A DNA stretch of 64,000 nt from Acidimicrobiaceae bacterium (GTDB taxonomy: Bacteria > Actinomycetota > Acidimicrobiia > Acidimicrobiales > Poriferisodalaceae): assembly GCA_905182565.1 (NCBI GenBank), contig CAJJCB010000026.1, positions 1 to 64,000 on the forward strand, in the 5' to 3' direction. Each line of letters starts with the position of its first letter. Positions within the stretch are counted from its first letter, which is position 1. The notes beneath the pieces are model-generated. The model saw only the letters and a program-made list of their open reading frames with translations, was not told where the DNA came from and ran no database searches. The position numbers and the translations under genes were made by a program. Positions 1 through 64,000 of the stretch are shown here, in pieces.

Positions 1-2471
1 GGGTCGGTAGCTGTGACTGCTTGAACAGTGACTTGGCTAGCTGGGACAGCTGGAGTGTCTGCTTCTCCTTTAGCAGCGGAACCCATATATAACCGGTCAT
101 CACCAGAACAAGCAGTTCCGGTTTCTGCTGAAGGCTCTTCGTTTTCATCAGACCAACGGAGCTTGCCATCTGATCCCCAGACGTAACGTTGTACTGAGGA
201 GTTGGCTGTCGGGAAGTTCACACTGGAAAGAGATGTCCAGTTTTTGTTAGCGAATTGATACCTCCAAAAACTTGTGTTGCCATCGTGGTCTATGTTCGTG
301 CCTACCCACAGCTGTGAGGCCCACACCCCATTTTGGCCGAGCGATCTGATGTAATTACCGATGTCGCCACCATGATTAGCTAAAGACGTTGGATCAATGC
401 AATACCAGCGCATTGCGGTGCCGTTGTTAGGATCAACGAGATAGTGCTCGCCCTTTTCCATATAGTTCGTCATCACGACTTCTGATGGGAACCCTTTAAG
501 AGTAAGGCCATCGACTGCGCCATTGACGTGATCAAACCCAGCTGTGACGCTGTGGTCATCGTCCCAAATCACAATATTTTTTTGCACAGAGATGACTCCG
601 TACATGTCATCTGAAGCAGCATCGTTCACTGTGGCGATAATCGCTCCGGTTTCGTAACCCTCAATCACGTTGTCTTGAACCGGAACAACAGTGAACGTTT
701 GAGCTGTGTTCCAGTTGCCGTTGGTGAACGTGGCTTGAGTGACCGTGTTGCTACCGGAGTCTTTGATGATGACATCAGTTCCGAGACTTGTGTTGACCGC
801 AGTGTGTCCATGGCCGCCGTCCCACGCGCCGATCGTAAAATCGAACACGACGTTAGATGCTGGTTGAGCACCCAACACGAGACTGAAGGTCCTATCAGTT
901 CCGTTTACGTCATAATCGACGTCCTTCTCATGACCAGAGTGACGGTTATCAGCTGCCTGGTACCCACCGGGAACTTCTGTCACTCCGGGGTCTTCGTGTG
1001 TGGCGATTGTAGAGTCTGCAGCATCCCCACGAAATTTGCCGTTCGCAGCCATAGTTACTGCAGGTGTGGAGCTAGACGAAACAATCATGGCGGTTGCCCA
1101 GTCCGAGTCACTACCACCGATTGAGGTTCCACCTAAGACGAGGTTGCCGTTGGCTGCTATCGCCACTGCGTAAGCTATGTCGTCGTGACCGTCGCCACTC
1201 CCACCGTTAGTGGCTTCAATATCTAGGGTCACTTTGCCGTCACCAGAGAAACTCGTGTCTAGTGCTCCTGCTGTGGTGTACCTGGCGACAGCGAAATCGT
1301 TATCGCCCCCGGCGTTAGTTTGGCCTACTACAACAATTTTACCGTCGGTTTCAATGACCAGGTCATGGGCCTTGTCGTTGCTGCCACCGAAATCGGTGAT
1401 AATTATTCCATCGCCACCACCAAAGGTGGAGTCCATTGTTCCGTTGGTGTTGAGTCGAGCCACTCCGAAGTCTTTGCTGTCGTTGTGACCAGCGACGACG
1501 ATTTTGCCGTTGGACTGCAGTTTCATTGCCTTCAATTTGTCCTTGTTACCTGCACCCAAATCAAAGGCGTGAAGGCCATCACTTGAGAAGCTGGTATCAA
1601 GAGTTCCGTTGGTGTTGAGCCGCACAACCGCAAAGTTTGAGGTTGCGTCATCAACGTTCTGTGGGCCTGCTGCGATGATTTTGCCGTCGGACTGTATTGC
1701 TAGCCGCTCAATTCTGCTGCTTCCGTTCATTGATCCGCACGCACTGGTAATACCGCACAAGCTCAGTTCCATCATCCCGGTGCTGTTACCACCAAAGCTT
1801 GTATCCAGGGTTCCGTTAGTGTTGATGCGGGCAAGAACCCATTGGTCTTTGTTGGAAGCGTTATCAACGAACCCACCGACAACGATCTTTCCATCGGACT
1901 GCATTACACCAGACGTGCAATAATCGTTTCGTGAGCCTGAGAAGGTGACAAATAGCTTACCGTCACCCGAGAAACTCGTATCTAGCACCCCATTGGTTTT
2001 GCGGATTACTGTGCAGTCGTAGTCATAGCTATGACTTGTAGTATTCCCAGCGCCGTTGGTTGTTGAAGTTCCTGCATAACCAACCATGACTTCTTTGCCG
2101 TCAGCATCAAGCATTGCATGTCGGATGACATCACTTCTCGGGCTCCAAAACAACGTTCCGCCCGTGTAGCCTCCCGCCCCGGCCCCGTTTGCTTGTTTCA
2201 GCTGCTGGATCCATGAGTATGCCCCGGTCTGCCCGTTATTGTTCCAGTAGCCGCTGAGTAGTACTGACCCATCAGGTTTTACGAGGACGTTTAGGATCCC
2301 ATCTTCGCCAGAGCTATTCATATCCGTCTTATCCATGCCATCGGTGTCCCAGCTGGTATCCAGGTCACCGTCAGCTGCAGAAGCAGGAGACGCTACAACT
2401 ATTGTCAACGCCGTAGAGGCAATCAATGTTGCTAAGAGGACGCGCAAAAATCGCGTAGCTAGGACTTTCAT
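1..2471 (-). CDS. secreted delta-60 repeat (beta-propeller-like) protein, 3' end cut by window
   Basis: The reading frame is open from the ATG at 2471 down to base 1 with no stop, so the C-terminus lies outside the window (over 820 residues seen). The first ~32 residues form a signal peptide: Lys/Arg start, hydrophobic core (LATLIASTALTIVVA) and an ASPASAA cleavage region. About six delta-60-type repeats follow, each with a 'G-x-LDTSFSGDGK' half and a 'QSDGKIVVGG' half, spanning roughly 2370-1120. After them come a Calx-beta-like stretch (VQDNVIEGYE, around 670) and a unique C-terminal part with Trp-rich segments near 500-200. The ATG overlaps the stop of the TetR gene (ATGA), so translation is probably coupled. 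The family predicts an exported surface or extracellular protein; its ligand is unknown. Signal peptide and repeats are clear, function is not. Confidence 0.85.
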   Translation of the reverse strand, partial: MKVLATRFLRVLLATLIASTALTIVVASPASAADGDLDTSWDTDGMDKTDMNSSGEDGILNVLVKPDGSVLLSGYWNNNGQTGAYSWIQQLKQANGAGAGGYTGGTLFWSPRSDVIRHAMLDADGKEVMVGYAGTSTTNGAGNTTSHSYDYDCTVIRKTNGVLDTSFSGDGKLFVTFSGSRNDYCTSGVMQSDGKIVVGGFVDNASNKDQWVLARINTNGTLDTSFGGNSTGMMELSLCGITSACGSMNGSSRIERLAIQSDGKIIAAGPQNVDDATSNFAVVRLNTNGTLDTSFSSDGLHAFDLGAGNKDKLKAMKLQSNGKIVVAGHNDSKDFGVARLNTNGTMDSTFGGGDGIIITDFGGSNDKAHDLVIETDGKIVVVGQTNAGGDNDFAVARYTTAGALDTSFSGDGKVTLDIEATNGGSGDGHDDIAYAVAIAANGNLVLGGTSIGGSDSDWATAMIVSSSSTPAVTMAANGKFRGDAADSTIATHEDPGVTEVPGGYQAADNRHSGHEKDVDYDVNGTDRTFSLVLGAQPASNVVFDFTIGAWDGGHGHTAVNTSLGTDVIIKDSGSNTVTQATFTNGNWNTAQTFTVVPVQDNVIEGYETGAIIATVNDAASDDMYGVISVQKNIVIWDDDHSVTAGFDHVNGAVDGLTLKGFPSEVVMTNYMEKGEHYLVDPNNGTAMRWYCIDPTSLANHGGDIGNYIRSLGQNGVWASQLWVGTNIDHDGNTSFWRYQFANKNWTSLSSVNFPTANSSVQRYVWGSDGKLRWSDENEEPSAETGTACSGDDRLYMGSAAKGEADTPAVPASQVTVQAVTATD

Positions 2472-3067
2472 CCTTCACTTCGCTTCGCTGCTGGTTTCTT
2501 CTTCGCTGCTGGTTTCTTCTTAGCGGCTGGTTCCTTCATTGTTACAGACCGTTCAGTTTCCGCAGCGAACTGCTCATCTGTGAAGAACCCGCACGCCCAC
2601 GAATACATGGCCCCACGGAAATAGGTGAGCGCTACGTTTACCTCAGGCAGCTCCACACCCCATTTTTTGAAAAGGGCTTCAGGCGCATTCCCATTAGTGG
2701 CTAAGCCCGCTGAGGGGACCCATTTACCATCTTTGGATTGGACGCTACCGTAGAGAATTATTTGTCGGTTGGGATCGGGATCGGAAGTTAAAACTGTGAC
2801 GGCTGCTCGGGCATAGGCAGCAGCTGGAGTGGCGGCGGCCTCTTCAGGGTGTGCCATCATTTCTTCTTTAATGGCTTCGACTATTCCTGCTGCAAGGTCC
2901 ACGATTACGACGTTTGGGGTCCTGTAATGGCGATATACCTGCGCCTTGCTTACCCCAGACTCGTCAATGATGGCTTGCATTGTCATGGCGTCAATCGACG
3001 TGGAACAAAGCACTTGTCGAGCCGCATTAAGAATTGCGGCACGGGTTCTCTTAGCATCCACCCTCAT
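2468..3067 (-). CDS. TetR/AcrR-family transcriptional regulator with Lys/Ala-rich tail
   Basis: A 199-residue protein with an N-terminal helix-turn-helix (TMQAIIDESGVSKAQVYRHY, about residues 28-47), the TetR DNA-binding signature, followed by a helical ligand-binding domain. The last ~25 residues are a Lys/Ala/Pro repeat (two AAKKKP units), a basic tail seen on some actinobacterial regulators that probably adds non-specific DNA binding. I chose the ATG at 3067; a GTG at 3076 would add three residues. The stop overlaps the start of the delta-60 protein by four bases, so the two form one transcript. Two copies of a 12-bp element containing a GAC-N4-GTC inverted repeat lie just upstream, at 3091 and 3150, and are good candidates for its operator. 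The effector is unknown. Confidence 0.88.
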   Translation of the reverse strand: MRVDAKRTRAAILNAARQVLCSTSIDAMTMQAIIDESGVSKAQVYRHYRTPNVVIVDLAAGIVEAIKEEMMAHPEEAAATPAAAYARAAVTVLTSDPDPNRQIILYGSVQSKDGKWVPSAGLATNGNAPEALFKKWGVELPEVNVALTYFRGAMYSWACGFFTDEQFAAETERSVTMKEPAAKKKPAAKKKPAAKRSEG

Positions 3068-3473
3068 ATAACCCACTCCACACGATGTAAGACTTTTGTC
3101 TCAGGTTGACATAATAACCATATAGTTGCGAAACCGGGCACCAACTTAGGACTTTTGTCTCGTTTCTTATTTTGGCAAGCTGTTTCTTGCGTACCGGCTT
3201 CCTCTTGACCTGTTTAGGATCTTCGAACATTTCTTTGGCTTTGGCTTTGTGTTCAATTACTTATTTTTTGCTTGGTTCTCAGTGTCGCTTCAATAAGGCG
3301 AAACGACAGCAGAGGAATTTCCCTTATTGCATGGAGGATTCTCCTGTAGTGAGATTTGTTACATAGCAGCGGTAACAGCTAATACAACTGCCTTATAACA
3401 TTGTGTAGTTGCCTTCTTAGTGGCTATCGTTTCCCCAGAGTTCGTTGTCCCCAAAAAATGAGGTTCTGGTTCC
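3068..3473. other. intergenic control region between TetR and acyl-CoA ligase genes
   Basis: About 400 bases without a convincing gene, separating the divergent TetR and acyl-CoA ligase genes. It holds two copies of the direct repeat GACTTTTGTCTC. On the minus strand 3172-3260 reads a Lys/Arg-rich peptide (including EMFEDPKQVKRKPVRKKQ) with no start codon, which may be a gene remnant. A plus-strand 64-codon frame at 3172-3366 has no family resemblance and I do not treat it as a gene. Confidence 0.5.
3091..3161. promoter_or_regulatory. pair of 12-bp repeats, putative TetR operator sites
   Basis: GACTTTTGTCTC occurs identically at 3091-3102 and 3150-3161. The first copy sits in AAGACTTTTGTCTCA and contains the inverted repeat AGAC-TTTT-GTCT; the second contains GAC-TTTT-GTC. 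Both lie just upstream of the TetR gene. TetR proteins usually bind short palindromes next to their own gene, so autoregulation, and perhaps control of the divergent acyl-CoA ligase, is inferred. Confidence 0.5.
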
Positions 3474-5048
3474 ATGTCGTCAATTTCTTCCATCGGAGAC
3501 ATAGCTCGAGTGCACGCCGCTAATAATGCGGACAAGGTTGCGCTGATCTATCAGGAACGCCAGTGGACCTACGGTCAGCTTGACAAGGAATCGAACAGAG
3601 TCGCTAATGCACTACTCGCAGCCGGCGTGAACCCTCAGGATCGCGTGGCTCATCTCGATAAGAACGGGCCCGAATATTTCACGTACCTCATAGGAGCCAG
3701 CAAAGTTAACGCTGTCAGCATGTCCGTCAACTGGAGGTTGGCTGCTCCAGAAATGGAGTACGTGCTGAACCATGCTGAAGCCAAAGTTCTCCTGATCGGC
3801 GAAGAGTTCTTGGGACATTTTGAACAAATGAATATCGAGTCTGTGACGACCGTGGTCGTTGTGGGCGATGGTGGCCAATACGTTTCTTACGACAGCTGGA
3901 TTGCTGGATCCGAGGAGACCGATCCCGAAATCGATGTCGGGTGGACCGATACCTGTTACCAGCTGTACACGTCGGGTACTACGGGCCTTCCCAAAGGGGT
4001 GGAATTAACAAACCGGAACTTTTTTTCGTTCCTCCCCGTTGCCAGCGAGGAATGGTATTTCGATTCTGACAGCATAAATCTCGTTGCCATGCCGCTTTTC
4101 CACATTGCGGGTAGCGGTTGGGGGGTGGTCGGACTTTTTAATGGGGGTACCAATGTTTTGCTTCGTGAGGCCGACCTGGTGGAGTTACTTCGACTTGTTG
4201 AGACTTACCAAGTCACCAATGCGTTGTTAGTGCCTGCAATTCTGCAGTTCCTGTTAATTACGCCAGAAGCACAGGAAACAGACTTTTCCAGTTTGCGATG
4301 CATGATTTACGGTGCATCGCCCATTACGGAAGAAGTTTTGTCAGCGAGCATGGAACTCATGGGATGCGACTTTGTAGGCGCATATGGCTTAACCGAGACC
4401 ACCGGTGGCGGAACCCTTTTGCGCGCCGAACATCATGATCCGGGCGGCCCTCGGGCACATTTGCTGCGGTCTGCTGGGCAGCCATGGGCTGATATTGAAC
4501 TCCGTATAGTTGACCCGGAAACATTTGTAGATCTCGGAGACGGCGAAGTCGGCGAAATATGGATCAAATCGGTGGTGACTCTAAAGAGTTATTGGAAAGA
4601 CGCTGACGCGACCGACGAGGCATACCCCGAAGGTAGAGACGCTGAAGGGCTCGGTTGGTTTCGGACAGGTGACGCTGGGTATATGTCCGAAGGATTCCTG
4701 TTCATTCATGATCGAGTGAAGGACATGATTATTTCCGGAGCTGAAAATATTTATCCCGCAGAAGTCGAAAACGCGTTGATGAGTCACAGTGATGTCGCTG
4801 ATGTAGCTGTCATTGGAGTCCCCGACGCTAAATGGGGTGAAACGGTTAAAGCGATTATCACCCCAGCTGAGGGGGCGGACCCCAGCGAAGCCGACCTCAT
4901 TGAACACTGTCGAGAACGCCTCGCTCACTACAAATGCCCGACCTCCGTGGATCGCTTATCAATGATTCCTCGGAATCCATCAGGAAAGATTCTCAAAACC
5001 GAGTTACGTAAGCCGTACTGGGAAGGTGAACAGCGGCGGGTTAACTAG
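3474..5048 (+). CDS. acyl-CoA synthetase (AMP-forming, fatty-acid/aryl-CoA ligase family)
   Basis: A 524-residue member of the ANL adenylate-forming superfamily, of usual length. Visible motifs are the P-loop-like A3 motif YTSGTTGLPKG (about residues 163-173), the A5-type YGLTETTGG, the A7/A8 motif GWFRTGDAGY (about 393-402) followed by the hinge DRVKDMIISGAENIYP, and the C-terminal catalytic lysine in NPSGKILK (about 500-507). It should activate a carboxylic acid with ATP to an acyl-AMP and then an acyl-CoA in the cytoplasm. The acid cannot be told from sequence. The SDR gene follows on the same strand after ~140 bases, so the pair may be co-transcribed in a lipid, steroid or aromatic side-chain degradation route. 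Confidence 0.92.
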   Translation: MSSISSIGDIARVHAANNADKVALIYQERQWTYGQLDKESNRVANALLAAGVNPQDRVAHLDKNGPEYFTYLIGASKVNAVSMSVNWRLAAPEMEYVLNHAEAKVLLIGEEFLGHFEQMNIESVTTVVVVGDGGQYVSYDSWIAGSEETDPEIDVGWTDTCYQLYTSGTTGLPKGVELTNRNFFSFLPVASEEWYFDSDSINLVAMPLFHIAGSGWGVVGLFNGGTNVLLREADLVELLRLVETYQVTNALLVPAILQFLLITPEAQETDFSSLRCMIYGASPITEEVLSASMELMGCDFVGAYGLTETTGGGTLLRAEHHDPGGPRAHLLRSAGQPWADIELRIVDPETFVDLGDGEVGEIWIKSVVTLKSYWKDADATDEAYPEGRDAEGLGWFRTGDAGYMSEGFLFIHDRVKDMIISGAENIYPAEVENALMSHSDVADVAVIGVPDAKWGETVKAIITPAEGADPSEADLIEHCRERLAHYKCPTSVDRLSMIPRNPSGKILKTELRKPYWEGEQRRVN

Positions 5049-5186
5049 TCAGGCGAAGCGAAGTCACACCGAAAACGCCATGAGAGTTCAGTTGGTATGA
5101 CATGGATTGACTTAGAAAGTCCTCGCCTCAAATTCACAACTAACATAGTGACAAGGCGAAACGTCGAATGTCGACCGGGGGAAAAA

Positions 5187-5945
5187 ATGACAGAGATAGG
5201 CAAGGAACTGTTGGGCAAGGTGGCTTTGATCACTGGTGGTGCCCGAACGAAGGGACAAGGCGCAGCCGAAGGTCGATTATTCGCCTCGCGGGGCGCCACT
5301 GTCATTCTCGCTGATGTAATTGACGAGGAAGGTGAACGTACTGCGGGAGAGATTGAGAGAGCAGAGTACGCTCATCTCGACGTGACATCCGAGCAAGAGT
5401 GGGATGACGTGGTGGCCGATGTGATTAGCCGGCATGGCCGACTCGACGTGCTTATCAACAATGCGGGAATAGCGCCGATGGGTCGGCTAGTTAACGCAAC
5501 CATCGATGACTGGAACTTGACGATTGCGGTCAACCAGACGGGTGTTTTTCTGGGCATGCGGGCTGCAGCTCGGGCCATGATTAAGGTTGACAATGGTGGA
5601 GCGATTGTCAACATAAGTTCGGTAGCGGGTATGGAGGGCCTATTCGGGTCGACTGCCTATGGGGCATCTAAATGGGCCGTGCGAGGGATGACGAAAATAG
5701 CATCCAAAGAGTTGGGCCGCCACGGGATCAGGGTGAATTCTGTCCACCCAGGCTTCATCGACACCGACATGTTGGCTCAAGGTAATTTCGATGACGAGCA
5801 AAAAGCCAAGATGGCTCGGTCGGCACCGGTTGGGCGTATTGGGGTGCCCGAGGACATTGCGAACATGGTCTTGTACCTAGTCACCGATGCTGCGGGGTTC
5901 GTGACCGGCCAGGAGTTCGTGGTCGACGGCGGATGGCACGGCTGA
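5187..5945 (+). CDS. short-chain dehydrogenase/reductase (SDR) with widened glycine loop
   Basis: A 252-residue classical SDR. I start at the ATG at 5187 because GGGGGAA lies just upstream and the family N-terminus follows; an ATG at 5097 would add 30 unrelated residues. Seen: the NAD(P)-binding glycine motif near residue 16, NNAG at about 91-94, the serine strand NISSVAG, and catalytic Tyr158/Lys162 in YGASK. The cofactor loop reads TGGARTKGQG, two residues longer than the usual TGxxxGxG and than the homologous SDR at 19277 (TGGARGQG). The terminal GQEFVVDGGWHG matches hydroxysteroid-dehydrogenase-like SDRs. Probably an NAD-dependent alcohol/ketone oxidoreductase; substrate unknown. The gene looks more GC-rich than its relative at 19277. 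Confidence 0.9.
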   Translation: MTEIGKELLGKVALITGGARTKGQGAAEGRLFASRGATVILADVIDEEGERTAGEIERAEYAHLDVTSEQEWDDVVADVISRHGRLDVLINNAGIAPMGRLVNATIDDWNLTIAVNQTGVFLGMRAAARAMIKVDNGGAIVNISSVAGMEGLFGSTAYGASKWAVRGMTKIASKELGRHGIRVNSVHPGFIDTDMLAQGNFDDEQKAKMARSAPVGRIGVPEDIANMVLYLVTDAAGFVTGQEFVVDGGWHG

Positions 5946-6299
5946 CATAATCAGCATCGCTGAAGGGGGTTATCGGAAATGTCAAAGGACCCATTTAGGT
6001 TTGTGAAATAAGCAGGCCCAGCCGGAGGGTTAGTTCTGTTCTTAATGTCTATTTCTTCATGGATTGAGTCCAACAGTCCAGCGGTAGATAACCCTCCTCC
6101 GAGCTACCGGGACGGCGATTTAGACTTTCTTAAGTAAAAATACGACCGGCAAATGAAAATTCGCAATAAAAAATATGAACAGACGGCACAAACAATTGAC
6201 ATAAATGAAAAAAAGGTCCAGAAAAGACTGATCCAACAGACCCTTACAACTGCAAAGAATGAAGAAGTACTCGACCCGATAGAGAATCAGGAGAAGGCT
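5946..6299. other. intergenic region with distant inverted repeat
   Basis: No convincing gene. A 9-base inverted repeat, GGAGGGTTA at 6024-6032 and TAACCCTCC at 6089-6097, brackets 56 bases and could fold in RNA. Two very short in-frame pieces (5979-6011 and 6045-6137) are separated by TAA and resemble no family. From about 6120 the sequence becomes AT-rich and is open in the frame of the next gene, but a strong ribosome-binding site at 6288-6296 argues that translation starts at 6300. Confidence 0.4.
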
Positions 6300-6692
6300 A
6301 TGCATCCTCGAGCTAACGAAATCATTAGTAATTGGTTTGAAGCAGCCGCAAAAAGCGACTGGGAACAATGGAAAACTTTTTTATCTAGCGACGCTGAAAT
6401 TATTCAACACATTGGAGCTGGGGTTAATTTTACACCAGACGAAATGCAGGAATGGGGAAAAGGTCTCACAGCCATAGGGATCTCGGTGCGCTACGAAAAT
6501 CAGCGTAGAACTGCATGCAACCATATAGTTGTCGAACAGCATCTTGTAGTGATGTCTAACGCCAGCCGTCAGGTCGTGTCCGCTGAAGCTTGCGTTCTCA
6601 TCACAATCTCAGATAATGGTTACATAACCAGAGCCGAAGAGTACCTAGACAGCAATGTATTTCTACCTCTATTCCTAGACAGTCCTTCTTAG
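6300..6692 (+). CDS. SnoaL-like / NTF2-fold protein
   Basis: A 130-residue protein read from the ATG at 6300, preceded by the strong site AGGAGAAGG at 6288-6296. An upstream in-frame ATG at 6153 would add 49 low-complexity residues and is less likely. The pattern NxISNWFEAAAKSDWEQWKTFLSSDAEI, then a central 'HIGAG-hydrophobic' segment and a beta-rich C-terminal half, fits the NTF2/SnoaL cone fold (ketosteroid isomerase or polyketide cyclase-like), whose usual length is 120-150. No catalytic residue can be assigned. It stands alone between the SDR and the AhpD-like selenoprotein gene. Confidence 0.6.
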   Translation: MHPRANEIISNWFEAAAKSDWEQWKTFLSSDAEIIQHIGAGVNFTPDEMQEWGKGLTAIGISVRYENQRRTACNHIVVEQHLVVMSNASRQVVSAEACVLITISDNGYITRAEEYLDSNVFLPLFLDSPS

Positions 6693-6700
6693 CGTCCTAC

Positions 6701-6856
6701 TCAGTTCACACATAGCGATACTGCCGCTCGCACACTACGAATGCCATCGTCGTACACCTCGATGTGGTGCTTATTGAGGCAGTAGGTGTGGTCGTGGTTA
6801 GCACTGGGATCACCAGAGGCGTGCACAGATACGTCGACCAGACACCGACTGTTCAT
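6701..6856 (-). CDS. possible 51-residue His/Cys-rich small protein
   Basis: An open frame from ATG (6856) to TGA (6701), 51 codons, on the strand opposite its neighbours. The peptide contains the cluster NHDHTYCLNKHH followed by IEVYDDGIRSVRAAVSLCV, giving closely spaced His and Cys residues that could bind a metal. I recognise no family and see only a weak GAAAG site upstream. It could instead be the 3' remnant of a lost gene. It lies in an otherwise empty ~300-base stretch. Confidence 0.28.
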   Translation of the reverse strand: MNSRCLVDVSVHASGDPSANHDHTYCLNKHHIEVYDDGIRSVRAAVSLCVN

Positions 6857-6974
6857 CTTTCAACGCACCAGCGTCTGAAGTGAAGCACTGTGCTAGTACT
6901 TGCTCCTCATTAGGTAAATGCGGTTCCGCCATGTCCCCGATCACTGCGAAATAGGAAATACCCGCAAATGTGAA

Positions 6975-6983
6975 TGCTATAAG
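6975..6983 (+). promoter_or_regulatory. extended -10 promoter (TGCTATAAG) giving a probable leaderless mRNA
   Basis: TGCTATAAG matches an extended -10 element (TGnTATAAT-like) and ends ten bases before the ATG at 6993. Transcription would start at or beside the start codon. No ribosome-binding site precedes 6993, which fits leaderless translation, common in actinobacteria. No good -35 is seen, as is usual with an extended -10. Confidence 0.45.
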
Positions 6984-6992
6984 ATGCTTGGT

Positions 6993-7547
6993 ATGGCGTG
7001 GATTGAGGTAGTCCCAGATGAAGAATGGTCCGATGATGCCGCGCTCGAGAGCCTTTACGGCCGAGTTGTTGATAAGAACCATGGTCGGGTCGATTACATC
7101 ATGTCGATCCATTCTCTTAACCCAAGAGCATTGGCAGCCCATAATGGCCTCTACGGGTCAGCTATGGCGGGCACCGCGAACTTACGAAAAGTTGAGCGAG
7201 AGTTAATTGCTCTGGTCGTGAGTCTCGAAAACGAATGTCATTACTGAATTGGTCATCACCGGCGTGGTCTGCGCCAACTACTCAAAGACGATTCCCTAGT
7301 TGTGGCCATAGAACAGGACTGGCGGTCTGCTCCACTCAACGAAAAAAGAAAAGCAATGCTGATTTACGCTACAAAGCTCACTCATACACCTTCAAAAATG
7401 ACCTCCAATGATGTTGAGCAGTTACGTGCGGTGGGATTCAGCGACCGAGACATCCTGGACATAGCCGAAGTCACTGCCTACTACGCCTACGCCAATCGGA
7501 TAGCCGACGGGCTAGGAGTCGAGCTGGAGCCCTGGTTTAACGATTAG
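6993..7547 (+). CDS. AhpD-like peroxidase-related selenoprotein (in-frame TGA = Sec85)
   Basis: Reading straight through a TGA at 7245-7247 gives one 184-residue protein of the AhpD/carboxymuconolactone-decarboxylase 'peroxidase-related' family. Before the TGA is RKVERELIALVVSLENECHY; after it, in the same frame and with no other stop, is IGHHRRGLRQLLKDDSLVV and then the family C-terminus (RSAPLNEKRKAMLIYA, FSDRDILDI, ANRIADGLGVE). The TGA sits exactly where the second Cys of the redox motif CxxC belongs (C82-H-Y-U85), followed by the conserved HH. A SECIS-like hairpin follows at 7261-7275. The enzyme should reduce hydroperoxides with a Cys/Sec pair. The VOC gene begins 25 bases downstream. 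I start at ATG 6993 (MAWIEVV, the family start); 6918 is an alternative. Pseudogenisation is less likely because frame and motif are intact. Confidence 0.85.
7261..7275 (+). promoter_or_regulatory. bacterial SECIS-like hairpin
   Basis: GGCGT-GGTCT-GCGCC folds into a 5-bp stem (closing pair U-G) with apical loop GGUCU. The loop begins after 18 bases following the in-frame TGA at 7245-7247. From memory, the E. coli fdhF SECIS, which recruits SelB, also has a GGUCU loop 18 nt after its UGA. Loop and spacing are read from sequence; SelB binding is inferred. Confidence 0.72.
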
Positions 7548-7572
7548 TCTGCTTTTATGATTTGGAGAAAAA

Positions 7573-7956
7573 ATGGAGCTTAGAGCTATAGGCATAACAA
7601 TGGACTGCCAAGACCCGGAGCGGCTTGCTGATTTTTGGCAAGAGGCGATTGGGTTCCGAAGTCGCGAAGGGCATGAACCGTATATCACGCTTTCAGATTC
7701 CGAGGTTGGAAAGCCGCTGAACCATTTAACATTACAAAAAGTTCCCGAAGGTAAATTAGCTAAACACAGGGTTCATCTCGATTTGTTTGTTCGAGATCCA
7801 AATACTGAAGTTGAGCGTTTAGTAAAATTGGGAGCACGTGTGCTTACTTCGGGTGGCTCAGTGCCAGGACATCTTGGATTTGTAGCGATAGTGATGTGCG
7901 ATCCTGAAGATGGAGAATTTTGCGTGGTGGGACGTCCGGCTAAGTCAGAGATTTAA
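7573..7956 (+). CDS. VOC-superfamily (glyoxalase/bleomycin-resistance-like) protein
   Basis: A 127-residue single-module vicinal-oxygen-chelate protein starting with the typical MDCQDPERLADFWQEAIGF strand-helix unit (about residues 11-29) and ending in the DPEDGEFCVV strand. The pattern HRVHLDLFVRD provides one likely metal-ligand position; this subclass often lacks a full metal site. It is 25 bases downstream of the AhpD-like selenoprotein gene on the same strand with GGAGAA before its ATG, so an operon is likely. Substrate is unknown; small-molecule binding or isomerase activity is a family-level guess. Confidence 0.8.
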   Translation: MELRAIGITMDCQDPERLADFWQEAIGFRSREGHEPYITLSDSEVGKPLNHLTLQKVPEGKLAKHRVHLDLFVRDPNTEVERLVKLGARVLTSGGSVPGHLGFVAIVMCDPEDGEFCVVGRPAKSEI

Positions 7957-7959
7957 AGG

Positions 7960-8880
7960 TCAAGTAAAGTGAGGAGCAATTTCTTCAGCGAATCTTGAGA
8001 TAGCTTCCAGTCGACCTTCGGTTCCTCTACCCAGAACAAAAAAGGCCGCATGTTCAAGACCCGCCTCGAGGTATTGACCTACTTGGTCAATGACTTCTTC
8101 GTTGCTTCCTCCTATTTCTCCTTGCTCAAGATTCCCGCCGCTGAAGTTCAATCGGAAGAGGCTAGTTAGTTCTAGCTCACTAACATCTCGATCGATTTTA
8201 TTGCACTCACTTTTTACTGACGCCCATTGTTCAGCGAGCAGAGACGGGCTACCGAATGCTGCGTGGAAAGCATCCCCATAGCGGGCTGTCCGTTTAAAAG
8301 CTCCATTTGAATGACCGCCTACCCAGACCGGAATATGGTTATTAACTGGTTTTGGGGAGAAACCTATATTTTCGAAGCTATTCCACCTGCCGCTATAGCT
8401 TGATAAACCATCAGCAAAAAGTGATTGAAAGATATCTAAAGTTTCATTAGCTCTTTCGCCGCGCTGATCCCATGGCATACCAATGGCGTCGAATTCCTCT
8501 TTCATCCAGCCGACTCCAACTCCCATGATGGAACGACCTTGAGAAAGGTGATCAAGGGTGGCCCAACTTTTTGCTTGTTGAACTGCGCCGCGATAACCGA
8601 GGATTAAGACAGTGGTGCCGAGAAGAACCCGATCGGTAATGCCGGCAACAAACTGAAGAGTCCCTATGCAATCAAGCCAAGCGCTTCCTGCTGCGGGGAA
8701 GCCGCTGTTGTCATCTGCGTACGGATACTTCGAGTGCAACGTTGCAGGATCAGGCCAAGCAATGTGATCGCTAGACCACACGGAACTATAACCGAGAGAT
8801 TCGGCGGCGATGGCGGTCTCAATGATTGCTTCTCTGCTTGGATCGCGACCAGCATCTGGAAGGTGTATTCCAAATTTCAT
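7960..8880 (-). CDS. LLM-class F420-dependent oxidoreductase
   Basis: A 306-residue luciferase-like TIM-barrel protein. Family landmarks are MKFGIHLPDAG at the N-terminus, GYSSVWSSDHIAWPD (about 30-44), LLGTTVLILGYR, the GRSIMGVGVGWMKEEFDAIG block (about 115-134) and PVWVGGHSNGAFKRTARYGD (about 185-204). These are typical of coenzyme-F420-dependent enzymes rather than FMN luciferases. It shares the same block structure with the protein at 11455 and is probably a paralogue. Substrate unknown. It is transcribed away from the divergent CoA-transferase gene at 8976 across a 95-base spacer, and ends four bases from the convergent VOC gene. Confidence 0.9.
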   Translation of the reverse strand: MKFGIHLPDAGRDPSREAIIETAIAAESLGYSSVWSSDHIAWPDPATLHSKYPYADDNSGFPAAGSAWLDCIGTLQFVAGITDRVLLGTTVLILGYRGAVQQAKSWATLDHLSQGRSIMGVGVGWMKEEFDAIGMPWDQRGERANETLDIFQSLFADGLSSYSGRWNSFENIGFSPKPVNNHIPVWVGGHSNGAFKRTARYGDAFHAAFGSPSLLAEQWASVKSECNKIDRDVSELELTSLFRLNFSGGNLEQGEIGGSNEEVIDQVGQYLEAGLEHAAFFVLGRGTEGRLEAISRFAEEIAPHFT

Positions 8881-8975
8881 TTTCTTCCCCCAAGGAAGGT
8901 ATTAGGTGATGCAGACTTTATGCCTAATGGAAGCTATCTGATGCACATAATGCTAAATCTCTCTAATCTTGGGAG

Positions 8976-10199
8976 ATGGAAAAAGAAGATTTTTTTAGCG
9001 ACGCTAGAAATGATTTACCCGGCCCTCTCGCTGGTGTTCGGATAGTAGACGCAACTACTGCTTGGGCAGGACCGATGGCTAGTTGTTTACTCGCTGACTA
9101 TGGCGCTGATGTCATCCGAGTCGTTCCGCCTGGAGATACGGGCATCATGTGGCCACCGATGCTTCCTGGCACTGAACGGTCTTTTGCTGAAGACACAGTT
9201 AATCGCAATAAAAGAAGCATTGGGATAGATCTAAGACGCTCGCCTGGAGTTGAAATGTTTCTCCAACTTGTGGCTACAGCAGACATGGTTGTTGAAAATT
9301 TTAAACCTGGGACTCTCGATAATTGGGGAGTCGGTTATCGACAGTGCAAAAAAGTGAAACCGGATATCGTTTACCTATCTATAAGTGGATATGGACAATT
9401 TGGTCCTGAGAGCGCCCGTCCAGGGTATGACCCAGGTGCGCTGGCATACAGCGGTTGGATGGCTCTCAATGGCGAAGTCAATGGGCCTCCAGTGAAAGCT
9501 CCTACCTTTCTCGCTGACGATTTGTCAGGTTTACACGCAGCGGTTGCAGGATTATCTGCCCTTCACCACCGAGATGCGACTGGAGAAGGTCAGCATGTTG
9601 ATGTCGCATTGTTGGATTCAATTCTTTATCAATCCAATGGCTATTTGACTCTAGGTGCTTTGGATGGGCCATTAGATAGATGGGGTAGTCAAGTACGAGT
9701 TTGCGCGCCGACTAATTGCTATGAGTGTCTTGATGGCCATGTTTATTTGGCCTTGATACTAGATTCTCATTGGGTTCGTCTTTGTGAGGTAATTGGTCAA
9801 CCTGAGCTAGGAAAAGATCCCCGAGTTTCAACGAATAATGGGCGTCTAGAGAATAGAGAAGAAGTAGATGGAGTGGTTGCTCAATGGTGCTTAACAAGAT
9901 CTAAAGAAGAGGTCATTTCACTAGTTGACGAGGCGGGAATAGTGGTGGCACCGGTCAATACGTTTGCTGAAGCCGCTCGTGATCCGCATATTTTAGATCG
10001 AGATATGTTGCAGAATACAGTTCTTCCAACTGGCGAATCAGTCCCTTTGACTGGCCCAGCAGCGAAATTCTCAAGAACGCCAGCGCGAGTTCGACACTGT
10101 GCTCCAATACCGGCAGCTGATACAGATCTAATTTTAACGGAAATTGGTGTCAGCCGAATGCAACTCGATCAGCTTCGAGAAGCGGGAATAGTTGGATAG
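8976..10199 (+). CDS. CaiB/BaiF family CoA-transferase
   Basis: A 407-residue class III CoA-transferase, full length. Seen are the opening GPLAGVRIVDATTAWAGP (about 12-29), ADYGADVIRVVPPGD, the NRNKRSIGIDL segment, the VVENFKPGTLDNWGVGY block and YDPGALAYSGWM. The catalytic aspartate expected after the YGQFGPES..PGYD region is present in PGYDPGALA. Such enzymes move CoA between acyl groups via an enzyme-aspartyl thioester. The donor and acceptor are unknown. The ATG is preceded by TCTAAT at 8962 with GGGAG immediately adjacent, so a leaderless start is plausible. One of four CaiB-type genes in the window. Confidence 0.9.
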   Translation: MEKEDFFSDARNDLPGPLAGVRIVDATTAWAGPMASCLLADYGADVIRVVPPGDTGIMWPPMLPGTERSFAEDTVNRNKRSIGIDLRRSPGVEMFLQLVATADMVVENFKPGTLDNWGVGYRQCKKVKPDIVYLSISGYGQFGPESARPGYDPGALAYSGWMALNGEVNGPPVKAPTFLADDLSGLHAAVAGLSALHHRDATGEGQHVDVALLDSILYQSNGYLTLGALDGPLDRWGSQVRVCAPTNCYECLDGHVYLALILDSHWVRLCEVIGQPELGKDPRVSTNNGRLENREEVDGVVAQWCLTRSKEEVISLVDEAGIVVAPVNTFAEAARDPHILDRDMLQNTVLPTGESVPLTGPAAKFSRTPARVRHCAPIPAADTDLILTEIGVSRMQLDQLREAGIVG

Positions 10200-10248
10200 C
10201 TATCGGTAATCGCACACAATTGTCCCATCGGAGTGAGATCATGTTCCT

Positions 10249-11451
10249 ATGGATATTGCGTTAGTGATAGTGGTTTTGCTTTTAGCCGCAACTGTAGTGA
10301 CTCTTGTTCTACGTCTGAGTAGATATTCTGTCTCAGGCCCAGTTCCGGACATAAAAGTGGATACAACTAGTCTAGTCACTGCAGTGAAAGAGGCTGTTGA
10401 TGCTCAAGTCCAGAGTTCAGCGCGCGGGGCACTTGAACACAACGCAAAACAAGCAGACGCATTACTTGGACAACGCGGAGAAACTCTAAAAGAAGAAACC
10501 AAAAATCTGTTACGTCCTATTAGCGAACAGATGAACCTGTTAAAAGAATCAGTAGGGCAGCTTCAATCCTCATACGAAAAAGAACAAGGAACTGTTAGCC
10601 AGCTGAGAGAATCTTTAGTAGAGCAGATCAGCGGCTTACAAGGTGTAACTACGGCATTGGCTGGCGCTCTGAAGTCACCTTCAGCGCGTGGTGCTTGGGG
10701 GGAGAACCAGCTAAAAAACATCATCGAGTTATCAGGGATGGATCAACACTGTGATTTCAATCTCCAACATACAGCTCGTGGCGACCAGGGAATTCAACGC
10801 CCGGATTTAACAGTCCGACTTCCCGGTGACGCATATTTAGTAGTGGATTCTAAGGTCCCACTAGCAGCTTACCTTCGAATGCAAGAAGCCTCTGACGCAG
10901 AAGGTCGCGATGCAGCCTTAGATGAGCATGTGCGCGCCGTCAAGTCACATGTTAAGTCATTAGCGGACAAAAAATATTGGGACTTGTTTCCTAATGCTCC
11001 TGATTTTGTAGTGATGTTTGTACCGGGGGAGTCTTTTCTAGCTGATGCAGCTCGTCATGATGCAGGGCTAGTCGAGGAATCGATGCGTATGAGAGTTTTA
11101 CTTGCTTCGCCGACGGCTTTAATGGCGTTATTGTTAGCTGCGGCGAGAGGTTGGCAGACCAATCAACTCGCTGAGAACGCTCGTGCAGTTGAACAAGAAG
11201 GCCGAGAACTTCATCAGCGAGTTGGGAAAGTGCTGAGTGCAATGTCGAAGACAGGACGATCTCTCGAATCAGCGACCAAGGCTTATAACGAGATGGTAGG
11301 GAGCGTTGAAAGTAGAGTTATGCCGAGCATGCGAAGGTTGGCAGAGTTTGGAATCAGTTCCGAAGCTCTTCCTGATATTCCTGCGATCGATAGTAGTCCT
11401 CGACAAATGTCGTCGCTGGAGCTAACCAGCGACGATTCTGAGAACACCTAG
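10249..11451 (+). CDS. rmuC: RmuC family DNA recombination protein
   Basis: A 400-residue RmuC homologue. An N-terminal membrane anchor (residues ~2-23, VIVVLLLAATVVTLVL) is followed by a long helical/coiled-coil region to ~residue 130, then the nuclease-like domain with GAWGENQLKNIIELSG (about 148-163), RPDLTVRLPGDAYLVVDSKVPLAAY (catalytic-like D and the DSK motif, ~187-210) and PDFVVMFVPGESFLADA. RmuC limits DNA inversions and is linked to recombination and break processing. It stands alone between a CoA-transferase gene and a convergent LLM gene that ends three bases away. Confidence 0.92.
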   Translation: MDIALVIVVLLLAATVVTLVLRLSRYSVSGPVPDIKVDTTSLVTAVKEAVDAQVQSSARGALEHNAKQADALLGQRGETLKEETKNLLRPISEQMNLLKESVGQLQSSYEKEQGTVSQLRESLVEQISGLQGVTTALAGALKSPSARGAWGENQLKNIIELSGMDQHCDFNLQHTARGDQGIQRPDLTVRLPGDAYLVVDSKVPLAAYLRMQEASDAEGRDAALDEHVRAVKSHVKSLADKKYWDLFPNAPDFVVMFVPGESFLADAARHDAGLVEESMRMRVLLASPTALMALLLAAARGWQTNQLAENARAVEQEGRELHQRVGKVLSAMSKTGRSLESATKAYNEMVGSVESRVMPSMRRLAEFGISSEALPDIPAIDSSPRQMSSLELTSDDSENT

Positions 11452-11454
11452 GCC

Positions 11455-12333
11455 TCAGCTAAGACTGTTAGCCGCCTCAACAAACGGCTCGATGCGGGTT
11501 AAATTACTATCGAGATGTTTGAGACCTTGTCTGAGAAAAGGAATTAAAAGTTGAGTCACGCCAGCCTCTTTATACGCTTCAACTAAAGCTGGATCGATGG
11601 TGTCATCGATGGCACCAATATGGATTTCGAGTTCCGATACATCTCTGTTTTCTTCTGCCATGAACTGCGCAAGTCTATCGATGAGGCTTTTACTTTCTGA
11701 AGGTGAAAGGTTGATTCCATACCACCCTGATCCGTACCTTGCGGTGCGTCTGAGGGCAGCATCGGAGTGTCCACCCACTGTTATCGGCACCATGGGTTTT
11801 TGCACAGGTTTTGGATACACCCTGCATGGAGCCAACTGGTACATGTCACCATTGAAAGAGCTCACTTCATCAGTCCAACATGAAGTGATTACTTGGAGAT
11901 ATTCATCGCAACGTTTACCTCGGTTAGCCCATGGCGCACCGAGCGCCTCAAACTCTTCCCAACTCCATCCGACGCCAACCCCGAAATCAAGGCGACCACC
12001 GCTTAAAAAATCTAGAGTTCCGTACTCTTTGGCTACATAAACTGGATTATTTTGCGGGAGTATACAAATACCGGTGCCAAGCCTAAGAGTCTTTGTGCAG
12101 GCAGCCAGAAAACCTATGCTGCTGACCATATCCATCAATCCGCTTCCCTCAGGGAATCGGAAGACACCGTCGCTGCTACCCGGGTATTTTGAGTCGTATT
12201 GGTCGAAAGTAACTACATGTTCCCCTAACCAGAATGAGTTAACCCCCATGGCTTCCGCGCCTTGAGCAAACTCACGCAAAAATTCGGGAGTTGCTGCGGG
12301 TGAACGAAGCGGTGTGAACAATCCTATTTTCAT
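11455..12333 (-). CDS. LLM-class F420-dependent oxidoreductase
   Basis: A 292-residue luciferase-like enzyme. Landmarks are MKIGLFTPLRSPAATPEF, GVNSFWLGEHVVTFDQYDSKYPGS, LGTGICILPQNNPVYVAKE, GGRLDFGVGVGWSWEEFEALG and VPITVGGHSDAALRRTARYG. It shows the same block structure as the protein at 7960 (302-310 residues is usual). It starts five bases after the stop of the P450 gene on the same strand, so the two are very probably one operon, suggesting sequential oxidation of one substrate by P450 and an F420 enzyme. Substrate unknown. Confidence 0.9.
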   Translation of the reverse strand: MKIGLFTPLRSPAATPEFLREFAQGAEAMGVNSFWLGEHVVTFDQYDSKYPGSSDGVFRFPEGSGLMDMVSSIGFLAACTKTLRLGTGICILPQNNPVYVAKEYGTLDFLSGGRLDFGVGVGWSWEEFEALGAPWANRGKRCDEYLQVITSCWTDEVSSFNGDMYQLAPCRVYPKPVQKPMVPITVGGHSDAALRRTARYGSGWYGINLSPSESKSLIDRLAQFMAEENRDVSELEIHIGAIDDTIDPALVEAYKEAGVTQLLIPFLRQGLKHLDSNLTRIEPFVEAANSLS

Positions 12334-12338
12334 AGAAC

Positions 12339-13592
12339 TCAGTTGCTTTCGGCCGGGGCGCTGTTTCCTTTGACAGGATTCTCCTGACTAGTTTCCCAAG
12401 TTAAGGGAATAGAACGTGGTCCTCTTACTGGGCCGCCTGCCCATGTGACTTTATTAGAGTCAGTCAATTCAAATTCGGGAACTCTCTTGAGCCATTCTTC
12501 TAAAGCGACCTTGATCTCCATGCGTGCGAGGTTAGATCCGAGGCAACGATGGATACCTAATCCAAAAGCTGAATGCCTATTGACTTCTCGACTGATCTGG
12601 AATTCTTCGGCATCAGCTAAAAATTCTGGATCTCGGTTAGCTGAAGCGAAAGGAAGCATGACTCGTTGCCCTGGGCACAGTGTTGTTCCTGAAATTTCAA
12701 CCTCGTTTGTAACTACCCTGGCCATGGACACGGGAGAATAGAAGCGCAAAAACTCTTCGACTGCGTTATCCATGGCTTCTGGGTCGTTAACTAACCGACG
12801 TCGGTCTTCAGTGTTTTGGCTTAGGTGAAGAATAGACGAACCGATCGTTCCCCACGTCGTGTCTATCCCGGCGAGAAGTAGTAGAAAGAGTCCTCCGCTT
12901 ATCTGCCTATCATCGAGAGGCTTCCCGTTCATGTCTGCTTCAAGTAGGTAAGTTAAAATATCATCACGAGGATCATTTCTTCGTGATTCAATAAAAGTTC
13001 CGAAATATTCAAAAACTTCGTAAGTTGCTTTTGTGGCTAATTTAACATCTGTTGGCCCGGCTTCGAGAAGCTCGTAAACCCATCTTCTAAACATGTCCCC
13101 GTCTTCTTCAGGTATCCCAATCATTCTTGCGATTACTTTTACAGGAATATGCTTGGCATAACTTTCACTCGCATCGCAAGAACCATTTTCAGCGAACTCA
13201 TCCAGCAACTCATTACAAATATCTCGTGTTATCGGGAGCCATTTTTCAATGGCTTTTGCGGAGAATGCCGGGAGTAACACACGCCTATGATCTTGATGGT
13301 CGGGTGGGTCAGAAGTTATGGGAGGTGAGCTAAATGAACCAATGTCTTCCACTCGAACGTCAGTGATAATTACTGATTTAGATGAAAAATTTTCAGTATC
13401 GTGGGCTATGGCAGAGATGTCTTCATGCTTAGTAGGTAAATACACCCCGTTGAAACGGTCAGTGTGTGCGATTGGACAGCCACTCTCGCGGATATCTTTC
13501 CAAATGGGGTACGGATCAGTCAGATACTCCGGATGATAAGGATCGAAATCATTTGCCCAATCAGTTACGTCAGGACGGTTGGGTGTATTCAT
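12339..13592 (-). CDS. cytochrome P450
   Basis: A 417-residue soluble bacterial P450. The I-helix oxygen-activation motif LLLLAGIDTTWG lies near residues 234-245, the K-helix ExxR is EEFLRFYSPV (~287-296), and the heme-binding loop is FGLGIHRCLGSNLARME with the axial Cys at about residue 352. It would hydroxylate an organic substrate using electrons from a ferredoxin and reductase; no ferredoxin gene is adjacent. An LLM gene follows at once, so a joint pathway is likely. It is divergent from the CoA-transferase gene at 13721. CYP subfamily cannot be fixed here; steroid or terpene hydroxylation is possible but unproved. Confidence 0.94.
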   Translation of the reverse strand: MNTPNRPDVTDWANDFDPYHPEYLTDPYPIWKDIRESGCPIAHTDRFNGVYLPTKHEDISAIAHDTENFSSKSVIITDVRVEDIGSFSSPPITSDPPDHQDHRRVLLPAFSAKAIEKWLPITRDICNELLDEFAENGSCDASESYAKHIPVKVIARMIGIPEEDGDMFRRWVYELLEAGPTDVKLATKATYEVFEYFGTFIESRRNDPRDDILTYLLEADMNGKPLDDRQISGGLFLLLLAGIDTTWGTIGSSILHLSQNTEDRRRLVNDPEAMDNAVEEFLRFYSPVSMARVVTNEVEISGTTLCPGQRVMLPFASANRDPEFLADAEEFQISREVNRHSAFGLGIHRCLGSNLARMEIKVALEEWLKRVPEFELTDSNKVTWAGGPVRGPRSIPLTWETSQENPVKGNSAPAESN

Positions 13593-13720
13593 TTTGGCTC
13601 CCTTATAACTTCGCCGTTTAATCCCATCGGCAACGTCTCATTAAAACGATAGTCGATTGACATACAAAGTGCCGTAACTATTGAATAAGTCGGCTAAATG
13701 GTTTGCCAGATGATGACTAG

Positions 13721-15067
13721 GTGATTAATAGTTGTAGCGGGGGCGTCTCAATTCGTTTAAGACGCGATGAAGAGGGGAATAAGAACTTGAGTTCTGCAGA
13801 TTTATCAAATGGTCCATTAACCGGACTAAAGGTTCTAGACATGACAGTTGCGGTCCAAGGGCCACACGTTGGGGCATTTCTCAGTGACATGGGCGCAGAA
13901 GTGATAAAAGTTGAACCTCCTGGTGGGGAGCTAAACCGTTATGCGCGCGGTCCAGGTTTTGGCTTTGGCATGGATGTAATGGGTAGCCAGCAGGTAGCTA
14001 TGAATCGAGGTAAAAAATCAATAGCGCTGGATGCTCACAGCGAGCTAGGTCAGCGGGTTCTAGAGGAGCTGATAAAGGACTCTGACATTTTTGTAACAAA
14101 TTATCGCTCAGAAGCTCTGGAAAGAATGAGTTTAAGTTACGAACATTTACGAAAGTTAAATGATCGTCTGATTTACGGCAGAGTGTCTGGATTCGGTCCG
14201 AAGGGACACGATGCCAACAAAGCGATGTTGGATGGAGCGGCGCAAGCTCGTGGAGGTTTGGCTGCAGTATCGGGTTCTGCCGATGGCCCTCCTATGCCAC
14301 CCGGAGCGGCGATAGCTGATCATTCCGGTGCGATGCAATTGACTTTAGGCATTATGACTGCACTATTCGCTCGTGAACACACTGGCCGGGGGCAAGAAGT
14401 AAATACGTCAGCGTTGGGCACAATGATGTGGTTGCAGTCTTGGGAGCTAACTCATACAGCAATGACCGGCATCACTTTGGGACGTGATGGGCAGCATAAC
14501 CCAAGTATCGCCAGCCCTTACGGTGTTTACCAGGCCTCGGATGGGGGTTCTTTTTTGTTGGCTGTGGCTATGTCGGATGAGTCATGGGATGAGTTCCTCG
14601 TGTTTGGCGGAAAGCCGGAGTTGGCGTTAGACAGCAGGTGGAACACAGGAGCTAAACGAATAGGAATTCTCGGGGATGGAGATGGTGTTGTTGAAATTCG
14701 AGCTGCGTTGCGCGAAGCGTTCAAGACACGCACCACCGAAGAATGGGATATTTTCTTTAAACAACAACCAGAAATCATCTATGAGCGAGTTCAGAATTAC
14801 AAGGAACTATTAGTAGATTCCCAAGCCGAAGCTAATGGTTATATTGCCGAGGTAGACGTGCCGAATTATGGGAAAACCAAAGTGGTTACTAACGTGGTGC
14901 AACTGAGTGACACGCCAGGATTGGGAGCGACACTTCCCCCACCTGAACTTGGCGAACACACATCGGAGATAATGGCTTCTTTGGGTTTTTCGCCAGAAGA
15001 GGTCGCTGAAGTACTTTCTCCGATAGAAGCCGCTGCAGCTGAAATAATTGGTTTAGTGACTTCTTGA
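13721..15067 (+). CDS. CaiB/BaiF family CoA-transferase
   Basis: Up to 448 residues from a GTG at 13721; a TTG at 13787, with AGAGGGG upstream, would give 426 residues and fits the family start (SNGPLTGLKVLDMTVAVQGP). Visible blocks are DMGAEVIKVEPPGGELNRYARG, MNRGKKSIALDAHSELG, VTNYRSEALERMSLSYEHL, GRVSGFGPKGHDANKAMLDGAAQARGG (the catalytic Asp region) and LGATLPPPELGEHTSEIM near the end. Class III CoA-transfer chemistry is expected. The D-aminoacylase gene begins 55 bases downstream on the same strand. Substrate unknown. Confidence 0.88.
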   Translation: MINSCSGGVSIRLRRDEEGNKNLSSADLSNGPLTGLKVLDMTVAVQGPHVGAFLSDMGAEVIKVEPPGGELNRYARGPGFGFGMDVMGSQQVAMNRGKKSIALDAHSELGQRVLEELIKDSDIFVTNYRSEALERMSLSYEHLRKLNDRLIYGRVSGFGPKGHDANKAMLDGAAQARGGLAAVSGSADGPPMPPGAAIADHSGAMQLTLGIMTALFAREHTGRGQEVNTSALGTMMWLQSWELTHTAMTGITLGRDGQHNPSIASPYGVYQASDGGSFLLAVAMSDESWDEFLVFGGKPELALDSRWNTGAKRIGILGDGDGVVEIRAALREAFKTRTTEEWDIFFKQQPEIIYERVQNYKELLVDSQAEANGYIAEVDVPNYGKTKVVTNVVQLSDTPGLGATLPPPELGEHTSEIMASLGFSPEEVAEVLSPIEAAAAEIIGLVTS

Positions 15068-15122
15068 AGAAGCCCCCCAAGAGAGCGGCTACTATGTGGG
15101 ATACATAATGCTGGGGGCGTAA

Positions 15123-16829
15123 ATGGCGTACGACATAGTTATAAGAAACGGAACTGTCATCGACGGGACTGGTGCAAAAAGTCGATCAGCCGACATTGGA
15201 ATCGTAGATGATCGAATCGTTGAGGTTGGTGACTGCAGCGCCGAAGCCGAGCGCGTAATCGATGCGTCGGGTCGGATTGTTACACCGGGATTCGTTGATA
15301 TTCACACTCACCTCGATGCGCAGCTGGCATGGGACCCAATCGGAACGGTGTCTTGCTGGCATGGCGTCACCTCAGCTGTAATGGGAAACTGCGGAGTTAC
15401 CTTTGCTCCGTGCAAACCAGAAGATCGCAGCTTCTTAGCTGAAGTAATGGAGTCAGTTGAAGATATACCTGCTAAAGCAATTTTGGAGGGTCTGCCCTGG
15501 GACTGGCAAACCTTTGGTGAATATCTGGACTCATACGAGCGCATGCCAAAGGGCTTGAATGTCGGTGGAATGGTTGGGCATTGTTCGGTTCGGCTAATGG
15601 CCATGGGCGATCGTGCTATCGACGAGCACCATGCAAATGCTGAAGACATTGCCCACATGTGCGATTTAGTTGAAGAGAGCATGGAAGGTGGGGCATTAGG
15701 ATTTTCTACATCGAGAACCTACTTACACCAGACGCCTGACGGAAGAGAAGTACCTGGCACTTGGGCTCACCCTGAGGAGTTGCTTGCTATCGGTGAAGTA
15801 ATGGGTCGCTTAGGCAAAGGAATCTTTGAAGCAGCAGTAGATAACGATCGACAGCTGCATGGAATGGTCGGTGTCGCAGATCGTTCGGTTATCGATCGCG
15901 AAGTTGAGTGGATGAAAGAACTATCTCTGAGAACAGGTCGACCAGTCACTTTTGGTTTTGTACAAAACAGGTCTGACCCAGGTGCCTGGGAGTATTGGCT
16001 GGAGCTAGTCGAACGTGCGAATGAAGATGGTGCATTGATATACCCACAAACAACTAGCCGAGGGATTGGAGTGTTGTTCGGTGTAGCTAACAGAACGCCA
16101 TTTGATAATTGTTCTCGAGACTGGAGAACTTTACGAGGTCTGTCTTGGCAGGAAAAAATTAAAAAACTTGGAGATAATTCCTTTAAGAATCAACTTGTAT
16201 TGGATGCCACGAAGACACCTTCCAAACTTGATCTGGCAGGAATTTATAGGTTGGATACTAACCGAGTGGAATATGAGGCTGACCCATCAGAGTCGTTGCT
16301 TGCCCATGCTGAAGCTAGAGGCGTATCGCCCGCCGAAGCCTTTATAGATATGGCCTTGGAAACTGAAGGCCGCGGTCTTTGGAACTATCCATTTTTAAAT
16401 TTTGATTTTGATGCGATTGAGTCAAAATTAAAGCATCCTGACGTAGTTCTTGGCATTGGCGACGCAGGCGCACACGTTGGCCAAATACAAGATGCCAGTC
16501 AGTCAACCTATTTTTTGACAAGGTGGACTCGAGATAGCAAAACTTGGGAAGTCGAAGAGGCCGTAAAAATGTTGACCTCTGAAGGGGCGGATCTTTTCGG
16601 CTTCAAAGATCGCGGAAGAATACGTGAGGGTTCCTATGCGGATGTAAACATTATTGACTTCGAAAATCTTGCTATGCATGCACCTGAGTTTGTTTATGAC
16701 TTTCCTAATGGCGCCGGTCGCTATATCCAAAAAGCTTCTGGGTATGACCTGACCCTGGTTAATGGGCAAATTTTCATGAAAGATGGTGAACACCAAGGGC
16801 CGCTTGCTGGAAGAGTCATCCGTAGCTGA
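15123..16829 (+). CDS. N-acyl-D-amino-acid deacylase / D-aminoacylase family amidohydrolase
   Basis: A 568-residue amidohydrolase-superfamily enzyme. It begins YDIVIRNGTVIDGTGAKSRSADIGI, the small beta-sandwich, then metal-binding TPGFVDIHTHLDAQ (HxH at about 61-63), the MGNCGVTFAPC strand with the Cys seen in D-aminoacylases (~96-102), GHCSVRLMAMG, and the late metal-ligand motif LGIGDAGAHVGQ (~440-451). The C-terminus returns to the sandwich (GRIREGSYADVNIIDF). It hydrolyses an amide or related bond of a small molecule in the cytoplasm. The true substrate in this marine lineage is unknown, since such proteins often sit beside CoA-transferase genes rather than D-amino-acid genes. ATG at 15123 is the family start. 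Confidence 0.88.
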   Translation: MAYDIVIRNGTVIDGTGAKSRSADIGIVDDRIVEVGDCSAEAERVIDASGRIVTPGFVDIHTHLDAQLAWDPIGTVSCWHGVTSAVMGNCGVTFAPCKPEDRSFLAEVMESVEDIPAKAILEGLPWDWQTFGEYLDSYERMPKGLNVGGMVGHCSVRLMAMGDRAIDEHHANAEDIAHMCDLVEESMEGGALGFSTSRTYLHQTPDGREVPGTWAHPEELLAIGEVMGRLGKGIFEAAVDNDRQLHGMVGVADRSVIDREVEWMKELSLRTGRPVTFGFVQNRSDPGAWEYWLELVERANEDGALIYPQTTSRGIGVLFGVANRTPFDNCSRDWRTLRGLSWQEKIKKLGDNSFKNQLVLDATKTPSKLDLAGIYRLDTNRVEYEADPSESLLAHAEARGVSPAEAFIDMALETEGRGLWNYPFLNFDFDAIESKLKHPDVVLGIGDAGAHVGQIQDASQSTYFLTRWTRDSKTWEVEEAVKMLTSEGADLFGFKDRGRIREGSYADVNIIDFENLAMHAPEFVYDFPNGAGRYIQKASGYDLTLVNGQIFMKDGEHQGPLAGRVIRS

Positions 16830-16906
16830 GCTATTTGTCGTAAATGTTCTGGCTAAAGATTTGACGGTAGAAGATAGTCCTGAGCATTAGAGCAATATTT
16901 TTGTGT

Positions 16907-16920
16907 TGACAGTACTGTCA
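16907..16920. promoter_or_regulatory. perfect 14-bp palindrome, putative operator
   Basis: TGACAGTACTGTCA is a perfect palindrome ending four bases before the ATG of the LLM gene at 16925. A 14-bp perfect match is unlikely by chance at such a site. The position, over or just after the transcription start, suits a repressor of the TetR or MarR type, but the regulator is not identified. Confidence 0.55.
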
Positions 16921-16924
16921 TTTT

Positions 16925-17989
16925 ATGTCAAAAATATTTACGCAAATAGTCGCTCGGCCTGATTCCAGTAGGACAGCTCGGCGCATAGAGGAAGAAGGAT
17001 TTGACGGGATCTCATTTGTCGATTCACAGAATCTCTCTGGAGACGTTTATGTAGCAATGGCTACAGCGGCGGTCGCTACTGAGACTCTCGAGCTTTCGAC
17101 AGGAGTTACAAACCCTGTGACTCGCCACCCAGCAGTAACTGCAAGCGCAATCGGAAGCGTGCAGCGCGTCGCGGGTGGCCGAGTTCAGTTAGGAATTGGA
17201 CGTGGGGATTCTGCCCTGGCTCATATTGGTCGAGGTCCGGCTAGCGTTGTTGATTTCGAGCGATATCTAATAGCAGTTCAAAAGTATTTAAAGGGCGAAG
17301 AGGTCTTATTCGAAGATCTAACATTCGGGGAAACAGTATCGCGGGGAGTTGATGAGCTTGGATTGGCAGCATCAGCGATGGCAAGTCAAATCAACTGGCT
17401 TCCTGGAAGGCTAGAAAAAGTTGCTGTGGAGGTCGCCGCCACCGGTCCGAAAGTAATTTCAGCAGCAGCTCGCCACAGCGACCGAATTATGTTTGCTTTG
17501 GGAGCTGATCATGACCGGATTAAATGGGGAATAGAAATTGCGCGCAAAGCCAGAAAAGACGCAGGGTCAGATCCCGACGAGATTAAATACGGAGCCTATA
17601 TAAATATCATTTGCCATCCGAATATAGAAAAGGCACGCGAGCTTGTGCGGGGCGGTTTGTCTACGTTCGCTCGATTCTCCGTTATGCACGGAGAAGTTGT
17701 AGGCCCTATTTCTTCAGAGGACCGAAAGGTAATGAATGAATTACATGAGAGGTACGATATGACGAGCCATACTCGGGCCGACTCAGACCAGGCATCTCTG
17801 CTATCTAATGATTTTGTAGATAACTACTCAATCGTAGGCGCACCCGACCGTTGCATCGAGCGCCTCCAAAAACTTAGTGAGCTCGGTCTGGACAAACTTA
17901 TTTTTGTGGGCGCAACCTTAGGTTCCGATCAAAATGCAGCAGCTGAATCTGATGCGTTGATAGCTAGAGAGGTTGTCGCAAATTTATAA
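16925..17989 (+). CDS. LLM-class (F420 or FMN) oxidoreductase
   Basis: A 354-residue luciferase-like TIM-barrel enzyme. Visible are FDGISFVDSQNLSGDVYVAMA, LSTGVTNPVTRHPAVTASAIGSVQRVAGGRVQLGIGRGDSALAHIGR (methylene-tetrahydromethanopterin-reductase-like block, about residues 56-103), and a C-terminal SIVGAPDRCIERLQKLSELGLDKL. It groups with 5,10-methylene-H4MPT reductase-like actinobacterial proteins rather than with the 7960/11455 pair. The ATG lies immediately behind a perfect 14-bp palindrome, so transcription is probably controlled by a local repressor. Substrate unknown. Confidence 0.87.
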   Translation: MSKIFTQIVARPDSSRTARRIEEEGFDGISFVDSQNLSGDVYVAMATAAVATETLELSTGVTNPVTRHPAVTASAIGSVQRVAGGRVQLGIGRGDSALAHIGRGPASVVDFERYLIAVQKYLKGEEVLFEDLTFGETVSRGVDELGLAASAMASQINWLPGRLEKVAVEVAATGPKVISAAARHSDRIMFALGADHDRIKWGIEIARKARKDAGSDPDEIKYGAYINIICHPNIEKARELVRGGLSTFARFSVMHGEVVGPISSEDRKVMNELHERYDMTSHTRADSDQASLLSNDFVDNYSIVGAPDRCIERLQKLSELGLDKLIFVGATLGSDQNAAAESDALIAREVVANL

Positions 17990-18007
17990 CCAATAGCAAA
18001 GATGTAG

Positions 18008-19141
18008 CTACTTAAATAACGCTTGCGAGTAAGTATGAGATGCGTGATCCCATGTTAAAACAGCGTGACTTCGTGCCGCATGAACGTCACGCCATATTCG
18101 CTGCATTGGCTCGGCGCTAGAAAGAGCGCTTCCACCACTTGCTTCAAAAAGTCGGTCAACTGAGTTAGCCAAAAGTCGAACCGCAAACCCACAATCTCTA
18201 ATGATTACAGCATTATCTAACGGATCAACCTCATCAGCTGCGCCTAACAGATCTAGCTGCTTTGCGGCATGATAGAGCATCAACTCTGCTGCCTGAATTT
18301 CCGCCGATGATTCAGCAATCCTATTAAGCGCAAGTGGATCATTGAGTTGGGTGGTTTTTAATGCGAGGAGGACGTGGTTATCCATACGCTCTCGAAACCG
18401 TCCTATTGCAGCTTTGGCTGCACCAATTAACGGTGCAGCCAGAACAAGTATCGCTGTAGTTCGCCAAGGTGTCATATATAGCGGATGATCATAAAGTTTC
18501 TGTCCAGGAGATTCCCGGTTCATGGACTCAGACACGCGGAGAACTCTGTGGGCCGGCACGAGGACCTCACCGGCGATAACCAACTCCTTGGAGCCTGTTC
18601 CTCTAAGGCCGCTTACTTCCCATGACTCATGGTCTATAGAAATAGAGTCCTTTGGCAACATGCAGATAACAGGCGAAGGTGTCTTATCTCCCACAAGTCC
18701 ACCAACTCCGAGCCACGAAGCATGATCGCATCCAGACCCAAAACTAAATCTTCCTGAGACTAAGACGTCTTGGCCCACTGCCTTGAATTTTGTTTTTGGA
18801 ACTATTGACGCGCTGATCAAGTTTCTTGGATCTTCCCAAAAATCATGTTGTCCTTCTGCAGGGAAATGAGAGGCCATCCAGTTATGTGCGCTCCATACAG
18901 CCAAGCACCATGCAGTCGACATGCAGTACTCTCCAGCGACAGCAACAGCACGCATGTGGTCTTCGATAGACGATTGGGCACCTCCGAAGTTAAAAGGCTG
19001 CGTGAGTCGATGAGCCCCGATGCTTCTAATTTCTTCAGCATTTGCTGAGTCAATGCTCCCACGCGATTCGGCATCAAGAGATCTCTCTTTCCAAGCGGGA
19101 CCTGCTAACCGAATTTCTTTAATTATTTGATCTAGAACCAC
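18008..19141 (-). CDS. group-D flavin-dependent monooxygenase (acyl-CoA-dehydrogenase fold, HsaA/DszC-like)
   Basis: A 377-residue protein with the acyl-CoA dehydrogenase fold. The order RSIGAHRLTQPFNFGGAQSS, EYCMSTAWCLAVWSAHNWM, VLVSGRFSFGSGCDHASWLGVGG and SGLRGTGSKELVIAGEVLVPAHRV matches two-component flavin hydroxylases (HsaA, DszC and p-hydroxyphenylacetate hydroxylase C2 types) better than true dehydrogenases, because the acyl-CoA base region is not conserved. It would hydroxylate an aromatic or related substrate using reduced flavin made by a separate reductase, which is not nearby. Hydroxylation of 4-hydroxyphenylacetate feeding the hpa genes is possible but speculative, since those lie 32 kb away. 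Confidence 0.8.
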   Translation of the reverse strand: MVLDQIIKEIRLAGPAWKERSLDAESRGSIDSANAEEIRSIGAHRLTQPFNFGGAQSSIEDHMRAVAVAGEYCMSTAWCLAVWSAHNWMASHFPAEGQHDFWEDPRNLISASIVPKTKFKAVGQDVLVSGRFSFGSGCDHASWLGVGGLVGDKTPSPVICMLPKDSISIDHESWEVSGLRGTGSKELVIAGEVLVPAHRVLRVSESMNRESPGQKLYDHPLYMTPWRTTAILVLAAPLIGAAKAAIGRFRERMDNHVLLALKTTQLNDPLALNRIAESSAEIQAAELMLYHAAKQLDLLGAADEVDPLDNAVIIRDCGFAVRLLANSVDRLFEASGGSALSSAEPMQRIWRDVHAARSHAVLTWDHASHTYSQALFK

Positions 19142-19276
19142 ACCCTAAACATAGGTTAAGTGAAGCCAAATTTCGAGTCAGGATGAGTGTTAGGAGCGCA
19201 AACTAGCTTAACGAAGTAGAATTTGAAGCTGATCAGATAAGAAGTTCTAGTCATAGAAAATAGTAGAGGGGACGAA

Positions 19277-19996
19277 ATGGGACGATTAACAGGCAAAGTT
19301 GCAATAATCACAGGGGGAGCTCGAGGTCAAGGAGCAGCAGAGGCTGAACTCTTTCGCGATGAAGGAGCAACAGTCATAATTACCGATGTTTTAGATGAAG
19401 ATGGTGGGAAAACCGCAGCCCAGCTGGATATTGAGTTTTTGCATCATGATGTTTCATCGGTAGATGAGTGGGAAGCTGTAGTAGCTGACGTTATTGCCCA
19501 TCATGGACGTATCGATATTCTTGTCAATAACGCTGGTATTTTGCGTGGGGCAAGACTCGTCAATACCAGTGATGAGATATGGAATGAAACTGTTGCGATA
19601 AACCAAACTGGCGTTTTCTTAGGAATGCGAACTGTTGCACCTCAGATGATTTCTCAAGAGTCTGGTTCAATCGTTAACGTAAGTTCAGTTGCTGGTTTAG
19701 AAGCAACGTTCGCATCTATGGCCTATGGAGCAACTAAGTGGGCTGTTCGCGGAATGACGAAAATCGCTGCTCTGGAGCTTGGAAGAAATAATATTAGGGT
19801 TAATTCGATTCATCCCGGTTTAATCAATACGGAAATGACTTCTGAGTTTGACAAAGAAAAAATGGTCAGGGGCATACCATTAGGGCGTCAGGCAGAACCA
19901 TCTGAAGTCGCTGCGGTTGCTCTTTTCCTAGCATCTGAAGAAGCTAGCTATTGCACGGGACAAGAATTTACCGTTGATGGCGGTATGCATCGTTAG
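19277..19996 (+). CDS. short-chain dehydrogenase/reductase (SDR)
   Basis: A 239-residue classical SDR. The ATG is preceded by GAGGGGAC. Motifs: glycine loop TGGARGQG (about residues 12-19), NNAG near 86-89, VNVSSVAG, catalytic Tyr150 and Lys154 in YGATK, and C-terminal GQEFTVDGGMHR. It is clearly related to the SDR at 5187 (shared VNQTGVFLGMR-like and KWAVRGMTKIA blocks) but keeps the normal glycine loop. Likely an NAD-dependent alcohol/hydroxysteroid-type dehydrogenase; substrate unknown. The following MFS gene starts with a GTG that overlaps this stop by one base, so they are co-translated. Confidence 0.92.
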   Translation: MGRLTGKVAIITGGARGQGAAEAELFRDEGATVIITDVLDEDGGKTAAQLDIEFLHHDVSSVDEWEAVVADVIAHHGRIDILVNNAGILRGARLVNTSDEIWNETVAINQTGVFLGMRTVAPQMISQESGSIVNVSSVAGLEATFASMAYGATKWAVRGMTKIAALELGRNNIRVNSIHPGLINTEMTSEFDKEKMVRGIPLGRQAEPSEVAAVALFLASEEASYCTGQEFTVDGGMHR

Positions 19997-21282
19997 TGAG
20001 GTCGCCAAATACTTTCAAAGCGCTTCAGGTTAAGCACTTCCCATTGTTGCTTGTAGCCGGGTGGACTTGGGGCCTATCAAGATGGGGTGTCTCTTTTATC
20101 GGACCTTTCATCGCTCATGAAATGACTGGTTCCGCTCGGATGGTTCAGCTAACTGGTGTCGCCTTATGGGCACCCATGCTGTTTGGAGGCATCATCGGTG
20201 GTTGGATCTCAGACCGATTTGACCGACGACGGACAATGATTTGCCAGTTCCTAGTGACAATTCCTGCGTTGGTGGTTCTCAGTGCTACTGAGTTTTTGGG
20301 GATTCTGGATGTTTGGATGATTTATCCCGTTCTCTTTTTGGCTGGCGCTGGAATGGTGTTTGACATGACGGGCCGAAGAGCAATTGTCTACGACTTGGTT
20401 GGTGAATCAAATATTGATAACGCGATGGCTCTGGAATCAACTGCAACCTCTACAGCGCTTGCCCTAGGAGCGCTTGCAGGAGGGTCATTAATCCAAGCAG
20501 CAGGGGTTGGATGGGCGCTTGCAGTAATGGCTGGCTTGCAAGTAATAGCAGTGATTACTTTCAGCATGGTTCCCAGAATTGAACGGCTTCAAAAAGCCAC
20601 TGCGGGAGGTCTAACTGCGATAGCAGATGGGGTGAGAATGTTGCGAACCGAGCGTGGGCTAATCAGCATTCTTGGGGTCACAGCATGCGTAAATTTCTTT
20701 TTTTTCGCTTCCACACCGCTAATCCAAATTGTTGGACGGAAATTTGAAGTGGGTCCTGCTTTGCTAGGGGTACTTGCCTCCATGCTCGGCATGGGGATGT
20801 TCATAGGTTCAATGACGGTTGCGAAACGCCAGCCGAAGCGGAGAGGGCGTACGTATATCGTTGGCTCATTTGCAGCATTCTTTTTTATGAGTGGTTTTGC
20901 GTCAGCTCCCTGGTTTCTACTCGCTGGCATGATGCTGTTAGTTGCCGCCATTGGTATGGGGCTATTCGGATCAACACAAGCGGTTTTAGTCATGGACTCA
21001 GTTTCTCCTGACAAGAGAGGGAGAGCATTAGGTCTCCTGACTACGGCTATAGGTGTGTTGCCAATCGGGATGCTTCTCTTAGGTGAGCTTGCAGAGATCC
21101 TCGGACCCTCTGCAGCAATCGTAATTTCGGTGGCTACTGGGGCATTTCTGATGTCCATATTCCTGCGATTTCGCCCCGAGAGCTACCATGTTCTTGTTAG
21201 GCAGGTCCCTGCGGAAAAGACATTTGTTGATTCGGCGTATCCTGGATCAGTGTTTACTGTGGAACCATTTCTAAATAGCTAG
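19996..21282 (+). CDS. major facilitator superfamily (MFS) transporter
   Basis: A 428-residue membrane protein with about 12 hydrophobic segments. The loop between segments 2 and 3 has the MFS signature GGWISDRFDRRRTM (about residues 69-82). Segments such as WMIYPVLFLAGAGMVFDM and FLLAGMMLLVAAIGMGLFG are typical. The GTG start shares one base with the stop of the SDR gene, showing translational coupling; the 3' end overlaps the convergent carboxylesterase gene by 12 bases. It resembles enterobactin-exporter/MFS_3-type permeases. Substrate and direction are not evident; export of a product related to the SDR reaction is a guess. Confidence 0.87.
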   Translation: MRSPNTFKALQVKHFPLLLVAGWTWGLSRWGVSFIGPFIAHEMTGSARMVQLTGVALWAPMLFGGIIGGWISDRFDRRRTMICQFLVTIPALVVLSATEFLGILDVWMIYPVLFLAGAGMVFDMTGRRAIVYDLVGESNIDNAMALESTATSTALALGALAGGSLIQAAGVGWALAVMAGLQVIAVITFSMVPRIERLQKATAGGLTAIADGVRMLRTERGLISILGVTACVNFFFFASTPLIQIVGRKFEVGPALLGVLASMLGMGMFIGSMTVAKRQPKRRGRTYIVGSFAAFFFMSGFASAPWFLLAGMMLLVAAIGMGLFGSTQAVLVMDSVSPDKRGRALGLLTTAIGVLPIGMLLLGELAEILGPSAAIVISVATGAFLMSIFLRFRPESYHVLVRQVPAEKTFVDSAYPGSVFTVEPFLNS

Positions 21283-21951
21283 TCCAACTGTGTTTAACCA
21301 AGACCGAAGATCAAAAAGAGATTCGCCATTTATTTCGTGTTGCATCCGATATTCGAAATACTGGGGCTCAAGGCCCGATTCAATGAGAGAATCACGAATG
21401 CTTCGACCTTTATCGATGTTAACCATTGGGTCGTCAACACCATGTTGAACCAAAATAGACATCGGTGGCCCGCTTAGTTGATAGTGAAAGTTAGGAACTG
21501 TTTGGAGCATCCCCGACAGACAAGCCAATCCGGCGGGACGAACTACCTTGCTAGCTCTAAAACATGATGCCAATGCCATAGCACAACCTTGAGAAAAACC
21601 TAATAACACACTTTCGGAATAGTCAAAAGATCCCCATTCGCAGATCTCGTTAATCGTTTCATCAATGGCATCGACTGATGAAATAAAAGTTTCAGCTGCG
21701 ATGGCGCCTGCAGCATCTCGCTCATACCAAGCAGCCCCAAATGGAACGAGGTCTATCGGAGCTCGAAGACAAACAGAAAAAAATAAGCCATCTGGATCAA
21801 TATGTGAAACGATTGGCGCTAGATCATTTTCGTCGGCTCCATAACCATGAAGTAAAATAAGCAGACGCGACCCCGGACCTGAAGATCCAATTGTGTTCAC
21901 GGTGAGTTGGGCATCTCTGTTGGCCATTGGGGCTCCGTTATCGCTAAGCAA
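21271..21951 (-). CDS. phospholipase/carboxylesterase-family alpha/beta hydrolase
   Basis: A 226-residue alpha/beta hydrolase of the phospholipase/carboxylesterase family. Visible are LLILLHGYGADENDL (oxyanion region), the nucleophile elbow VLLGFSQGCAMAL with GFSQG (Ser at about residue 119), and MSILVQHGVDDPMVN, which carries the acid Asp. The catalytic His is probably the one in MQHEIN near the end, where the family usually has GHEI, so Q replaces G. An internal ATG at 21927 is an alternative start. It should cleave short acyl esters in the cytoplasm. Its 3' end overlaps the MFS gene tail to tail. Confidence 0.85.
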   Translation of the reverse strand: MLSDNGAPMANRDAQLTVNTIGSSGPGSRLLILLHGYGADENDLAPIVSHIDPDGLFFSVCLRAPIDLVPFGAAWYERDAAGAIAAETFISSVDAIDETINEICEWGSFDYSESVLLGFSQGCAMALASCFRASKVVRPAGLACLSGMLQTVPNFHYQLSGPPMSILVQHGVDDPMVNIDKGRSIRDSLIESGLEPQYFEYRMQHEINGESLFDLRSWLNTVGLAI

Positions 21952-21998
21952 ATAAAAGTTGTCGCGATCTAACAGTAAATCACATACTGTGGGATCTT

Positions 21999-22949
21999 GT
22001 GATCGTAGGAATCGATATCGGCGGAACTAAGGCTTTGGCAGTATTAGTTGACCCTGCCTCCAACTTAGTTGAAGCTAGCGTTGTTGCTCCGAGTTCAGGC
22101 AGTGCCTTTGAGCTGGTTGAATCGATAGTTGACTTAATTACATATCTTGATGATCAAACCACTGCTCCAATTGATGCGGTCGGGTTGGCAGTAGCGGGTC
22201 TGGTAACACCAGAGGGTTCTGTTCGACATTCGCCACACCTTCCATCTTTGCTAGAGTTTCCTTTGGGAGAACGATTATCCAACGCCATTGGTCTGCCGGT
22301 CGTCGTCGCAAACGATGCGACTGCCGGCACTATTGCGGAAGCTGAAATCGGAGCGGGTAAGGGCTGCAAGAATTTTGTCTTTGTGGCCCTTGGAACCGGA
22401 ATAGGAACTGGTTTAGTTGTTGATGGCCACCTACTTAAGGGATCAAATGGCTTTGCTGGCGAGTCGGGCCATATGACCATAAATTACGATGGTGATCTCC
22501 ACGTAACTGACCGACGAGGGCCATGGGAGATGTACGGCTCGGGTAGAGCTCTTACACACATGGTCCGGCAAGCCATTTCTGCGAGGACCTTGAGTCTCGA
22601 TGACCTAAATGTTGGTCACATTGATGACATTGTTGGTAGCCATTTAGTTTCGGCTATGACATCCGGTAACAAACAAGCAGAAGAAATATTCAGTCAGTTT
22701 TGTAAAGATGTAGCTATTGGAATGTCCAATTTAGTGATGGTTGTGGATCCGAGTCTCATAGTAATAGGCGGAGGATTAGCAAACATTGGCAGTCCACTCA
22801 TTGAAGGTGTTAGAGACTGGTTACTTAAAATAGTCGTAGGTGTAGAGCATCGAGACCCGGTGCGATTGGAGCTGAGCCCACTCGGCTCAGATGGTTGCGC
22901 GATAGGTGCTGCTTTACTTACGAAAAGTTTGGTAAATAAGCTCGGATAA
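21999..22949 (+). CDS. ROK-family sugar kinase lacking the usual zinc cysteines
   Basis: A 316-residue ROK (repressor, ORF, kinase) protein starting with GTG. The ATP-binding opening GIDIGGTK (residues 4-11), the second-domain VALGTGIGTGLVVDG (~128-142) and ESGHM (the sugar-binding E/H region, ~155-159) are intact, as is VVDPSLIVIGGGLA. Where ROK glucokinases have the zinc motif CGCGxxGCxE, this protein reads HVTDRRGPWEMYGSGRAL with no Cys, so the zinc site is lost or replaced. It probably phosphorylates a hexose with ATP, but specificity is less sure than for a standard glucokinase. The gene is isolated from other sugar genes. Confidence 0.82.
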   Translation: MIVGIDIGGTKALAVLVDPASNLVEASVVAPSSGSAFELVESIVDLITYLDDQTTAPIDAVGLAVAGLVTPEGSVRHSPHLPSLLEFPLGERLSNAIGLPVVVANDATAGTIAEAEIGAGKGCKNFVFVALGTGIGTGLVVDGHLLKGSNGFAGESGHMTINYDGDLHVTDRRGPWEMYGSGRALTHMVRQAISARTLSLDDLNVGHIDDIVGSHLVSAMTSGNKQAEEIFSQFCKDVAIGMSNLVMVVDPSLIVIGGGLANIGSPLIEGVRDWLLKIVVGVEHRDPVRLELSPLGSDGCAIGAALLTKSLVNKLG

Positions 22950-23019
22950 GCTTGCCGATCGATGCGAGGGGCGCTTATTAAGCAGATGCGGCTTCTTGGA
23001 CTCTAGAATAGAGCTTCAC

Positions 23020-24282
23020 ATGAGTTCTGATTCTGAAATGTTCGATAGCGGCCGGGCTTGGGCAGTTGCGGTCGGAGCGATGATCGCTGTCGGTATTTCA
23101 TTTGGAGTCCTTTACACGTTTGGTGCCTTTGTTTCGTCAATGGCGACCGAATTCAACGCGGGGCTTGGTCTTACCTCTCTGATGTTTGGGATAACAATGT
23201 TCTTGTTTTTCGGAACAGGTGCGATATCTGGGCGTTGGTGTGATCGTTATGGCCCGCGGCCTCTTCTAGCGATTGGAGGCTCATTATTTGTTGGTGGTTT
23301 GTTAGCGGCCTCGTTTACCACAGCTATTTGGCAAAGCTATGTGGTCTATGGGCTTGGTTTGGGTTTTGGAGGTGGACTTTACTGTTCGCCCCTATTCTCA
23401 ACAGTTGCTACATTTTTTGTCAAGTACAGAGCCTTGGCTCAAGGCGTTGCAGCAACTGGTTCCGGAATTGGCACTTTGCTATTGGTTCCATTTGCTAAAT
23501 CGTTAATTGAGACCGAAGGGTGGCGAGGAGCTTTTCGTGTTCTCGCTGTCATATCAGCAGTGTGTTTAGTCGTAGCCACATTTTTAGTGAGACGATCTCC
23601 AGTACAAACTCAGGCGAATTCCAAAAACCATGTAGGTCTAGTGGTTAAAACATCTGAGTTTAAAATTTTATGTGGCGCCAGCGCGTTGATGTCAACAGCC
23701 CTTATGGCGGCTTTCGCCTTCGTTATTCGTTTTGCTGAAGAAGATGGTATTAGCTCCAACCGAGCTGCTCTTTTAATCAGCGCAATTGGAGGTTCTAGCA
23801 TTCTTGGACGTTTGTTACTGACAAGCATTGCGGGACGCCTCGGAGCTGTTCGCCTTTTACAACTGTCATTTGCTGCTCAGCCGGTCGCATATTTGGTTTG
23901 GATGTTCGCTAATGGAAAATACTGGCTATTAATGATTTTTGCCTTGTTGCTTGGTGTGACCTATGGGGGGTACGTAGCTCTAATGGGAGCGGTGGCGGCT
24001 CACTATTTTGGAATGATCGGCATTGGTTCGGTTATGGGGTACATCTTCCTTTTCAGCGGAGTTGGTAGTCTTATCGGACCTCCGCTCGCAGGTTTCCTGA
24101 CCGATATAGCATCTACACGCTTTGTCCCCCTTGGTGTTGTTTTCTTCATGTCGCTGATGGGTGCATTAATTCTTGCTAGAGGGTCTCGTGATCCAGTTAA
24201 TTTTGAAGCTGACGAGCCAATAATCAACGTTGTTACTCCTCCTGAGAGACAACCAATTGTTTTCACTCTTGAACCCGTATGA
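23020..24282 (+). CDS. MFS transporter (monocarboxylate / oxalate-formate antiporter-like)
   Basis: A 420-residue transporter from the ATG at 23020; a TTG at 22996 is possible but the family N-terminus (WAVAVGAMIAVGISFGVLYTFGAF) follows 23020. About 12 membrane segments, the loop GRWCDRYGPRPLL after segment 2, and the YVVYGLGLGFGGGLYCSPLFSTVATFFVKYRALAQGVAATGSGIG block are hallmarks of the MCT/OFA subfamily that moves small organic acids. The C-terminal tail after residue ~395 is hydrophilic and short. The amidohydrolase gene follows after 88 bases on the same strand. Carboxylate uptake is the family-level expectation. Confidence 0.87.
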   Translation: MSSDSEMFDSGRAWAVAVGAMIAVGISFGVLYTFGAFVSSMATEFNAGLGLTSLMFGITMFLFFGTGAISGRWCDRYGPRPLLAIGGSLFVGGLLAASFTTAIWQSYVVYGLGLGFGGGLYCSPLFSTVATFFVKYRALAQGVAATGSGIGTLLLVPFAKSLIETEGWRGAFRVLAVISAVCLVVATFLVRRSPVQTQANSKNHVGLVVKTSEFKILCGASALMSTALMAAFAFVIRFAEEDGISSNRAALLISAIGGSSILGRLLLTSIAGRLGAVRLLQLSFAAQPVAYLVWMFANGKYWLLMIFALLLGVTYGGYVALMGAVAAHYFGMIGIGSVMGYIFLFSGVGSLIGPPLAGFLTDIASTRFVPLGVVFFMSLMGALILARGSRDPVNFEADEPIINVVTPPERQPIVFTLEPV

Positions 24283-24370
24283 GAATCGGCAGCCGAGGTA
24301 GCTGCAAAAGAAGTAATATCGGAGTGAGATCGCATAGGGGCTAGTTTGCGATCGAAAGGGGCTTAGCTAT

Positions 24371-25549
24371 ATGACGGCTGTAAGCGAAATTTTTCCTGGA
24401 ATTAGTATTATTGACTCTGACACTCATTGGTCGGAGCCGCCAGATCTCTGGACGAGTCTGGCTCCAGCTAAGTACAAAGATTTAGTACCTCAGATGAAAG
24501 AACATAACGGTCGCCGGAAGTGGGTAGTGAATGGCGACATTCCCATAGCAGGGAGCTCTGCTGTTAGCGCAATCTTGCCTGATGGCGAGAAGATGTTGGG
24601 CTTAAACTTTCTAAAAGCTGATATAGAAATGGTTCATGCTGCATCGTATGACTGTGACGCTCGACTTGAGCTAATGGACCAGATGGGTATCAGCCATGGC
24701 ATTGTTTATCCAAATGTTGGGGGATTTGGGAATCAAAATTTTTTGAAAATTGAGGATCGCTCATTAAGAATTGCATGTGTCGAAATTTATAACGATTGGA
24801 TGAGTGATCTTCAGAGCCGTTCCGGAGAGCGAATCTTGCCAATGGCTCTTGTTCCGTGGTGGGATATCGATGCCTGCATAGTCGAAGTAGAGCGGATGCA
24901 CAAAAATGGAGCGCGGGGCATAGTTATGTGTTCCAATCCGCATGATTCGGGCATGCCTAACTTTGCGCAACCAGAATGGCGACCGTTTTGGGAAACGTGT
25001 GAAGGCCTCGAGATGCCAATTAATTTTCATATTGGTGCTTCTGAGGGCGATATCGATTGGTCAGGGAAAGTTCCATACGAGACTTGGCCTGGCGATGTAA
25101 AGATTTCTCTTGGTGGTGCAGCGATCTTCTTGGGACAACTCAGATGGATGGTTAACCTCCTCGTTAGTGACGTCCCTGAGCTATACCCGAACCTAAAGTT
25201 TGTGTCTGTCGAAAGCGGAGTTGGTTGGATACCGTTTTTACTGGATGCTCTTGATTATCAGTGCGGAGAAACAGCTCCTCAGCACCTCGCCCACTTGTCT
25301 CTAAAACCTTCAGACTATTTCCGGCGCCAATTTTATGGATGCTTTTGGTTTGAGTCGCGAACCCTCGGTCCGGCAATTGAGCACCTCGGTCCTGACCGAA
25401 TAATGTTTGAGACAGATATTCCTCACCCGACATGTTTATACCCTCATAGTGTTGAGCGAGTTAGGAACGCGATAAGCGAACTAGACCCAGTTGTTCAAAA
25501 AAAAATACTTCAAGATAATGCGGCCGACTTATACAAAATCAAGGTCTGA
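24371..25549 (+). CDS. amidohydrolase-family (decarboxylase-like) TIM-barrel metal enzyme
   Basis: A 392-residue protein of the amidohydrolase-2 group. It opens ISIIDSDTHWSEPPDLW (metal-binding DxH region at about 15-18), then SHGIVYPNVGGFGNQNFL, NDWMSDLQSRSGERILPMALVPWWDIDACIVEVERM, MPINFHIGASEGDIDW (late His ligand ~222), FVSVESGVGWIPFLLDALDY and DRIMFETDIPHPTCLYP (Asp ligand ~351). This layout is shared with ACMSD and gamma-resorcylate decarboxylase-like enzymes, so either hydrolysis or non-oxidative decarboxylation is possible. It is followed after 7 bases by the gene at 25557, which is probably co-transcribed. Confidence 0.85.
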   Translation: MTAVSEIFPGISIIDSDTHWSEPPDLWTSLAPAKYKDLVPQMKEHNGRRKWVVNGDIPIAGSSAVSAILPDGEKMLGLNFLKADIEMVHAASYDCDARLELMDQMGISHGIVYPNVGGFGNQNFLKIEDRSLRIACVEIYNDWMSDLQSRSGERILPMALVPWWDIDACIVEVERMHKNGARGIVMCSNPHDSGMPNFAQPEWRPFWETCEGLEMPINFHIGASEGDIDWSGKVPYETWPGDVKISLGGAAIFLGQLRWMVNLLVSDVPELYPNLKFVSVESGVGWIPFLLDALDYQCGETAPQHLAHLSLKPSDYFRRQFYGCFWFESRTLGPAIEHLGPDRIMFETDIPHPTCLYPHSVERVRNAISELDPVVQKKILQDNAADLYKIKV

Positions 25550-25556
25550 AAATTCT

Positions 25557-26114
25557 ATGCCGAGGCGAGGAGATGTTCACGAAGAACCAGGAGTCGGAAC
25601 CGTCGAGTCCTTCCCTCTCAAAGCAGAAGAATCAGAACTGATTTCCTTGATTGACGAAATTTTTTTATACTGGAAAGAGATAAGTTTTGGGCCCATTATT
25701 CAAGGTGCCGCTTATGAGATACGTGCACCTCAAAGACCAATCACCAGCGTTCTTGATGGTTACCTGACCTTAGATTTCGGCAAATGGCATATCCATCTGT
25801 GTGTAGGAGAGACAAAAGGAGAACCTGGATTTCCTACCGACCCTGCGGTAGCTGAGATTCGGCGCTGCAGCAAAGTGGAGTTGTATCGGCTAGTGAGAGA
25901 GGAAGGACCTGTCTCATGGGGATGTCGAATGTTCAATGGCCTAGGTGAGCAGATGCTGACTGTGTTGTTGCCCAATCCGTTCTTAGATGGCAAGAGCACA
26001 ACGGACAAACCCGACTGGAGATGTTTAGATCTGTGGAATCATCTTCGTCTTAAATTTTTAGGTATACAACCGGATGACTTTGACCAAAAATCAGCTGGAT
26101 TTATTCATGGCTGA
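25557..26114 (+). CDS. conserved protein of unknown function (HLCVG-motif family)
   Basis: A 185-residue soluble protein. I use the ATG at 25557, because the longer frame from 25491 would overlap the amidohydrolase gene. Visible features are GYLTLDFGKWHIHLCVGETKG (about 63-83), EIRRCSKVELYRL and CRMFNGLGEQMLTVLLPNPFLD. I recall this block order from uncharacterised actinobacterial proteins but cannot name a reaction. No membrane segment or signal peptide. Eight bases separate it from the amidohydrolase gene, so it probably serves the same pathway, perhaps as an accessory subunit. Confidence 0.7.
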   Translation: MPRRGDVHEEPGVGTVESFPLKAEESELISLIDEIFLYWKEISFGPIIQGAAYEIRAPQRPITSVLDGYLTLDFGKWHIHLCVGETKGEPGFPTDPAVAEIRRCSKVELYRLVREEGPVSWGCRMFNGLGEQMLTVLLPNPFLDGKSTTDKPDWRCLDLWNHLRLKFLGIQPDDFDQKSAGFIHG

Positions 26115-26161
26115 TACCCCCGAATTTTAGCTTCAATTTTTTGAGAGTAGGTTGTATTTCC

Positions 26162-27385
26162 ATGAATGCACCATTGTCTGACATCGTTGTTCTTGACCTT
26201 ACGAGGGCATTAGCAGGTCCGATCTGTTCTAGGTTGCTTAGTGATTTGGGTGCTCGTGTAATAAAAATTGAGCCTCCTGCCGGTGATTTGACTCGGTCAC
26301 TAGTTCCTCGAGTTGATGGACAATCACCTTATTTTGTGCAGTACAACGCTGGGAAAGAGTGCGTCTCAATTGACTTGACTACTGAAGCTGGACGTGAGTT
26401 GTTCCTAGAGATGGTTACGCGAGCCGATATGGTTCTTGAAAATTATCGCCCGGAGGTAATGAGTCGCTTGGGTCTTACATATGAAGTACTAAGCGAAGTG
26501 AATCCCCGGGTTATTCTTGGATCAATTAGTGGTTGGGGTCATGGTAATTCTCGATCAAACCAAGGCGCCTTTGCATCAGCTATCCATGCAGAGGCTGGGC
26601 TAACTGAAATGGTGGCTCGACGTCGCGAGGAGCAGCCGCGGAATGATCCCATGTCGCATTCAGATACATGCACTGGTCTGCATGCACTTGGAGCGGTGTT
26701 GGCAGCACTGTATATGCGAGAGCGCACCGGGAAAGGTCAGGCTGTTGAGATTTCAATGGCTGAAAGCACCTTGATGGTCAATGATCTTGCAGCAACAGAA
26801 ATGACCGGTGAGGATCCGATGGTTGGCTTTAAAGGCGGTCAGAATTGGTCCCCGGTGCTTCAACTCGGTAACGGGCGATACGTGAACGTGACTCTAGATG
26901 TAACTACTGCCGACGGCTTTAAGATATTGTGTCGGGCGGTAAAAATTAATGGGCTTAGCAGTGACGCTCGATTCTCTGCGATAGAAGACCGAGTTCGAAA
27001 CAGAGATCAGCTAACTGCTATATTTGCTAAATACGCGACGCAGTTTAATTCAGCGGACGCACTTGAAGAAGATATTGGTGTAAGCGCCGTTCTGGCATCT
27101 GAAGTTAGATCAGTTCCTGAGTTAGCTGCAACAAAATGGGCTGAAGAGCGAGGCGCCTTTGTTGACGTGGATACCGGTAGAGGCAAAGTGGTAAAAGTTC
27201 CGCAATCACCATGGCGTTTTGGCGATGCTACTGCGGGCGTTAAACCAACGATCGCTTATAGAGGCGAAAACAACAGAATGACGCTGCAAGAGCTTCTCGG
27301 CTTAACCGATGACGCTATTGATTCTCTTGAGGCAGATGGTGTTCTGAGCAGTCGACCTCCAAGTTGGCATGGAGGCTCTAGCTAA
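26162..27385 (+). CDS. CaiB/BaiF family CoA-transferase
   Basis: A 407-residue class III CoA-transferase. I start at the ATG at 26162 (MNAPLSDIVVLDLTRALAGP) rather than an upstream TTG. Seen are CSRLLSDLGARVIKIEPPAGDLTRSLVPRVDG, NAGKECVSIDLTTEAG, VLENYRPEVMSRLGLTYEVL, ILGSISGWGHGN, and the substrate-domain block HALGAVLAALYMRERTGKGQAVEISMAESTLMVN. The region that usually carries the catalytic Asp reads AFASAIHAEAGLTE, with no Asp at the expected position, so activity deserves a check. The enoyl-CoA hydratase gene converges on it with an 11-base gap. Confidence 0.85.
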   Translation: MNAPLSDIVVLDLTRALAGPICSRLLSDLGARVIKIEPPAGDLTRSLVPRVDGQSPYFVQYNAGKECVSIDLTTEAGRELFLEMVTRADMVLENYRPEVMSRLGLTYEVLSEVNPRVILGSISGWGHGNSRSNQGAFASAIHAEAGLTEMVARRREEQPRNDPMSHSDTCTGLHALGAVLAALYMRERTGKGQAVEISMAESTLMVNDLAATEMTGEDPMVGFKGGQNWSPVLQLGNGRYVNVTLDVTTADGFKILCRAVKINGLSSDARFSAIEDRVRNRDQLTAIFAKYATQFNSADALEEDIGVSAVLASEVRSVPELAATKWAEERGAFVDVDTGRGKVVKVPQSPWRFGDATAGVKPTIAYRGENNRMTLQELLGLTDDAIDSLEADGVLSSRPPSWHGGSS

Positions 27386-27396
27386 ATCGAGAATTT

Positions 27397-28182
27397 TTAG
27401 ATGTCTGGGATACTCAGAAAATCCGGTTCGCGTTTTTGGATAAAAGCAGATACCGCTTCTTGGTTGGCTGGTGCGCCTAAGAGAACTGCGTAGGCCCCGT
27501 TCTCGCGTTTGTGTGCCGCCCATGCTTCAGTCGGGCGACCTGAATCCATCATTAACTGTTTAGTTGCGATAAGAGAAGGAATTGGATTAATTGCTAGTTC
27601 CTGAGCGACACTCATAGCTTCTTCCAACAAGGTTTCTGGCTCAGTCACTCGCCAGACAAGGCCCATATTTTTGCATTCATCTGCGGAGAACCAACGCCCT
27701 GACATGAGGGTGTAGGCAGCATTTTGCCAACCCATTCGAGTAGCGAAGGTATAGCTACTCCCTGCTTCTGGTGCAAGTCCAAGCTGTGGGAATGGAGTCC
27801 TAAGTCGAGCACTGCTAGCCATAAAAACTAGGTCACAATGTGCCAAAAATGTCATGCCGATACCGACACCTAGGCCGTTAACAGCTGCTATCAGCGGCTT
27901 TTTGAAATTCGTAAGTTGCTGGAGCATCGCTGGAAATTGATGAATGACGGGTTCGCCTTCAAGGCCTTGTTGCATCTCAGTAAGGTCTTGTCCAGCAGAG
28001 AATGCTCTGCCCGCACCAGTGACGATTACTACTGCCACGCTGTTGTCGATTTCGGCAGTGCCCAATGCTTCCTTAATCCCAGCAAATACATCGTTATTCA
28101 TTGAGTTAAGTGCTTGCGGCCGGTTGATGGTTATTGTTCTTACTCGACCATGATCTTCCGTTATTACTGAATTTTCGCTCAT
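27397..28182 (-). CDS. enoyl-CoA hydratase/isomerase (crotonase) family protein
   Basis: A 261-residue crotonase. I start at the ATG at 28182 (MSENSVITEDHGRVRTITIN); the longer frame to 28287 adds a hydrophobic stretch not seen in the family. Landmarks are RPQALNSMN, VIVTGAGRAFSAGQDLTEM (oxyanion-hole Gly, about 58-76), FKKPLIAAVNGLGVGIGMTFLAHCDLVF (~95-122) and the substrate-pocket PFPQLGLAPEAGSSYTFATRMG. It hydrates or isomerises enoyl-CoA esters in beta-oxidation or aromatic-CoA degradation. It is related to the gene at 33162 (same GAGRAF-AGQDL and GIxPE/LAPE blocks). Confidence 0.91.
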   Translation of the reverse strand: MSENSVITEDHGRVRTITINRPQALNSMNNDVFAGIKEALGTAEIDNSVAVVIVTGAGRAFSAGQDLTEMQQGLEGEPVIHQFPAMLQQLTNFKKPLIAAVNGLGVGIGMTFLAHCDLVFMASSARLRTPFPQLGLAPEAGSSYTFATRMGWQNAAYTLMSGRWFSADECKNMGLVWRVTEPETLLEEAMSVAQELAINPIPSLIATKQLMMDSGRPTEAWAAHKRENGAYAVLLGAPANQEAVSAFIQKREPDFLSIPDI

Positions 28183-28249
28183 TGTCGAATATTGCCACGA
28201 CTGCTTGGAGCATGCTGCACAAATCATTGATATTGCTAAAATATAAAAT

Positions 28250-28879
28250 ATGAAATTAGTAGCCCCTTCTATCGTTGAATTGCACATTGGGGATGAACCG
28301 CAAGTTTGGAAAAATTTAGGATTTCGCGTTGAAAATAAACGATGTCGAGTGGGAACTGTAGATTTGGTGTTTGACCAAGGTTCTAAAGGTTCGGGAATTC
28401 ATTCGTGGGTTCTATGTAATGCCAAATTTCCAAACTTTGGTTCAATTAAAACTATGTCACAAGACTCTATATCCATAGAACGGGCCTTAGATCATCCCAA
28501 TGGGTGTTTTGGTATTGACCATGTTGTGTTGCGAGTGCCTGAGTTTAGTGCAGGGCGAATTGCTCTCGAACAGATAGGAGCCCTCGTTGGTGAGCCCGTA
28601 CCCATTTCTGAATCTGAGCCGACAATATTGAGATCTTCTGTGAATATGGGCGAAGTGGTTCTTGAGCTGATTGGGCCAGAACAGCTCGACCCTCTTGCTG
28701 ATTGGGCGCTTTGGGGTCTTGTGATGTCAGTTCGAGAGGTTGATACGTGTGCCAAGCTTCTAGGGCCAGCTGTAGGAAAAGTTAAAACTGCTGTTCAAAA
28801 AAATAAATGCATTACGACAGTTCGCAAGGAAGCAGGTTCCTCTGTAGCAATGGCATTTTTAGGGCCACCTACAAAATAA
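28250..28879 (+). CDS. VOC-family (glyoxalase-like) protein
   Basis: A 209-residue protein whose second half carries a VOC module beginning GIDHVVLRVPEFSAGRIALEQIGALVGEPV (from about residue 88) and ending in a VVLELIGPEQ strand. The first half (VELHIGDEPQVWKNLGFRVENKRCRVGTVDLVFDQG) looks like another, diverged half-module, so the whole may form one four-module-type fold. Metal ligands are uncertain beyond the His in IDHV. An AT-rich spacer with TAAAATATAAAAT directly precedes the ATG, suggesting a short or absent leader. It is divergent from the crotonase gene and 51 bases upstream of the LLM gene. Confidence 0.7.
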   Translation: MKLVAPSIVELHIGDEPQVWKNLGFRVENKRCRVGTVDLVFDQGSKGSGIHSWVLCNAKFPNFGSIKTMSQDSISIERALDHPNGCFGIDHVVLRVPEFSAGRIALEQIGALVGEPVPISESEPTILRSSVNMGEVVLELIGPEQLDPLADWALWGLVMSVREVDTCAKLLGPAVGKVKTAVQKNKCITTVRKEAGSSVAMAFLGPPTK

Positions 28880-28930
28880 TTGGATTGAATATTTGATATC
28901 TGTTTCCCTGTTTCGTGCTCTAATACTGTG

Positions 28931-29926
28931 ATGAAGATTTCAGCCGCGTTCCCACCGACCCCCGAGACTCCAGAGCACATAGAATTGGCTGAGCGACTTG
29001 GCTACGAGACGGCTTGGGTATATGACACACCAGCATTACAGCTAGATGTTTGGATGATTCTTGCCTTAGCAGCGATGCGCACAAAAAAAATTAAACTAGG
29101 TCCGGGCGTGTTAATACCTTCTTTGCGCCATCCGATGGTGACTGCGTCAGCGATTGCAACTTTAGTCAGTCTTGTTGGCCAGGACAGAGTCGTGGTGGGC
29201 GCAGGAACTGGTTTCACAGGGCGTCGAGCAATGGGACAAAAACCTCTGAAGTGGGCTGAATTTCCTGAAATGGTTAAAGACGTGCAAAGTTTACTCCGAG
29301 GGGAAACAGTGGAGCATGAGGGCCAACCCATATCTATGCTTCACTGGGAAGGTCATGCTCCCAATCTGCCAATTGAAGTGCCATGGACGCTAGGAGTTAA
29401 TGGGCCGAGAGGCCTAGCCGTAGCAGCGGCAATGAACCACGGTGTTTTCACTTCCCGTCCTCGTCCTGATGCAGATTACTCCCAGCTTCGAGATGTTGTT
29501 TTGTTGACGAGTGGAACCGTTATGGATGAAGGTGAGACGGTCAATTCACAACGGGTTATTGAAACTGCAGGGCCATGGGTTAGTGTCGCTTACCATGCAT
29601 TTTTAGAGCAAAATGATCAACGATTGACGTCGATGCCAAATGCCGAAAAATTTATTGAGCTAGTTGGCCAAGTTCCAGAAGAAGAACAGCATCTGCATGT
29701 GCACGCTGGACATTTGACAAATATGAACGCGATAGATCGTGAAGTGATAACTGGTGAAAGCATGTTCGCTTCACCATTTACATTGCCGGCAAATGATGTG
29801 GCAGTAAAAATAAGTGAATTTGCTAACCAGGGAGTTACAGAGATCGCGTTTCAACCGATGGGCGATATCGAGCGGGAACTTTCAGCTTTCGCTCTAGCAT
29901 CGGGAATAAGCAAAGTTCAACAATGA
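28931..29926 (+). CDS. LLM-class F420-dependent oxidoreductase
   Basis: A 331-residue luciferase-like enzyme; ATG at 28931, with an adjacent GTG at 28928 as alternative. Visible blocks are HIELAERLGYETAWVYDTPALQLDVW, KIKLGPGVLIPSLRHPMVTASAIATLVSLVGQDRVVVGAGTGFTGRRAMGQ (about 55-104) and GVTEIAFQPMGDIERELSAFA. The GVLIPSLRHPMVTASAI pattern is close to methylene-H4MPT-reductase-like enzymes. Substrate unknown. It follows the VOC gene on the same strand, so the two may act on one compound. Confidence 0.85.
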   Translation: MKISAAFPPTPETPEHIELAERLGYETAWVYDTPALQLDVWMILALAAMRTKKIKLGPGVLIPSLRHPMVTASAIATLVSLVGQDRVVVGAGTGFTGRRAMGQKPLKWAEFPEMVKDVQSLLRGETVEHEGQPISMLHWEGHAPNLPIEVPWTLGVNGPRGLAVAAAMNHGVFTSRPRPDADYSQLRDVVLLTSGTVMDEGETVNSQRVIETAGPWVSVAYHAFLEQNDQRLTSMPNAEKFIELVGQVPEEEQHLHVHAGHLTNMNAIDREVITGESMFASPFTLPANDVAVKISEFANQGVTEIAFQPMGDIERELSAFALASGISKVQQ

Positions 29927-30042
29927 ATGACTCCGGCAACCCTCTTTGCGGAAAAGTCTTCTGCGCTAATTGGTAACCACACTGTTGGCGATGTCATGAA
30001 ATGTAATGTTACGTTTGTTTAAAGTTATTTAAAGGACCTTCA

Positions 30043-30579
30043 ATGCCAATACCAAACAATCCATATGATTTTCTTCCCTCAGTTAGTAGCTTCGCCATTG
30101 AAAGTTCAGATGTTTCGGATGGAGAGATGCTTCCGATGGCGCAGGTGTCAGGAATCTTTGGAGCTGGCGGCGGAGATATATCACCAAATCTGAAGTGGTC
30201 AGGAGCACCCGAACAAACTGAGAGCTACGTCGTTACTTGTTTCGACCCCGATGCTCCGACTGGCAGCGGTTTTTGGCATTGGGTTGTGTATGACATTCCT
30301 GCTGATGTTGTTGAACTGGCGACCGGAATTGGCACACAAGATGGTCAAAAGTTACCGCAAGGTTCAAAACAACTAAGAAATGATGCAGGGCTATATGGGT
30401 ATCTGGGTTCTGCGCCTCCTGCAGGGCACGGTCCACATCGTTATATGTTTGCTGTCCATGCATTAAGTATCAAAAAACTTCCAATTGATGATCAAGTTTC
30501 TCCGGCTATCTGCGGATTTAACATGTTCGGAATCACTTTGGCTCGGGCTTTATTAGTGCCAATTTATGAGGAAAGCTGA
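30043..30579 (+). CDS. YbhB/YbcL-type phosphatidylethanolamine-binding (PEBP) family protein
   Basis: A 178-residue PEBP protein with AAAGGACC upstream of the ATG. It has the ligand-pocket motifs VTCFDPDAPTGSGFWHWVVYDIP (about 65-87, the DPDAP and W-HW-YDIP signature) and GYLGSAPPAGHGPHRYMFAVHAL (about 125-147, the GPH-R-Y motif). No signal peptide, so it is cytoplasmic. Bacterial YbhB-like proteins bind small anionic ligands; a physiological role is not established. It stands alone between LLM genes and may be monocistronic. Confidence 0.92.
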   Translation: MPIPNNPYDFLPSVSSFAIESSDVSDGEMLPMAQVSGIFGAGGGDISPNLKWSGAPEQTESYVVTCFDPDAPTGSGFWHWVVYDIPADVVELATGIGTQDGQKLPQGSKQLRNDAGLYGYLGSAPPAGHGPHRYMFAVHALSIKKLPIDDQVSPAICGFNMFGITLARALLVPIYEES

Positions 30580-30603
30580 ATCATTCGGTAACTTCGATTT
30601 AGG

Positions 30604-31629
30604 TTAGGATTGCGCCGCAACGATTGTTTCTTGTATAGCGTCGATGTCGGGCGGAGGTCCGTAGAACATCATGGTCGAACGATCCGCAAAAGAATTTCGT
30701 TCCCGGAGTTTGGTCCCAACTTCTGATGGTGTCCCCGATATACACAAAAGATCAATTAAATCATCATCGATGATTTGAGTCATTTTTAGCCATTCGCCCT
30801 GTTTGGAAAGCCGATTCAGCTCCGGTTGCAGGTTCTCATATCCATGAAAATCTAACACCCCAGAATAAGCGGGAGTTGATCCATAAAAAGCCAATTGCGA
30901 TGCAGCCTTGGTTCGTGCTCTGGCAACTTCTTCATCATTTCTGCCCATAGCGACAATAGTGAGACACGCAACTATGATTTCATCAACTGAACGTCCGACA
31001 GACTTTGCTCCTTTTGCCAATTCAGGAAGAGTTTCATTGATCATATAATCAGGGGTATGGAATGGATGCACAAAGAAACCATCCGCTACTTCGCCGACAA
31101 CCCTTACCAGCTTCGGACCAACTCCAGCGACATAGACAGGTGGTTTAGGCACGCTTAAAGGCCCTGGGCTAAAAGCTGGAGTCATGAGAGAATGGGTGTA
31201 AAACTCACCTTTAAAATCAAGCTTGGTGCCCGTCTGGAAATTGTCCCAAATAGCATGGAGTGCCATTATGTATTCCCGCATGCGCGCTGCAGGCTTTGAC
31301 CACGGCTCACTGTAGCGCCTGGTGATGTGAGGCTTTATCTGGGTACCTAAACCCAAAATAAATCGGCCTTTAGATAGGCGTTGCAGGTCCCAAGCGGTCA
31401 CAGCGCAGGTCATCGGGTTTCGAGCGAAGGCAACTGCAATAGCTGTTCCAAGCTTTATGGACTGAGTTCGGTCAGCAGCTAAAACCAGCGGAAGAAATGG
31501 ATCATGGGATGCTTCAAAAGTCCATGCAGCGTCTAACCCCATTTGTTCGAAAGCTACGGCTTCTTCAGCGCACCCATCCGGGGTAGGACTGCTAGTGGCG
31601 CCATCAATTAAGAGAGGTTTGTTGAGCAT
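30604..31629 (-). CDS. LLM-class F420-dependent oxidoreductase
   Basis: A 341-residue luciferase-like enzyme of the TIGR03617-type shape. Blocks: DGCAEEAVAFEQMGLDAAWTFEASHDPFLPLVLAA, IKLGTAIAVAFARNPMTCAVTAWDLQRLSKGRFILGLGTQIKPHITRRY (about 55-100), PPVYVAGVGPKLVRVVGEVADGFFVHPFHTPDYM (~160-193) and a C-terminal DLLCISGTPSEVGTKLRER. It begins seven bases after the acyl-CoA dehydrogenase stop, so both are one operon and the F420 enzyme probably acts in the same CoA-ester route. Substrate unknown. Confidence 0.9.
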   Translation of the reverse strand: MLNKPLLIDGATSSPTPDGCAEEAVAFEQMGLDAAWTFEASHDPFLPLVLAADRTQSIKLGTAIAVAFARNPMTCAVTAWDLQRLSKGRFILGLGTQIKPHITRRYSEPWSKPAARMREYIMALHAIWDNFQTGTKLDFKGEFYTHSLMTPAFSPGPLSVPKPPVYVAGVGPKLVRVVGEVADGFFVHPFHTPDYMINETLPELAKGAKSVGRSVDEIIVACLTIVAMGRNDEEVARARTKAASQLAFYGSTPAYSGVLDFHGYENLQPELNRLSKQGEWLKMTQIIDDDLIDLLCISGTPSEVGTKLRERNSFADRSTMMFYGPPPDIDAIQETIVAAQS

Positions 31630-31636
31630 TTGTTCC

Positions 31637-32893
31637 TCAGTCTCCGTACCAGTGAACGCCGCCTTTACCGCTTTGTCTAGCGATCTCTGACTGGGCTAAA
31701 GTCAGCTTAGCTAACTGGTTCATGTGGACTTCATCAGGGCCATCCGCAATTCTCATTAAGCGCCCCATTACAAACATTTCGGCGATGGGAGTGTCACCGC
31801 TAACGCCCTTACCGCCAAATATTTGCATTGCCCGTTCAGCGACATCTTGAGCTAATTTAGGTCCAACAATCTTTACCATGGAGATATAATCCCTAGCTCC
31901 TTTGGCGCCAGATTTATCCATCTCTGCTGCGGCTTTTAGAACTAGTAAACGAGCTTGTTCGATAGCGCACCTAGCTCTAGCTATATCTTGTCTAGTGGAA
32001 GAAAATTCGCTGATTTTAGATCCAAAAGGTTCCCGTCCCTCTGCCCGTGCACACATCATGTCAAGCATTCTCTGAGCCATTCCAACATTAGTCATTGCAT
32101 ACTGGAATCTCCCCGGTCCGAGTCTTCCTTGGGCTATTTCAAATCCTCGACCCTCACCAAGAATTATGTTGTCGATGGGAACCCGAACGTCATGATAGGC
32201 AAGTTCACCATGACCAGCAGGAGAGTGAAAATTTCCGAATACTGAGAGTGGACGCACAATCTCTAGCCCAGGCGTGTCTTTTGGAACGATGACCATTGAG
32301 TGACGTTGGTGCCGATTGTTATCGGGATTTGTAACTCCCATAGTTATAACGAACTCGCAGAGTGGGTGGTAAATATTACTGCTCCACCACTTTCGGCCGT
32401 TAAGGACGTAATGATTCCCGTCGCGCTCGATTTGAAGCTCCATGTTAGTTGCGTCAGAAGAAGCTACCTGTGGTTCGGTCATGCCATACGTTGAGCGAAT
32501 TCGTCCCTCCATCAAAGGGCGAAGCCATTGATCTTGTTGTTCGGAGGTCCCATATTTTGCGAGAACTTCCATATTGCCTCGATCAGGGGCCGAGCAATTA
32601 AACACCTCGAAAGACCAAGGCACCCTGCCCATAACTTCTGCTAGGGGCGCGTACTCAAGGTTAGTAAAGCCAGGGCTCCAATCGCCATATTCCGCAGGTA
32701 GGAACCAGTTCCAGATCCCAGCTTCCTGAGCCTTGGCCTTCAACTCTTCGACGACGGGTGGTTGTTGCCAAAGATTCTCTGGATTTTCGATGAAGTCATG
32801 GTGCTCACGCTCGGCGGGGTACACATGAGCTTCCATAAATGTTTCTAGTCGCTCAACGTGCTCCATTGTTTTGGTGTTGTATTCAAAGTCCAC
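31637..32893 (-). CDS. acyl-CoA dehydrogenase
   Basis: A 418-residue FAD-dependent acyl-CoA dehydrogenase. Seen are GIWNWFLPAEYGDWSPGFTNLEYAPLAE, STYGMTEPQVASSDATNMELQIERDGNHYVLNGRKWWSS (flavin-side loop, about 130-168), GQFxRF-like GPGRFQYAMTNVGMAQRMLDMMCARA, SEFSSTRQDIARARCAIEQARLLVLKAA and IFGGKGVSGDTPIAEMFVMGRLMRIADGPDEVHMNQLAKL at the C-terminus. Family expectation: alpha,beta-desaturation of an acyl-CoA. First gene of an operon with the LLM gene at 30604. An inverted repeat (AAGTAT-N8-ATACTT) lies 20 bases upstream. Confidence 0.93.
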   Translation of the reverse strand: MDFEYNTKTMEHVERLETFMEAHVYPAEREHHDFIENPENLWQQPPVVEELKAKAQEAGIWNWFLPAEYGDWSPGFTNLEYAPLAEVMGRVPWSFEVFNCSAPDRGNMEVLAKYGTSEQQDQWLRPLMEGRIRSTYGMTEPQVASSDATNMELQIERDGNHYVLNGRKWWSSNIYHPLCEFVITMGVTNPDNNRHQRHSMVIVPKDTPGLEIVRPLSVFGNFHSPAGHGELAYHDVRVPIDNIILGEGRGFEIAQGRLGPGRFQYAMTNVGMAQRMLDMMCARAEGREPFGSKISEFSSTRQDIARARCAIEQARLLVLKAAAEMDKSGAKGARDYISMVKIVGPKLAQDVAERAMQIFGGKGVSGDTPIAEMFVMGRLMRIADGPDEVHMNQLAKLTLAQSEIARQSGKGGVHWYGD

Positions 32894-32912
32894 AGTATCG
32901 AGCTCCTCAAGT

Positions 32913-32932
32913 AAGTATTGATACGGATACTT
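32913..32932. promoter_or_regulatory. inverted repeat upstream of acyl-CoA dehydrogenase gene
   Basis: AAGTAT at 32913-32918 and ATACTT at 32927-32932 form 6-base arms around an 8-base spacer, 20 bases upstream of the acyl-CoA dehydrogenase start. A repressor site is plausible, but six-base arms may occur by chance. Confidence 0.3.
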
Positions 32933-33029
32933 GCAGACTTAGACCGACTAGCGCTCAGTAAATGAAATGTATTTTGGGTTTTAGACCGTTAATGTATAAG
33001 TAGGTTGTTCTAGATATGGGAGAAATACT

Positions 33030-33140
33030 ATGGAAGACGAGAACTCGCTGATTCCCGCAATGATCGCTGTTTTTCTAGGCATTGGTGGTGCGTTAGCAGC
33101 TGTGACGATTGTGATCGTGACCGTTGTTGTCCTTGTTTGA
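33030..33140 (+). CDS. 36-residue single-span membrane small protein
   Basis: ATG at 33030 follows GGGAGA with good spacing, and the frame ends at TGA 33140. The peptide starts with the acidic MEDENS and is then hydrophobic to its end (AMIAVFLGIGGALAAVTIVIVTVVVLV), a single membrane helix with the N-terminus likely outside or cytosolic by charge. It sits in the gap between the acyl-CoA dehydrogenase and crotonase genes, both on the other strand. No family recognised. Coding is supported by the ribosome site and clean topology only. Confidence 0.5.
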   Translation: MEDENSLIPAMIAVFLGIGGALAAVTIVIVTVVVLV

Positions 33141-33161
33141 TCGACTAGACAAAAACTATCT

Positions 33162-33971
33162 CTAACTAAAATCCGGTAAATCCTCGTTTACTGACCCCTG
33201 CCACTCTGGGGCACGTTTTTCGATGAAGTGCATTACTCCTTCGGTTCCATCTGGTTGAGCTCCCAACCAAGGAATTATAGAAAACTCTTGCGAAACAGTT
33301 TTAAGTATTTCTGGCTTAATATTTTCCCACATCATTCTTTTAGTAACTGCTACAGACACGGGTGCAGTATTTTTAGCAATGCCATGTGCCCAGGCCAAGG
33401 CAGCGGGTAGAACCTGCTCCGATGGAAGTGATTGCGCTACTAAACCTATTCTCTGAGCTTCTTGACCAGAGAAAAATCTTCCGGAGAGCAAAAGGTCGCT
33501 TGCTGTTTGGAGGCCCACAATGTGAGTCAAGAGTTTTGATGAGCCCAGTTCTGGTGCAATGCCTCGTCTGACAAAAGCGAACTGAAGCTTTGCATCATCA
33601 GCGACAAAACGAACATCAGCTGAAAGCGGGAACGTAATTCCAACACCGATGGCATGACCGTTGATAGCCGCTACAACCGGTTTCGATAGATCCCAGGGCA
33701 TGGTCGCGGGAGTGCCTTGGGCCTGGTCTCCGTTGTCGTCGTTATCAGCAAAAGTATCGGCGCCAGCAGAGAGATCTTGTCCGGCGCAGAAAGCACGCCC
33801 GGCACCAGTGATTACTACAGCGCGAACTGAATCGTCGGTCTCCGCTGCATTTAGAGCATGGCTGATTTCGGTTGCCATTTCGGCGTTCCAAGCATTCAGG
33901 TATTCAGGTCTATTTAGAGTTAGCACAGCTACTCCTGAATCGATTTCATAGATAATGTCGTTGTAGGCCAT
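33162..33971 (-). CDS. enoyl-CoA hydratase/isomerase (crotonase) family protein
   Basis: A 269-residue crotonase, read from ATG 33971 (MAYNDIIYEIDSGVAVLTLN); an upstream start at 34007 adds 12 unrelated residues. Landmarks: RPEYLNAWNAEM, VVITGAGRAFCAGQDLSAG (about 52-70), DLSKPVVAAINGHAIGVGITFPLSADVRFVAD and FAFVRRGIAPELGSSKLLTHIVG. The glutamate in GIAPELG corresponds to a catalytic crotonase Glu; the second is not obvious. Related to the gene at 27397. A role in acyl-CoA degradation with the neighbouring acyl-CoA dehydrogenase is inferred. Confidence 0.9.
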   Translation of the reverse strand: MAYNDIIYEIDSGVAVLTLNRPEYLNAWNAEMATEISHALNAAETDDSVRAVVITGAGRAFCAGQDLSAGADTFADNDDNGDQAQGTPATMPWDLSKPVVAAINGHAIGVGITFPLSADVRFVADDAKLQFAFVRRGIAPELGSSKLLTHIVGLQTASDLLLSGRFFSGQEAQRIGLVAQSLPSEQVLPAALAWAHGIAKNTAPVSVAVTKRMMWENIKPEILKTVSQEFSIIPWLGAQPDGTEGVMHFIEKRAPEWQGSVNEDLPDFS

Positions 33972-34103
33972 AAACGGAAACGTACTCTCCCAGTTCCACC
34001 GAGCCACGTATTTCTAAAAGTTGTTTGTGTCTGGGAGTTTTATAAAAGTTGGCTGTGTTAGTAACTTAGAGGAAGCTAGACCGGTCCGGTAAGAGGAGTG
34101 AAG

Positions 34104-35054
34104 ATGTCCCTCAAAGAACGTAATTTTGAAATAATCAAAACAAATGGTGTCAATTTACGCTGTGTCGTCGAGGGGAATGGTCCATTAATAATTTTGATGC
34201 ACGGATGGCCGCAGTGTTGGTACCTGTGGCGGCATCAGATCGACCCACTTGTAGCTCAAGGCTGGACCGTTTGTGTCCCGGATCAGAGAGGGTATGGAAT
34301 GTCGGACTGCCCTGCTGCAGTCAGTGATTACAAGATTCTTGACCTCTGTGCAGATATTGACGGCTTAGCTTCTGCGTTAGGACATGAGACGTACGTTCTG
34401 GGTATCCATGATTGGGGCGCGATTGTTGGGTGGAATGTAGCTCAGCTTTATCCACAACGAGTGCGTGCTGTAATTGGAATGTCAGTTCCCTACACGCGTG
34501 GATTTGATCCTGCATGGTGTACCCAAGCTTTTTGGGGCGACACTTTTTTTTATTGGGCTTATTTTTGTGACAAAATTGGGGCTGCTGAAACTGAGTTCGA
34601 AAGTGACATTCGCAATTCGTTACTCACCATCCACATGTCGGCTTCCGGGAATTCAGGAGAATCCGTAAACCCGATTGGTAAGAAACGAATGCTCGACGCG
34701 CTGCCGGCTCCAACGAAAGAACTTCCTTCATGGATGACTGAAGAAGACCTAGACTATTATGTCGAGCTTTACTCCCGTTCTGGGTTTCGTGGGGGACTGA
34801 ATTGGTACCGGAATATCCCAACGCTGATGGCTGATACTAAAAATTTGGAAGGAATAAAAATAAAACAACCTTCTATTTTTCTTACTGGAGAAGTGGACCC
34901 TGTCCGGATAATGGCCCCGCATGAAAACCAAGCTAAGTATTTTGATGATCTTCGAGAACAACATGTAATCGAAAACGTGGGTCACTGGCTTCAGCTGGAA
35001 GCTAAAGATGAGGTTAATGAAATAATCCTCAATTTTTTGGATGAATTTGTTTAG
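34104..35054 (+). CDS. epoxide hydrolase-like alpha/beta hydrolase
   Basis: A 316-residue protein; ATG 34104 follows AAGAGGAG by five bases (a GTG at 34098 lies inside that site). The HGWPQCWYLWRHQIDPL oxyanion segment (HGxP, about 34-50), DQRGYGMSD, the nucleophile elbow GIHDWGAIVGW with Asp at about residue 99, an alpha cap from ~130, LTGEVDPVRI, and the catalytic His in VGHWLQLE near the end all match soluble epoxide hydrolases. It should open an epoxide to a diol through an aspartyl ester. The SRPBCC gene follows on the same strand. Confidence 0.9.
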   Translation: MSLKERNFEIIKTNGVNLRCVVEGNGPLIILMHGWPQCWYLWRHQIDPLVAQGWTVCVPDQRGYGMSDCPAAVSDYKILDLCADIDGLASALGHETYVLGIHDWGAIVGWNVAQLYPQRVRAVIGMSVPYTRGFDPAWCTQAFWGDTFFYWAYFCDKIGAAETEFESDIRNSLLTIHMSASGNSGESVNPIGKKRMLDALPAPTKELPSWMTEEDLDYYVELYSRSGFRGGLNWYRNIPTLMADTKNLEGIKIKQPSIFLTGEVDPVRIMAPHENQAKYFDDLREQHVIENVGHWLQLEAKDEVNEIILNFLDEFV

Positions 35055-35106
35055 CTAGCAAACGTTATTAGAGGACAAAGATCAACATAAGTGGCAGACT
35101 GGCGAC

Positions 35107-35586
35107 ATGTCTAGTGAACCAATCTTGTCCTATTCGGAATCAATCGACATTAGGGCTTCGGCTTCCGATGTTTGGAAGCTTGTGACTGATATGGAGCGCT
35201 ATGGAGAGTGGAGTTCTGAAAATACAGGCGGCTATTGGCGAAAAAATGCTGATGGTGTCCCGGGAACTGGTCAGATTGGTGATGAATTCGTTGGAATTAA
35301 CCGTAAAGATGGCGAAGAATGGAAAGCTTTAGTTGAGATTGTTGAAAGACAGGAAGGACAATCATTTGGTTTCATTACTGGCGGCCTAGCAATGAACTTA
35401 ATTTCGTGGCGTTATTTGATTACGCCTAACGAAGATGGTGTGATACTCAGTGAACATTGGGATCTACTGAATTTGTCGCCGATGATGATTGAGAATGGTC
35501 AGCCAGAGATAGATAAGCGTGCCGCAAATGCGAAAGAAAGTATTGGAGCTACGCTTAAGGCTATGAAAATTACGGCTGAAAGTTAA
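35107..35586 (+). CDS. SRPBCC (START/polyketide-cyclase-like) family protein
   Basis: A 159-residue single-domain SRPBCC protein. It opens SESIDIRASASDVWKLVTDMERYGEWSSENTGGYW (about 9-43), the characteristic strand-helix with W-E-x-W, and ends with a long helix (KRAANAKESIGATLKAMKI). Such proteins bind hydrophobic ligands in a helix-grip pocket. It is 52 bases downstream of the epoxide hydrolase gene on the same strand, so it may bind a related product. Function otherwise unknown. Confidence 0.82.
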   Translation: MSSEPILSYSESIDIRASASDVWKLVTDMERYGEWSSENTGGYWRKNADGVPGTGQIGDEFVGINRKDGEEWKALVEIVERQEGQSFGFITGGLAMNLISWRYLITPNEDGVILSEHWDLLNLSPMMIENGQPEIDKRAANAKESIGATLKAMKITAES

Positions 35587-35647
35587 AGCTACGTTTTTTC
35601 ACTTCCGCATCCTAAAAAACCACGGCCGGTTAGCCGTTGCTTGTGGC

Positions 35648-37027
35648 GTGGGGTTTCTGAGCGGTCTTGATACATCCGTTAACATAGCGTTTCCAGCTCT
35701 TAGCGCTGCGTTTGAATTAGACGTTTCGGATATTCAATGGGTTGTCATAAGTTTCGTTCTCAGCTATTCAATTTTACTGTTACCGATAGGTCGGTTTGCT
35801 GATCAGATCGGTCATGGCCGGGTTGTGTTAGCCGGAATCATGATAGAAATTTTTGCTCTAGCAGCGTGTGGAATGGCGACAGTATTTTGGTTTTTTCTGC
35901 TCGCAAGAATCGCTCAAGGAGTTGGCATCGCATTCATGTTGAGTTCTGCTCCTGCGCTCGTAACTCTTTCAGTGTCTGAACAGAAACAACCGCAAGCTCT
36001 TGCTCTTTTCGCGATGATGATCGCTATGGGCGTGGCGGCCGGAGCCCCGATAGGAGGCGTGCTTCTCCAAACGTGGGATTGGCAGAGTGTTTACTTATAC
36101 AGAGTTCCCTACACGGGCCTGCTCCTGCTCCTATCGCTATGCTGTGCTTTGTATCGTCGCCCAGTGATAAAAAAACCTGAAGTGCTCGATATCAAGGGTG
36201 CTCTGGCGTTAGGGAGCGGACTGGGCTTAGTTCTTTTCGTGGCGAGCCGTGGGTTTACTTGGGGTTGGTTTGCGTTTCCTACTTTATCGATGGCCTGCGT
36301 GGGCGTCGGGCTGCTAGCTGTGTTTGTGGCTGTTGAACGTAAGTCAGAAAACCCCTTAATAGACTTTAATCTTTTTGCTATTCCTGATTTTGTAACTGCT
36401 AATTGTTTGAACGCATTGGCTAACGCAGCAATGTTTACAGTGTGGTTTTTGGGACCGTATTTTTTAATAACTGTCCGTGGCCATGGAACAACTGCCGGAG
36501 GCTTAATTCTTGCTGTGTCTCCTCTGGCTACTGCTTTTGCTGCGAAGTATTCGGCACGGTTAGTGGGAAAAATTAACCTTAATTTGTTAAGTCGCTGGGG
36601 TCTTCTAATTGAAGGAATTGGCTTGGTAGCTATGAGCAGGGCAACTGCACTAACGCCGCTACCAGTAGTGGTAATTTTTCTTGCACTTGTTGGTGCAGGA
36701 CTTGGTTTGTTTCAAGTTCCGAACATGAGCTTTGTGATGGCTTCTATAGATCGAACAAAACAAGGATTAGCTGGTGGTATTACACAAATGACCCGAACTG
36801 TTGGGCTGGTCGCCGGGTTAGCGGTCTGGAACACTCTTTACATCATTCTGCGTGATCGCAAAGCCGCAGATCTGGGTATCAGCGAGCTTGAAGACCCAAG
36901 AATTTTTGTACCTGCATATAGTGCCGTGCTCGGTTTAGCTGGATTGTTGTGTCTGCTAGGAACGCTTGCAACTCGTCAGAAACGAGACATTATCAAGAAT
37001 CTGCCCGGTGTTCCATCGTGTAAATAA
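35648..37027 (+). CDS. MFS transporter of the drug:H+ antiporter (DHA2) type
   Basis: At least 459 residues with 12-14 membrane segments. Seen: SGLDTSVNIAFPALSAAFELDVSDIQWV (the LDxxxVNIALP motif of DHA2 permeases), GRFADQIGHGRVVLAG in the second loop, and ARIAQGVGIAFMLSSAPALVTL. The GTG at 35648 cuts into the first membrane helix: the upstream frame is open to 35567 and encodes RLAVACGV, which completes it. The real start may be a rare codon (ATC 35609 or CTG 35576). Likely efflux of organic compounds by proton antiport. It overlaps the convergent EamA gene by 35 bases. Confidence 0.82.
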   Translation: MGFLSGLDTSVNIAFPALSAAFELDVSDIQWVVISFVLSYSILLLPIGRFADQIGHGRVVLAGIMIEIFALAACGMATVFWFFLLARIAQGVGIAFMLSSAPALVTLSVSEQKQPQALALFAMMIAMGVAAGAPIGGVLLQTWDWQSVYLYRVPYTGLLLLLSLCCALYRRPVIKKPEVLDIKGALALGSGLGLVLFVASRGFTWGWFAFPTLSMACVGVGLLAVFVAVERKSENPLIDFNLFAIPDFVTANCLNALANAAMFTVWFLGPYFLITVRGHGTTAGGLILAVSPLATAFAAKYSARLVGKINLNLLSRWGLLIEGIGLVAMSRATALTPLPVVVIFLALVGAGLGLFQVPNMSFVMASIDRTKQGLAGGITQMTRTVGLVAGLAVWNTLYIILRDRKAADLGISELEDPRIFVPAYSAVLGLAGLLCLLGTLATRQKRDIIKNLPGVPSCK

Positions 37028-37904
37028 TAGTTCCTAAAGAAATAAGCACGATAGCCATGCCCGTCATTTGCCAAATATTCAGACTCTCACCTAGGAAAAG
37101 TGCTGCCCAGGCAGTCGATAGAATTGGTACCGCAAGGAACATTAGTGAAACCAGAATAAGTTTGGTATTTGAGTGAGCAAAGTTGACGAGTGTGTGTCCA
37201 GCCCCGCCGACTAGAGCTAAAAGCGCAAGAAATTTCCAGTCCGAGCCTGAGACCCCCATGTCTTGTCCGCTTGCTAGAGCTATGGGCAACGCAGTGGCTG
37301 CAGCGACCAAGGTAAGAGTCGTTTGAAGTTCTATAGCATCCAGGTGCTTACGAGCATTTTTTGTGGCGAAAAGATAGACAGTCCAAGCAAGAATTGCGCC
37401 TACTGAGAGAAGGTCGCCTCTAAAGTCCCACTCAGGTCTCGTAGATGAGCCATAAACCACTGTAACAACGCCTGCCATTGCTAGAAGAGCAAGCCATCGA
37501 TCAGAGCGGTAAACACGTTCCCCTAAAATCGGCCCGACTAGGACTAACGACATAGCTGGCTGAATCGCTCCGATAATGGTCGCATTAGCGATAGTTGTTA
37601 ATTTCACAGCAGTGAAAAACATTGCGATGTTTATCGCGAAAAGAAGCCCAGGGAACCATGACCATCGCAGAGCAGTAAGAGTAATTCTTTTGCCGCGAAT
37701 AGCCATAATAAGGCTTAGCGCTAAAGCCAACCAAAAAAACCTGTGAAATGATAGCGCTAATCCATCAAGACTAAGATGCTTTGCAACTGGACCAGTAATA
37801 CTCAATAAACAGACGGCGAAAGTAGCTACAGACCAACCAGGTAAAGCAGCTTTGGGGCTGGCAGATCGCGATTTCGTTACTTCGAAAATATGTGCTTTAT
37901 CCAC
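36993..37904 (-). CDS. EamA/DMT-superfamily transporter
   Basis: A 303-residue protein with about ten hydrophobic helices in two EamA repeats: WSVATFAVCLLSITGPVAKHLSLDGLALSFHRFFWL in the first, and LLSVGAILAWTVYLFATKNARKHLDA in the second, ending FLGESLNIWQMTGMAIVLISLGTII. These are DMT-family signatures. It would export a metabolite or amino acid; substrate unknown. Its 3' end overlaps the convergent MFS gene, and it starts 24 bases after the end of the selenoprotein gene on the same strand, so it may share that transcript. Confidence 0.87.
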   Translation of the reverse strand: MDKAHIFEVTKSRSASPKAALPGWSVATFAVCLLSITGPVAKHLSLDGLALSFHRFFWLALALSLIMAIRGKRITLTALRWSWFPGLLFAINIAMFFTAVKLTTIANATIIGAIQPAMSLVLVGPILGERVYRSDRWLALLAMAGVVTVVYGSSTRPEWDFRGDLLSVGAILAWTVYLFATKNARKHLDAIELQTTLTLVAAATALPIALASGQDMGVSGSDWKFLALLALVGGAGHTLVNFAHSNTKLILVSLMFLAVPILSTAWAALFLGESLNIWQMTGMAIVLISLGTIIYTMEHRADS

Positions 37905-37928
37905 CAGGTACGAGTCTTCTGTAAGGAG

Positions 37929-38984
37929 CTAAGGTGCCGATTGGCGACGTGAGACGAGGTGGTTTACGCCGATAGCTTCTCGGATGTCTGCCGATGGCTC
38001 GTCTGTACCCGCGTCAAGTGGCGTTCCGGTTCCATCTGCTATTCGAGTCATCATATGGAACATTGCGCTAACTCCGACTGCATCAACGAAAACATCTTCG
38101 CCTGCCGCATTAATTAATTCTTCGCGAACAGCATTTAACTCTTTCAAATTTTTGGACCATAAAGCCTCAGATAGTTTTGACAACAACTCCCCGTGAGGAA
38201 CACCCCCGTTACCATTCGTAGAACTTGAAATAGCTTCGAAAGAGATATCTACGTTCTGGCTGACCCCACTCAAACTGAGCAGAAAAGCATGGCTCGTAGT
38301 TCAATAAAAACACTCATTGAGCTTTGAAGTTCGGGCCGCAATTAATTCTATTTGAAGTCGAGTAAGCGAGTTGTGACCAGAAGTCAAATCGCCGATCAGA
38401 GCAGCAGTTGGCACATATTGGACGCTCGAAAGAATTTCTCGCGATTCGTTTTCGAACGGAACGGCGCTTAGCGCCTTCAAAACATTTGGACCTTTGGTAG
38501 CAGCGGTAGGTACCCAATGAGTTGTAACAGTTACCTCTAACTCACTCGTGATTGTTGTCTTTGTAGCTACTGGGTCGGGTAAGTCGACTCTTTTAACGCC
38601 AAGGCCATCAGCAAATCGATCTACGCAGTTAGCTTGAGCGATTAATCCAACTAGTTCTACGTACGCAACTGGGTCAATATTTTCAGAGATAATGGATTCG
38701 TACCATTCCTTTGTGAGCGTTCCGGGGTGGTTAGTTAACCGCCAAATAACGTCTATCGCAGCATCAGGTAGACAATGGTTATTGGCTATGAATCCTTTAA
38801 TCGAGCTTGGTGCTTCCCAAGGAGCTAACTTGTTGGAGTCCATCGCACGGCGCACTTCAGCGATAACTGAAAGTCTCTGTCTGCTGCTCCAAGAGTTACT
38901 TGGAGTAGCCCATCTTGTGGCTAGGTTTTGATGCGCCGTGTCAAGCTCTGACCGTATGGGAAGTTCCGTCACGTAGGTAGACAT
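37929..38984 (-). CDS. alkylhydroperoxidase-related selenoprotein (two CMD-like halves, in-frame TGA = Sec228)
   Basis: Reading through the TGA at 38303-38301 gives 351 residues. The first half ends with a CMD-like terminus (AQANCVDRFADGLGV) but has no CxxC. The second half has LIAARTSKLNECFY, then the TGA, then TTSHAFLLSLSG in the same frame and a matching terminus MMTRIADGTGTPLD. The TGA replaces the second Cys of the redox motif (C225-F-Y-U228), with a conserved-type His four residues on. No other stop interrupts the frame, and a hairpin lies 17-37 bases after the TGA. I start at ATG 38984; 39044 is possible. This matches the alkylhydroperoxidase-related (seleno)protein type. Divergent from the Dyp peroxidase gene. 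Confidence 0.82.
38264..38284 (-). promoter_or_regulatory. bacterial SECIS-like hairpin
   Basis: Read on the minus strand, TTCTGCTCA-GTT-TGAGTGGGG forms a 9-pair stem including G-U wobbles with a GUU apical loop starting after 25 bases following the in-frame TGA. A small apical loop beginning with G within 16-37 bases of UGA fits the general bacterial SECIS pattern. The stem holds several wobble pairs, so it is weaker than the one at 7261. Confidence 0.55.
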
Positions 38985-39082
38985 TGTTCTATATTTGCAC
39001 AATTTCTCTGAGTGTCCTGGAAAGTTTTTTGAAAAAACTATCAAGAAGTTTTAGGAAACATTCAAGTTCAGGCGACGTGACC

Positions 39083-39105
39083 GCCAAATCGGCGTACGAT
39101 TTGGC
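39083..39105. promoter_or_regulatory. 9-bp-arm palindrome between selenoprotein and Dyp peroxidase genes
   Basis: GCCAAATCG-GCGTA-CGATTTGGC has perfect 9-base arms and a 5-base spacer. It lies 31 bases before the Dyp peroxidase ATG, in the shared divergent promoter region (38985-39136). It is a strong candidate for a dimeric repressor or peroxide-responsive regulator site controlling one or both genes; the regulator is not in view. Confidence 0.6.
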
Positions 39106-39136
39106 CATTAACGCACGGCAATCATAAGGAGCGATC

Positions 39137-40066
39137 ATGCCGACTCCCCAGAAAGCCATCTTTAACGGGATGGGTCAAAATCAATGGTACGTTCACCTCA
39201 GTCGAACAGAAGGTGCTGATCTTGGAGTAATTAAGACAGCTCTGGCTGACTTGGTTACTGATTGCAACGCAGAGGGTATTAATCTTACTCTTGGCTTTGG
39301 TCCAGGTCTGTTACCAGAATTGACTGATGATGTTCCCGAGGACTTTCAGGCCTATACGACAGTGGAATCCACTGATGGTTCAGGTCGCCAGGCTAAGGGC
39401 ACTCAAGAAGAATTGCTTTTGTGGCTGAATCATGATGATAAGGACAAGGTTTGGAAAGCTCAATATGATGCTCGTAAAGCCTTAGAAGGTCATATGGCCG
39501 TTGCGCGTGAAACGCCAACGTTTATTTACGGCGAGTCCCTTGATATGACCGGCTTCAAAGACGGGACCGGTAATCCAGCCGATGAAGACCAGCCTGCTGT
39601 AGCAGTTGTGCCAGACGGTGCTTTGGGGGCTGGAGGAAGCCATATCATTGCCCAACGTTGGGTGCATGATCTTGATGGCTGGAATGCCCTTCCGGTAGAT
39701 CAACAAGAAAAGAACTTTGGGCGGAAAAAGTTCCCAGAAATCGAAAAGACTGACCAACAAGAGGCCTATAGCCATCTGAGTCACGTCGAGCTTCGCGAAA
39801 ATGGAAATCACGGAAACGAAGAGACTGGTAAACGAAACGAAATCGCTCGCCGTTCAACTCCGTATGCTTTCCATGACGGAACAGTTGGCCTCTACTTTAT
39901 GGCGTTTTGTAAAGACCAAGCACCTCTTCGTGAACGAATGAGGCTGATGTATGGCCTCGACGGAGCAAACAACGTTCGAGATGCGATGACCGATTATTCG
40001 AATCCAGCGTCTGGTTCTTTCTACTTCGCACCAAGCGAAGAAACGTTGGCTGCCATTACTAGCTAA
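39137..40066 (+). CDS. Dyp-type peroxidase
   Basis: A 309-residue heme peroxidase of the dye-decolorising type, with AAGGAGCG before the ATG. It has the hallmark GFKDGTGNP (GxxDG; catalytic Asp at about residue 140), the distal-side QRWVHDLDGWNALP, the proximal His region EIARRSTPYAFHDGTVGLYFMAFC, and the C-terminal NPASGSFYFAPS. No Tat signal is present, so it may act in the cytoplasm or in an encapsulin, but no encapsulin gene is near. It reduces hydrogen peroxide with an organic donor. A strong hairpin terminator follows, so it is probably monocistronic, and it is divergent from the alkylhydroperoxidase-type selenoprotein gene. Confidence 0.94.
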   Translation: MPTPQKAIFNGMGQNQWYVHLSRTEGADLGVIKTALADLVTDCNAEGINLTLGFGPGLLPELTDDVPEDFQAYTTVESTDGSGRQAKGTQEELLLWLNHDDKDKVWKAQYDARKALEGHMAVARETPTFIYGESLDMTGFKDGTGNPADEDQPAVAVVPDGALGAGGSHIIAQRWVHDLDGWNALPVDQQEKNFGRKKFPEIEKTDQQEAYSHLSHVELRENGNHGNEETGKRNEIARRSTPYAFHDGTVGLYFMAFCKDQAPLRERMRLMYGLDGANNVRDAMTDYSNPASGSFYFAPSEETLAAITS

Positions 40067-40097
40067 TTCATACTTGCTCTAAAAATTAAAATGAAAA

Positions 40098-40134
40098 CAG
40101 TGGGGTCCCTGATTAAATCTCAGGAGCCCCACTG
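40098..40134 (+). terminator. rho-independent-type hairpin terminator
   Basis: CAGTGGGG at 40098-40105 pairs with CCCCACTG at 40127-40134, with further pairing of CTGA and TCAG inside, followed by CTTTTGGTTTTG. It lies about 30 bases after the Dyp peroxidase stop. Confidence 0.75.
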
Positions 40135-40221
40135 CTTTTGGTTTTGATAGTCAAATTCATGAGTTGAATAGAAACAATTTGTGAAGGTTATTTTGTACTC
40201 GTAATTGCTTACGAAAATCTG

Positions 40222-40671
40222 TTAAGCCACTTCCCACTGAAGTAAAGCATATGGAGGAGTAGCTTCTAGATGCTGTTCAAAAACAGGTGTAACCTGTGAA
40301 CCAATCACAACATCTTGCATCGAATCACCTAACAGATTACCCACCATTCTGAGTCCATCAGCTTGAGGAAATTCAACTACAACGATGATGTATGGACCTC
40401 GATCTTTCAAAGCGCTATGGACAGGATGATGCGGTCGCTGCCAACTGTAAATGCGACAAGCCGACTCGAGAACTACCCATTCGATATCCATGGAGTTACA
40501 AGAGTGACACATCCATTCAGGTCCCCACTGATGGGTTTCACACGAGAGGCACTTCTGGACCCTGATTTCACTTTTTAGGGTTCCTTCCCAAAAAGGAGCG
40601 TCTAGCCCATCAGGCATGGGTGCTGGTTGACGCAGACCAGGAAGATAAATTTCGTTAGTGATTCTTGTCAT
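40222..40671 (-). CDS. DUF35 zinc-ribbon/OB-fold protein partnering a thiolase
   Basis: A 149-residue protein with a rubredoxin-like zinc ribbon (CLSCETHQWGPEWMCHSC, CxxC...CxxC at about residues 40-57) followed by an OB-fold (ACRIYSWQRPHHPVHSALKDRGPYIIVVVEF). Such OB-fold proteins form complexes with SCP2-type thiolases or related aldolases and help bind the acyl-CoA. The start overlaps the upstream thiolase stop by four bases (ATGA), giving a translationally coupled pair. Together they likely perform a retro-aldol or thiolytic step on an acyl-CoA, as in steroid side-chain degradation. Confidence 0.9.
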   Translation of the reverse strand: MTRITNEIYLPGLRQPAPMPDGLDAPFWEGTLKSEIRVQKCLSCETHQWGPEWMCHSCNSMDIEWVVLESACRIYSWQRPHHPVHSALKDRGPYIIVVVEFPQADGLRMVGNLLGDSMQDVVIGSQVTPVFEQHLEATPPYALLQWEVA

Positions 40672-41855
40672 CCGAGTGCTTCCTCACTTCCATAGATTGC
40701 TGTTGATGCGACTGCAACCATCGGTCCGGCGTTGGCCAGAGCTACTTGTGCATTCTTGACTTGATTTGAGGAGTCTCCCCGTATTTGTCGCACGGCTTCA
40801 ATTTGAAGACCTAGTCCATGCATGTAGCACTCGGCTAGATTACCGCCGCTTGTATTAAGAGGTAACGATCCTCCGTCCGCTCTCAAATTTTCGAATGTAA
40901 GAATCTCGTTCGCATTTTCATAAGTACATAAACCATGCTCTATGAGACTCATTACGACACCGCCCGTAAAGTTTTCATAACTTTGAACAACATCTACATC
41001 CTCGGGTTTCACACCTGCTTGTTCGTAGAGGTATTTGGCGGCTGGTTTAAAGCTTGAGGTCACGTAGTCAGTAGGGTTTTCTGCCCAAGCACCCGACCGA
41101 TGTCCTCCGCTTTGTTGTGCGCCAAGAAGGAGAACAGGTGAGTCCCGTAGTTCTTTTGCATAGTCCGTGCTTACGACGATCATTGCTGCTGCGCCATCAT
41201 TCTCAAGGCAACAGTCATAGAGCCGGAAAGGCTCGGTTATCCAGCGAGACGCGTCATAAGTTTCATCATCTAATGTTCGTCCTCGCATTATGGCTCGTGG
41301 ATTATTCTGAGCATGGTGATAGCAGGTAAGAGCTATCGAACGCATTGTAGATCGGTCAATATTATGATCATGAAGCAATCGAGTTGTGCGCATTGCATAC
41401 ATCTGGGCTGCACTCATCATCCCGAAGGGCAACAGGTACGCAGCTTGGCCGCTAACTGGCTTTGAACCGCCAGACCTACCAAATCTTCCAAATTGGCCCT
41501 GCGCTAAGCCACGATAAGCAACCACGACTCTGGCTGAACCAGACATAATCGCCCCGGCGGCATTTTGGACAGCGGCTGCAGCGCCTCCACCTCCGCTGGT
41601 CCACTGCATATTAGAGTAACGGAGTTCTGGAATACCAAGTGCGTTGGCTAGCCTCGGCGGATCATTCCGATCATCGGAGTACGAACAAAAGCCATCAATT
41701 TCTTTTGGGCTAATACCAGCATCACGGCAAGCTGCGAGAATAGCTTTTAAAACTAATTTGAATTCTGGATCTGGAGACTGGCCGTGTTTGTAATACGTAG
41801 TTTCGCCAACTCCGGCGATCGCCACCTTGCCTCTGAGGTTGTATGTGTCGCTCAT
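40668..41855 (-). CDS. thiolase-family (SCP2/lipid-transfer-type) protein
   Basis: A 395-residue thiolase-fold protein of the lipid-transfer subclass. It opens LRGKVAIAGVGETTYYKHGQSPD, and has GISPKEIDGFCSYSDDRNDPPRLANALG, GGGGAAAAVQNAAGAIMSGSARVVVAYRG and a late GGSLPLNTSGGNLAECYMHGLGLQIEAVRQIRG with the catalytic-type His. The classical nucleophilic Cys region reads MQWTSGGGGAAAA without Cys, which is typical of the DUF35-partnered SCP2-thiolase/aldolase group. It overlaps the DUF35 gene (40222) downstream and the GNAT gene upstream by four bases each, forming a three-gene operon. Confidence 0.88.
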   Translation of the reverse strand: MSDTYNLRGKVAIAGVGETTYYKHGQSPDPEFKLVLKAILAACRDAGISPKEIDGFCSYSDDRNDPPRLANALGIPELRYSNMQWTSGGGGAAAAVQNAAGAIMSGSARVVVAYRGLAQGQFGRFGRSGGSKPVSGQAAYLLPFGMMSAAQMYAMRTTRLLHDHNIDRSTMRSIALTCYHHAQNNPRAIMRGRTLDDETYDASRWITEPFRLYDCCLENDGAAAMIVVSTDYAKELRDSPVLLLGAQQSGGHRSGAWAENPTDYVTSSFKPAAKYLYEQAGVKPEDVDVVQSYENFTGGVVMSLIEHGLCTYENANEILTFENLRADGGSLPLNTSGGNLAECYMHGLGLQIEAVRQIRGDSSNQVKNAQVALANAGPMVAVASTAIYGSEEALG

Positions 41856-42355
41856 AATTCTTTTACAGTAACCCCTAATGAGGCAACAACGTTGAGAGAA
41901 TCACTTTCAAGTCTGCAAGGTAACCATTCGCGTAATATTTTAGCGCCAATCGATTCATAAAAAATTATGGCAGATTCGTTCCAATCAAGGACTTGCCATT
42001 CGAGTCTTGGGCAGTCACGTTCGTATGCGATCTTTGCAAGAGCTTCCAGGAGTTGTTTCCCGAGTCCTACACCTCGATTTTTTTCTGAAATAAATAGATC
42101 TTCTAAATGAATGCCTTTTGCACCGCGCCAAGTCGAATAATTGTGAAAAAAAAGTGCGAAACCCTGTACCTCGTTTCCCGTTTCTATAAAAAGACATTCA
42201 AAAGGCGGAGAATCAGAGGAAAGCTGCTCGGCAAGTATCGCTGGAGTAACCAGAACTGCATCAGGTTCACGCTCAAAACTAGCTAGTTGACAAATGAAGT
42301 TGTGAATCTGTTTTGCGTCTTTGGGTCCAGCAAACCTAATAGTAGATTTTGTCAC
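41852..42355 (-). CDS. GNAT-family N-acetyltransferase
   Basis: A 167-residue GNAT protein. It starts STIRFAGPKDAKQIHNFICQLASFE and has the acetyl-CoA-binding motif A region HLEDLFISEKNRGVGLGKQLLEALAKIAYERDC (about 85-117, with the G-x-G-x-G/A pattern GVGLGK) and the motif B block WQVLDWNESAIIFYESIGAKIL. It resembles diamine or thialysine acetyltransferases. First gene of the operon with thiolase and DUF35, overlapped by four bases; a metabolic link to them is not obvious. Confidence 0.87.
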   Translation of the reverse strand: MTKSTIRFAGPKDAKQIHNFICQLASFEREPDAVLVTPAILAEQLSSDSPPFECLFIETGNEVQGFALFFHNYSTWRGAKGIHLEDLFISEKNRGVGLGKQLLEALAKIAYERDCPRLEWQVLDWNESAIIFYESIGAKILREWLPCRLESDSLNVVASLGVTVKEL

Positions 42356-42378
42356 GAGCCCATTGCTATCACTTGATT

Positions 42379-42394
42379 ATCCTAAAAATAGGAT
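42379..42394. promoter_or_regulatory. short palindrome between divergent GNAT and chorismate mutase genes
   Basis: ATCCTA-AAAA-TAGGAT has 6-base arms around a 4-base spacer, 23 bases from the GNAT start and 61 bases from the chorismate mutase start. It could be a regulator site for either gene; six-base arms are modest evidence. Confidence 0.3.
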
Positions 42395-42455
42395 GAGTAT
42401 AGGTTTCTGAAGATATTCTTGTGCACGATGAATCTTTAGATGAGCGGAAGTCTTG

Positions 42456-42752
42456 ATGAGCGACGAAAAATTAGTGGAATACCGGAGAAGTATAGACAAT
42501 ATCGATGCGGCGTTAATACACATTCTTGCTGAGCGATTCCGAATAACTCAAGCAGTAGGTCAATATAAAGCAGATACAGGTCTTGCCCCCGCTGATGCTA
42601 GTCGTGAGAGCAGTCAGATTAAACGCTTACGTGGTTTAGCTGAAGAAGCAGGTTTAGATCCTGAATTTTCAGAAAAGTTCCTTCGTTTTGTGATTGATGA
42701 AGTTATTCACCACCATGAACGAATTGCTGAAAAGCCTCACACTCAAGATTGA
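42456..42752 (+). CDS. chorismate mutase (AroQ type)
   Basis: A 98-residue all-helical protein. It has the AroQ pattern EYRRSIDNIDAALIHILAERFRITQAVGQYKADTGLAPAD (active-site Arg at about residue 8, Lys near 36) and a C-terminal helix with FLRFVIDEVIHHHERI. It converts chorismate to prephenate for Phe/Tyr synthesis. Start is the ATG at 42456 after GGAAG; a TTG directly upstream is an alternative. It stands between a divergent acetyltransferase gene and a convergent aminotransferase gene ending one base away. Confidence 0.9.
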   Translation: MSDEKLVEYRRSIDNIDAALIHILAERFRITQAVGQYKADTGLAPADASRESSQIKRLRGLAEEAGLDPEFSEKFLRFVIDEVIHHHERIAEKPHTQD

Positions 42753-42753
42753 G

Positions 42754-43971
42754 CTAGTGCTCACGTAGCACTTCATCTAATCTGTCAAATATTGTTCCAA
42801 TTTCGCTGTCGGTAATTATCAATGGTGGGCAAAAAGCTAGAGCCTCGCCAATGCCTCTGCAAACTACGCCTTTATCGACCATGGCATGAGATGCTTCCAA
42901 CCCGCTCCAGCCGAGCTCACAGGCCCATATGCCACCAATCCCGCGGTAACTCTTAATCATTCCGTCTCCAGCGAGGGCTTTAAGCCCGGCCTCCATTTTT
43001 TCTCCTATGCGGTGCGCTTCTTGGAGTAGCCCACGAGATTCGATAACACTAATATTTGCAAGTGCGGCAGCTGCAGCGGTTGGGTGGCCTGAGTAGGTGT
43101 ATCCATGCATTAACTTTCCGTAGTCATCATTTTCAAGTTCGTCGGCTAACTCGCGAGAAATAATGACGCCAGATAATGGTAAATATCCTGAAGTAACTCC
43201 CTTAGCGAAAGTTATAAGGTCAGGAGTAACTTTGTAAGTTTGAGCTGCAAACCACTCGCCAGTCCTTCCAAAACCGGAGATCACTTCATCAAAAATTAAG
43301 AGGGCTCCGTTATCCGTGCACAAACGACGCAATCCGTCCAAGTAACCGTCAGGTGGCGGGATTACACCTCCTGCTCCCTGAACCGGTTCGCTAATCACGG
43401 CAGCTATTTTGTCTCCGTGTTCAGCAAAGAGTCGAGCTGCGGGCTCAATATCATCATTTGGTATTTCGATTACGTGTGGAAGTAAATCTCCCCATCCGAC
43501 TCGGTTGCCTTCGATGCCTTGGACACTGGTACCACCAATATTGACCCCGTGATAACCAGAAGATCGACGAACAATAATTTGCCGGTCATTCTCACCGCGC
43601 CGTTGTTGAAAGAGACGGGCAAATTTTATTACGGTATCGATCGCTTCAGAACCCGAGCAACCTAAGAATACCCGCCCATCAGGATGCGGTGAGAGGCTCC
43701 TAATTTTTTCGGCAGCTTCAGCAGCAGGACCATTAGTAAATGGATCAAAAATGTTGTAAGTCTGAAGAAGGTCTAGCTGTTTTTTAATAGCGTTAATTAC
43801 GACTTCATTTCCGTGCCCAATTTGGCATAGCCACAGGCTAGCAAGAGCGTCTAAATACTTCTTCCCATTGACATCAACCAGAGTGCAATCTTTAGCGGAT
43901 ACGAGCTGTATGAAATCCTTTTCAGCTTTTGAAGGAAAGCTGAAAGAGTGAAGTAGTGCATCAGTGTTCAT
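42754..43971 (-). CDS. class-III PLP-dependent aminotransferase
   Basis: A 405-residue fold-type-I aminotransferase from ATG 43971, with GGGGGA upstream. Seen are LVDVNGKKYLDALASLWLCQIGHGNEVV, the cofactor GSEAIDTVIKFARLFQQRRG, SSGYHGVNIGGTSVQG, AAVISEPVQGAGGVIPPPDGYLDGLR, ALLIFDEVISGFGRTGEWFAAQTYKVTPDLITFAKGVTSGYLPLSGVII (PLP-binding Lys in FAKG, about residue 270) and MHGYTYSGHPTAAAAALA. The family moves amino groups from omega-amino acids or amines to pyruvate or another keto acid. It is the third member of a local group with the aminotransferases at 44108 and 48966. Confidence 0.92.
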   Translation of the reverse strand: MNTDALLHSFSFPSKAEKDFIQLVSAKDCTLVDVNGKKYLDALASLWLCQIGHGNEVVINAIKKQLDLLQTYNIFDPFTNGPAAEAAEKIRSLSPHPDGRVFLGCSGSEAIDTVIKFARLFQQRRGENDRQIIVRRSSGYHGVNIGGTSVQGIEGNRVGWGDLLPHVIEIPNDDIEPAARLFAEHGDKIAAVISEPVQGAGGVIPPPDGYLDGLRRLCTDNGALLIFDEVISGFGRTGEWFAAQTYKVTPDLITFAKGVTSGYLPLSGVIISRELADELENDDYGKLMHGYTYSGHPTAAAAALANISVIESRGLLQEAHRIGEKMEAGLKALAGDGMIKSYRGIGGIWACELGWSGLEASHAMVDKGVVCRGIGEALAFCPPLIITDSEIGTIFDRLDEVLREH

Positions 43972-44107
43972 GGTCAATTCCCCCAAAGGTCAGACCCGAA
44001 GTATAAATATCATTCTATTCACTGTAAGAGCCCAGAGCGTTATAGGTAAGTCTCCTCTAGCATTTCCTGTACAGCTAAATTTTTAGTCATTAAGAATGGG
44101 AGTCTTC

Positions 44108-45289
44108 ATGTCCCTCAATCACGGCCGCCCGATGGTGTCGATTCCTGGACCATCTGTTATTCCAGATCGAGTCCTCGCAGCGATGCATCAACCGATGCCG
44201 AACATATATGAAGGGCCTCTAATAGATATTTCTAATAGCTTGTTGGAGGATCTACCCAAGATCGCTCGCACCTCCCATCCTGTGTTCATCTCAGTTTCAA
44301 ATGGCCATGGAGCCTGGGAGATGGCCATAAGCAACACTCTTTCACGTGGAGATCGTGTCTTGATCTTGGAATCAGGAAGATTTGCTATTAACTGGGGAGC
44401 AATGGCGTCTGTGAGTGGCGTGATTTGCGAACACTTACCCGGGAATGATTTAGATCCGGTAGACCCAGCGGCGTTGGAAGAAAGATTGAAGGAAGATAAG
44501 AAGCATGAGATAGCAGCGATTCTGGTAGTGCAAGTAGATACCGCTAGCTCTGTAAGAAACGATATTCCGGCACTTAGAAAAGCTATTGATTCTGCCGGGC
44601 ACCCAGCTCTGTTAATGGTTGATTGTATTGCCTCTCTGGCCTGCGAAAAGTTTGAAATGGATGAATGGGGAGTGGACATAACGGTTGCGGCCACTCAGAA
44701 AGGTTTAATGGTGCCGCCTGGATTAGGGTTTGTGTTTGCGAGTGCAAAAGCTCTGACCGCTCATGCAAATGCAAATTTGAGAACGGGTTATTTTGATTGG
44801 ACTTCTCGAATTAACCCTGTCGAGCATTACAAAATATATTGTGGAACGCCTCCGATCCAACATATTTGGGCTTTGAGAGAAGCATTAGACATGATCTTCG
44901 AAGAGGGTTTAAATAATGCGTGGGTTCGGCATGAAGTACTTGCAGAATCTGTCCGTCTGGCAGTAAATGCTTGGGCTGTGCCGGAAGGTATGGAGTTAAA
45001 CATTAAGCAGCAGAGCGCTCGGTCTAATGCCGTAACGACTGTTCTTACAGGCACCGTGAACCCTAAAGAATTACGTCGTTTAAGTGAAGAGAAAGCAGGA
45101 GTAACCTTAGGTCTGGGTCTAGGAGAATTTGCAGATCGTTCGATTCGAATCGGACACATGGGCCACTTGAATCCGCACATGGTACTCGGCACCATTGGCA
45201 CCATAGAAGCATGCCTTGAATCAATGGGTGCGCCAATCGGTTCATCTGGAGTGGCTGCTGCAGCGCAATTAATTGGTTCGCGACTCTAA
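44108..45289 (+). CDS. class-V PLP aminotransferase (alanine/serine-glyoxylate type)
   Basis: A 393-residue protein starting at ATG 44108 behind GGGAG; ATG 44096 is possible. Visible are PMVSIPGPSVIPDRVLAAMHQPMPNIYEGP, VSNGHGAWEMAISNTLSRGDRVLILESGRFA, LLMVDCIASLACEKFEMDEWGVDITVAATQKGLMVPPGLGFVFAS (Schiff-base Lys in ATQKGL, about residue 197) and RIGHMGHLNPHMVLGTIGTIE. These match serine/alanine-glyoxylate aminotransferases. Likely reaction: amino transfer to glyoxylate. It is divergent from the class-III aminotransferase gene at 42754, so shared control is possible. Confidence 0.9.
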   Translation: MSLNHGRPMVSIPGPSVIPDRVLAAMHQPMPNIYEGPLIDISNSLLEDLPKIARTSHPVFISVSNGHGAWEMAISNTLSRGDRVLILESGRFAINWGAMASVSGVICEHLPGNDLDPVDPAALEERLKEDKKHEIAAILVVQVDTASSVRNDIPALRKAIDSAGHPALLMVDCIASLACEKFEMDEWGVDITVAATQKGLMVPPGLGFVFASAKALTAHANANLRTGYFDWTSRINPVEHYKIYCGTPPIQHIWALREALDMIFEEGLNNAWVRHEVLAESVRLAVNAWAVPEGMELNIKQQSARSNAVTTVLTGTVNPKELRRLSEEKAGVTLGLGLGEFADRSIRIGHMGHLNPHMVLGTIGTIEACLESMGAPIGSSGVAAAAQLIGSRL

Positions 45290-45497
45290 CTAGCAGATTA
45301 ATTTAAATAGGCAAATCTCTCGTAGCAGTGCGTGTTTAATCACTATTGGTAGGCGCTGCAATGATTCGGTGAGTAGTCCGTATTTGCTGTATTTTCTCGT
45401 TGGTAACTGACTTTATTCGAAGCTGAATTTGTCAGACCTCTGGGGAAAGCAGAAGCCCAATTGGCGTTGCTAGCTTCCTCAATTAGTTGTCTGAAGG

Positions 45498-46844
45498 TTA
45501 GGACGCCGTGGATTTGGCTTTACTGGCCTGCAGGGGTTCAACTAGGAAGATAAAAGGTCTGTGCGTATTAGTCGGAACTTCGAAAGAACTGCTTGAGAAG
45601 GAGGGTGAAGACATAAGGTCCGTTGGTGGTTTGGCTGTTAGAAAAACTAATAAACCCAAAAAGGCGAAGACCGCCATGACCAAGAATGCCGTTTGGTAAT
45701 CCCAAGCATCACGCATTATGCCAACAAGAAAGGGCCCACTTCCGACTCCGAAAACCATTAGAAGAGATCCCAAACCGTAGATTCTTGGATAGTCGCGTAT
45801 TCCAAAAACATCAGCCAAGAGTAACGGATGAAGCATCAGCAGATTGCCCATAGCGCTGCCGAGGACTACAACGCCGGTCAGTGAAACGATTGATGAATTT
45901 GCATCTATAGCAATAAGTGAGATTCCAATAACTTGAACGCCAACTAGACACCCCGTTATCCGACTCAGAGAGATTCGCATTGCAGCAATGCCACCAAGAA
46001 TTCGAGCGGCAACGCTAGTACCGCTAAGAACCATTAGCGTTAATTGCGCAGTTTCTATGTCGAATCGATCTTTCGTAAGCTTAAAGATGTGTTGAATGGC
46101 TCCTACTTGTGCCGACATTATAAGAATGAAAGAAAGCGAGATCAGAACAAAATACCGAGACCGTATGGCTGTCGCAAAATCTACGCCGGGCAATCCGTGG
46201 CTTCCAGATGTTGTGTTGTTCGCCGGCACGTCTCCATCGGGATGAAGTCCCAATGCCTCCGGAGATGGTTTTATTAATAGCCAAATCGCAGGGAGCAAAC
46301 TAATCAGAAAATAGAAACCCAGACGAGGTGCCCAGGTTATGAGACCATCTGCATTAATGGCACTCGCGATCAGAGGGCTTATAAGTATACCGCCAAGAGA
46401 AAGCCCACTGGACGCTATAGAAAGGGCTACAGAACGCTGCCGGTGGAACCATCGGGTGACAATGCTTGAGCTTGGTACCAGACTCGTTAGAGCAAAACCT
46501 GTCCCGAATATTGCCATAACCGGAAACATCTGCCACTCAGTACTAATTCGGGCTATTAACGCAAGCCCTCCCGCACCGATAAAAGCGCCCACGGTCATTA
46601 CGGACCTGGCGTCATATTTACTGATTAGTCCACCAGCAAAATATCCGGCTATTCCAGACGAAACAAAGAAAGTTCCTGTTCCTGCCCCTGCCATTCCAAC
46701 GCTGAATCCTTGCTCTCGAACAAGGGCATCAAGAAAAATTCCTTGAGCATAAAAAGCAAATCCAGAACTTACAGTCAGGACAACAAAAAGACCTGCCAGA
46801 ACAATCCAGCCACGAAACATTCGCACTGGCTTTGGGCTGGGCAT
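45498..46844 (-). CDS. MFS transporter
   Basis: A 448-residue permease of about 12 segments. It opens FRGWIVLAGLFVVLTVSSGFAFYAQGIFLDALVREQGFSVGMAGAGTGTFF, with the loop GGLISKYDARSVMTVGA after segment 2 and TRWFHRQRSVALSIASSGLSLGGIL. The opening is typical of the monocarboxylate-porter-like branch, as in the MFS gene at 23020, to which it is related. The last ~35 residues are a hydrophilic tail. Uptake of a carboxylate is the likely but unproved role. About 200 bases downstream (45290-45497) hold no gene I can see. Confidence 0.85.
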   Translation of the reverse strand: MPSPKPVRMFRGWIVLAGLFVVLTVSSGFAFYAQGIFLDALVREQGFSVGMAGAGTGTFFVSSGIAGYFAGGLISKYDARSVMTVGAFIGAGGLALIARISTEWQMFPVMAIFGTGFALTSLVPSSSIVTRWFHRQRSVALSIASSGLSLGGILISPLIASAINADGLITWAPRLGFYFLISLLPAIWLLIKPSPEALGLHPDGDVPANNTTSGSHGLPGVDFATAIRSRYFVLISLSFILIMSAQVGAIQHIFKLTKDRFDIETAQLTLMVLSGTSVAARILGGIAAMRISLSRITGCLVGVQVIGISLIAIDANSSIVSLTGVVVLGSAMGNLLMLHPLLLADVFGIRDYPRIYGLGSLLMVFGVGSGPFLVGIMRDAWDYQTAFLVMAVFAFLGLLVFLTAKPPTDLMSSPSFSSSSFEVPTNTHRPFIFLVEPLQASKAKSTAS

Positions 46845-46990
46845 ATCAGTTAGGGTACCGGTTGATTTTTGGAACGTTCTTAATACTATTAGCCTAGATC
46901 GTTATAAATACTAAGAGAAGCTTCGAAGATTTCAGTGAGCAATCTCTTTCTTCGAGCGAGAATAAGCAAACGAGATCTAAGGTTTGACTT

Positions 46991-47983
46991 ATGGACACGA
47001 TGCGCGCTGGGAGAATGGTTGAAATAGGAAGAATGGAGTGCGAAGAAATTGAGATCCCGTCGATCAGAGACGGACAGGTATTGATTCGAAGTGAGATGGC
47101 TTCAATCTGTGGTAGCGACTTGCACGTAGTCATGATGGGTGCAGGAGTTACTCATTCATTTCCTTGCCCGCACGGTTATCCCGGGCATGAGGGAATAGGC
47201 GAAATAGTTGAAAGCAAAGTTCCAGGGCTCCTCGAAGGGGAACAAGTTCTTACTTTCCCTAATCCGCCTGTAGGTGAATGTTTTAATGAGTATCAACGAG
47301 TAGAAGCTCAATACTGTGTTCCGTTACCTGACACTGATTTACCTAGATCTCATTTGCTAATGGCGCAACAGCTTGGAACTGTCATTTACGCGATGCGAAA
47401 GTGTCAACGAGATGTAGCTGGCGAAACCGTGGTTGTTATGGGTCAAGGTTCAGCTGGCTTGTTTTGGACGCACCTATTGAAACGGGCAGGCGCGAAAAAC
47501 GTAATTGTTTCCGATATTTCTCCGGCGCGTTTAGAAGTTGCTGCCAGCTATGGCGCCGACATATGTATTGATATACGAAACGGTAATTTACACGAAGCGG
47601 TTAAAGACTCTACAAAAGGAAAAGGTGCTGACTATGTTGTCGAAGCTGTTGGTCGAGCCGAAACTTTTCGAGAGTCTGTTGACTTGGTTAGGGCTGATGG
47701 TGAGATAATGTGGTTCGGTTTACCAAGCGTGGACCATGATATCGATATGCGGTTTCACAAATTTTTTCGTAAACGGCTGCGGGCTTCAAGTATTTACGGC
47801 GCCCAAGACGAACCTGAAGCAATTTCATTTCGTATGGCGTTGGATCTAATTTCTAAGGGACATATTGATGTTGAGAGTTTATTAAGCCATGTTTTTAATA
47901 TCGAAGAGCTAGGAGCAGCATTTGTTCTAGCGCATGATCCTCATGAAGATGAAGCTCTAAAAGTTTCTATAAAATTTGATTGA
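46991..47983 (+). CDS. zinc-dependent medium-chain alcohol dehydrogenase family protein
   Basis: A 330-residue MDR protein. Catalytic-zinc ligands are likely Cys and His in MASICGSDLHVV (about 35-46) and GYPGHEGIGEIVE (~62-74, with GHE). The NAD-binding VVVMGQGSAGLFWTHLLKRAGAKNVIVSD follows at ~145-173, with GADYVVEAVGRAETF later. The four-Cys structural zinc lobe of classical ADHs is absent, as in sorbitol-dehydrogenase-like or threonine-dehydrogenase-like variants. The epimerase gene follows 60 bases later. Substrate is probably a polyol or similar; not assignable. Confidence 0.88.
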   Translation: MDTMRAGRMVEIGRMECEEIEIPSIRDGQVLIRSEMASICGSDLHVVMMGAGVTHSFPCPHGYPGHEGIGEIVESKVPGLLEGEQVLTFPNPPVGECFNEYQRVEAQYCVPLPDTDLPRSHLLMAQQLGTVIYAMRKCQRDVAGETVVVMGQGSAGLFWTHLLKRAGAKNVIVSDISPARLEVAASYGADICIDIRNGNLHEAVKDSTKGKGADYVVEAVGRAETFRESVDLVRADGEIMWFGLPSVDHDIDMRFHKFFRKRLRASSIYGAQDEPEAISFRMALDLISKGHIDVESLLSHVFNIEELGAAFVLAHDPHEDEALKVSIKFD

Positions 47984-48043
47984 GTCCGAACAGGTTGCGC
48001 CTAAGTCGATAGACGGTATGTAACTCATAGCTAAGGAAACAAA

Positions 48044-48976
48044 GTGCGGGTAATTATTACTGGTGGTGGTGGCTTTCTAGGCCGTCGCCTCGTTGAGGTA
48101 TATAAGAGAAAAGACAACGCAGAGATAATTGTAATTGACCTTCAAGAGATGGATCTAGATGGATGTCAATCTATTAAATGTGACTTAGCCACAGACAGTT
48201 TCGATGTCGGTCTTCTTAGGGAAGGACCTTGTCTTATTTACCATCTTGCTTCAGTTGTGAGCGCTGCAGCTGAGGAAGATTGGGAGAATGCAGTCGAGCA
48301 AAATGTGCTGGGATTAATGAATCTTTTAAAATCTTGTCGTGAGAGTGGTTTTACTCATCGACTAGTATTTTGTAGCAGCGTCGCTGTTTTTGGAGGAGAG
48401 CTAGCGAGGTCGGAAGTTGGTGACCTAACAAAACATGCTCCAAGTTCTACTTATGGTATGACCAAAGCAGTGGCGGAGTTACTAATTAATGATGCAACGA
48501 GGAAGGGACATATTGATGGTCGAACTGCGCGTTTGCCGACAGTTATCATCCGCCCTGGAGTCGCTAATGCAGCTGCTTCAAGTTTTGCATCGGGGATGTT
48601 TCGCGAACCATTAGCAGGAAAAAAAAGTGTCATTCCTGTGGAAATGTCAACTGAGCTGGTGGTTATTTCGCCAGAAACTGCCGTAGCAGGTTTGTGTCAC
48701 CTAGCTGAACTTTCAGGCGAGTCATTAGGTGCAGACAGAGCGGTAAATTTGCCTGGGTTAAAAGTTACCGTTCGAGAGATGTTGTCGACGTTGGAGATTT
48801 TGTGTGGAACAGGGGTCTCAGCATTAGTGACCCAACTAGCTGATGCTCGAATAGAAATGGTAGTCGCTAGTTGGCCATCCCTCTGGAATGACTTGAGATC
48901 ACGAGCTTTAGGTTTTGACAGCGACGAGAGTCTCACAACTATTATCGAAACTTATCTTGCAGGCCTTAGCCACTAA
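48044..48976 (+). CDS. NAD-dependent epimerase/dehydratase (extended SDR)
   Basis: A 310-residue extended SDR starting with GTG behind AAGGAA. Glycine motif VIITGGGGFLGRRLVEVY (TGGxGFLG, residues ~5-13), LIYHLASVVSAAAEEDWENAVEQNVLGLMNLLKSCRESG, the serine strand LVFCSSVAVFGGE, and catalytic YGMTKAVAELL (Tyr about residue 138, Lys 142) are present. The N-terminal and IRPGVANAAASSFASGMFREPLAG blocks resemble DenD-type D-erythronate dehydrogenases. It may act with the ADH gene upstream on a sugar acid; not proved. Its end overlaps the convergent aminotransferase gene by 11 bases. Confidence 0.86.
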   Translation: MRVIITGGGGFLGRRLVEVYKRKDNAEIIVIDLQEMDLDGCQSIKCDLATDSFDVGLLREGPCLIYHLASVVSAAAEEDWENAVEQNVLGLMNLLKSCRESGFTHRLVFCSSVAVFGGELARSEVGDLTKHAPSSTYGMTKAVAELLINDATRKGHIDGRTARLPTVIIRPGVANAAASSFASGMFREPLAGKKSVIPVEMSTELVVISPETAVAGLCHLAELSGESLGADRAVNLPGLKVTVREMLSTLEILCGTGVSALVTQLADARIEMVVASWPSLWNDLRSRALGFDSDESLTTIIETYLAGLSH

Positions 48977-50258
48977 TCGACTGAATTGCTTCTGCAATTA
49001 CAGCGCAGCCTTCATTCACTTCTTCCTCGCTGACATTGAGCATTGGAGTTAAACGAATTACGTTTCCATACAAGCCACCTTTGCCAACTAACAGCCCACG
49101 AGACTTGCAACCCTCGATAAAAGCGTTGGCCGCATTAGGATTCGGTTCTATGCCACCAGGATGCACACATTCAATCCCTAGCATGAGGCCTTTGCCTCTT
49201 AACTCAGCAATCCATTCAGTCTCATCAATAATTTTTTGGAGCCGTTGAGTCATTTGAAGGCCCCTGGCAGCAGCATTGCTTTGAAGGTCATGGTCTAAAA
49301 CGTATTTAAGTGTGGCGCGGCCAGCAGCTACAGAGAGAGGGTTTCCTCCAAAAGTTGTAAAAGAAGTGCGTTCGATAGTGTTCATGACGTCAGCACGTGC
49401 GACGCATCCTGCGAGAGTTATTCCGTTCCCGACGCCTTTAGCGAAAGTTAAAATATCTGGAACAATCCCGTGAGCTTGGTAACCCCAGAAATGATCACCA
49501 GTGCGCCCCCATCCTGTTTGGACTTCATCACTTATGAACAGAATCCCGTTGGCATCGAGAACCTTGTGCATCGCGCCGAAAAATCCATCAGGAGGCGTGG
49601 CAAACCCCCCTACACCTTGAATAGGTTCCGCTATGAGTGCCGCGAATCCTGAAGCATCAGTCATGTCAATGAGTTGTATTAGATCCGACACGCATGCCTG
49701 TGTGTAGCCCTCGTCATCTAGGTTCCCAAACGGGCTCCTTAGTTTGTATGGGCCTTGAACGAAATGAACATCGAGCCCGCTAAAACTGCTGGTTAGCCAA
49801 CTTTTGTGTGATGTCACCGCCTGCGAAGTAAGAGAGCGACCGTGGTAGCTATTGCGCATGGCTAGAAGTTGATTAGTTTTTCGATAGTTGGTGGCAAGAA
49901 GAATAGCTGTGTCGTTTGCTTCCGTCCCTGAAGTAGTGAAGAGAACTCTTGCATCAGGAATTCCTGACACGGAAGCAATTTCTTCGGCGAAAGCGATCAT
50001 CTCCTCGTTTAAGTAGAGCGTTGAGGTGTGCATAACCTTGGCAGCTTGCTTTTGAACTGCAGCAACTACCTCATCTGTGCTGTGCCCAATCATTGTGGTA
50101 AGAATCCCGCCGAAGAAATCGAGGTATCGGTTGTCTTCTAAATCCCAGACGTAGCTACCTTTCCCCCGCTCAATTGAAATTGGGCTCTCATACAATGGAC
50201 GCACGAAAGACGGCATAACAGCGTAGTAACGTTCGAGAAGCTCTTCTGTTGTAGTCAT
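48966..50258 (-). CDS. class-III PLP-dependent aminotransferase (AGXT2-like)
   Basis: A 430-residue aminotransferase. Visible: GKGSYVWDLEDNRYLDFFGGILTTMIGHS, VLFTTSGTEANDTAILLATNYRKTNQLLAMRNSYHGRS (cofactor contacts), AALIAEPIQGVGGFATPPDGFF, GILFISDEVQTGWGRTGDHFWGYQAHGIVPDILTFAKGVGNGITLAG (PLP Lys in FAKG, about 275) and TTFGGNPLSVAAGRATL. It resembles alanine-glyoxylate aminotransferase 2 and related beta-alanine or aminobutyrate enzymes. It is related to the enzyme at 42754. Substrates are likely an omega-amino acid and pyruvate or glyoxylate. Confidence 0.92.
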   Translation of the reverse strand: MTTTEELLERYYAVMPSFVRPLYESPISIERGKGSYVWDLEDNRYLDFFGGILTTMIGHSTDEVVAAVQKQAAKVMHTSTLYLNEEMIAFAEEIASVSGIPDARVLFTTSGTEANDTAILLATNYRKTNQLLAMRNSYHGRSLTSQAVTSHKSWLTSSFSGLDVHFVQGPYKLRSPFGNLDDEGYTQACVSDLIQLIDMTDASGFAALIAEPIQGVGGFATPPDGFFGAMHKVLDANGILFISDEVQTGWGRTGDHFWGYQAHGIVPDILTFAKGVGNGITLAGCVARADVMNTIERTSFTTFGGNPLSVAAGRATLKYVLDHDLQSNAAARGLQMTQRLQKIIDETEWIAELRGKGLMLGIECVHPGGIEPNPNAANAFIEGCKSRGLLVGKGGLYGNVIRLTPMLNVSEEEVNEGCAVIAEAIQSISG

Positions 50259-50310
50259 AATTAATGTGGTTGTACTTTCATCTCAGCGTTTGATATTCCA
50301 GCGTAATGTG

Positions 50311-51144
50311 TTAGATGTCAACGGTTGGCAGGTCGATTGTTGCGATTGTGCATCCGACAGCGAAAATCGGTATCGGTTTATAAAAATGGATAGTGCCAGG
50401 CAAACCACTCGTGGCGGCGGAAATTGTCATGAAAGTTCGAATCTCAAAAGCCCCTTGTCCAGCATCTAAATACGAATTTTTGTCGGTGTACGCAAGCATT
50501 GCGTCTTTGTCGCATCGGCTCCACTGGTCAAGGAAATTACGGTCCCACTCCTCATTAATTTTACCGCTATCAGGAGTCGCTGGCCAGTGGCTTATTCCAC
50601 CCGTACCAATAAGTGCCACACGTTCTGGTAATTTTTCTATCGCCGCTCCGAGAGCTTCCCCAAAAGCCCACACTCTATGCAGCGGAGCTAGAGGCGGCCC
50701 TTGGCAGTTAATATTTACGGGAATAACAGGGAGATCAAAATTAGGTGTTAGGAAATGAAGCGGCACCATAATCCCGTGATCAAATTTCCATTCTTCAGCG
50801 TAACTAATATCTGCGCCTTGCATAACCTCGTTAATCAATAATTCTGAAACAGAACGTGCACCGGGAATACGAGTGTGGGAAATCCCAAGCCATTCAGGAT
50901 CCTCAATTGGCCCTTCATAGCTCTCCGCCATTCCGATGGCGAAAGAGGGCATATTATTCATAAAAAAATTAGCGAAATGTTCAGCAGCGACAACGATGAG
51001 TACATCAGGTCGAGACGCTTCGAGTCTTTCTCTCATGCTGTCGAACGCCCCGTAAAGACGGTCTTTGGCAACCTCATCGGCTAGATGTGCTCTGCCTACT
51101 ATCCCCGGAGCATGGCTGCACACTCCCGCAAATACTAATGTCAC
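50311..51144 (-). CDS. class-III extradiol dioxygenase, catalytic (LigB-type) subunit
   Basis: A 277-residue LigB-superfamily protein. Metal-binding candidates are the early His in VCSHAPGIVG (about residue 10), the His in VAAEHFANFFMN (~57) and a later acidic residue; WKFDHGIMVPLHFL and the LIGTGGISHWPATP block (~197-210) are the usual active-site histidine segments. It uses Fe(II) and O2 to split a catechol ring next to a hydroxyl. The small LigA-like subunit gene overlaps its start by four bases upstream. Protocatechuate 4,5-cleavage is the family prototype; with hpaE, hpaF and hpaH in the window, cleavage of homoprotocatechuate is an alternative. Confidence 0.85.
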   Translation of the reverse strand: MTLVFAGVCSHAPGIVGRAHLADEVAKDRLYGAFDSMRERLEASRPDVLIVVAAEHFANFFMNNMPSFAIGMAESYEGPIEDPEWLGISHTRIPGARSVSELLINEVMQGADISYAEEWKFDHGIMVPLHFLTPNFDLPVIPVNINCQGPPLAPLHRVWAFGEALGAAIEKLPERVALIGTGGISHWPATPDSGKINEEWDRNFLDQWSRCDKDAMLAYTDKNSYLDAGQGAFEIRTFMTISAATSGLPGTIHFYKPIPIFAVGCTIATIDLPTVDI

Positions 51145-51509
51145 GTCTCTTGCCTTCCTAGATGCTGTTCTGATTGAGTAAGGCGTTGCCCATGTGCAGT
51201 TACTCCCTCGTACCCGGTTACCGCATATACGCCTTCGCGCACTGGGCCGTGTATCTGAACGCCATCACGCATTCTCTGTAAATAGTCTTGCCACTCAATT
51301 TTGTGAAATGCTGCGAAGTGCATCAGTATTTGTCCATTAACTCCAAAATGGAAAAGAAGCCCAATGTCCGGTTTCATCAATGCCTGTATTTCTTCTGGTG
51401 TGAGATCGAATGGAGATAAAGCAGAGCGCTGATCTTCGCGATAACTTGATTGAGCAGCGGTATCCCGATTTAATTCGAAAAGAAACTTTTGTACTTGGTA
51501 GAGGCTCAC
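51141..51509 (-). CDS. LigA-type small subunit of extradiol dioxygenase
   Basis: A 122-residue all-helical protein like the alpha subunit of protocatechuate 4,5-dioxygenase: YQVQKFLFELNRDTAAQSSYREDQRSALSPFDLTPEEIQALMKPDIGLLFHFGVNGQIL (about 4-61) followed by LMHFAAFHK. The subunit lids the active site of LigB. It is translated just before the LigB-type gene with a four-base overlap, confirming a two-subunit enzyme. The pair is divergent from the 2-hydroxy-acid oxidase gene at 51562 across about 50 bases. Confidence 0.85.
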   Translation of the reverse strand: MSLYQVQKFLFELNRDTAAQSSYREDQRSALSPFDLTPEEIQALMKPDIGLLFHFGVNGQILMHFAAFHKIEWQDYLQRMRDGVQIHGPVREGVYAVTGYEGVTAHGQRLTQSEQHLGRQET

Positions 51510-51561
51510 TCCACCAGATTCTAGAGTCGTAAATGAGATACACGAACCGAAAGGTGATCTA

Positions 51562-52779
51562 TTGGGTATTTATTCGACACTTCGCTCAGTAATACGGTTT
51601 AGAAAGTTTGAAAAAAATACAATAAAAAGGCGACTGAATAGAGTTGCAGATGTGTCTGATCTTCGACTGATGGCTCAACGACGATTACCTGGAGGAGTGT
51701 TCGACTACATCGATGGTGCTGCTGAAGACGAGGTCACTGCAGGATTAAATGTTTCGTCTTTCAGCAATTACGGTTTTCGGCCGAGAGTATTACGTGACGT
51801 AGCGACTATTGACACATCAACTACGTTCTTAGGTGAGTATCTTCCGATACCTCTCATTCTTGCTCCTACCGGTTTTGGGCGAATAGCGCATTCACAAGGC
51901 GAGCTCGCAGTGGCGCGTGCAGCCGAAAGAGCAGGGTTGCCCTATTCACTATCAACAATGGGTACTCGCTCTATTGAAGAAATAGCGGACGTAAATTCGG
52001 GCACAAAATTTTTCCAAGTCTATGTTTGGAGAGATAAAACTTTGCTAAAGGAAATGCTTGAGCGTGCTGAGGCAGTCGGTTACGAAGGCATCATGATTAC
52101 CGTAGACACAGCAGAGTTGGGTAGACGTGAACGTGATGTACGACGTGGTTTTAGTCTTCCCCCGAAGATTGGCCTAGACACGATTCTAGATGGAATTCGA
52201 AACCCCTCTTGGACCTGGGATTTTATTCGAGCTGAACCGATTCAATTTGCGAATGTGACTGGCAAGAGTGTTGGAGATGGTTCAAGTCCAGTAACTTTGT
52301 CTGACTATATAAATAGCCAATTCGATCCAGCTCTTTCATGGAAAGACGTCGAGTGGTTTAAAGAAAATTGGTCAGGAAAGGTAATGGTAAAAGGGATTCA
52401 AACTGTCGAAGATGCAGTTATCGCTGCTGACTTAGATGTTGATGCTCTGATTCTCTCGAATCATGGAGGCCGACAGCTAGACGGTGCTCCTCCACCGATT
52501 GAGCTTGTTGCTCCGGTTGCTCAGGCGATAGCGGGAAAAACTGAAATCGTATGTGATGGAGGGATTAGGAGAGGAAGTGACATAGTTAAAGCGGTTGCTT
52601 TGGGAGCCAATGCTTGCATGGTAGGTCGAGCTTATTTTTATGCTCTTGGTGCTGCTGGTGAGCCTGGCGTGGACTGGGTCTTGAATTTCTTGGCCGAAGG
52701 AGTTCGCAGGACAATGGTTTTAAATGGGGTTGGGTCGGTAAAAGAGCTTACGACGGACTTAGTCGTTCATCGTGGCTGA
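51562..52779 (+). CDS. FMN-dependent alpha-hydroxy-acid oxidase/dehydrogenase
   Basis: A 405-residue member of the lactate/glycolate/mandelate oxidase family, starting with TTG behind AGGTGAT. Seen are LPGGVFDYIDGAAEDEVT (about 43-60), the FMN pocket PLILAPTGFGRIAHSQGELAVARAAERAGLPYSLSTMGTRSIEEIA, the YEGIMITVDTAELGRRERDVRRG strand, catalytic LSNHGGRQLDGA (His about residue 312, Arg 315) and IVCDGGIRRGSDIVKAVALGANACMVGRAYFYAL. It oxidises a 2-hydroxy acid to the keto acid. The (4-hydroxy)mandelate side of aromatic catabolism fits the neighbourhood. Its stop overlaps the sulfatase start by eight bases. Confidence 0.91.
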   Translation: MGIYSTLRSVIRFRKFEKNTIKRRLNRVADVSDLRLMAQRRLPGGVFDYIDGAAEDEVTAGLNVSSFSNYGFRPRVLRDVATIDTSTTFLGEYLPIPLILAPTGFGRIAHSQGELAVARAAERAGLPYSLSTMGTRSIEEIADVNSGTKFFQVYVWRDKTLLKEMLERAEAVGYEGIMITVDTAELGRRERDVRRGFSLPPKIGLDTILDGIRNPSWTWDFIRAEPIQFANVTGKSVGDGSSPVTLSDYINSQFDPALSWKDVEWFKENWSGKVMVKGIQTVEDAVIAADLDVDALILSNHGGRQLDGAPPPIELVAPVAQAIAGKTEIVCDGGIRRGSDIVKAVALGANACMVGRAYFYALGAAGEPGVDWVLNFLAEGVRRTMVLNGVGSVKELTTDLVVHRG

Positions 52780-54451
52780 AACGAGCACTGATTGCGATAC
52801 CGAAACTTTCAGAGAGAACAATAAAGTAGTAAAAAATATTTTATTCATTATGTGTGATCAGCTTAGATGGGATGCCATGAGCTGTTCTGGGCATCCTTCA
52901 TTGGAGACACCACACATTGATGCACTGGCCGATAGGGGAGTTAGATTTAATCGCGCCTTTGTTCAAGGTGCCGTATGCGGATCTTCGAGAATGAGCTTTT
53001 ACACAGGTCGCTACGTTCAGACTCATGGAGCTCGTTGGAACCAAGTGCCCTTAGCAATAAACCAAGTGACTATGGGAGATCATTTGCGAAAGTTAGGCGT
53101 GCGTACTGCGCTCGTTGGGAAAACGCATATGCGTGCAGATCTAGAGGGCATGGCACGTCTCGGCCTAGGTGAAGGTTCCGATGAAGAATTTTTTTTAAGA
53201 GAGTGTGGCTTCGAAGTAGTAGAGAGAGACGATGGGCTGCATCCTGAAACACGCGGTTCGTCGGAACTTGCTTATAACCAGTTTCTTTGGGAGAAGGGCT
53301 TTACTGGGAAGAACCCTTGGCACAGTGCGGCCAATAGCGTACTAGACGAGAATGGAAATACGATATCCGGGTGGCTTCTTAGGGCTGCTCCTTACGCATC
53401 TAAAGTTCCGGAAAGCGTCTCTGAAACTGCATATATGACTGACAGGGCAATTGACTTTATTCAAAGTGCTGGAGAAGAACGATGGTGTCTTCACTTAAGT
53501 TTCATAAAGCCTCATTGGCCATACGTAGCACCAGCTCCGTACAACGATATTTACCGTGATGCTGAGATACCGCCTCCAAATCGTTCCTCTGAAGAACTAG
53601 CTGATCAACACCCTGTTCTTCATGCGATGAGACATTCGCGGATCGGTAGGGCAATGTCGCGCCCAGATGCTCGGAGGCTTGTAATCCCGACGTATCTAGG
53701 TTTGGTTAAACAAATAGATACAAATTTAGGAAGACTGTTTGGCAAGCTCAAAGAACTTGGTCGTGAGAAAGATACGATGATCGTTTTTACTTCTGACCAT
53801 GGTGATTATCTGGGCGACCATTGGATGGGAGAGAAAGATTGGTTAAACGAGGAAATAGTCCGAGTGCCGATGATTATTGTTGATCCCCGGAACGCAGCAG
53901 ACAAAACGCGAGGCACTGTTACTAATAAGTTAGTAGAAGCTATTGACTTACTTCCAACGTTTGTTGAATCACTAGGAGGGGCATCCAAAGAGCCTGAGCA
54001 GTGGCTCGAAGGTGAATCGTTGATACCGATACTGCACCATGATGCAAGCACTAAACGGTCCTCCGTTATTAGTGAAGCTGACTGGGGTTTTCTGGAAATG
54101 ACCAAGTATCTGAGTGGAGTGCAAGTACCTCGAGCCGCACGGGCGACGATGATTCGTAACGACCGTTATAAGTACATTCTCAGTGAGGTTGGTTCGAATC
54201 TTCTTTATGACTTAGATGAAGATCCTAATGAGCTTTGCGACAGAGGAGATGACTTGTCGATGCGAACGATTAGGAATGATCTCCACGAAGAACTTTTTGA
54301 GTGGTTCCGTCATAGACGTCATGATTCCACCAATAATGATTTATTTATGCAGATGACGTCTGCCCCGGGTTCAGCAGCGCGCCAAGGAATTCCGATTGGA
54401 TATTGGGATGAGCAAGAGCTAGAGGCAGGGCTGCAAGGCAAGCTCTACTAG
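52772..54451 (+). CDS. sulfatase-family arylsulfatase/phosphonate-type hydrolase
   Basis: A 559-residue alkaline-phosphatase-fold sulfatase. The metal site opens with NILFIMCDQLRWDAMSCSGHPSLETPHIDALADRG (about 21-55), then the formylglycine region VCGSSRMSFYTGRY (Cys about residue 69), here C-G-S-S-R instead of the usual C-x-P-S-R. Later come KPHWPYVAPAPYNDIY, TMIVFTSDHGDYLGDHWMGEKDWLNEEIVRVPMIIVDP (metal His/Asp). No signal peptide, so cytoplasmic. Overlap with the preceding oxidase gene by eight bases shows co-translation; the TauE/SafE exporter gene converges on it. Confidence 0.88.
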   Translation: MAETSTDCDTETFRENNKVVKNILFIMCDQLRWDAMSCSGHPSLETPHIDALADRGVRFNRAFVQGAVCGSSRMSFYTGRYVQTHGARWNQVPLAINQVTMGDHLRKLGVRTALVGKTHMRADLEGMARLGLGEGSDEEFFLRECGFEVVERDDGLHPETRGSSELAYNQFLWEKGFTGKNPWHSAANSVLDENGNTISGWLLRAAPYASKVPESVSETAYMTDRAIDFIQSAGEERWCLHLSFIKPHWPYVAPAPYNDIYRDAEIPPPNRSSEELADQHPVLHAMRHSRIGRAMSRPDARRLVIPTYLGLVKQIDTNLGRLFGKLKELGREKDTMIVFTSDHGDYLGDHWMGEKDWLNEEIVRVPMIIVDPRNAADKTRGTVTNKLVEAIDLLPTFVESLGGASKEPEQWLEGESLIPILHHDASTKRSSVISEADWGFLEMTKYLSGVQVPRAARATMIRNDRYKYILSEVGSNLLYDLDEDPNELCDRGDDLSMRTIRNDLHEELFEWFRHRRHDSTNNDLFMQMTSAPGSAARQGIPIGYWDEQELEAGLQGKLY

Positions 54452-54458
54452 TAAATCT

Positions 54459-55175
54459 TCAAACGATCTCTCTGAGAATCATCCCAAGGGCGCTCGCTGA
54501 GGCTACGCCAAGAATTGCTGTTCTAAACCACGTGCCATGTAGATGAGGGCGAAGCTTGGCGCCGAAAGCTAAACCAATGAAGGCGCTTGGCAGAAGCAAT
54601 AAACTAAGCCGCGCGTGGTACCACCCGAAAGCGCCGGAAATAATCAGTGGAATGATGATCATAGGAGCTAATAACAGCATCAATCTTGCGACGGTACCTC
54701 TCATAGTGCCGGGTCTTCGATGGCCATAGAAAATAGCGAAAACAGGTCCAGGGATGGCGGCAACAGTGGCTGAAAAAGCAGTAGCGGCGCCGGCTAGATA
54801 CTGAATCCCTCTTCCTTTCGGTGGACGAATTCCAATTATTTGAATTAGGACAGCGCCTATTACAAAGAGGCTTATTGCGATCGTAAGAGCAGATTGACCG
54901 AGTGTCGATAACAGAATCAAACCGAATGCGATTCCTACTGGTGCACCAATGACGGCTCGTCGCCAACCAACTGAATCAGTTTCATGCCAGTCGCCGATGG
55001 TGTTTCGGATGCTTACCACCATTGACATGCAAAGTATCGGCCCTGGAAGTAATTCAGGTTCGATTGCAACTAGAACTGGCCCCGCTATCAGCCCTGCACC
55101 TATTCCAAGGCAAGCTTGGACTGTGCAACCGATTATGAGAAGTGAAAGTGCAACCAAATATTCAATAAAGGTCAT
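54459..55175 (-). CDS. TauE/SafE-family anion exporter
   Basis: A 238-residue membrane protein with about seven to eight hydrophobic helices, a strong AAGGAGGG site before the ATG, and the family GLIAGPVLVAIEPELLPGPILCMSMVVSIRNTIGDW (about 27-62) and GAPVGIAFGLILLSTLGQS blocks in repeated halves. Members export sulfite, sulfonates or other C2/C1 anions. It ends seven bases from the convergent sulfatase gene, so a sulfur-related role is reasonable but not shown. It is divergent from the shikimate kinase gene. Confidence 0.85.
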   Translation of the reverse strand: MTFIEYLVALSLLIIGCTVQACLGIGAGLIAGPVLVAIEPELLPGPILCMSMVVSIRNTIGDWHETDSVGWRRAVIGAPVGIAFGLILLSTLGQSALTIAISLFVIGAVLIQIIGIRPPKGRGIQYLAGAATAFSATVAAIPGPVFAIFYGHRRPGTMRGTVARLMLLLAPMIIIPLIISGAFGWYHARLSLLLLPSAFIGLAFGAKLRPHLHGTWFRTAILGVASASALGMILREIV

Positions 55176-55261
55176 TGGTTATTCCCTCCTTAGATCGGCT
55201 TAGAACATGTTTAGTGGACGTATAAGTCCTCAGAGTGATGTAGTTCCCATATTCTAAAGAA

Positions 55262-55783
55262 GTGATTAAAAGACGGTCTAATATTGTTTTGACTGGTTTT
55301 ATGGGAACAGGTAAAAGTACCGTCGGTCAGATTATTGCCGCAGAGCTCGGCTATGAGTTCGTAGACACGGACGAAGCAATAGCTTTGGTCCATGGGCCAA
55401 TTCCAAAAATTTTTGCTGAAAATGGTGAGTTAGCCTTTCGAAAACTTGAACGTGAAATTTCGGATGTTCTTAGTAAGCGATCTCGACTCGTTATATCTAC
55501 TGGTGGCGGATTGATGTTAGACATTGACTGCATTGCTTTTCTTGAACCAGTTTCGGAAGTATTTTGTTTAAGCGCAAGTGCTTCGGAAATCTTAAAACGA
55601 GTCAACGGAAATGGGCAAGCAGGTGCTCGACCACTTTTGGAAGGAGATAATGCAGCGATGCAGATACAACTTTTACTTAAAGAAAGAAGCAAAGGTTATG
55701 GTCGTTTCCGCGAAGTTCCTACCGACTATTTATCTCCCCAAGATGTAGCCGATGCTGTGATAGCGCAACTTGCTATCAATTAG
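55262..55783 (+). CDS. aroK: shikimate kinase-like protein
   Basis: A 173-residue P-loop kinase starting with GTG. The Walker A GFMGTGKSTVG (about residues 11-21) and the shikimate-binding DTDEAI (~36-41) and FRKLEREI (with the Arg and Glu of the family), then ISTGGGLMLD (substrate loop ~80-89) are all in order, and GARPLL is the lid-type region. It phosphorylates shikimate with ATP in aromatic amino acid synthesis, or is a close paralogue acting on another substrate. It sits alone, away from other aro genes apart from the chorismate mutase 13 kb upstream. Confidence 0.87.
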   Translation: MIKRRSNIVLTGFMGTGKSTVGQIIAAELGYEFVDTDEAIALVHGPIPKIFAENGELAFRKLEREISDVLSKRSRLVISTGGGLMLDIDCIAFLEPVSEVFCLSASASEILKRVNGNGQAGARPLLEGDNAAMQIQLLLKERSKGYGRFREVPTDYLSPQDVADAVIAQLAIN

Positions 55784-55992
55784 GCCCCATCAAAAGATTC
55801 CTGAGAGTCGAAGTGGAATTAATGGCTTTGTCTAATAGGTGACTTGGTTGCATACAGTTTTAATTTTGCCCGAGATAAGTGCCTTAAGCGCAAGGCCAGC
55901 TGTCGATGTATCAGCTACTTTCAGCTCCGATAGAGGAAATGGATACTTGCTTTATGGCGATAGGCCCATGAGCGCTTAGTCAGATCTTTAGC

Positions 55993-57282
55993 TTAAATAA
56001 ATTTCTTGGGTAACTCGCTCCATCGTTCCGAGTAGTCAGATTGTAGTTCTATAAGCCCCATTGCCCATGCAGTTGGCTGCCAACGGTAACGAGATTCCCA
56101 CATTACTGCTAATGAATTATGTCCTTTTTCAGGTTTCAGCTCGGAGTTAGAGGCTTGCTGGAATGCTTCGCTGTCTGGCCCGTGAGGAATAAAAGAGTTG
56201 TGGAGAGAGACTCCTCCAGGCTTAAAGCCTTGAGCTTTAGCGTCATAGATACCTTCTATGAGTCCCATTAGTTCGCTCATAACATTGGAATGAAACCATG
56301 GAGGCCGGAAAGTGTTTTCAGCGACTCTCCATTGCTCGCGAAATAAAATAAAGTCGATGTTGGCAGTTCCAATCTTTTCTGAAGGCGACGTCAAGAGTGT
56401 CCAAATAGAAGGATCAGGGTGGTCAAAAACTGTCGGTCCTATTGCCGAAAAGTTTCGCAACCCGTATCTGTATGGGGCTAAGTTGCCGTGCCATGCCACT
56501 ACGTCAAGAGGTGAATGGGGAATTTCGGCCTCGAAAAATTGTCCATCTATTTTACTGATGATTCGAGTTGAGTGTTCTGTCTTATCGTAAGAAGCTACGG
56601 GAAATTCAAAGTCTCTTGCTGAGGCATTCGTGTTAATACCCATGAGACCGGTTTCCGGTAGACGAAAAGCTTCTCCGTAGTTTTCACATACGTACCCTCT
56701 AGCAGCTGAGGCCAATAAGTCTACAGAGAATTTTACTCCGCGTGGTATGACCGCTAAGTCCCCGGGGGAAATCCTAAGATCCCCCATTTCGGTTCGTAGC
56801 AGTAGCGCTCCGTCATAAGGCACAAACATCAGTTCGCCATCAGTGCTAACGAAAACGGTGTTTCCCATAGAGAGCGCTGCAACGTAATGATGGATTGCAC
56901 CTCCTAGTTGGAGTGCGGCATTCCCATTAGTGGCAATGGTAGATAGACCCGAGAGCCAATCAGAGCCATCTGAAGTTTTGGGGAATGGGTCCCAACGCAA
57001 TGGTGACGCTATTGAAATATTGGAATTATCTGGACCAGTTTTTATTAAGTCTAAATTTGTTTCAACAAGATTTTTTAGATGTTGAACAGATGGCCTTATC
57101 CGGTAGAGCCATGAGCGACGCTGTTCTTCTCTAGGAGCTGTGAACGCAGACCCACTTAGCTGCTCTGTGTACAGGCCGTGGTTTCCTTTTTGAGGAGAAT
57201 TTTGGCCTTTGGGTAGTGATCCTTCCAAAGCTTCTGTCTGGAAATGATTTCCGAATCCGGATTGATATAGCAGCTCGGTCAC
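55993..57282 (-). CDS. hmgA: homogentisate 1,2-dioxygenase
   Basis: A 429-residue protein with the complete family layout: YQSGFGNHFQTEALEGSLPKGQNSPQ at the start, FTAPREEQRRSWLYRIRPSVQH (about 48-69), and WHGNLAPYRYGLRNF with iron-ligand-type residues, then RPPWFHSNVMSELMGLIEGIYDAKAQGF and the His-rich SLHNSFIPHGPDSEAF block with the Fe ligands near the C-terminus. It opens the ring of homogentisate, from tyrosine, with Fe(II) and O2. The start is a GTG, nine bases after the CoA-transferase stop, in an operon FAH - 69-residue protein - CoA-transferase - HmgA. Confidence 0.95.
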   Translation of the reverse strand: MTELLYQSGFGNHFQTEALEGSLPKGQNSPQKGNHGLYTEQLSGSAFTAPREEQRRSWLYRIRPSVQHLKNLVETNLDLIKTGPDNSNISIASPLRWDPFPKTSDGSDWLSGLSTIATNGNAALQLGGAIHHYVAALSMGNTVFVSTDGELMFVPYDGALLLRTEMGDLRISPGDLAVIPRGVKFSVDLLASAARGYVCENYGEAFRLPETGLMGINTNASARDFEFPVASYDKTEHSTRIISKIDGQFFEAEIPHSPLDVVAWHGNLAPYRYGLRNFSAIGPTVFDHPDPSIWTLLTSPSEKIGTANIDFILFREQWRVAENTFRPPWFHSNVMSELMGLIEGIYDAKAQGFKPGGVSLHNSFIPHGPDSEAFQQASNSELKPEKGHNSLAVMWESRYRWQPTAWAMGLIELQSDYSERWSELPKKFI

Positions 57283-57291
57283 ATTTTTATG

Positions 57292-58527
57292 TTAGTCGTT
57301 GGGCTGGCCTCGACCGATTATTCCGTGAGATTCTAGTTCGGCCAACTGCTCATCGGTCAAATCTAGTAACTCATTCAAGACTGAGTTAGTATGTTCTCCT
57401 TTTTCGGGGGCGGGTCCGCGCACCCCAACATCAGGGGCATTATGCATTCTGAACGGAGCGGCTACGGTTTCAAATGATCCTACTCGTGGGTGGTCGATAA
57501 CTTCGAAGGCTCCAGTGGCTCGGACCTGAGGGTCTTTTGTAGCTGAAACGGAGTCATTTATAGGTGCCCAGATACACCTGTATTCGTCGAGCCTCGGCAT
57601 CCAGTGGGAGGAAGGCATTGCGCCAATCGTTTCATCAACTGTGCTGAGGAGGCTAGTCATGTTTCTATATCGCAAACGTCCAGTCGAGAAATCTTGGTTA
57701 GAAAGTAGATCTTCTCGGTCTAAGGCCTTACAAAATCTAACCCAAGCATCGCCTGTGTCGGGCATCGCGAATTGGAGCCATCTGCCATCTGCTGCCTCAA
57801 AGGCTTCAAGCATTGCAGATAAGGCGTTGTCTCGTGGTCGGTCGTATGCAGGTTTTTCGTCAATAAGAGATGTGACAAGGTCAAGGCTGATCGTCCATGT
57901 GGCTGTTCTCAAAAGTGATGCCTCAACGATTTGACCTTCGCCAGTCATGTCTCGAGAGCGAAGGCCAGCCATAACAGCACCGAATAGGGCCATAGAGGTT
58001 GTGTGATCACCTGACCCAGGCCTCGCGTGAGGAGGTGGGCCACCTGGAGCAGTTCCGCCACCAAAGACACCCGAACGAGAAAAAAAAGCGGTTACGTCGT
58101 ATCCAGGACGATTAATTTCTTCACCTACTTCTCCGTAACCAGAAAGTAGGCCAATTACCAAGTCAGGCTTGATATCTAATAGATCTTTGGTACCTAATCC
58201 AAAACGTTCTCTACGTTCTGGTAACAGATTCATCACCACTACATCTGATTTTGCGATTAGGTCCCTAGCGATCTCTGTGCCTCTATCTGTTGCCAGGTTA
58301 AGCTCGATACCTTTCTTCCCTCGGTTAATGAACTGAAAGGGGTAGTCCGGGTTGTGTTCGCCCTCAGCGACCTTTGCCTGTTTCATCAGGCCACGTATTG
58401 GGTCCCCTCCGATTGCTTCAACCTTGATTACCTCTGCTCCAAGGTCTGCCATAATCGCAGTTGCTGATGGTGCTGCGGCGAAGTTAGCAAACTCGATTAC
58501 TCGAATTCCGTCCAGTGGTGCGACCAT
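57292..58527 (-). CDS. CaiB/BaiF family CoA-transferase
   Basis: A 411-residue class III CoA-transferase with AGGAG before the ATG. Seen: PLDGIRVIEFANFAAAPSATAIMADLGAEVIKVEAIGGDPIRG, NRGKKGIELNLATDRG, VVMNLLPERRERFGLGTKDLLDIKPDLVIGLLSGYG, the catalytic-Asp region RPGYDVTAFFSRSGVFGG (about 165-182) and GEHTNSVLNELLDLTDEQLAELESHGIIG at the end. In the hmgA operon it may activate or recycle a CoA ester of an aromatic or dicarboxylic intermediate, but hmgA pathways do not need one, so its role here is odd. Confidence 0.9.
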   Translation of the reverse strand: MVAPLDGIRVIEFANFAAAPSATAIMADLGAEVIKVEAIGGDPIRGLMKQAKVAEGEHNPDYPFQFINRGKKGIELNLATDRGTEIARDLIAKSDVVVMNLLPERRERFGLGTKDLLDIKPDLVIGLLSGYGEVGEEINRPGYDVTAFFSRSGVFGGGTAPGGPPPHARPGSGDHTTSMALFGAVMAGLRSRDMTGEGQIVEASLLRTATWTISLDLVTSLIDEKPAYDRPRDNALSAMLEAFEAADGRWLQFAMPDTGDAWVRFCKALDREDLLSNQDFSTGRLRYRNMTSLLSTVDETIGAMPSSHWMPRLDEYRCIWAPINDSVSATKDPQVRATGAFEVIDHPRVGSFETVAAPFRMHNAPDVGVRGPAPEKGEHTNSVLNELLDLTDEQLAELESHGIIGRGQPND

Positions 58528-58566
58528 TGTTTATCTCCTAGTAGTGACGATAAAAAGATAGTTGTT

Positions 58567-58776
58567 TTATTCGTTGGGTGCTGTGCGATTTGAAGAGTCA
58601 ACCAATTGATAGAAAATAACTGGTCTCGAATCAGTGAAGGGTTCTTCGGTAAAACTAACTTTTAGTTGACTAGTAGCTGGAGTTAATGAATCAAGTATAG
58701 ATGCCTTGTAACTAGGCCCTCGTTCAATGATTTCTGTTGTTTCGTGTAGGTGTTCCTCACGCGATTTAGCTGGCAC
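58567..58776 (-). CDS. small protein of unknown function (69 residues)
   Basis: A GTG start shares its G with the stop of the upstream fumarylacetoacetate-hydrolase-like gene (TAGTG), which argues for real coupled translation. The 69-residue product is hydrophilic, with no membrane segment or Cys, and reads TTEIIERGPSYKASILDSLTPATSQLK. I recognise no family. It lies between that gene and the CoA-transferase gene of the hmgA operon and leaves 39 bases before the next start. Confidence 0.55.
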   Translation of the reverse strand: MPAKSREEHLHETTEIIERGPSYKASILDSLTPATSQLKVSFTEEPFTDSRPVIFYQLVDSSNRTAPNE

Positions 58777-59633
58777 TATTCATCTTCGACGCTATTGATA
58801 AGTAGTCCAATTCCATTCGCCTCCACCTCTATTGTGTCTCCTGGTTTTAACCATATAGGTGGATCAAAACGCGCGCCTGCCCCAGTAGGGGTGCCTGTGT
58901 AAATAACATCTCCGGGTTCCAGGGTTATAAAAGTTGATAGGTACGAGATTAGAAAATCAATGGGATAGGCCATGTTTGCGTGGGTGTCCGATTGTCGGAT
59001 TTTTCCATTGACTCGTGTCGTAAGTATCAACTCGTCGAAATCTGGAATTTCATCAAGGGTGACAAGGTAAGGCCCCATGGATCCAGAATTCTCCCAGTTC
59101 TTGCCTTGGGTCACATTGAATTTAGCATGGCGAACCCAATCTCGAATAGTGCCCTCATTCCCTAAAGTCAGACCCGCAATGTGCTGTCGGGCACTCTCTC
59201 GTGAGATCCGTCGACCTCCCTTTCCCATCACGACTACGATCTCTCCTTCGTAGTCAAGCTGGTTGCTCTCTGGAGGGCGGATAAGAGGTTGTAAGTGTCC
59301 TGTCAGCGAGGCGGGAAATCTTACAAAGACGCTCGGATTTTGTGATTCGTTTTTATCGGCGTACTCGTTGTTACGGCCTCCATAATTAACACCGATGCAA
59401 ATTATTTTTCCTGGTTTTGGGATAGTTCGGAGAAAACGTACTTCTGATAAATCGAGGTGATCAACTTTAGATGACGCGAATTTTTCAACTTCGTTTAATC
59501 GCTCTTGATGAAGTAAATCACTTATATCTTTGACATCTGAGAAGCTTTGACTCAGGTCGATTATTCCGTTGCCGTCTTCAGACAAGACGCCAAACGAGTC
59601 ACGACCTTCGTGTGAGAAGCTGAGAAGGCGCAT
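58776..59633 (-). CDS. fumarylacetoacetate hydrolase-family protein
   Basis: A 285-residue FAH-family enzyme. The metal-binding end motif reads YEGEIVVVMGKGGRRIS (E-x-E region, about 124-140), preceded by GKIICIGVNYGGRNNEY and followed by LTLGNEGTIRDWVRHAK, GSMGPYLVTLDEIPD and LEPGDVIYTGTPTGAGARFDPPIWLKPGDTIEVE. These fit both fumarylacetoacetase-like and HpaG-like (5-oxopent-3-ene-1,2,5-tricarboxylate decarboxylase) members. It heads the minus-strand operon ending in hmgA, which favours acylpyruvate hydrolysis after homogentisate, but it faces the hpaF-hpaE-hpaH operon, where an HpaG is otherwise missing. The role stays open. Confidence 0.86.
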   Translation of the reverse strand: MRLLSFSHEGRDSFGVLSEDGNGIIDLSQSFSDVKDISDLLHQERLNEVEKFASSKVDHLDLSEVRFLRTIPKPGKIICIGVNYGGRNNEYADKNESQNPSVFVRFPASLTGHLQPLIRPPESNQLDYEGEIVVVMGKGGRRISRESARQHIAGLTLGNEGTIRDWVRHAKFNVTQGKNWENSGSMGPYLVTLDEIPDFDELILTTRVNGKIRQSDTHANMAYPIDFLISYLSTFITLEPGDVIYTGTPTGAGARFDPPIWLKPGDTIEVEANGIGLLINSVEDE

Positions 59634-59700
59634 ATATAGATTTTCTCCATGTTCTTATCTTGATAACACGTTCTACACTCTGATTAAACCAGGAGCTGGC

Positions 59701-60087
59701 ATGCCGCACATAATTGTTGAATATTCGTCGAACTTAGAGGATTGCCTAGTCGTTGATCAGCTGCTTAGATCTATTCATGAGGCAGCTCTAACACATCCGA
59801 CTATTCCACTAGCGGGATTGAGAACGCGAGCAGAGCGCAGAGAGAATTATTTGATAGCAGATGGAAACCCTCGGTACATGTTTATTGCGATTGTAATTCG
59901 TCTGAACGGGGATCGAGGAGATGGACCGATGATCGAGGTCCGTGACTTAGTGATGGATGCCTGTCAAGGCATTCTAAGTGATCTACAAACTGAGGTGCCC
60001 ATCGCTTTGAGCGTTGAGGTGCAAGGCATTAACTCGAAGCTCAGAATAAATGAGAATGGGGTTCGTTCTTATATGGAGAAGCTATGA
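59701..60087 (+). CDS. hpaF: 5-carboxymethyl-2-hydroxymuconate isomerase
   Basis: A 128-residue tautomerase-superfamily protein. I start at ATG 59701 so that Pro is residue 2: the mature enzyme uses the N-terminal proline (MPHIIVEYSSNLEDC) as general base. The typical block RTRAERRENYLIADGNPRYMFIAIVIRLNGDRG (about 41-73) gives the active-site Arg. It isomerises the ring-cleavage product in the homoprotocatechuate pathway. It overlaps hpaE by four bases (ATGA), in an hpaF-hpaE-hpaH operon, and starts 67 bases from the divergent FAH gene. Confidence 0.9.
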   Translation: MPHIIVEYSSNLEDCLVVDQLLRSIHEAALTHPTIPLAGLRTRAERRENYLIADGNPRYMFIAIVIRLNGDRGDGPMIEVRDLVMDACQGILSDLQTEVPIALSVEVQGINSKLRINENGVRSYMEKL

Positions 60088-61610
60088 CTACTGCACAGAC
60101 ATATGAAGAAATCAAGGCCACGGCTAGCCGAGGATTGCGACGGTTCCATGGAGAACCTCTGTCTCACTTCATCGGGGGTAAGTGGGTGAAGAGCATATCG
60201 CAGAGCATTTTAGAAAATGTTTCTCCTATCGATGGTTCATCGATAGGAGTTGTTGCTTCTGGTGACGAACGAGATATCGAAGAGGCAGTCAAATCCGCGT
60301 CAGCGGCTTTTCCTGAATGGGCGAAGATGCCGGGACAAGAACGCAAAAAAATTCTTCATAAAGTCGCTGACCTTATTGTTGAACGAGCAAGTGAAATAGC
60401 TGCTGTAGAAACAGCAGATACCGGTCAACCCATCCGGTTTATGAGTTCTGCAGCTATGAGAGGCGCAGAAAACTTTAGATTTTTTGCCGATGCAGCACCG
60501 GGATCTGCTGATGGGAAATCCATGCCTACGAAAGATCATCTCAACTATTCGATCCGTCACCCAATCGGGCCAGTTGGAGTGATCACACCTTGGAATACTC
60601 CGTTTATGCTGTCTACCTGGAAAATTGCACCGGCTTTGGCAGCAGGGTGCACGGTCGTTCATAAACCAGCGGAGTGGAGTCCGTGTTCGGCAGCGATTTT
60701 AGCTGAAATAGCTTTCGAAGCAGGTGTTCCATCGGGCGTGTTTAATCTAGTAAATGGAGTTGGGGAGCAGACTGGTAAAGCATTGACGGAGAGCGAAGGT
60801 ATCAAGGCGGTCGCTTTTGTAGGAGAATCAAGAACTGGTTCGCTCATCCAGGCACAAGGAGCACCAAGCCTCAAGCGGGTTCACTTTGAACTTGGTGGGA
60901 AAAATCCTGTGCTCGTGTTTGAGGATGCAAATCTTGAGAGAGCGTTGGATGCTGTAATATTTATGATCTTTAGCCTAAACGGAGAACGATGTACCTCAAG
61001 CAGCCGCCTTCTCGTGCAAAGCAGTATCCATGATGAATTTGTCGAGCGTTTAGAAGAGCGAGTTCGTGCTCTTCGGGTCGGGGACCCGTTAGATCCCGAT
61101 ACTGAAATCGGTCCGCTGATCCACCCGCTTCATTGTGAGAAAGTGCGGTCATATTTGACAACAGCGGTTAGTGAAGGTGCGACCGTGATCCAAGCTGCCT
61201 CTGAGTTCAGTGCGTCATCTAACTATGTGAACCCGGCTCTTTTTGTTGGAGCAGACGAAACAATGCGTATTTCGAAAGAGGAAATTTTTGGTCCTATTCT
61301 GACAGTGATACCTTTCGAAACCGAAAGACAAGCCATCGAGATTGCTAACAATGTCGATTATGGTTTAGCGGGTTACATCTGGACGGGCGACACTGGCAGA
61401 GCTCACCGTTTAGCGCGTGATTTAGAAGTTGGAATGGTGTGGGTGAATTCCCAGAACGTTCGACATCTTCCAACGCCGTTTGGAGGCTCAAAGAAGTCCG
61501 GTGTTGGTCGAGATGGAGGCGACTATAGTTTTGACTTTTATATGGAAACAAAAAATATTGCGGTTGCCTATGACACTCATACTATTGCGACACTAGGGGG
61601 TCCAAGATGA
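60084..61610 (+). CDS. hpaE: 5-carboxymethyl-2-hydroxymuconate semialdehyde dehydrogenase
   Basis: A 508-residue aldehyde dehydrogenase, full length. Seen: PIGPVGVITPWNTPFMLSTWKIAPALAAGCTVVHKPAEWSPCSA (NAD-binding, Lys ~190), AFVGESRTGSLIQ, the general base Glu in HFELGGKNPVLVFEDAN (about residue 272) and the nucleophile Cys in NGERCTSSSRL (about 306). ALDHs of this group oxidise the semialdehyde formed by ring cleavage, with NAD. The operon position between hpaF and hpaH supports the HpaE assignment. It overlaps both neighbours by four bases. Confidence 0.9.
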   Translation: MTTAQTYEEIKATASRGLRRFHGEPLSHFIGGKWVKSISQSILENVSPIDGSSIGVVASGDERDIEEAVKSASAAFPEWAKMPGQERKKILHKVADLIVERASEIAAVETADTGQPIRFMSSAAMRGAENFRFFADAAPGSADGKSMPTKDHLNYSIRHPIGPVGVITPWNTPFMLSTWKIAPALAAGCTVVHKPAEWSPCSAAILAEIAFEAGVPSGVFNLVNGVGEQTGKALTESEGIKAVAFVGESRTGSLIQAQGAPSLKRVHFELGGKNPVLVFEDANLERALDAVIFMIFSLNGERCTSSSRLLVQSSIHDEFVERLEERVRALRVGDPLDPDTEIGPLIHPLHCEKVRSYLTTAVSEGATVIQAASEFSASSNYVNPALFVGADETMRISKEEIFGPILTVIPFETERQAIEIANNVDYGLAGYIWTGDTGRAHRLARDLEVGMVWVNSQNVRHLPTPFGGSKKSGVGRDGGDYSFDFYMETKNIAVAYDTHTIATLGGPR

Positions 61611-62419
61611 ATCGCACCTTGAGTGATTCTGAGGTTGAGCTGCAAGCACAACGACATGAAATAGCGCGTAAGTCCGCTCGACAAATTGAGCCCGTTACTG
61701 TGGAACATCCAAAAATGACTATTGCAGACGCGTACGCGATTCAAAAAGCATGGCTGAACCTTGAGCTATCGCAAGGAGCTGAGCTAGTAGGCCACAAAAT
61801 TGGCCTGACATCAAGAGCTATGCAAATGTCAATGAATATCGATGAACCGGATTTTGGGTATTTACTTGATTACATGTTTCACGAGTCGGGTTGTCAATTA
61901 GTTGCGAGCAGCTACTGCGATCCGAAGATAGAAGTCGAATTAGCTTTTGTTATTGGTGATCGTCTGAGTGGAGAAAATGTAACAACTGAAGATGTGTTGG
62001 CCGCAACGGAGTGGTTGGTGCCAGCTATCGAGCTTATAGATGCACGTTCGTATAGACGGCATCCCGTTACAGGAGCTACTAGAACCGTCAAAGACACAAT
62101 TTCTGATAACGCTGCAGACGCAGGTGTGATTCTTGGTGACGTGAGAGTATCGCCTGACGATATTAACCTTCGATGGGTCGCAGCGCTTTGCAGCCGTAAT
62201 GGAGTGATTGAAGAGTCGGGGGTGGCTGCTGCTGTTCTGGGTCATCCTGCGAACGGGGTTGCATGGTTAGCTCGTCAATATTTTAAATACGGCATAGCCC
62301 TAGAACCTGGTGAGATTATTCTCAGTGGTTCTTTCACAAGGCCTGTAGATTGTCGGCCGAATGACGAGTTCTCAGTTGATTACGATGAACTAGGAACAAT
62401 CGATTTTTCATTTACTTAA
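61607..62419 (+). CDS. hpaH: 2-oxo-hept-4-ene-1,7-dioate hydratase (2-keto-4-pentenoate hydratase family)
   Basis: A 270-residue FAH-fold hydratase. Visible are ADAYAIQKAWLNLELSQGAELVGHKIGLTSRAMQMSMNIDEPDFGYLLDYMF (about 38-88), PKIEVELAFVIGDRLSG with the Mg-ligand ExE, WLVPAIELIDARSYRRHPVTGATRTVKDTISDNAADAGVILG and AWLARQYFKYGIALEPGEIILSGSFTRP. It hydrates the enoate made after ring opening in the homoprotocatechuate (or a related meta-cleavage) route. It overlaps hpaE by four bases. An HpaI-type aldolase for the next step is not in the window. Confidence 0.9.
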   Translation: MNRTLSDSEVELQAQRHEIARKSARQIEPVTVEHPKMTIADAYAIQKAWLNLELSQGAELVGHKIGLTSRAMQMSMNIDEPDFGYLLDYMFHESGCQLVASSYCDPKIEVELAFVIGDRLSGENVTTEDVLAATEWLVPAIELIDARSYRRHPVTGATRTVKDTISDNAADAGVILGDVRVSPDDINLRWVAALCSRNGVIEESGVAAAVLGHPANGVAWLARQYFKYGIALEPGEIILSGSFTRPVDCRPNDEFSVDYDELGTIDFSFT

Positions 62420-63368
62420 TAGGGTTTTCTTGCACTGAAGTTACTAAATACTCTGTGTGAAGTTTAGTGGGGAGGCCCCCAGCTGACCGACAGGAAATAC
62501 TTGGCACCACTCGTCTTTTTTTAATTTTTACTTCCCAAGTTTTATCTGAGACACCGACTTCTGCAATCCAACCACCTGGTATTTCTTTAACGATGATATT
62601 TCGAGGCAAATCGTTAAGAGTCCAGCCAACTTTAGTGAGGACTGCTCGCTCTGCAATTTGCTCTGGCCCAGGAGATGCGCCCCACCACCCCCTGCAATGA
62701 GATTTGAAATTCATTGCGTTGCCCGATGATTCCATGATTGATTCCAGAAGGCTGATATTCAAACCGGCCCACATCCGTCCGTCAGGCAAGGTCATGGCAG
62801 TTGGAGCGAACCGGTGACCTCCTGTATGGCTTACTCGATAGACATCTACTCCATTGACGTTTTGTTCGATCTCTTCTGCAAAACGAGTTCCGTAGCTACC
62901 ACAGCAAATGTCGTGACTGCCTTGGGTGCATACAAGAACGGAGCGGAGAGAGTTGTCTTCAACTTTCTGGACGCCTGGCATCTCGGCAGGATGATGGCTC
63001 ATCAGGTATTGTCGAAAGTCGTTTAGTTCATCGCTAGAAGTAAAACTGTGCTTGAAGGTATTGGCCCCAGTAAGAGTGCGTTCGAAAATAGTGACTTGAA
63101 TGTGTTCCGAATTGGCTTTAGGTACGGTTGCTAAAACTCTGGATTTGCCAATCCAAAAGTCTGATTCGGAACTCCAGTTAGCGAGAAGACTGTGTTTGAA
63201 AATAGGTTTAGGCCATGGAAGAGGAATTTCTATAAGGATTACTGCTGCTGCTGCAAATGCAGTTCCTCCTGGATCTTCGTAAATTAACTTGCTGAATTCA
63301 GAGCACTTTGGGGATTCTTCTGCCTCGGGTAACAATACAAAAGTTTCGGAAGGGGACCCGGTCGACAT
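62412..63368 (-). CDS. sucrase/ferredoxin-like family protein
   Basis: A 318-residue protein of the sucrase/ferredoxin-like (Suc-Fer) type. The C-terminal half has the Cys cluster VLVCTQGSHDICCGSYGTRFAEEIEQ (about residues 148-173, C-x7-CC) and VYRVSHTGGHRFAPTAMTLPDGRMWAGLN (H-x3-H type, ~179-207), where family members bind an Fe-S or other metal centre. The N-terminal half (residues 1-120) is a separate domain. Function is not established in bacteria; redox or a thioredoxin-like role is a family guess. It overlaps hpaH tail to tail by eight bases. Confidence 0.8.
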   Translation of the reverse strand: MSTGSPSETFVLLPEAEESPKCSEFSKLIYEDPGGTAFAAAAVILIEIPLPWPKPIFKHSLLANWSSESDFWIGKSRVLATVPKANSEHIQVTIFERTLTGANTFKHSFTSSDELNDFRQYLMSHHPAEMPGVQKVEDNSLRSVLVCTQGSHDICCGSYGTRFAEEIEQNVNGVDVYRVSHTGGHRFAPTAMTLPDGRMWAGLNISLLESIMESSGNAMNFKSHCRGWWGASPGPEQIAERAVLTKVGWTLNDLPRNIIVKEIPGGWIAEVGVSDKTWEVKIKKRRVVPSISCRSAGGLPTKLHTEYLVTSVQENPIK

Positions 63369-63536
63369 ACGCCAAGTTTAGGTTTATCTAGTTCATCATA
63401 GTCAAAATTGTTGAGTGGATACCAAAAATTAGGTTGTCTGAATAAACGAGATGCAGTCCATATACAGGAGCTTGGTAACAGACCTGTCGCCTGGCTCGCC
63501 GTACTAAATTTGAGCCCACATAGCGCAGGAGAGTTG

Positions 63537-64000
63537 CTAACTCAGTTTTTTTTCTATTTGGTTTGCAGCGAGGACAACTCTTGCTGAAACAGATTTGGGA
63601 TTTGCTAGACCTGCTGCTATGTGAACAATAGCTAACGCATAGGTGTTGAAATCACCAGTTGGCTTTATAGGAGCAGCAACAGAAACCATACCTGGTAAAA
63701 CTTCGCTGGTAGAAGTAGCCCACCCGCGCTGCCTTGCTGCAGAGACTTCGGTTCGTTCACCAGTTAATGGCGGTTTAGCAGAAAGGAGAGCTAGACCCGG
63801 TGCTCCTCGGGATATAGGGTGCCTAAAACCTGGTCGATACACGACGTGCGCATCCACGGTGCTTGGTTCTACGCTTTGAATAGTTATTGCCTCATTGTTA
63901 TCTTCCACTACCAAAAAACTAGTCATGCCAAGTTCGTTACTTAGTTTGGTCATCACTTCGTGTGTCGCTAGTTGTAACTCACCTCGTATCTGTCGGGCAA
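63537..64000 (-). CDS. IclR-family transcriptional regulator, C-terminal part
   Basis: The frame is open to base 64000, so the N-terminal helix-turn-helix lies beyond the window. At least 154 residues are seen. RGELQLATHEVMTKLSNELGMTSFLVVEDNNEAITIQ, then VYRPGFRHPISRGAPGLALLSAKPP and AAPIKPTGDFNTYALAIVHI, are the GAF-like ligand-binding domain of IclR proteins (for example PcaR and PobR), which bind aromatic or keto-acid effectors. It may control the aromatic genes just to its left. The gene is truncated only by the window edge. Confidence 0.82.
   Translation of the reverse strand, partial: ARQIRGELQLATHEVMTKLSNELGMTSFLVVEDNNEAITIQSVEPSTVDAHVVYRPGFRHPISRGAPGLALLSAKPPLTGERTEVSAARQRGWATSTSEVLPGMVSVAAPIKPTGDFNTYALAIVHIAAGLANPKSVSARVVLAANQIEKKLS

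Follow-up and report, generated by a model that had tools for sequence, protein, structure and literature searches.

The 64-kb window analysed here, the beginning of contig C26 in a draft genome (2.65 Mb, 27 contigs), almost certainly encodes a selenocysteine (Sec)-containing AhpD/peroxidase-related protein, the CxxU form of TIGR01926, in a marine member of the Acidimicrobiia, as judged from sequence and conservation. The predicted gene occupies positions 6993..7547 of the forward strand, from an ATG at 6993 to a TAG stop at 7545-7547, and reading TGA as U yields a single frame of 184 aa with Sec at residue 85. This read-through translation bears out the initial sequence-only reading of the region, according to which an AhpD/CMD frame is broken solely by the TGA at 7245-7247. 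Ordinary gene calling was also expected to split the gene in two, and genetic code table 11 does yield two separate ORFs (6918-7247 and 7302-7547). The N-terminal sequence M-A-W-I is kept across relatives, while sequence upstream of the start is kept only in the closest ones.

Residues 80-89 of the read-through protein are N-E-C82-H-Y-U85-I-G-H-H89, with the TGT codon of C82, the partner cysteine in CxxU, at 7236..7238 and the in-frame TGA, the predicted Sec codon of the second CxxU position, at 7245..7247 (both +). C82 and the TGA at 85 occupy the CxxC position of TIGR01926. The sequence-only reading had placed the TGA on the second Cys of this motif and suggested looking for Cys at residue 85 in homologues; relatives with solved structures do carry Cys there, and a Cys paralogue is present in the same genome. 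A conserved in-frame UGA aligned with the Cys of homologues is the pattern by which bacterial selenoproteins are recognised. In a 28-sequence alignment, E70, C82, U85, H88 and H89 are invariant, in line with the AhpD core E-x11-C-x2-C-x3-H.

Homologues were drawn from two sources, a genome-contig scan and a family-level search, giving 105 aligned loci (30 from the family search, partly from the same genomes as the contig scan) that represent 87 distinct sequences. Every one of the 105 loci carries TGA at codon 85 together with Cys at residue 82, except for one row that is unreadable (N) at the latter position. The 87 distinct sequences, 52-91% identical to the window protein, all keep both the TGA and the downstream hairpin described below. 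Their hosts are mainly marine Acidimicrobiia, with further representatives in Planctomycetota, Acidobacteria and Thermoanaerobaculia MAGs, and the nearest homologue (91% identical) belongs to an 'uncultured Acidimicrobiales bacterium'. Across 396 genomes of the phylum, 14/15 matches at E <= 1e-27 have one TGA. Non-TGA rows are limited to two distant Cys proteins (25-28% identical) and two tandem paralogues located upstream of the Sec gene (L062:4484-4897 and L071:3442-3891). The latter are 41-45% identical; Ser replaces C82 and Trp (TGG) replaces U85, and the L062 copy lies behind a long open stretch rich in acidic and Ala-Pro residues. Judging by these replacements, the tandem paralogues are apparently catalytically dead copies, possibly serving as a partner subunit.

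A bacterial SECIS-like hairpin is located at 7261..7275 (+), its arms GGCGT (7261-7265) and GCGCC (7271-7275) enclosing the loop GGTCT (7266-7270). The sequence-only reading had positioned the hairpin 18 nt past the TGA, which is correct for the loop but not for the stem, which begins after 13 nt. In the source genome the stem has 5 bp with T-G as the innermost pair, and many relatives have a CGC...GCG stem of 6-7 bp. Of the 2,373 TGAs on both strands of the window, only the one at 7245 combines loop GGTCT at +18 with a stem of at least 5 bp, and this combination is absent from 37,264 TGAs in 30 block-shuffled copies. Further window TGAs with a loose hairpin are found at 35183 and 36178, and one at 20745 was discarded because its frame appears non-coding on translation. 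An Rfam scan of the window gave no hits. The hairpin folds at -7.7 kcal/mol (z -2.2) when taken alone, and in its 48-nt context the folding energy of the source-genome copy is no better than that of shuffles (z 0.05), so that the evidence for this element lies in conservation and not in energy.

Third-base entropy was compared between those codons of conserved residues that have four- or six-fold degeneracy. The lowest values of the gene belong to the hairpin codons, namely L93 (0.09 bits), G92 (0.22), R91 (0.36) and R90 (0.82), compared with 0.86-1.98 bits, mostly >1.4, for the other conserved four- and six-fold codons. G92 is encoded by GGT in 84/87 and L93 by CTG in 86/87 distinct sequences, whereas invariant Gly and Leu codons outside the hairpin vary freely. 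The inner four stem pairs are paired in 86, 87, 87 and 83 of the 87 sequences; the fourth alternates between G-C, A-U and C-G, and the loop-closing pair shows one change from C-G to U-A. For the three outer stem pairs, none of 2,000 shuffles, which ignore relatedness, paired as well. A hairpin shortly downstream of the UGA, with a G in its loop and conserved as RNA, is what characterizes a bacterial SECIS. The sequence-only reading had named E. coli fdhF as having the same loop and spacing, and the fdhF DNA confirms this, with TGA followed by CACGGCCCATCGGTTGCA (18 nt), GGTCT and GCACC. Loop GGTCT therefore starts 18 nt after TGA in both genes, but the proteins are unrelated and the stems differ. 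In the source genome, neither selD nor the CFYU gene shows a loop of the fdhF type downstream of its TGA.

The source genome encodes the complete selenocysteine machinery. A tRNA-Sec is located at C22:115237-115328 (65.5 bits, ARAGORN anticodon TCA), selA and selB form adjacent open frames on C22, and selD is found on C12 (G000:C12:21535 onward, L018:1489-2559). Thus selA, selB, selC and selD, the set expected in a genome with bacterial selenoproteins and the one that the initial reading had proposed to look for, are all present. The selD gene itself encodes a selenoprotein, its active-site codon being an in-frame TGA (GAGUACK). At the level of the order, a TGA orthologue is present in 39/248 genomes, and tRNA-Sec above cut-off was detected in 38/39 genomes with the TGA form versus 108/209 others (Fisher p = 5e-9, relatedness ignored). 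The sole exception, G107, is a genome of 80% completeness split into 570 contigs, and its lack of a tRNA-Sec could reflect an incomplete assembly.

Together with Cys in the solved relatives, this machinery and the conservation of the TGA support the originally proposed CxxU motif, and a selenocysteine reading of TGA 7245-7247 is strongly supported. A pseudogene or sequencing error, in which TGC or TGT decayed to or was misread as TGA, would leave one TGA at a Cys position, which is the outcome of one substitution, in an assembly that is a 27-contig draft. However, the TGA stands in 87 distinct sequences from independent assemblies, spanning 52-91% identity and with the frame otherwise open, and is thus no sequencing error; moreover, both the protein and the RNA of this gene are strongly constrained. 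Such conservation, which extends over genera and phyla, already refutes this explanation and leaves it with virtually no probability. It is only marginally more credible, and still highly improbable, that the hairpin is a chance match arising from the protein's need for R-R-G-L-R, with the TGA being read through in another way or serving as a sense codon in this organism. Invariance of R91, G92, L93 and R94 in the protein does account for part of the DNA conservation in the hairpin, but the hairpin codons tolerate far less third-base variation than invariant Gly, Leu and Arg codons elsewhere in the gene, and substitutions in the stem are matched by compensating ones. Further, the order-level link with tRNA-Sec and the full Sec machinery fit Sec, and neighbouring genes are open without TGA as a sense codon.

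The read-through protein belongs to TIGR01926 "peroxidase-related enzyme" (139.5 bits, cut-off 81.8) and matches Pfam CMD (43.4 bits, cut-off 23). TIGR00777, the model for the classical ahpD subfamily, whose peroxidases reduce hydroperoxides with a lipoyl-type reductant, does not appear among the profile matches of the protein, and its score against NF041238 (AhpD_rel_CFYUT) falls below the cut-off (39.2 versus 175 bits). An AlphaFold model (pLDDT 94.8, pTM 0.90) is closest in fold to the TIGR01926 structures 3c1l, 2prr, 6k40, 2pfx and 2oyo (TM about 0.8-0.86), followed by S. pneumoniae AhpD and then the debrominase Bmp8 (6ohi/6ohj, TM about 0.77), with Sestrin-2 as a weaker match. The five TIGR01926 structures have the fold, the length and the E-x11-C-x2-C-x3-H core in common with the window protein, but are only about 26-33% identical and carry Cys where it has Sec. 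In profile comparison, 2pfx scores 135 bits and Bmp8 24.4 bits.

Selenoproteins of this type have been reported before, and the sequence-only reading had noted that Sec replaces Cys in AhpD-family members. CxxU AhpD-like selenoproteins were described in Sargasso Sea data in 2005 (27 sequences; PMC1088965), ranked fourth by size among the families of the 2008 GOS table (299 sequences; PMC2398784), and are listed under TIGR01926 with a CxxU motif in a 2026 review (PMC13188914). The window gene agrees with the review in family model and motif and is a clear further example of the AhpD-like CxxU family, which has been documented in seawater DNA since 2005. It shares with the published AhpD-like 1 (COG2128/TIGR01926; PMC1088965, PMC2398784, PMC13188914) the family model, the CxxU motif, a UGA with bacterial SECIS and a marine origin; unlike the Sargasso Sea and GOS sequences, it is placed in a genome with full Sec machinery, and the constraint on its hairpin has been measured. 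Literature searches found no work on 'peroxidase-related enzyme' as a selenoprotein under that name and nothing relevant, by title and abstract, on selenoproteins of Acidimicrobiia.

Based on sequence and conservation, SelB carrying Sec-tRNA(Sec) would bind the GGUCU hairpin that closely follows UGA 85, and the bound complex would insert Sec at this codon rather than allow termination. U85 would then occupy the place of the second cysteine of CxxC in the Cys relatives. In AhpD, the second Cys is peroxidatic and is activated by a Glu-Cys-His relay. By analogy, we infer that U85 is the attacking residue, which may react with an oxidised substrate such as a hydroperoxide and form a selenenylsulfide with C82 that would be reduced by a cellular dithiol. 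'Peroxidase' is a family name, and both peroxide as the substrate and the nature of the reductant are, like Sec insertion itself, presumed for the window protein.

The gene neighbours, an LLM oxidoreductase (monooxygenase), CaiB and RmuC, are kept only within close genera, and other gene sets without a fixed operon are found elsewhere. This variation between lineages suggests a stand-alone redox enzyme, and genomic context gives no substrate. In the L067-L098 group of other marine Acidimicrobiia, the neighbours were judged by eye to be similar to parts of aconitase-X, an aminotransferase/ADC-lyase and an ABC ATPase of the glycine-betaine type, a set that may point to a possible link of these orthologues to hydroxyproline or betaine use. 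With respect to the substrate only, the protein could instead be an AhpD-fold CxxU oxidoreductase with a target other than hydroperoxides, for instance a reductive dehalogenase-like enzyme or another thiol/selenol reductase. The fold matches to Bmp8 and, more weakly, Sestrin-2 are compatible with this, as are neighbours that range from the LLM monooxygenase and CaiB of the source genome to other sets elsewhere; however, the sequence is clearly nearer to the TIGR01926 peroxidase-related group than to Bmp8, and we consider such an activity rather unlikely. It seems considerably more doubtful that this TIGR01926 clade, with Sec throughout and no close Cys orthologue among the genomes sampled, catalyzes a reaction other than peroxide reduction and needs Sec for a chemistry that its Cys relatives lack.

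Two other AhpD-type genes were identified in the source genome. One is a second selenoprotein gene (G000:C11:25787-26881, L129:1288-2382) assigned to NF041238 AhpD_rel_CFYUT with 378 bits, in which a TGA interrupts N-E-C-F-Y-U. This family, known from the Sargasso Sea as the selenoprotein 'hypothetical protein 1', shares the AhpD core and CxxU with the window protein, but it is about 365 aa long with an extra N-terminal part, compared with only 184 aa. In about 15 relatives, a gene resembling a CFYUT orthologue directly adjoins the AhpD-like gene on the opposite strand (e.g. L059:1020-2129, minus). The other is the Cys-containing TIGR01926 paralogue (G000:C26:472707-473279, L130:1208-1780 minus strand; 205 bits), which carries N-D-C-M-Y-C and forms with the Sec gene a natural Cys/Sec pair for comparison within one genome.

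These results leave the understanding of Sec decoding unchanged, and the homologue set is a clean series of natural variants in which to study how a SECIS is constrained when it lies within coding sequence. As ordinary gene callers cut the AhpD-like gene in two, the enzyme can be absent from routine annotations of the group affected, which consists of widespread marine actinobacteria. For a selenoprotein family whose first description came from metagenome reads, a host lineage and a complete Sec machinery are now available.
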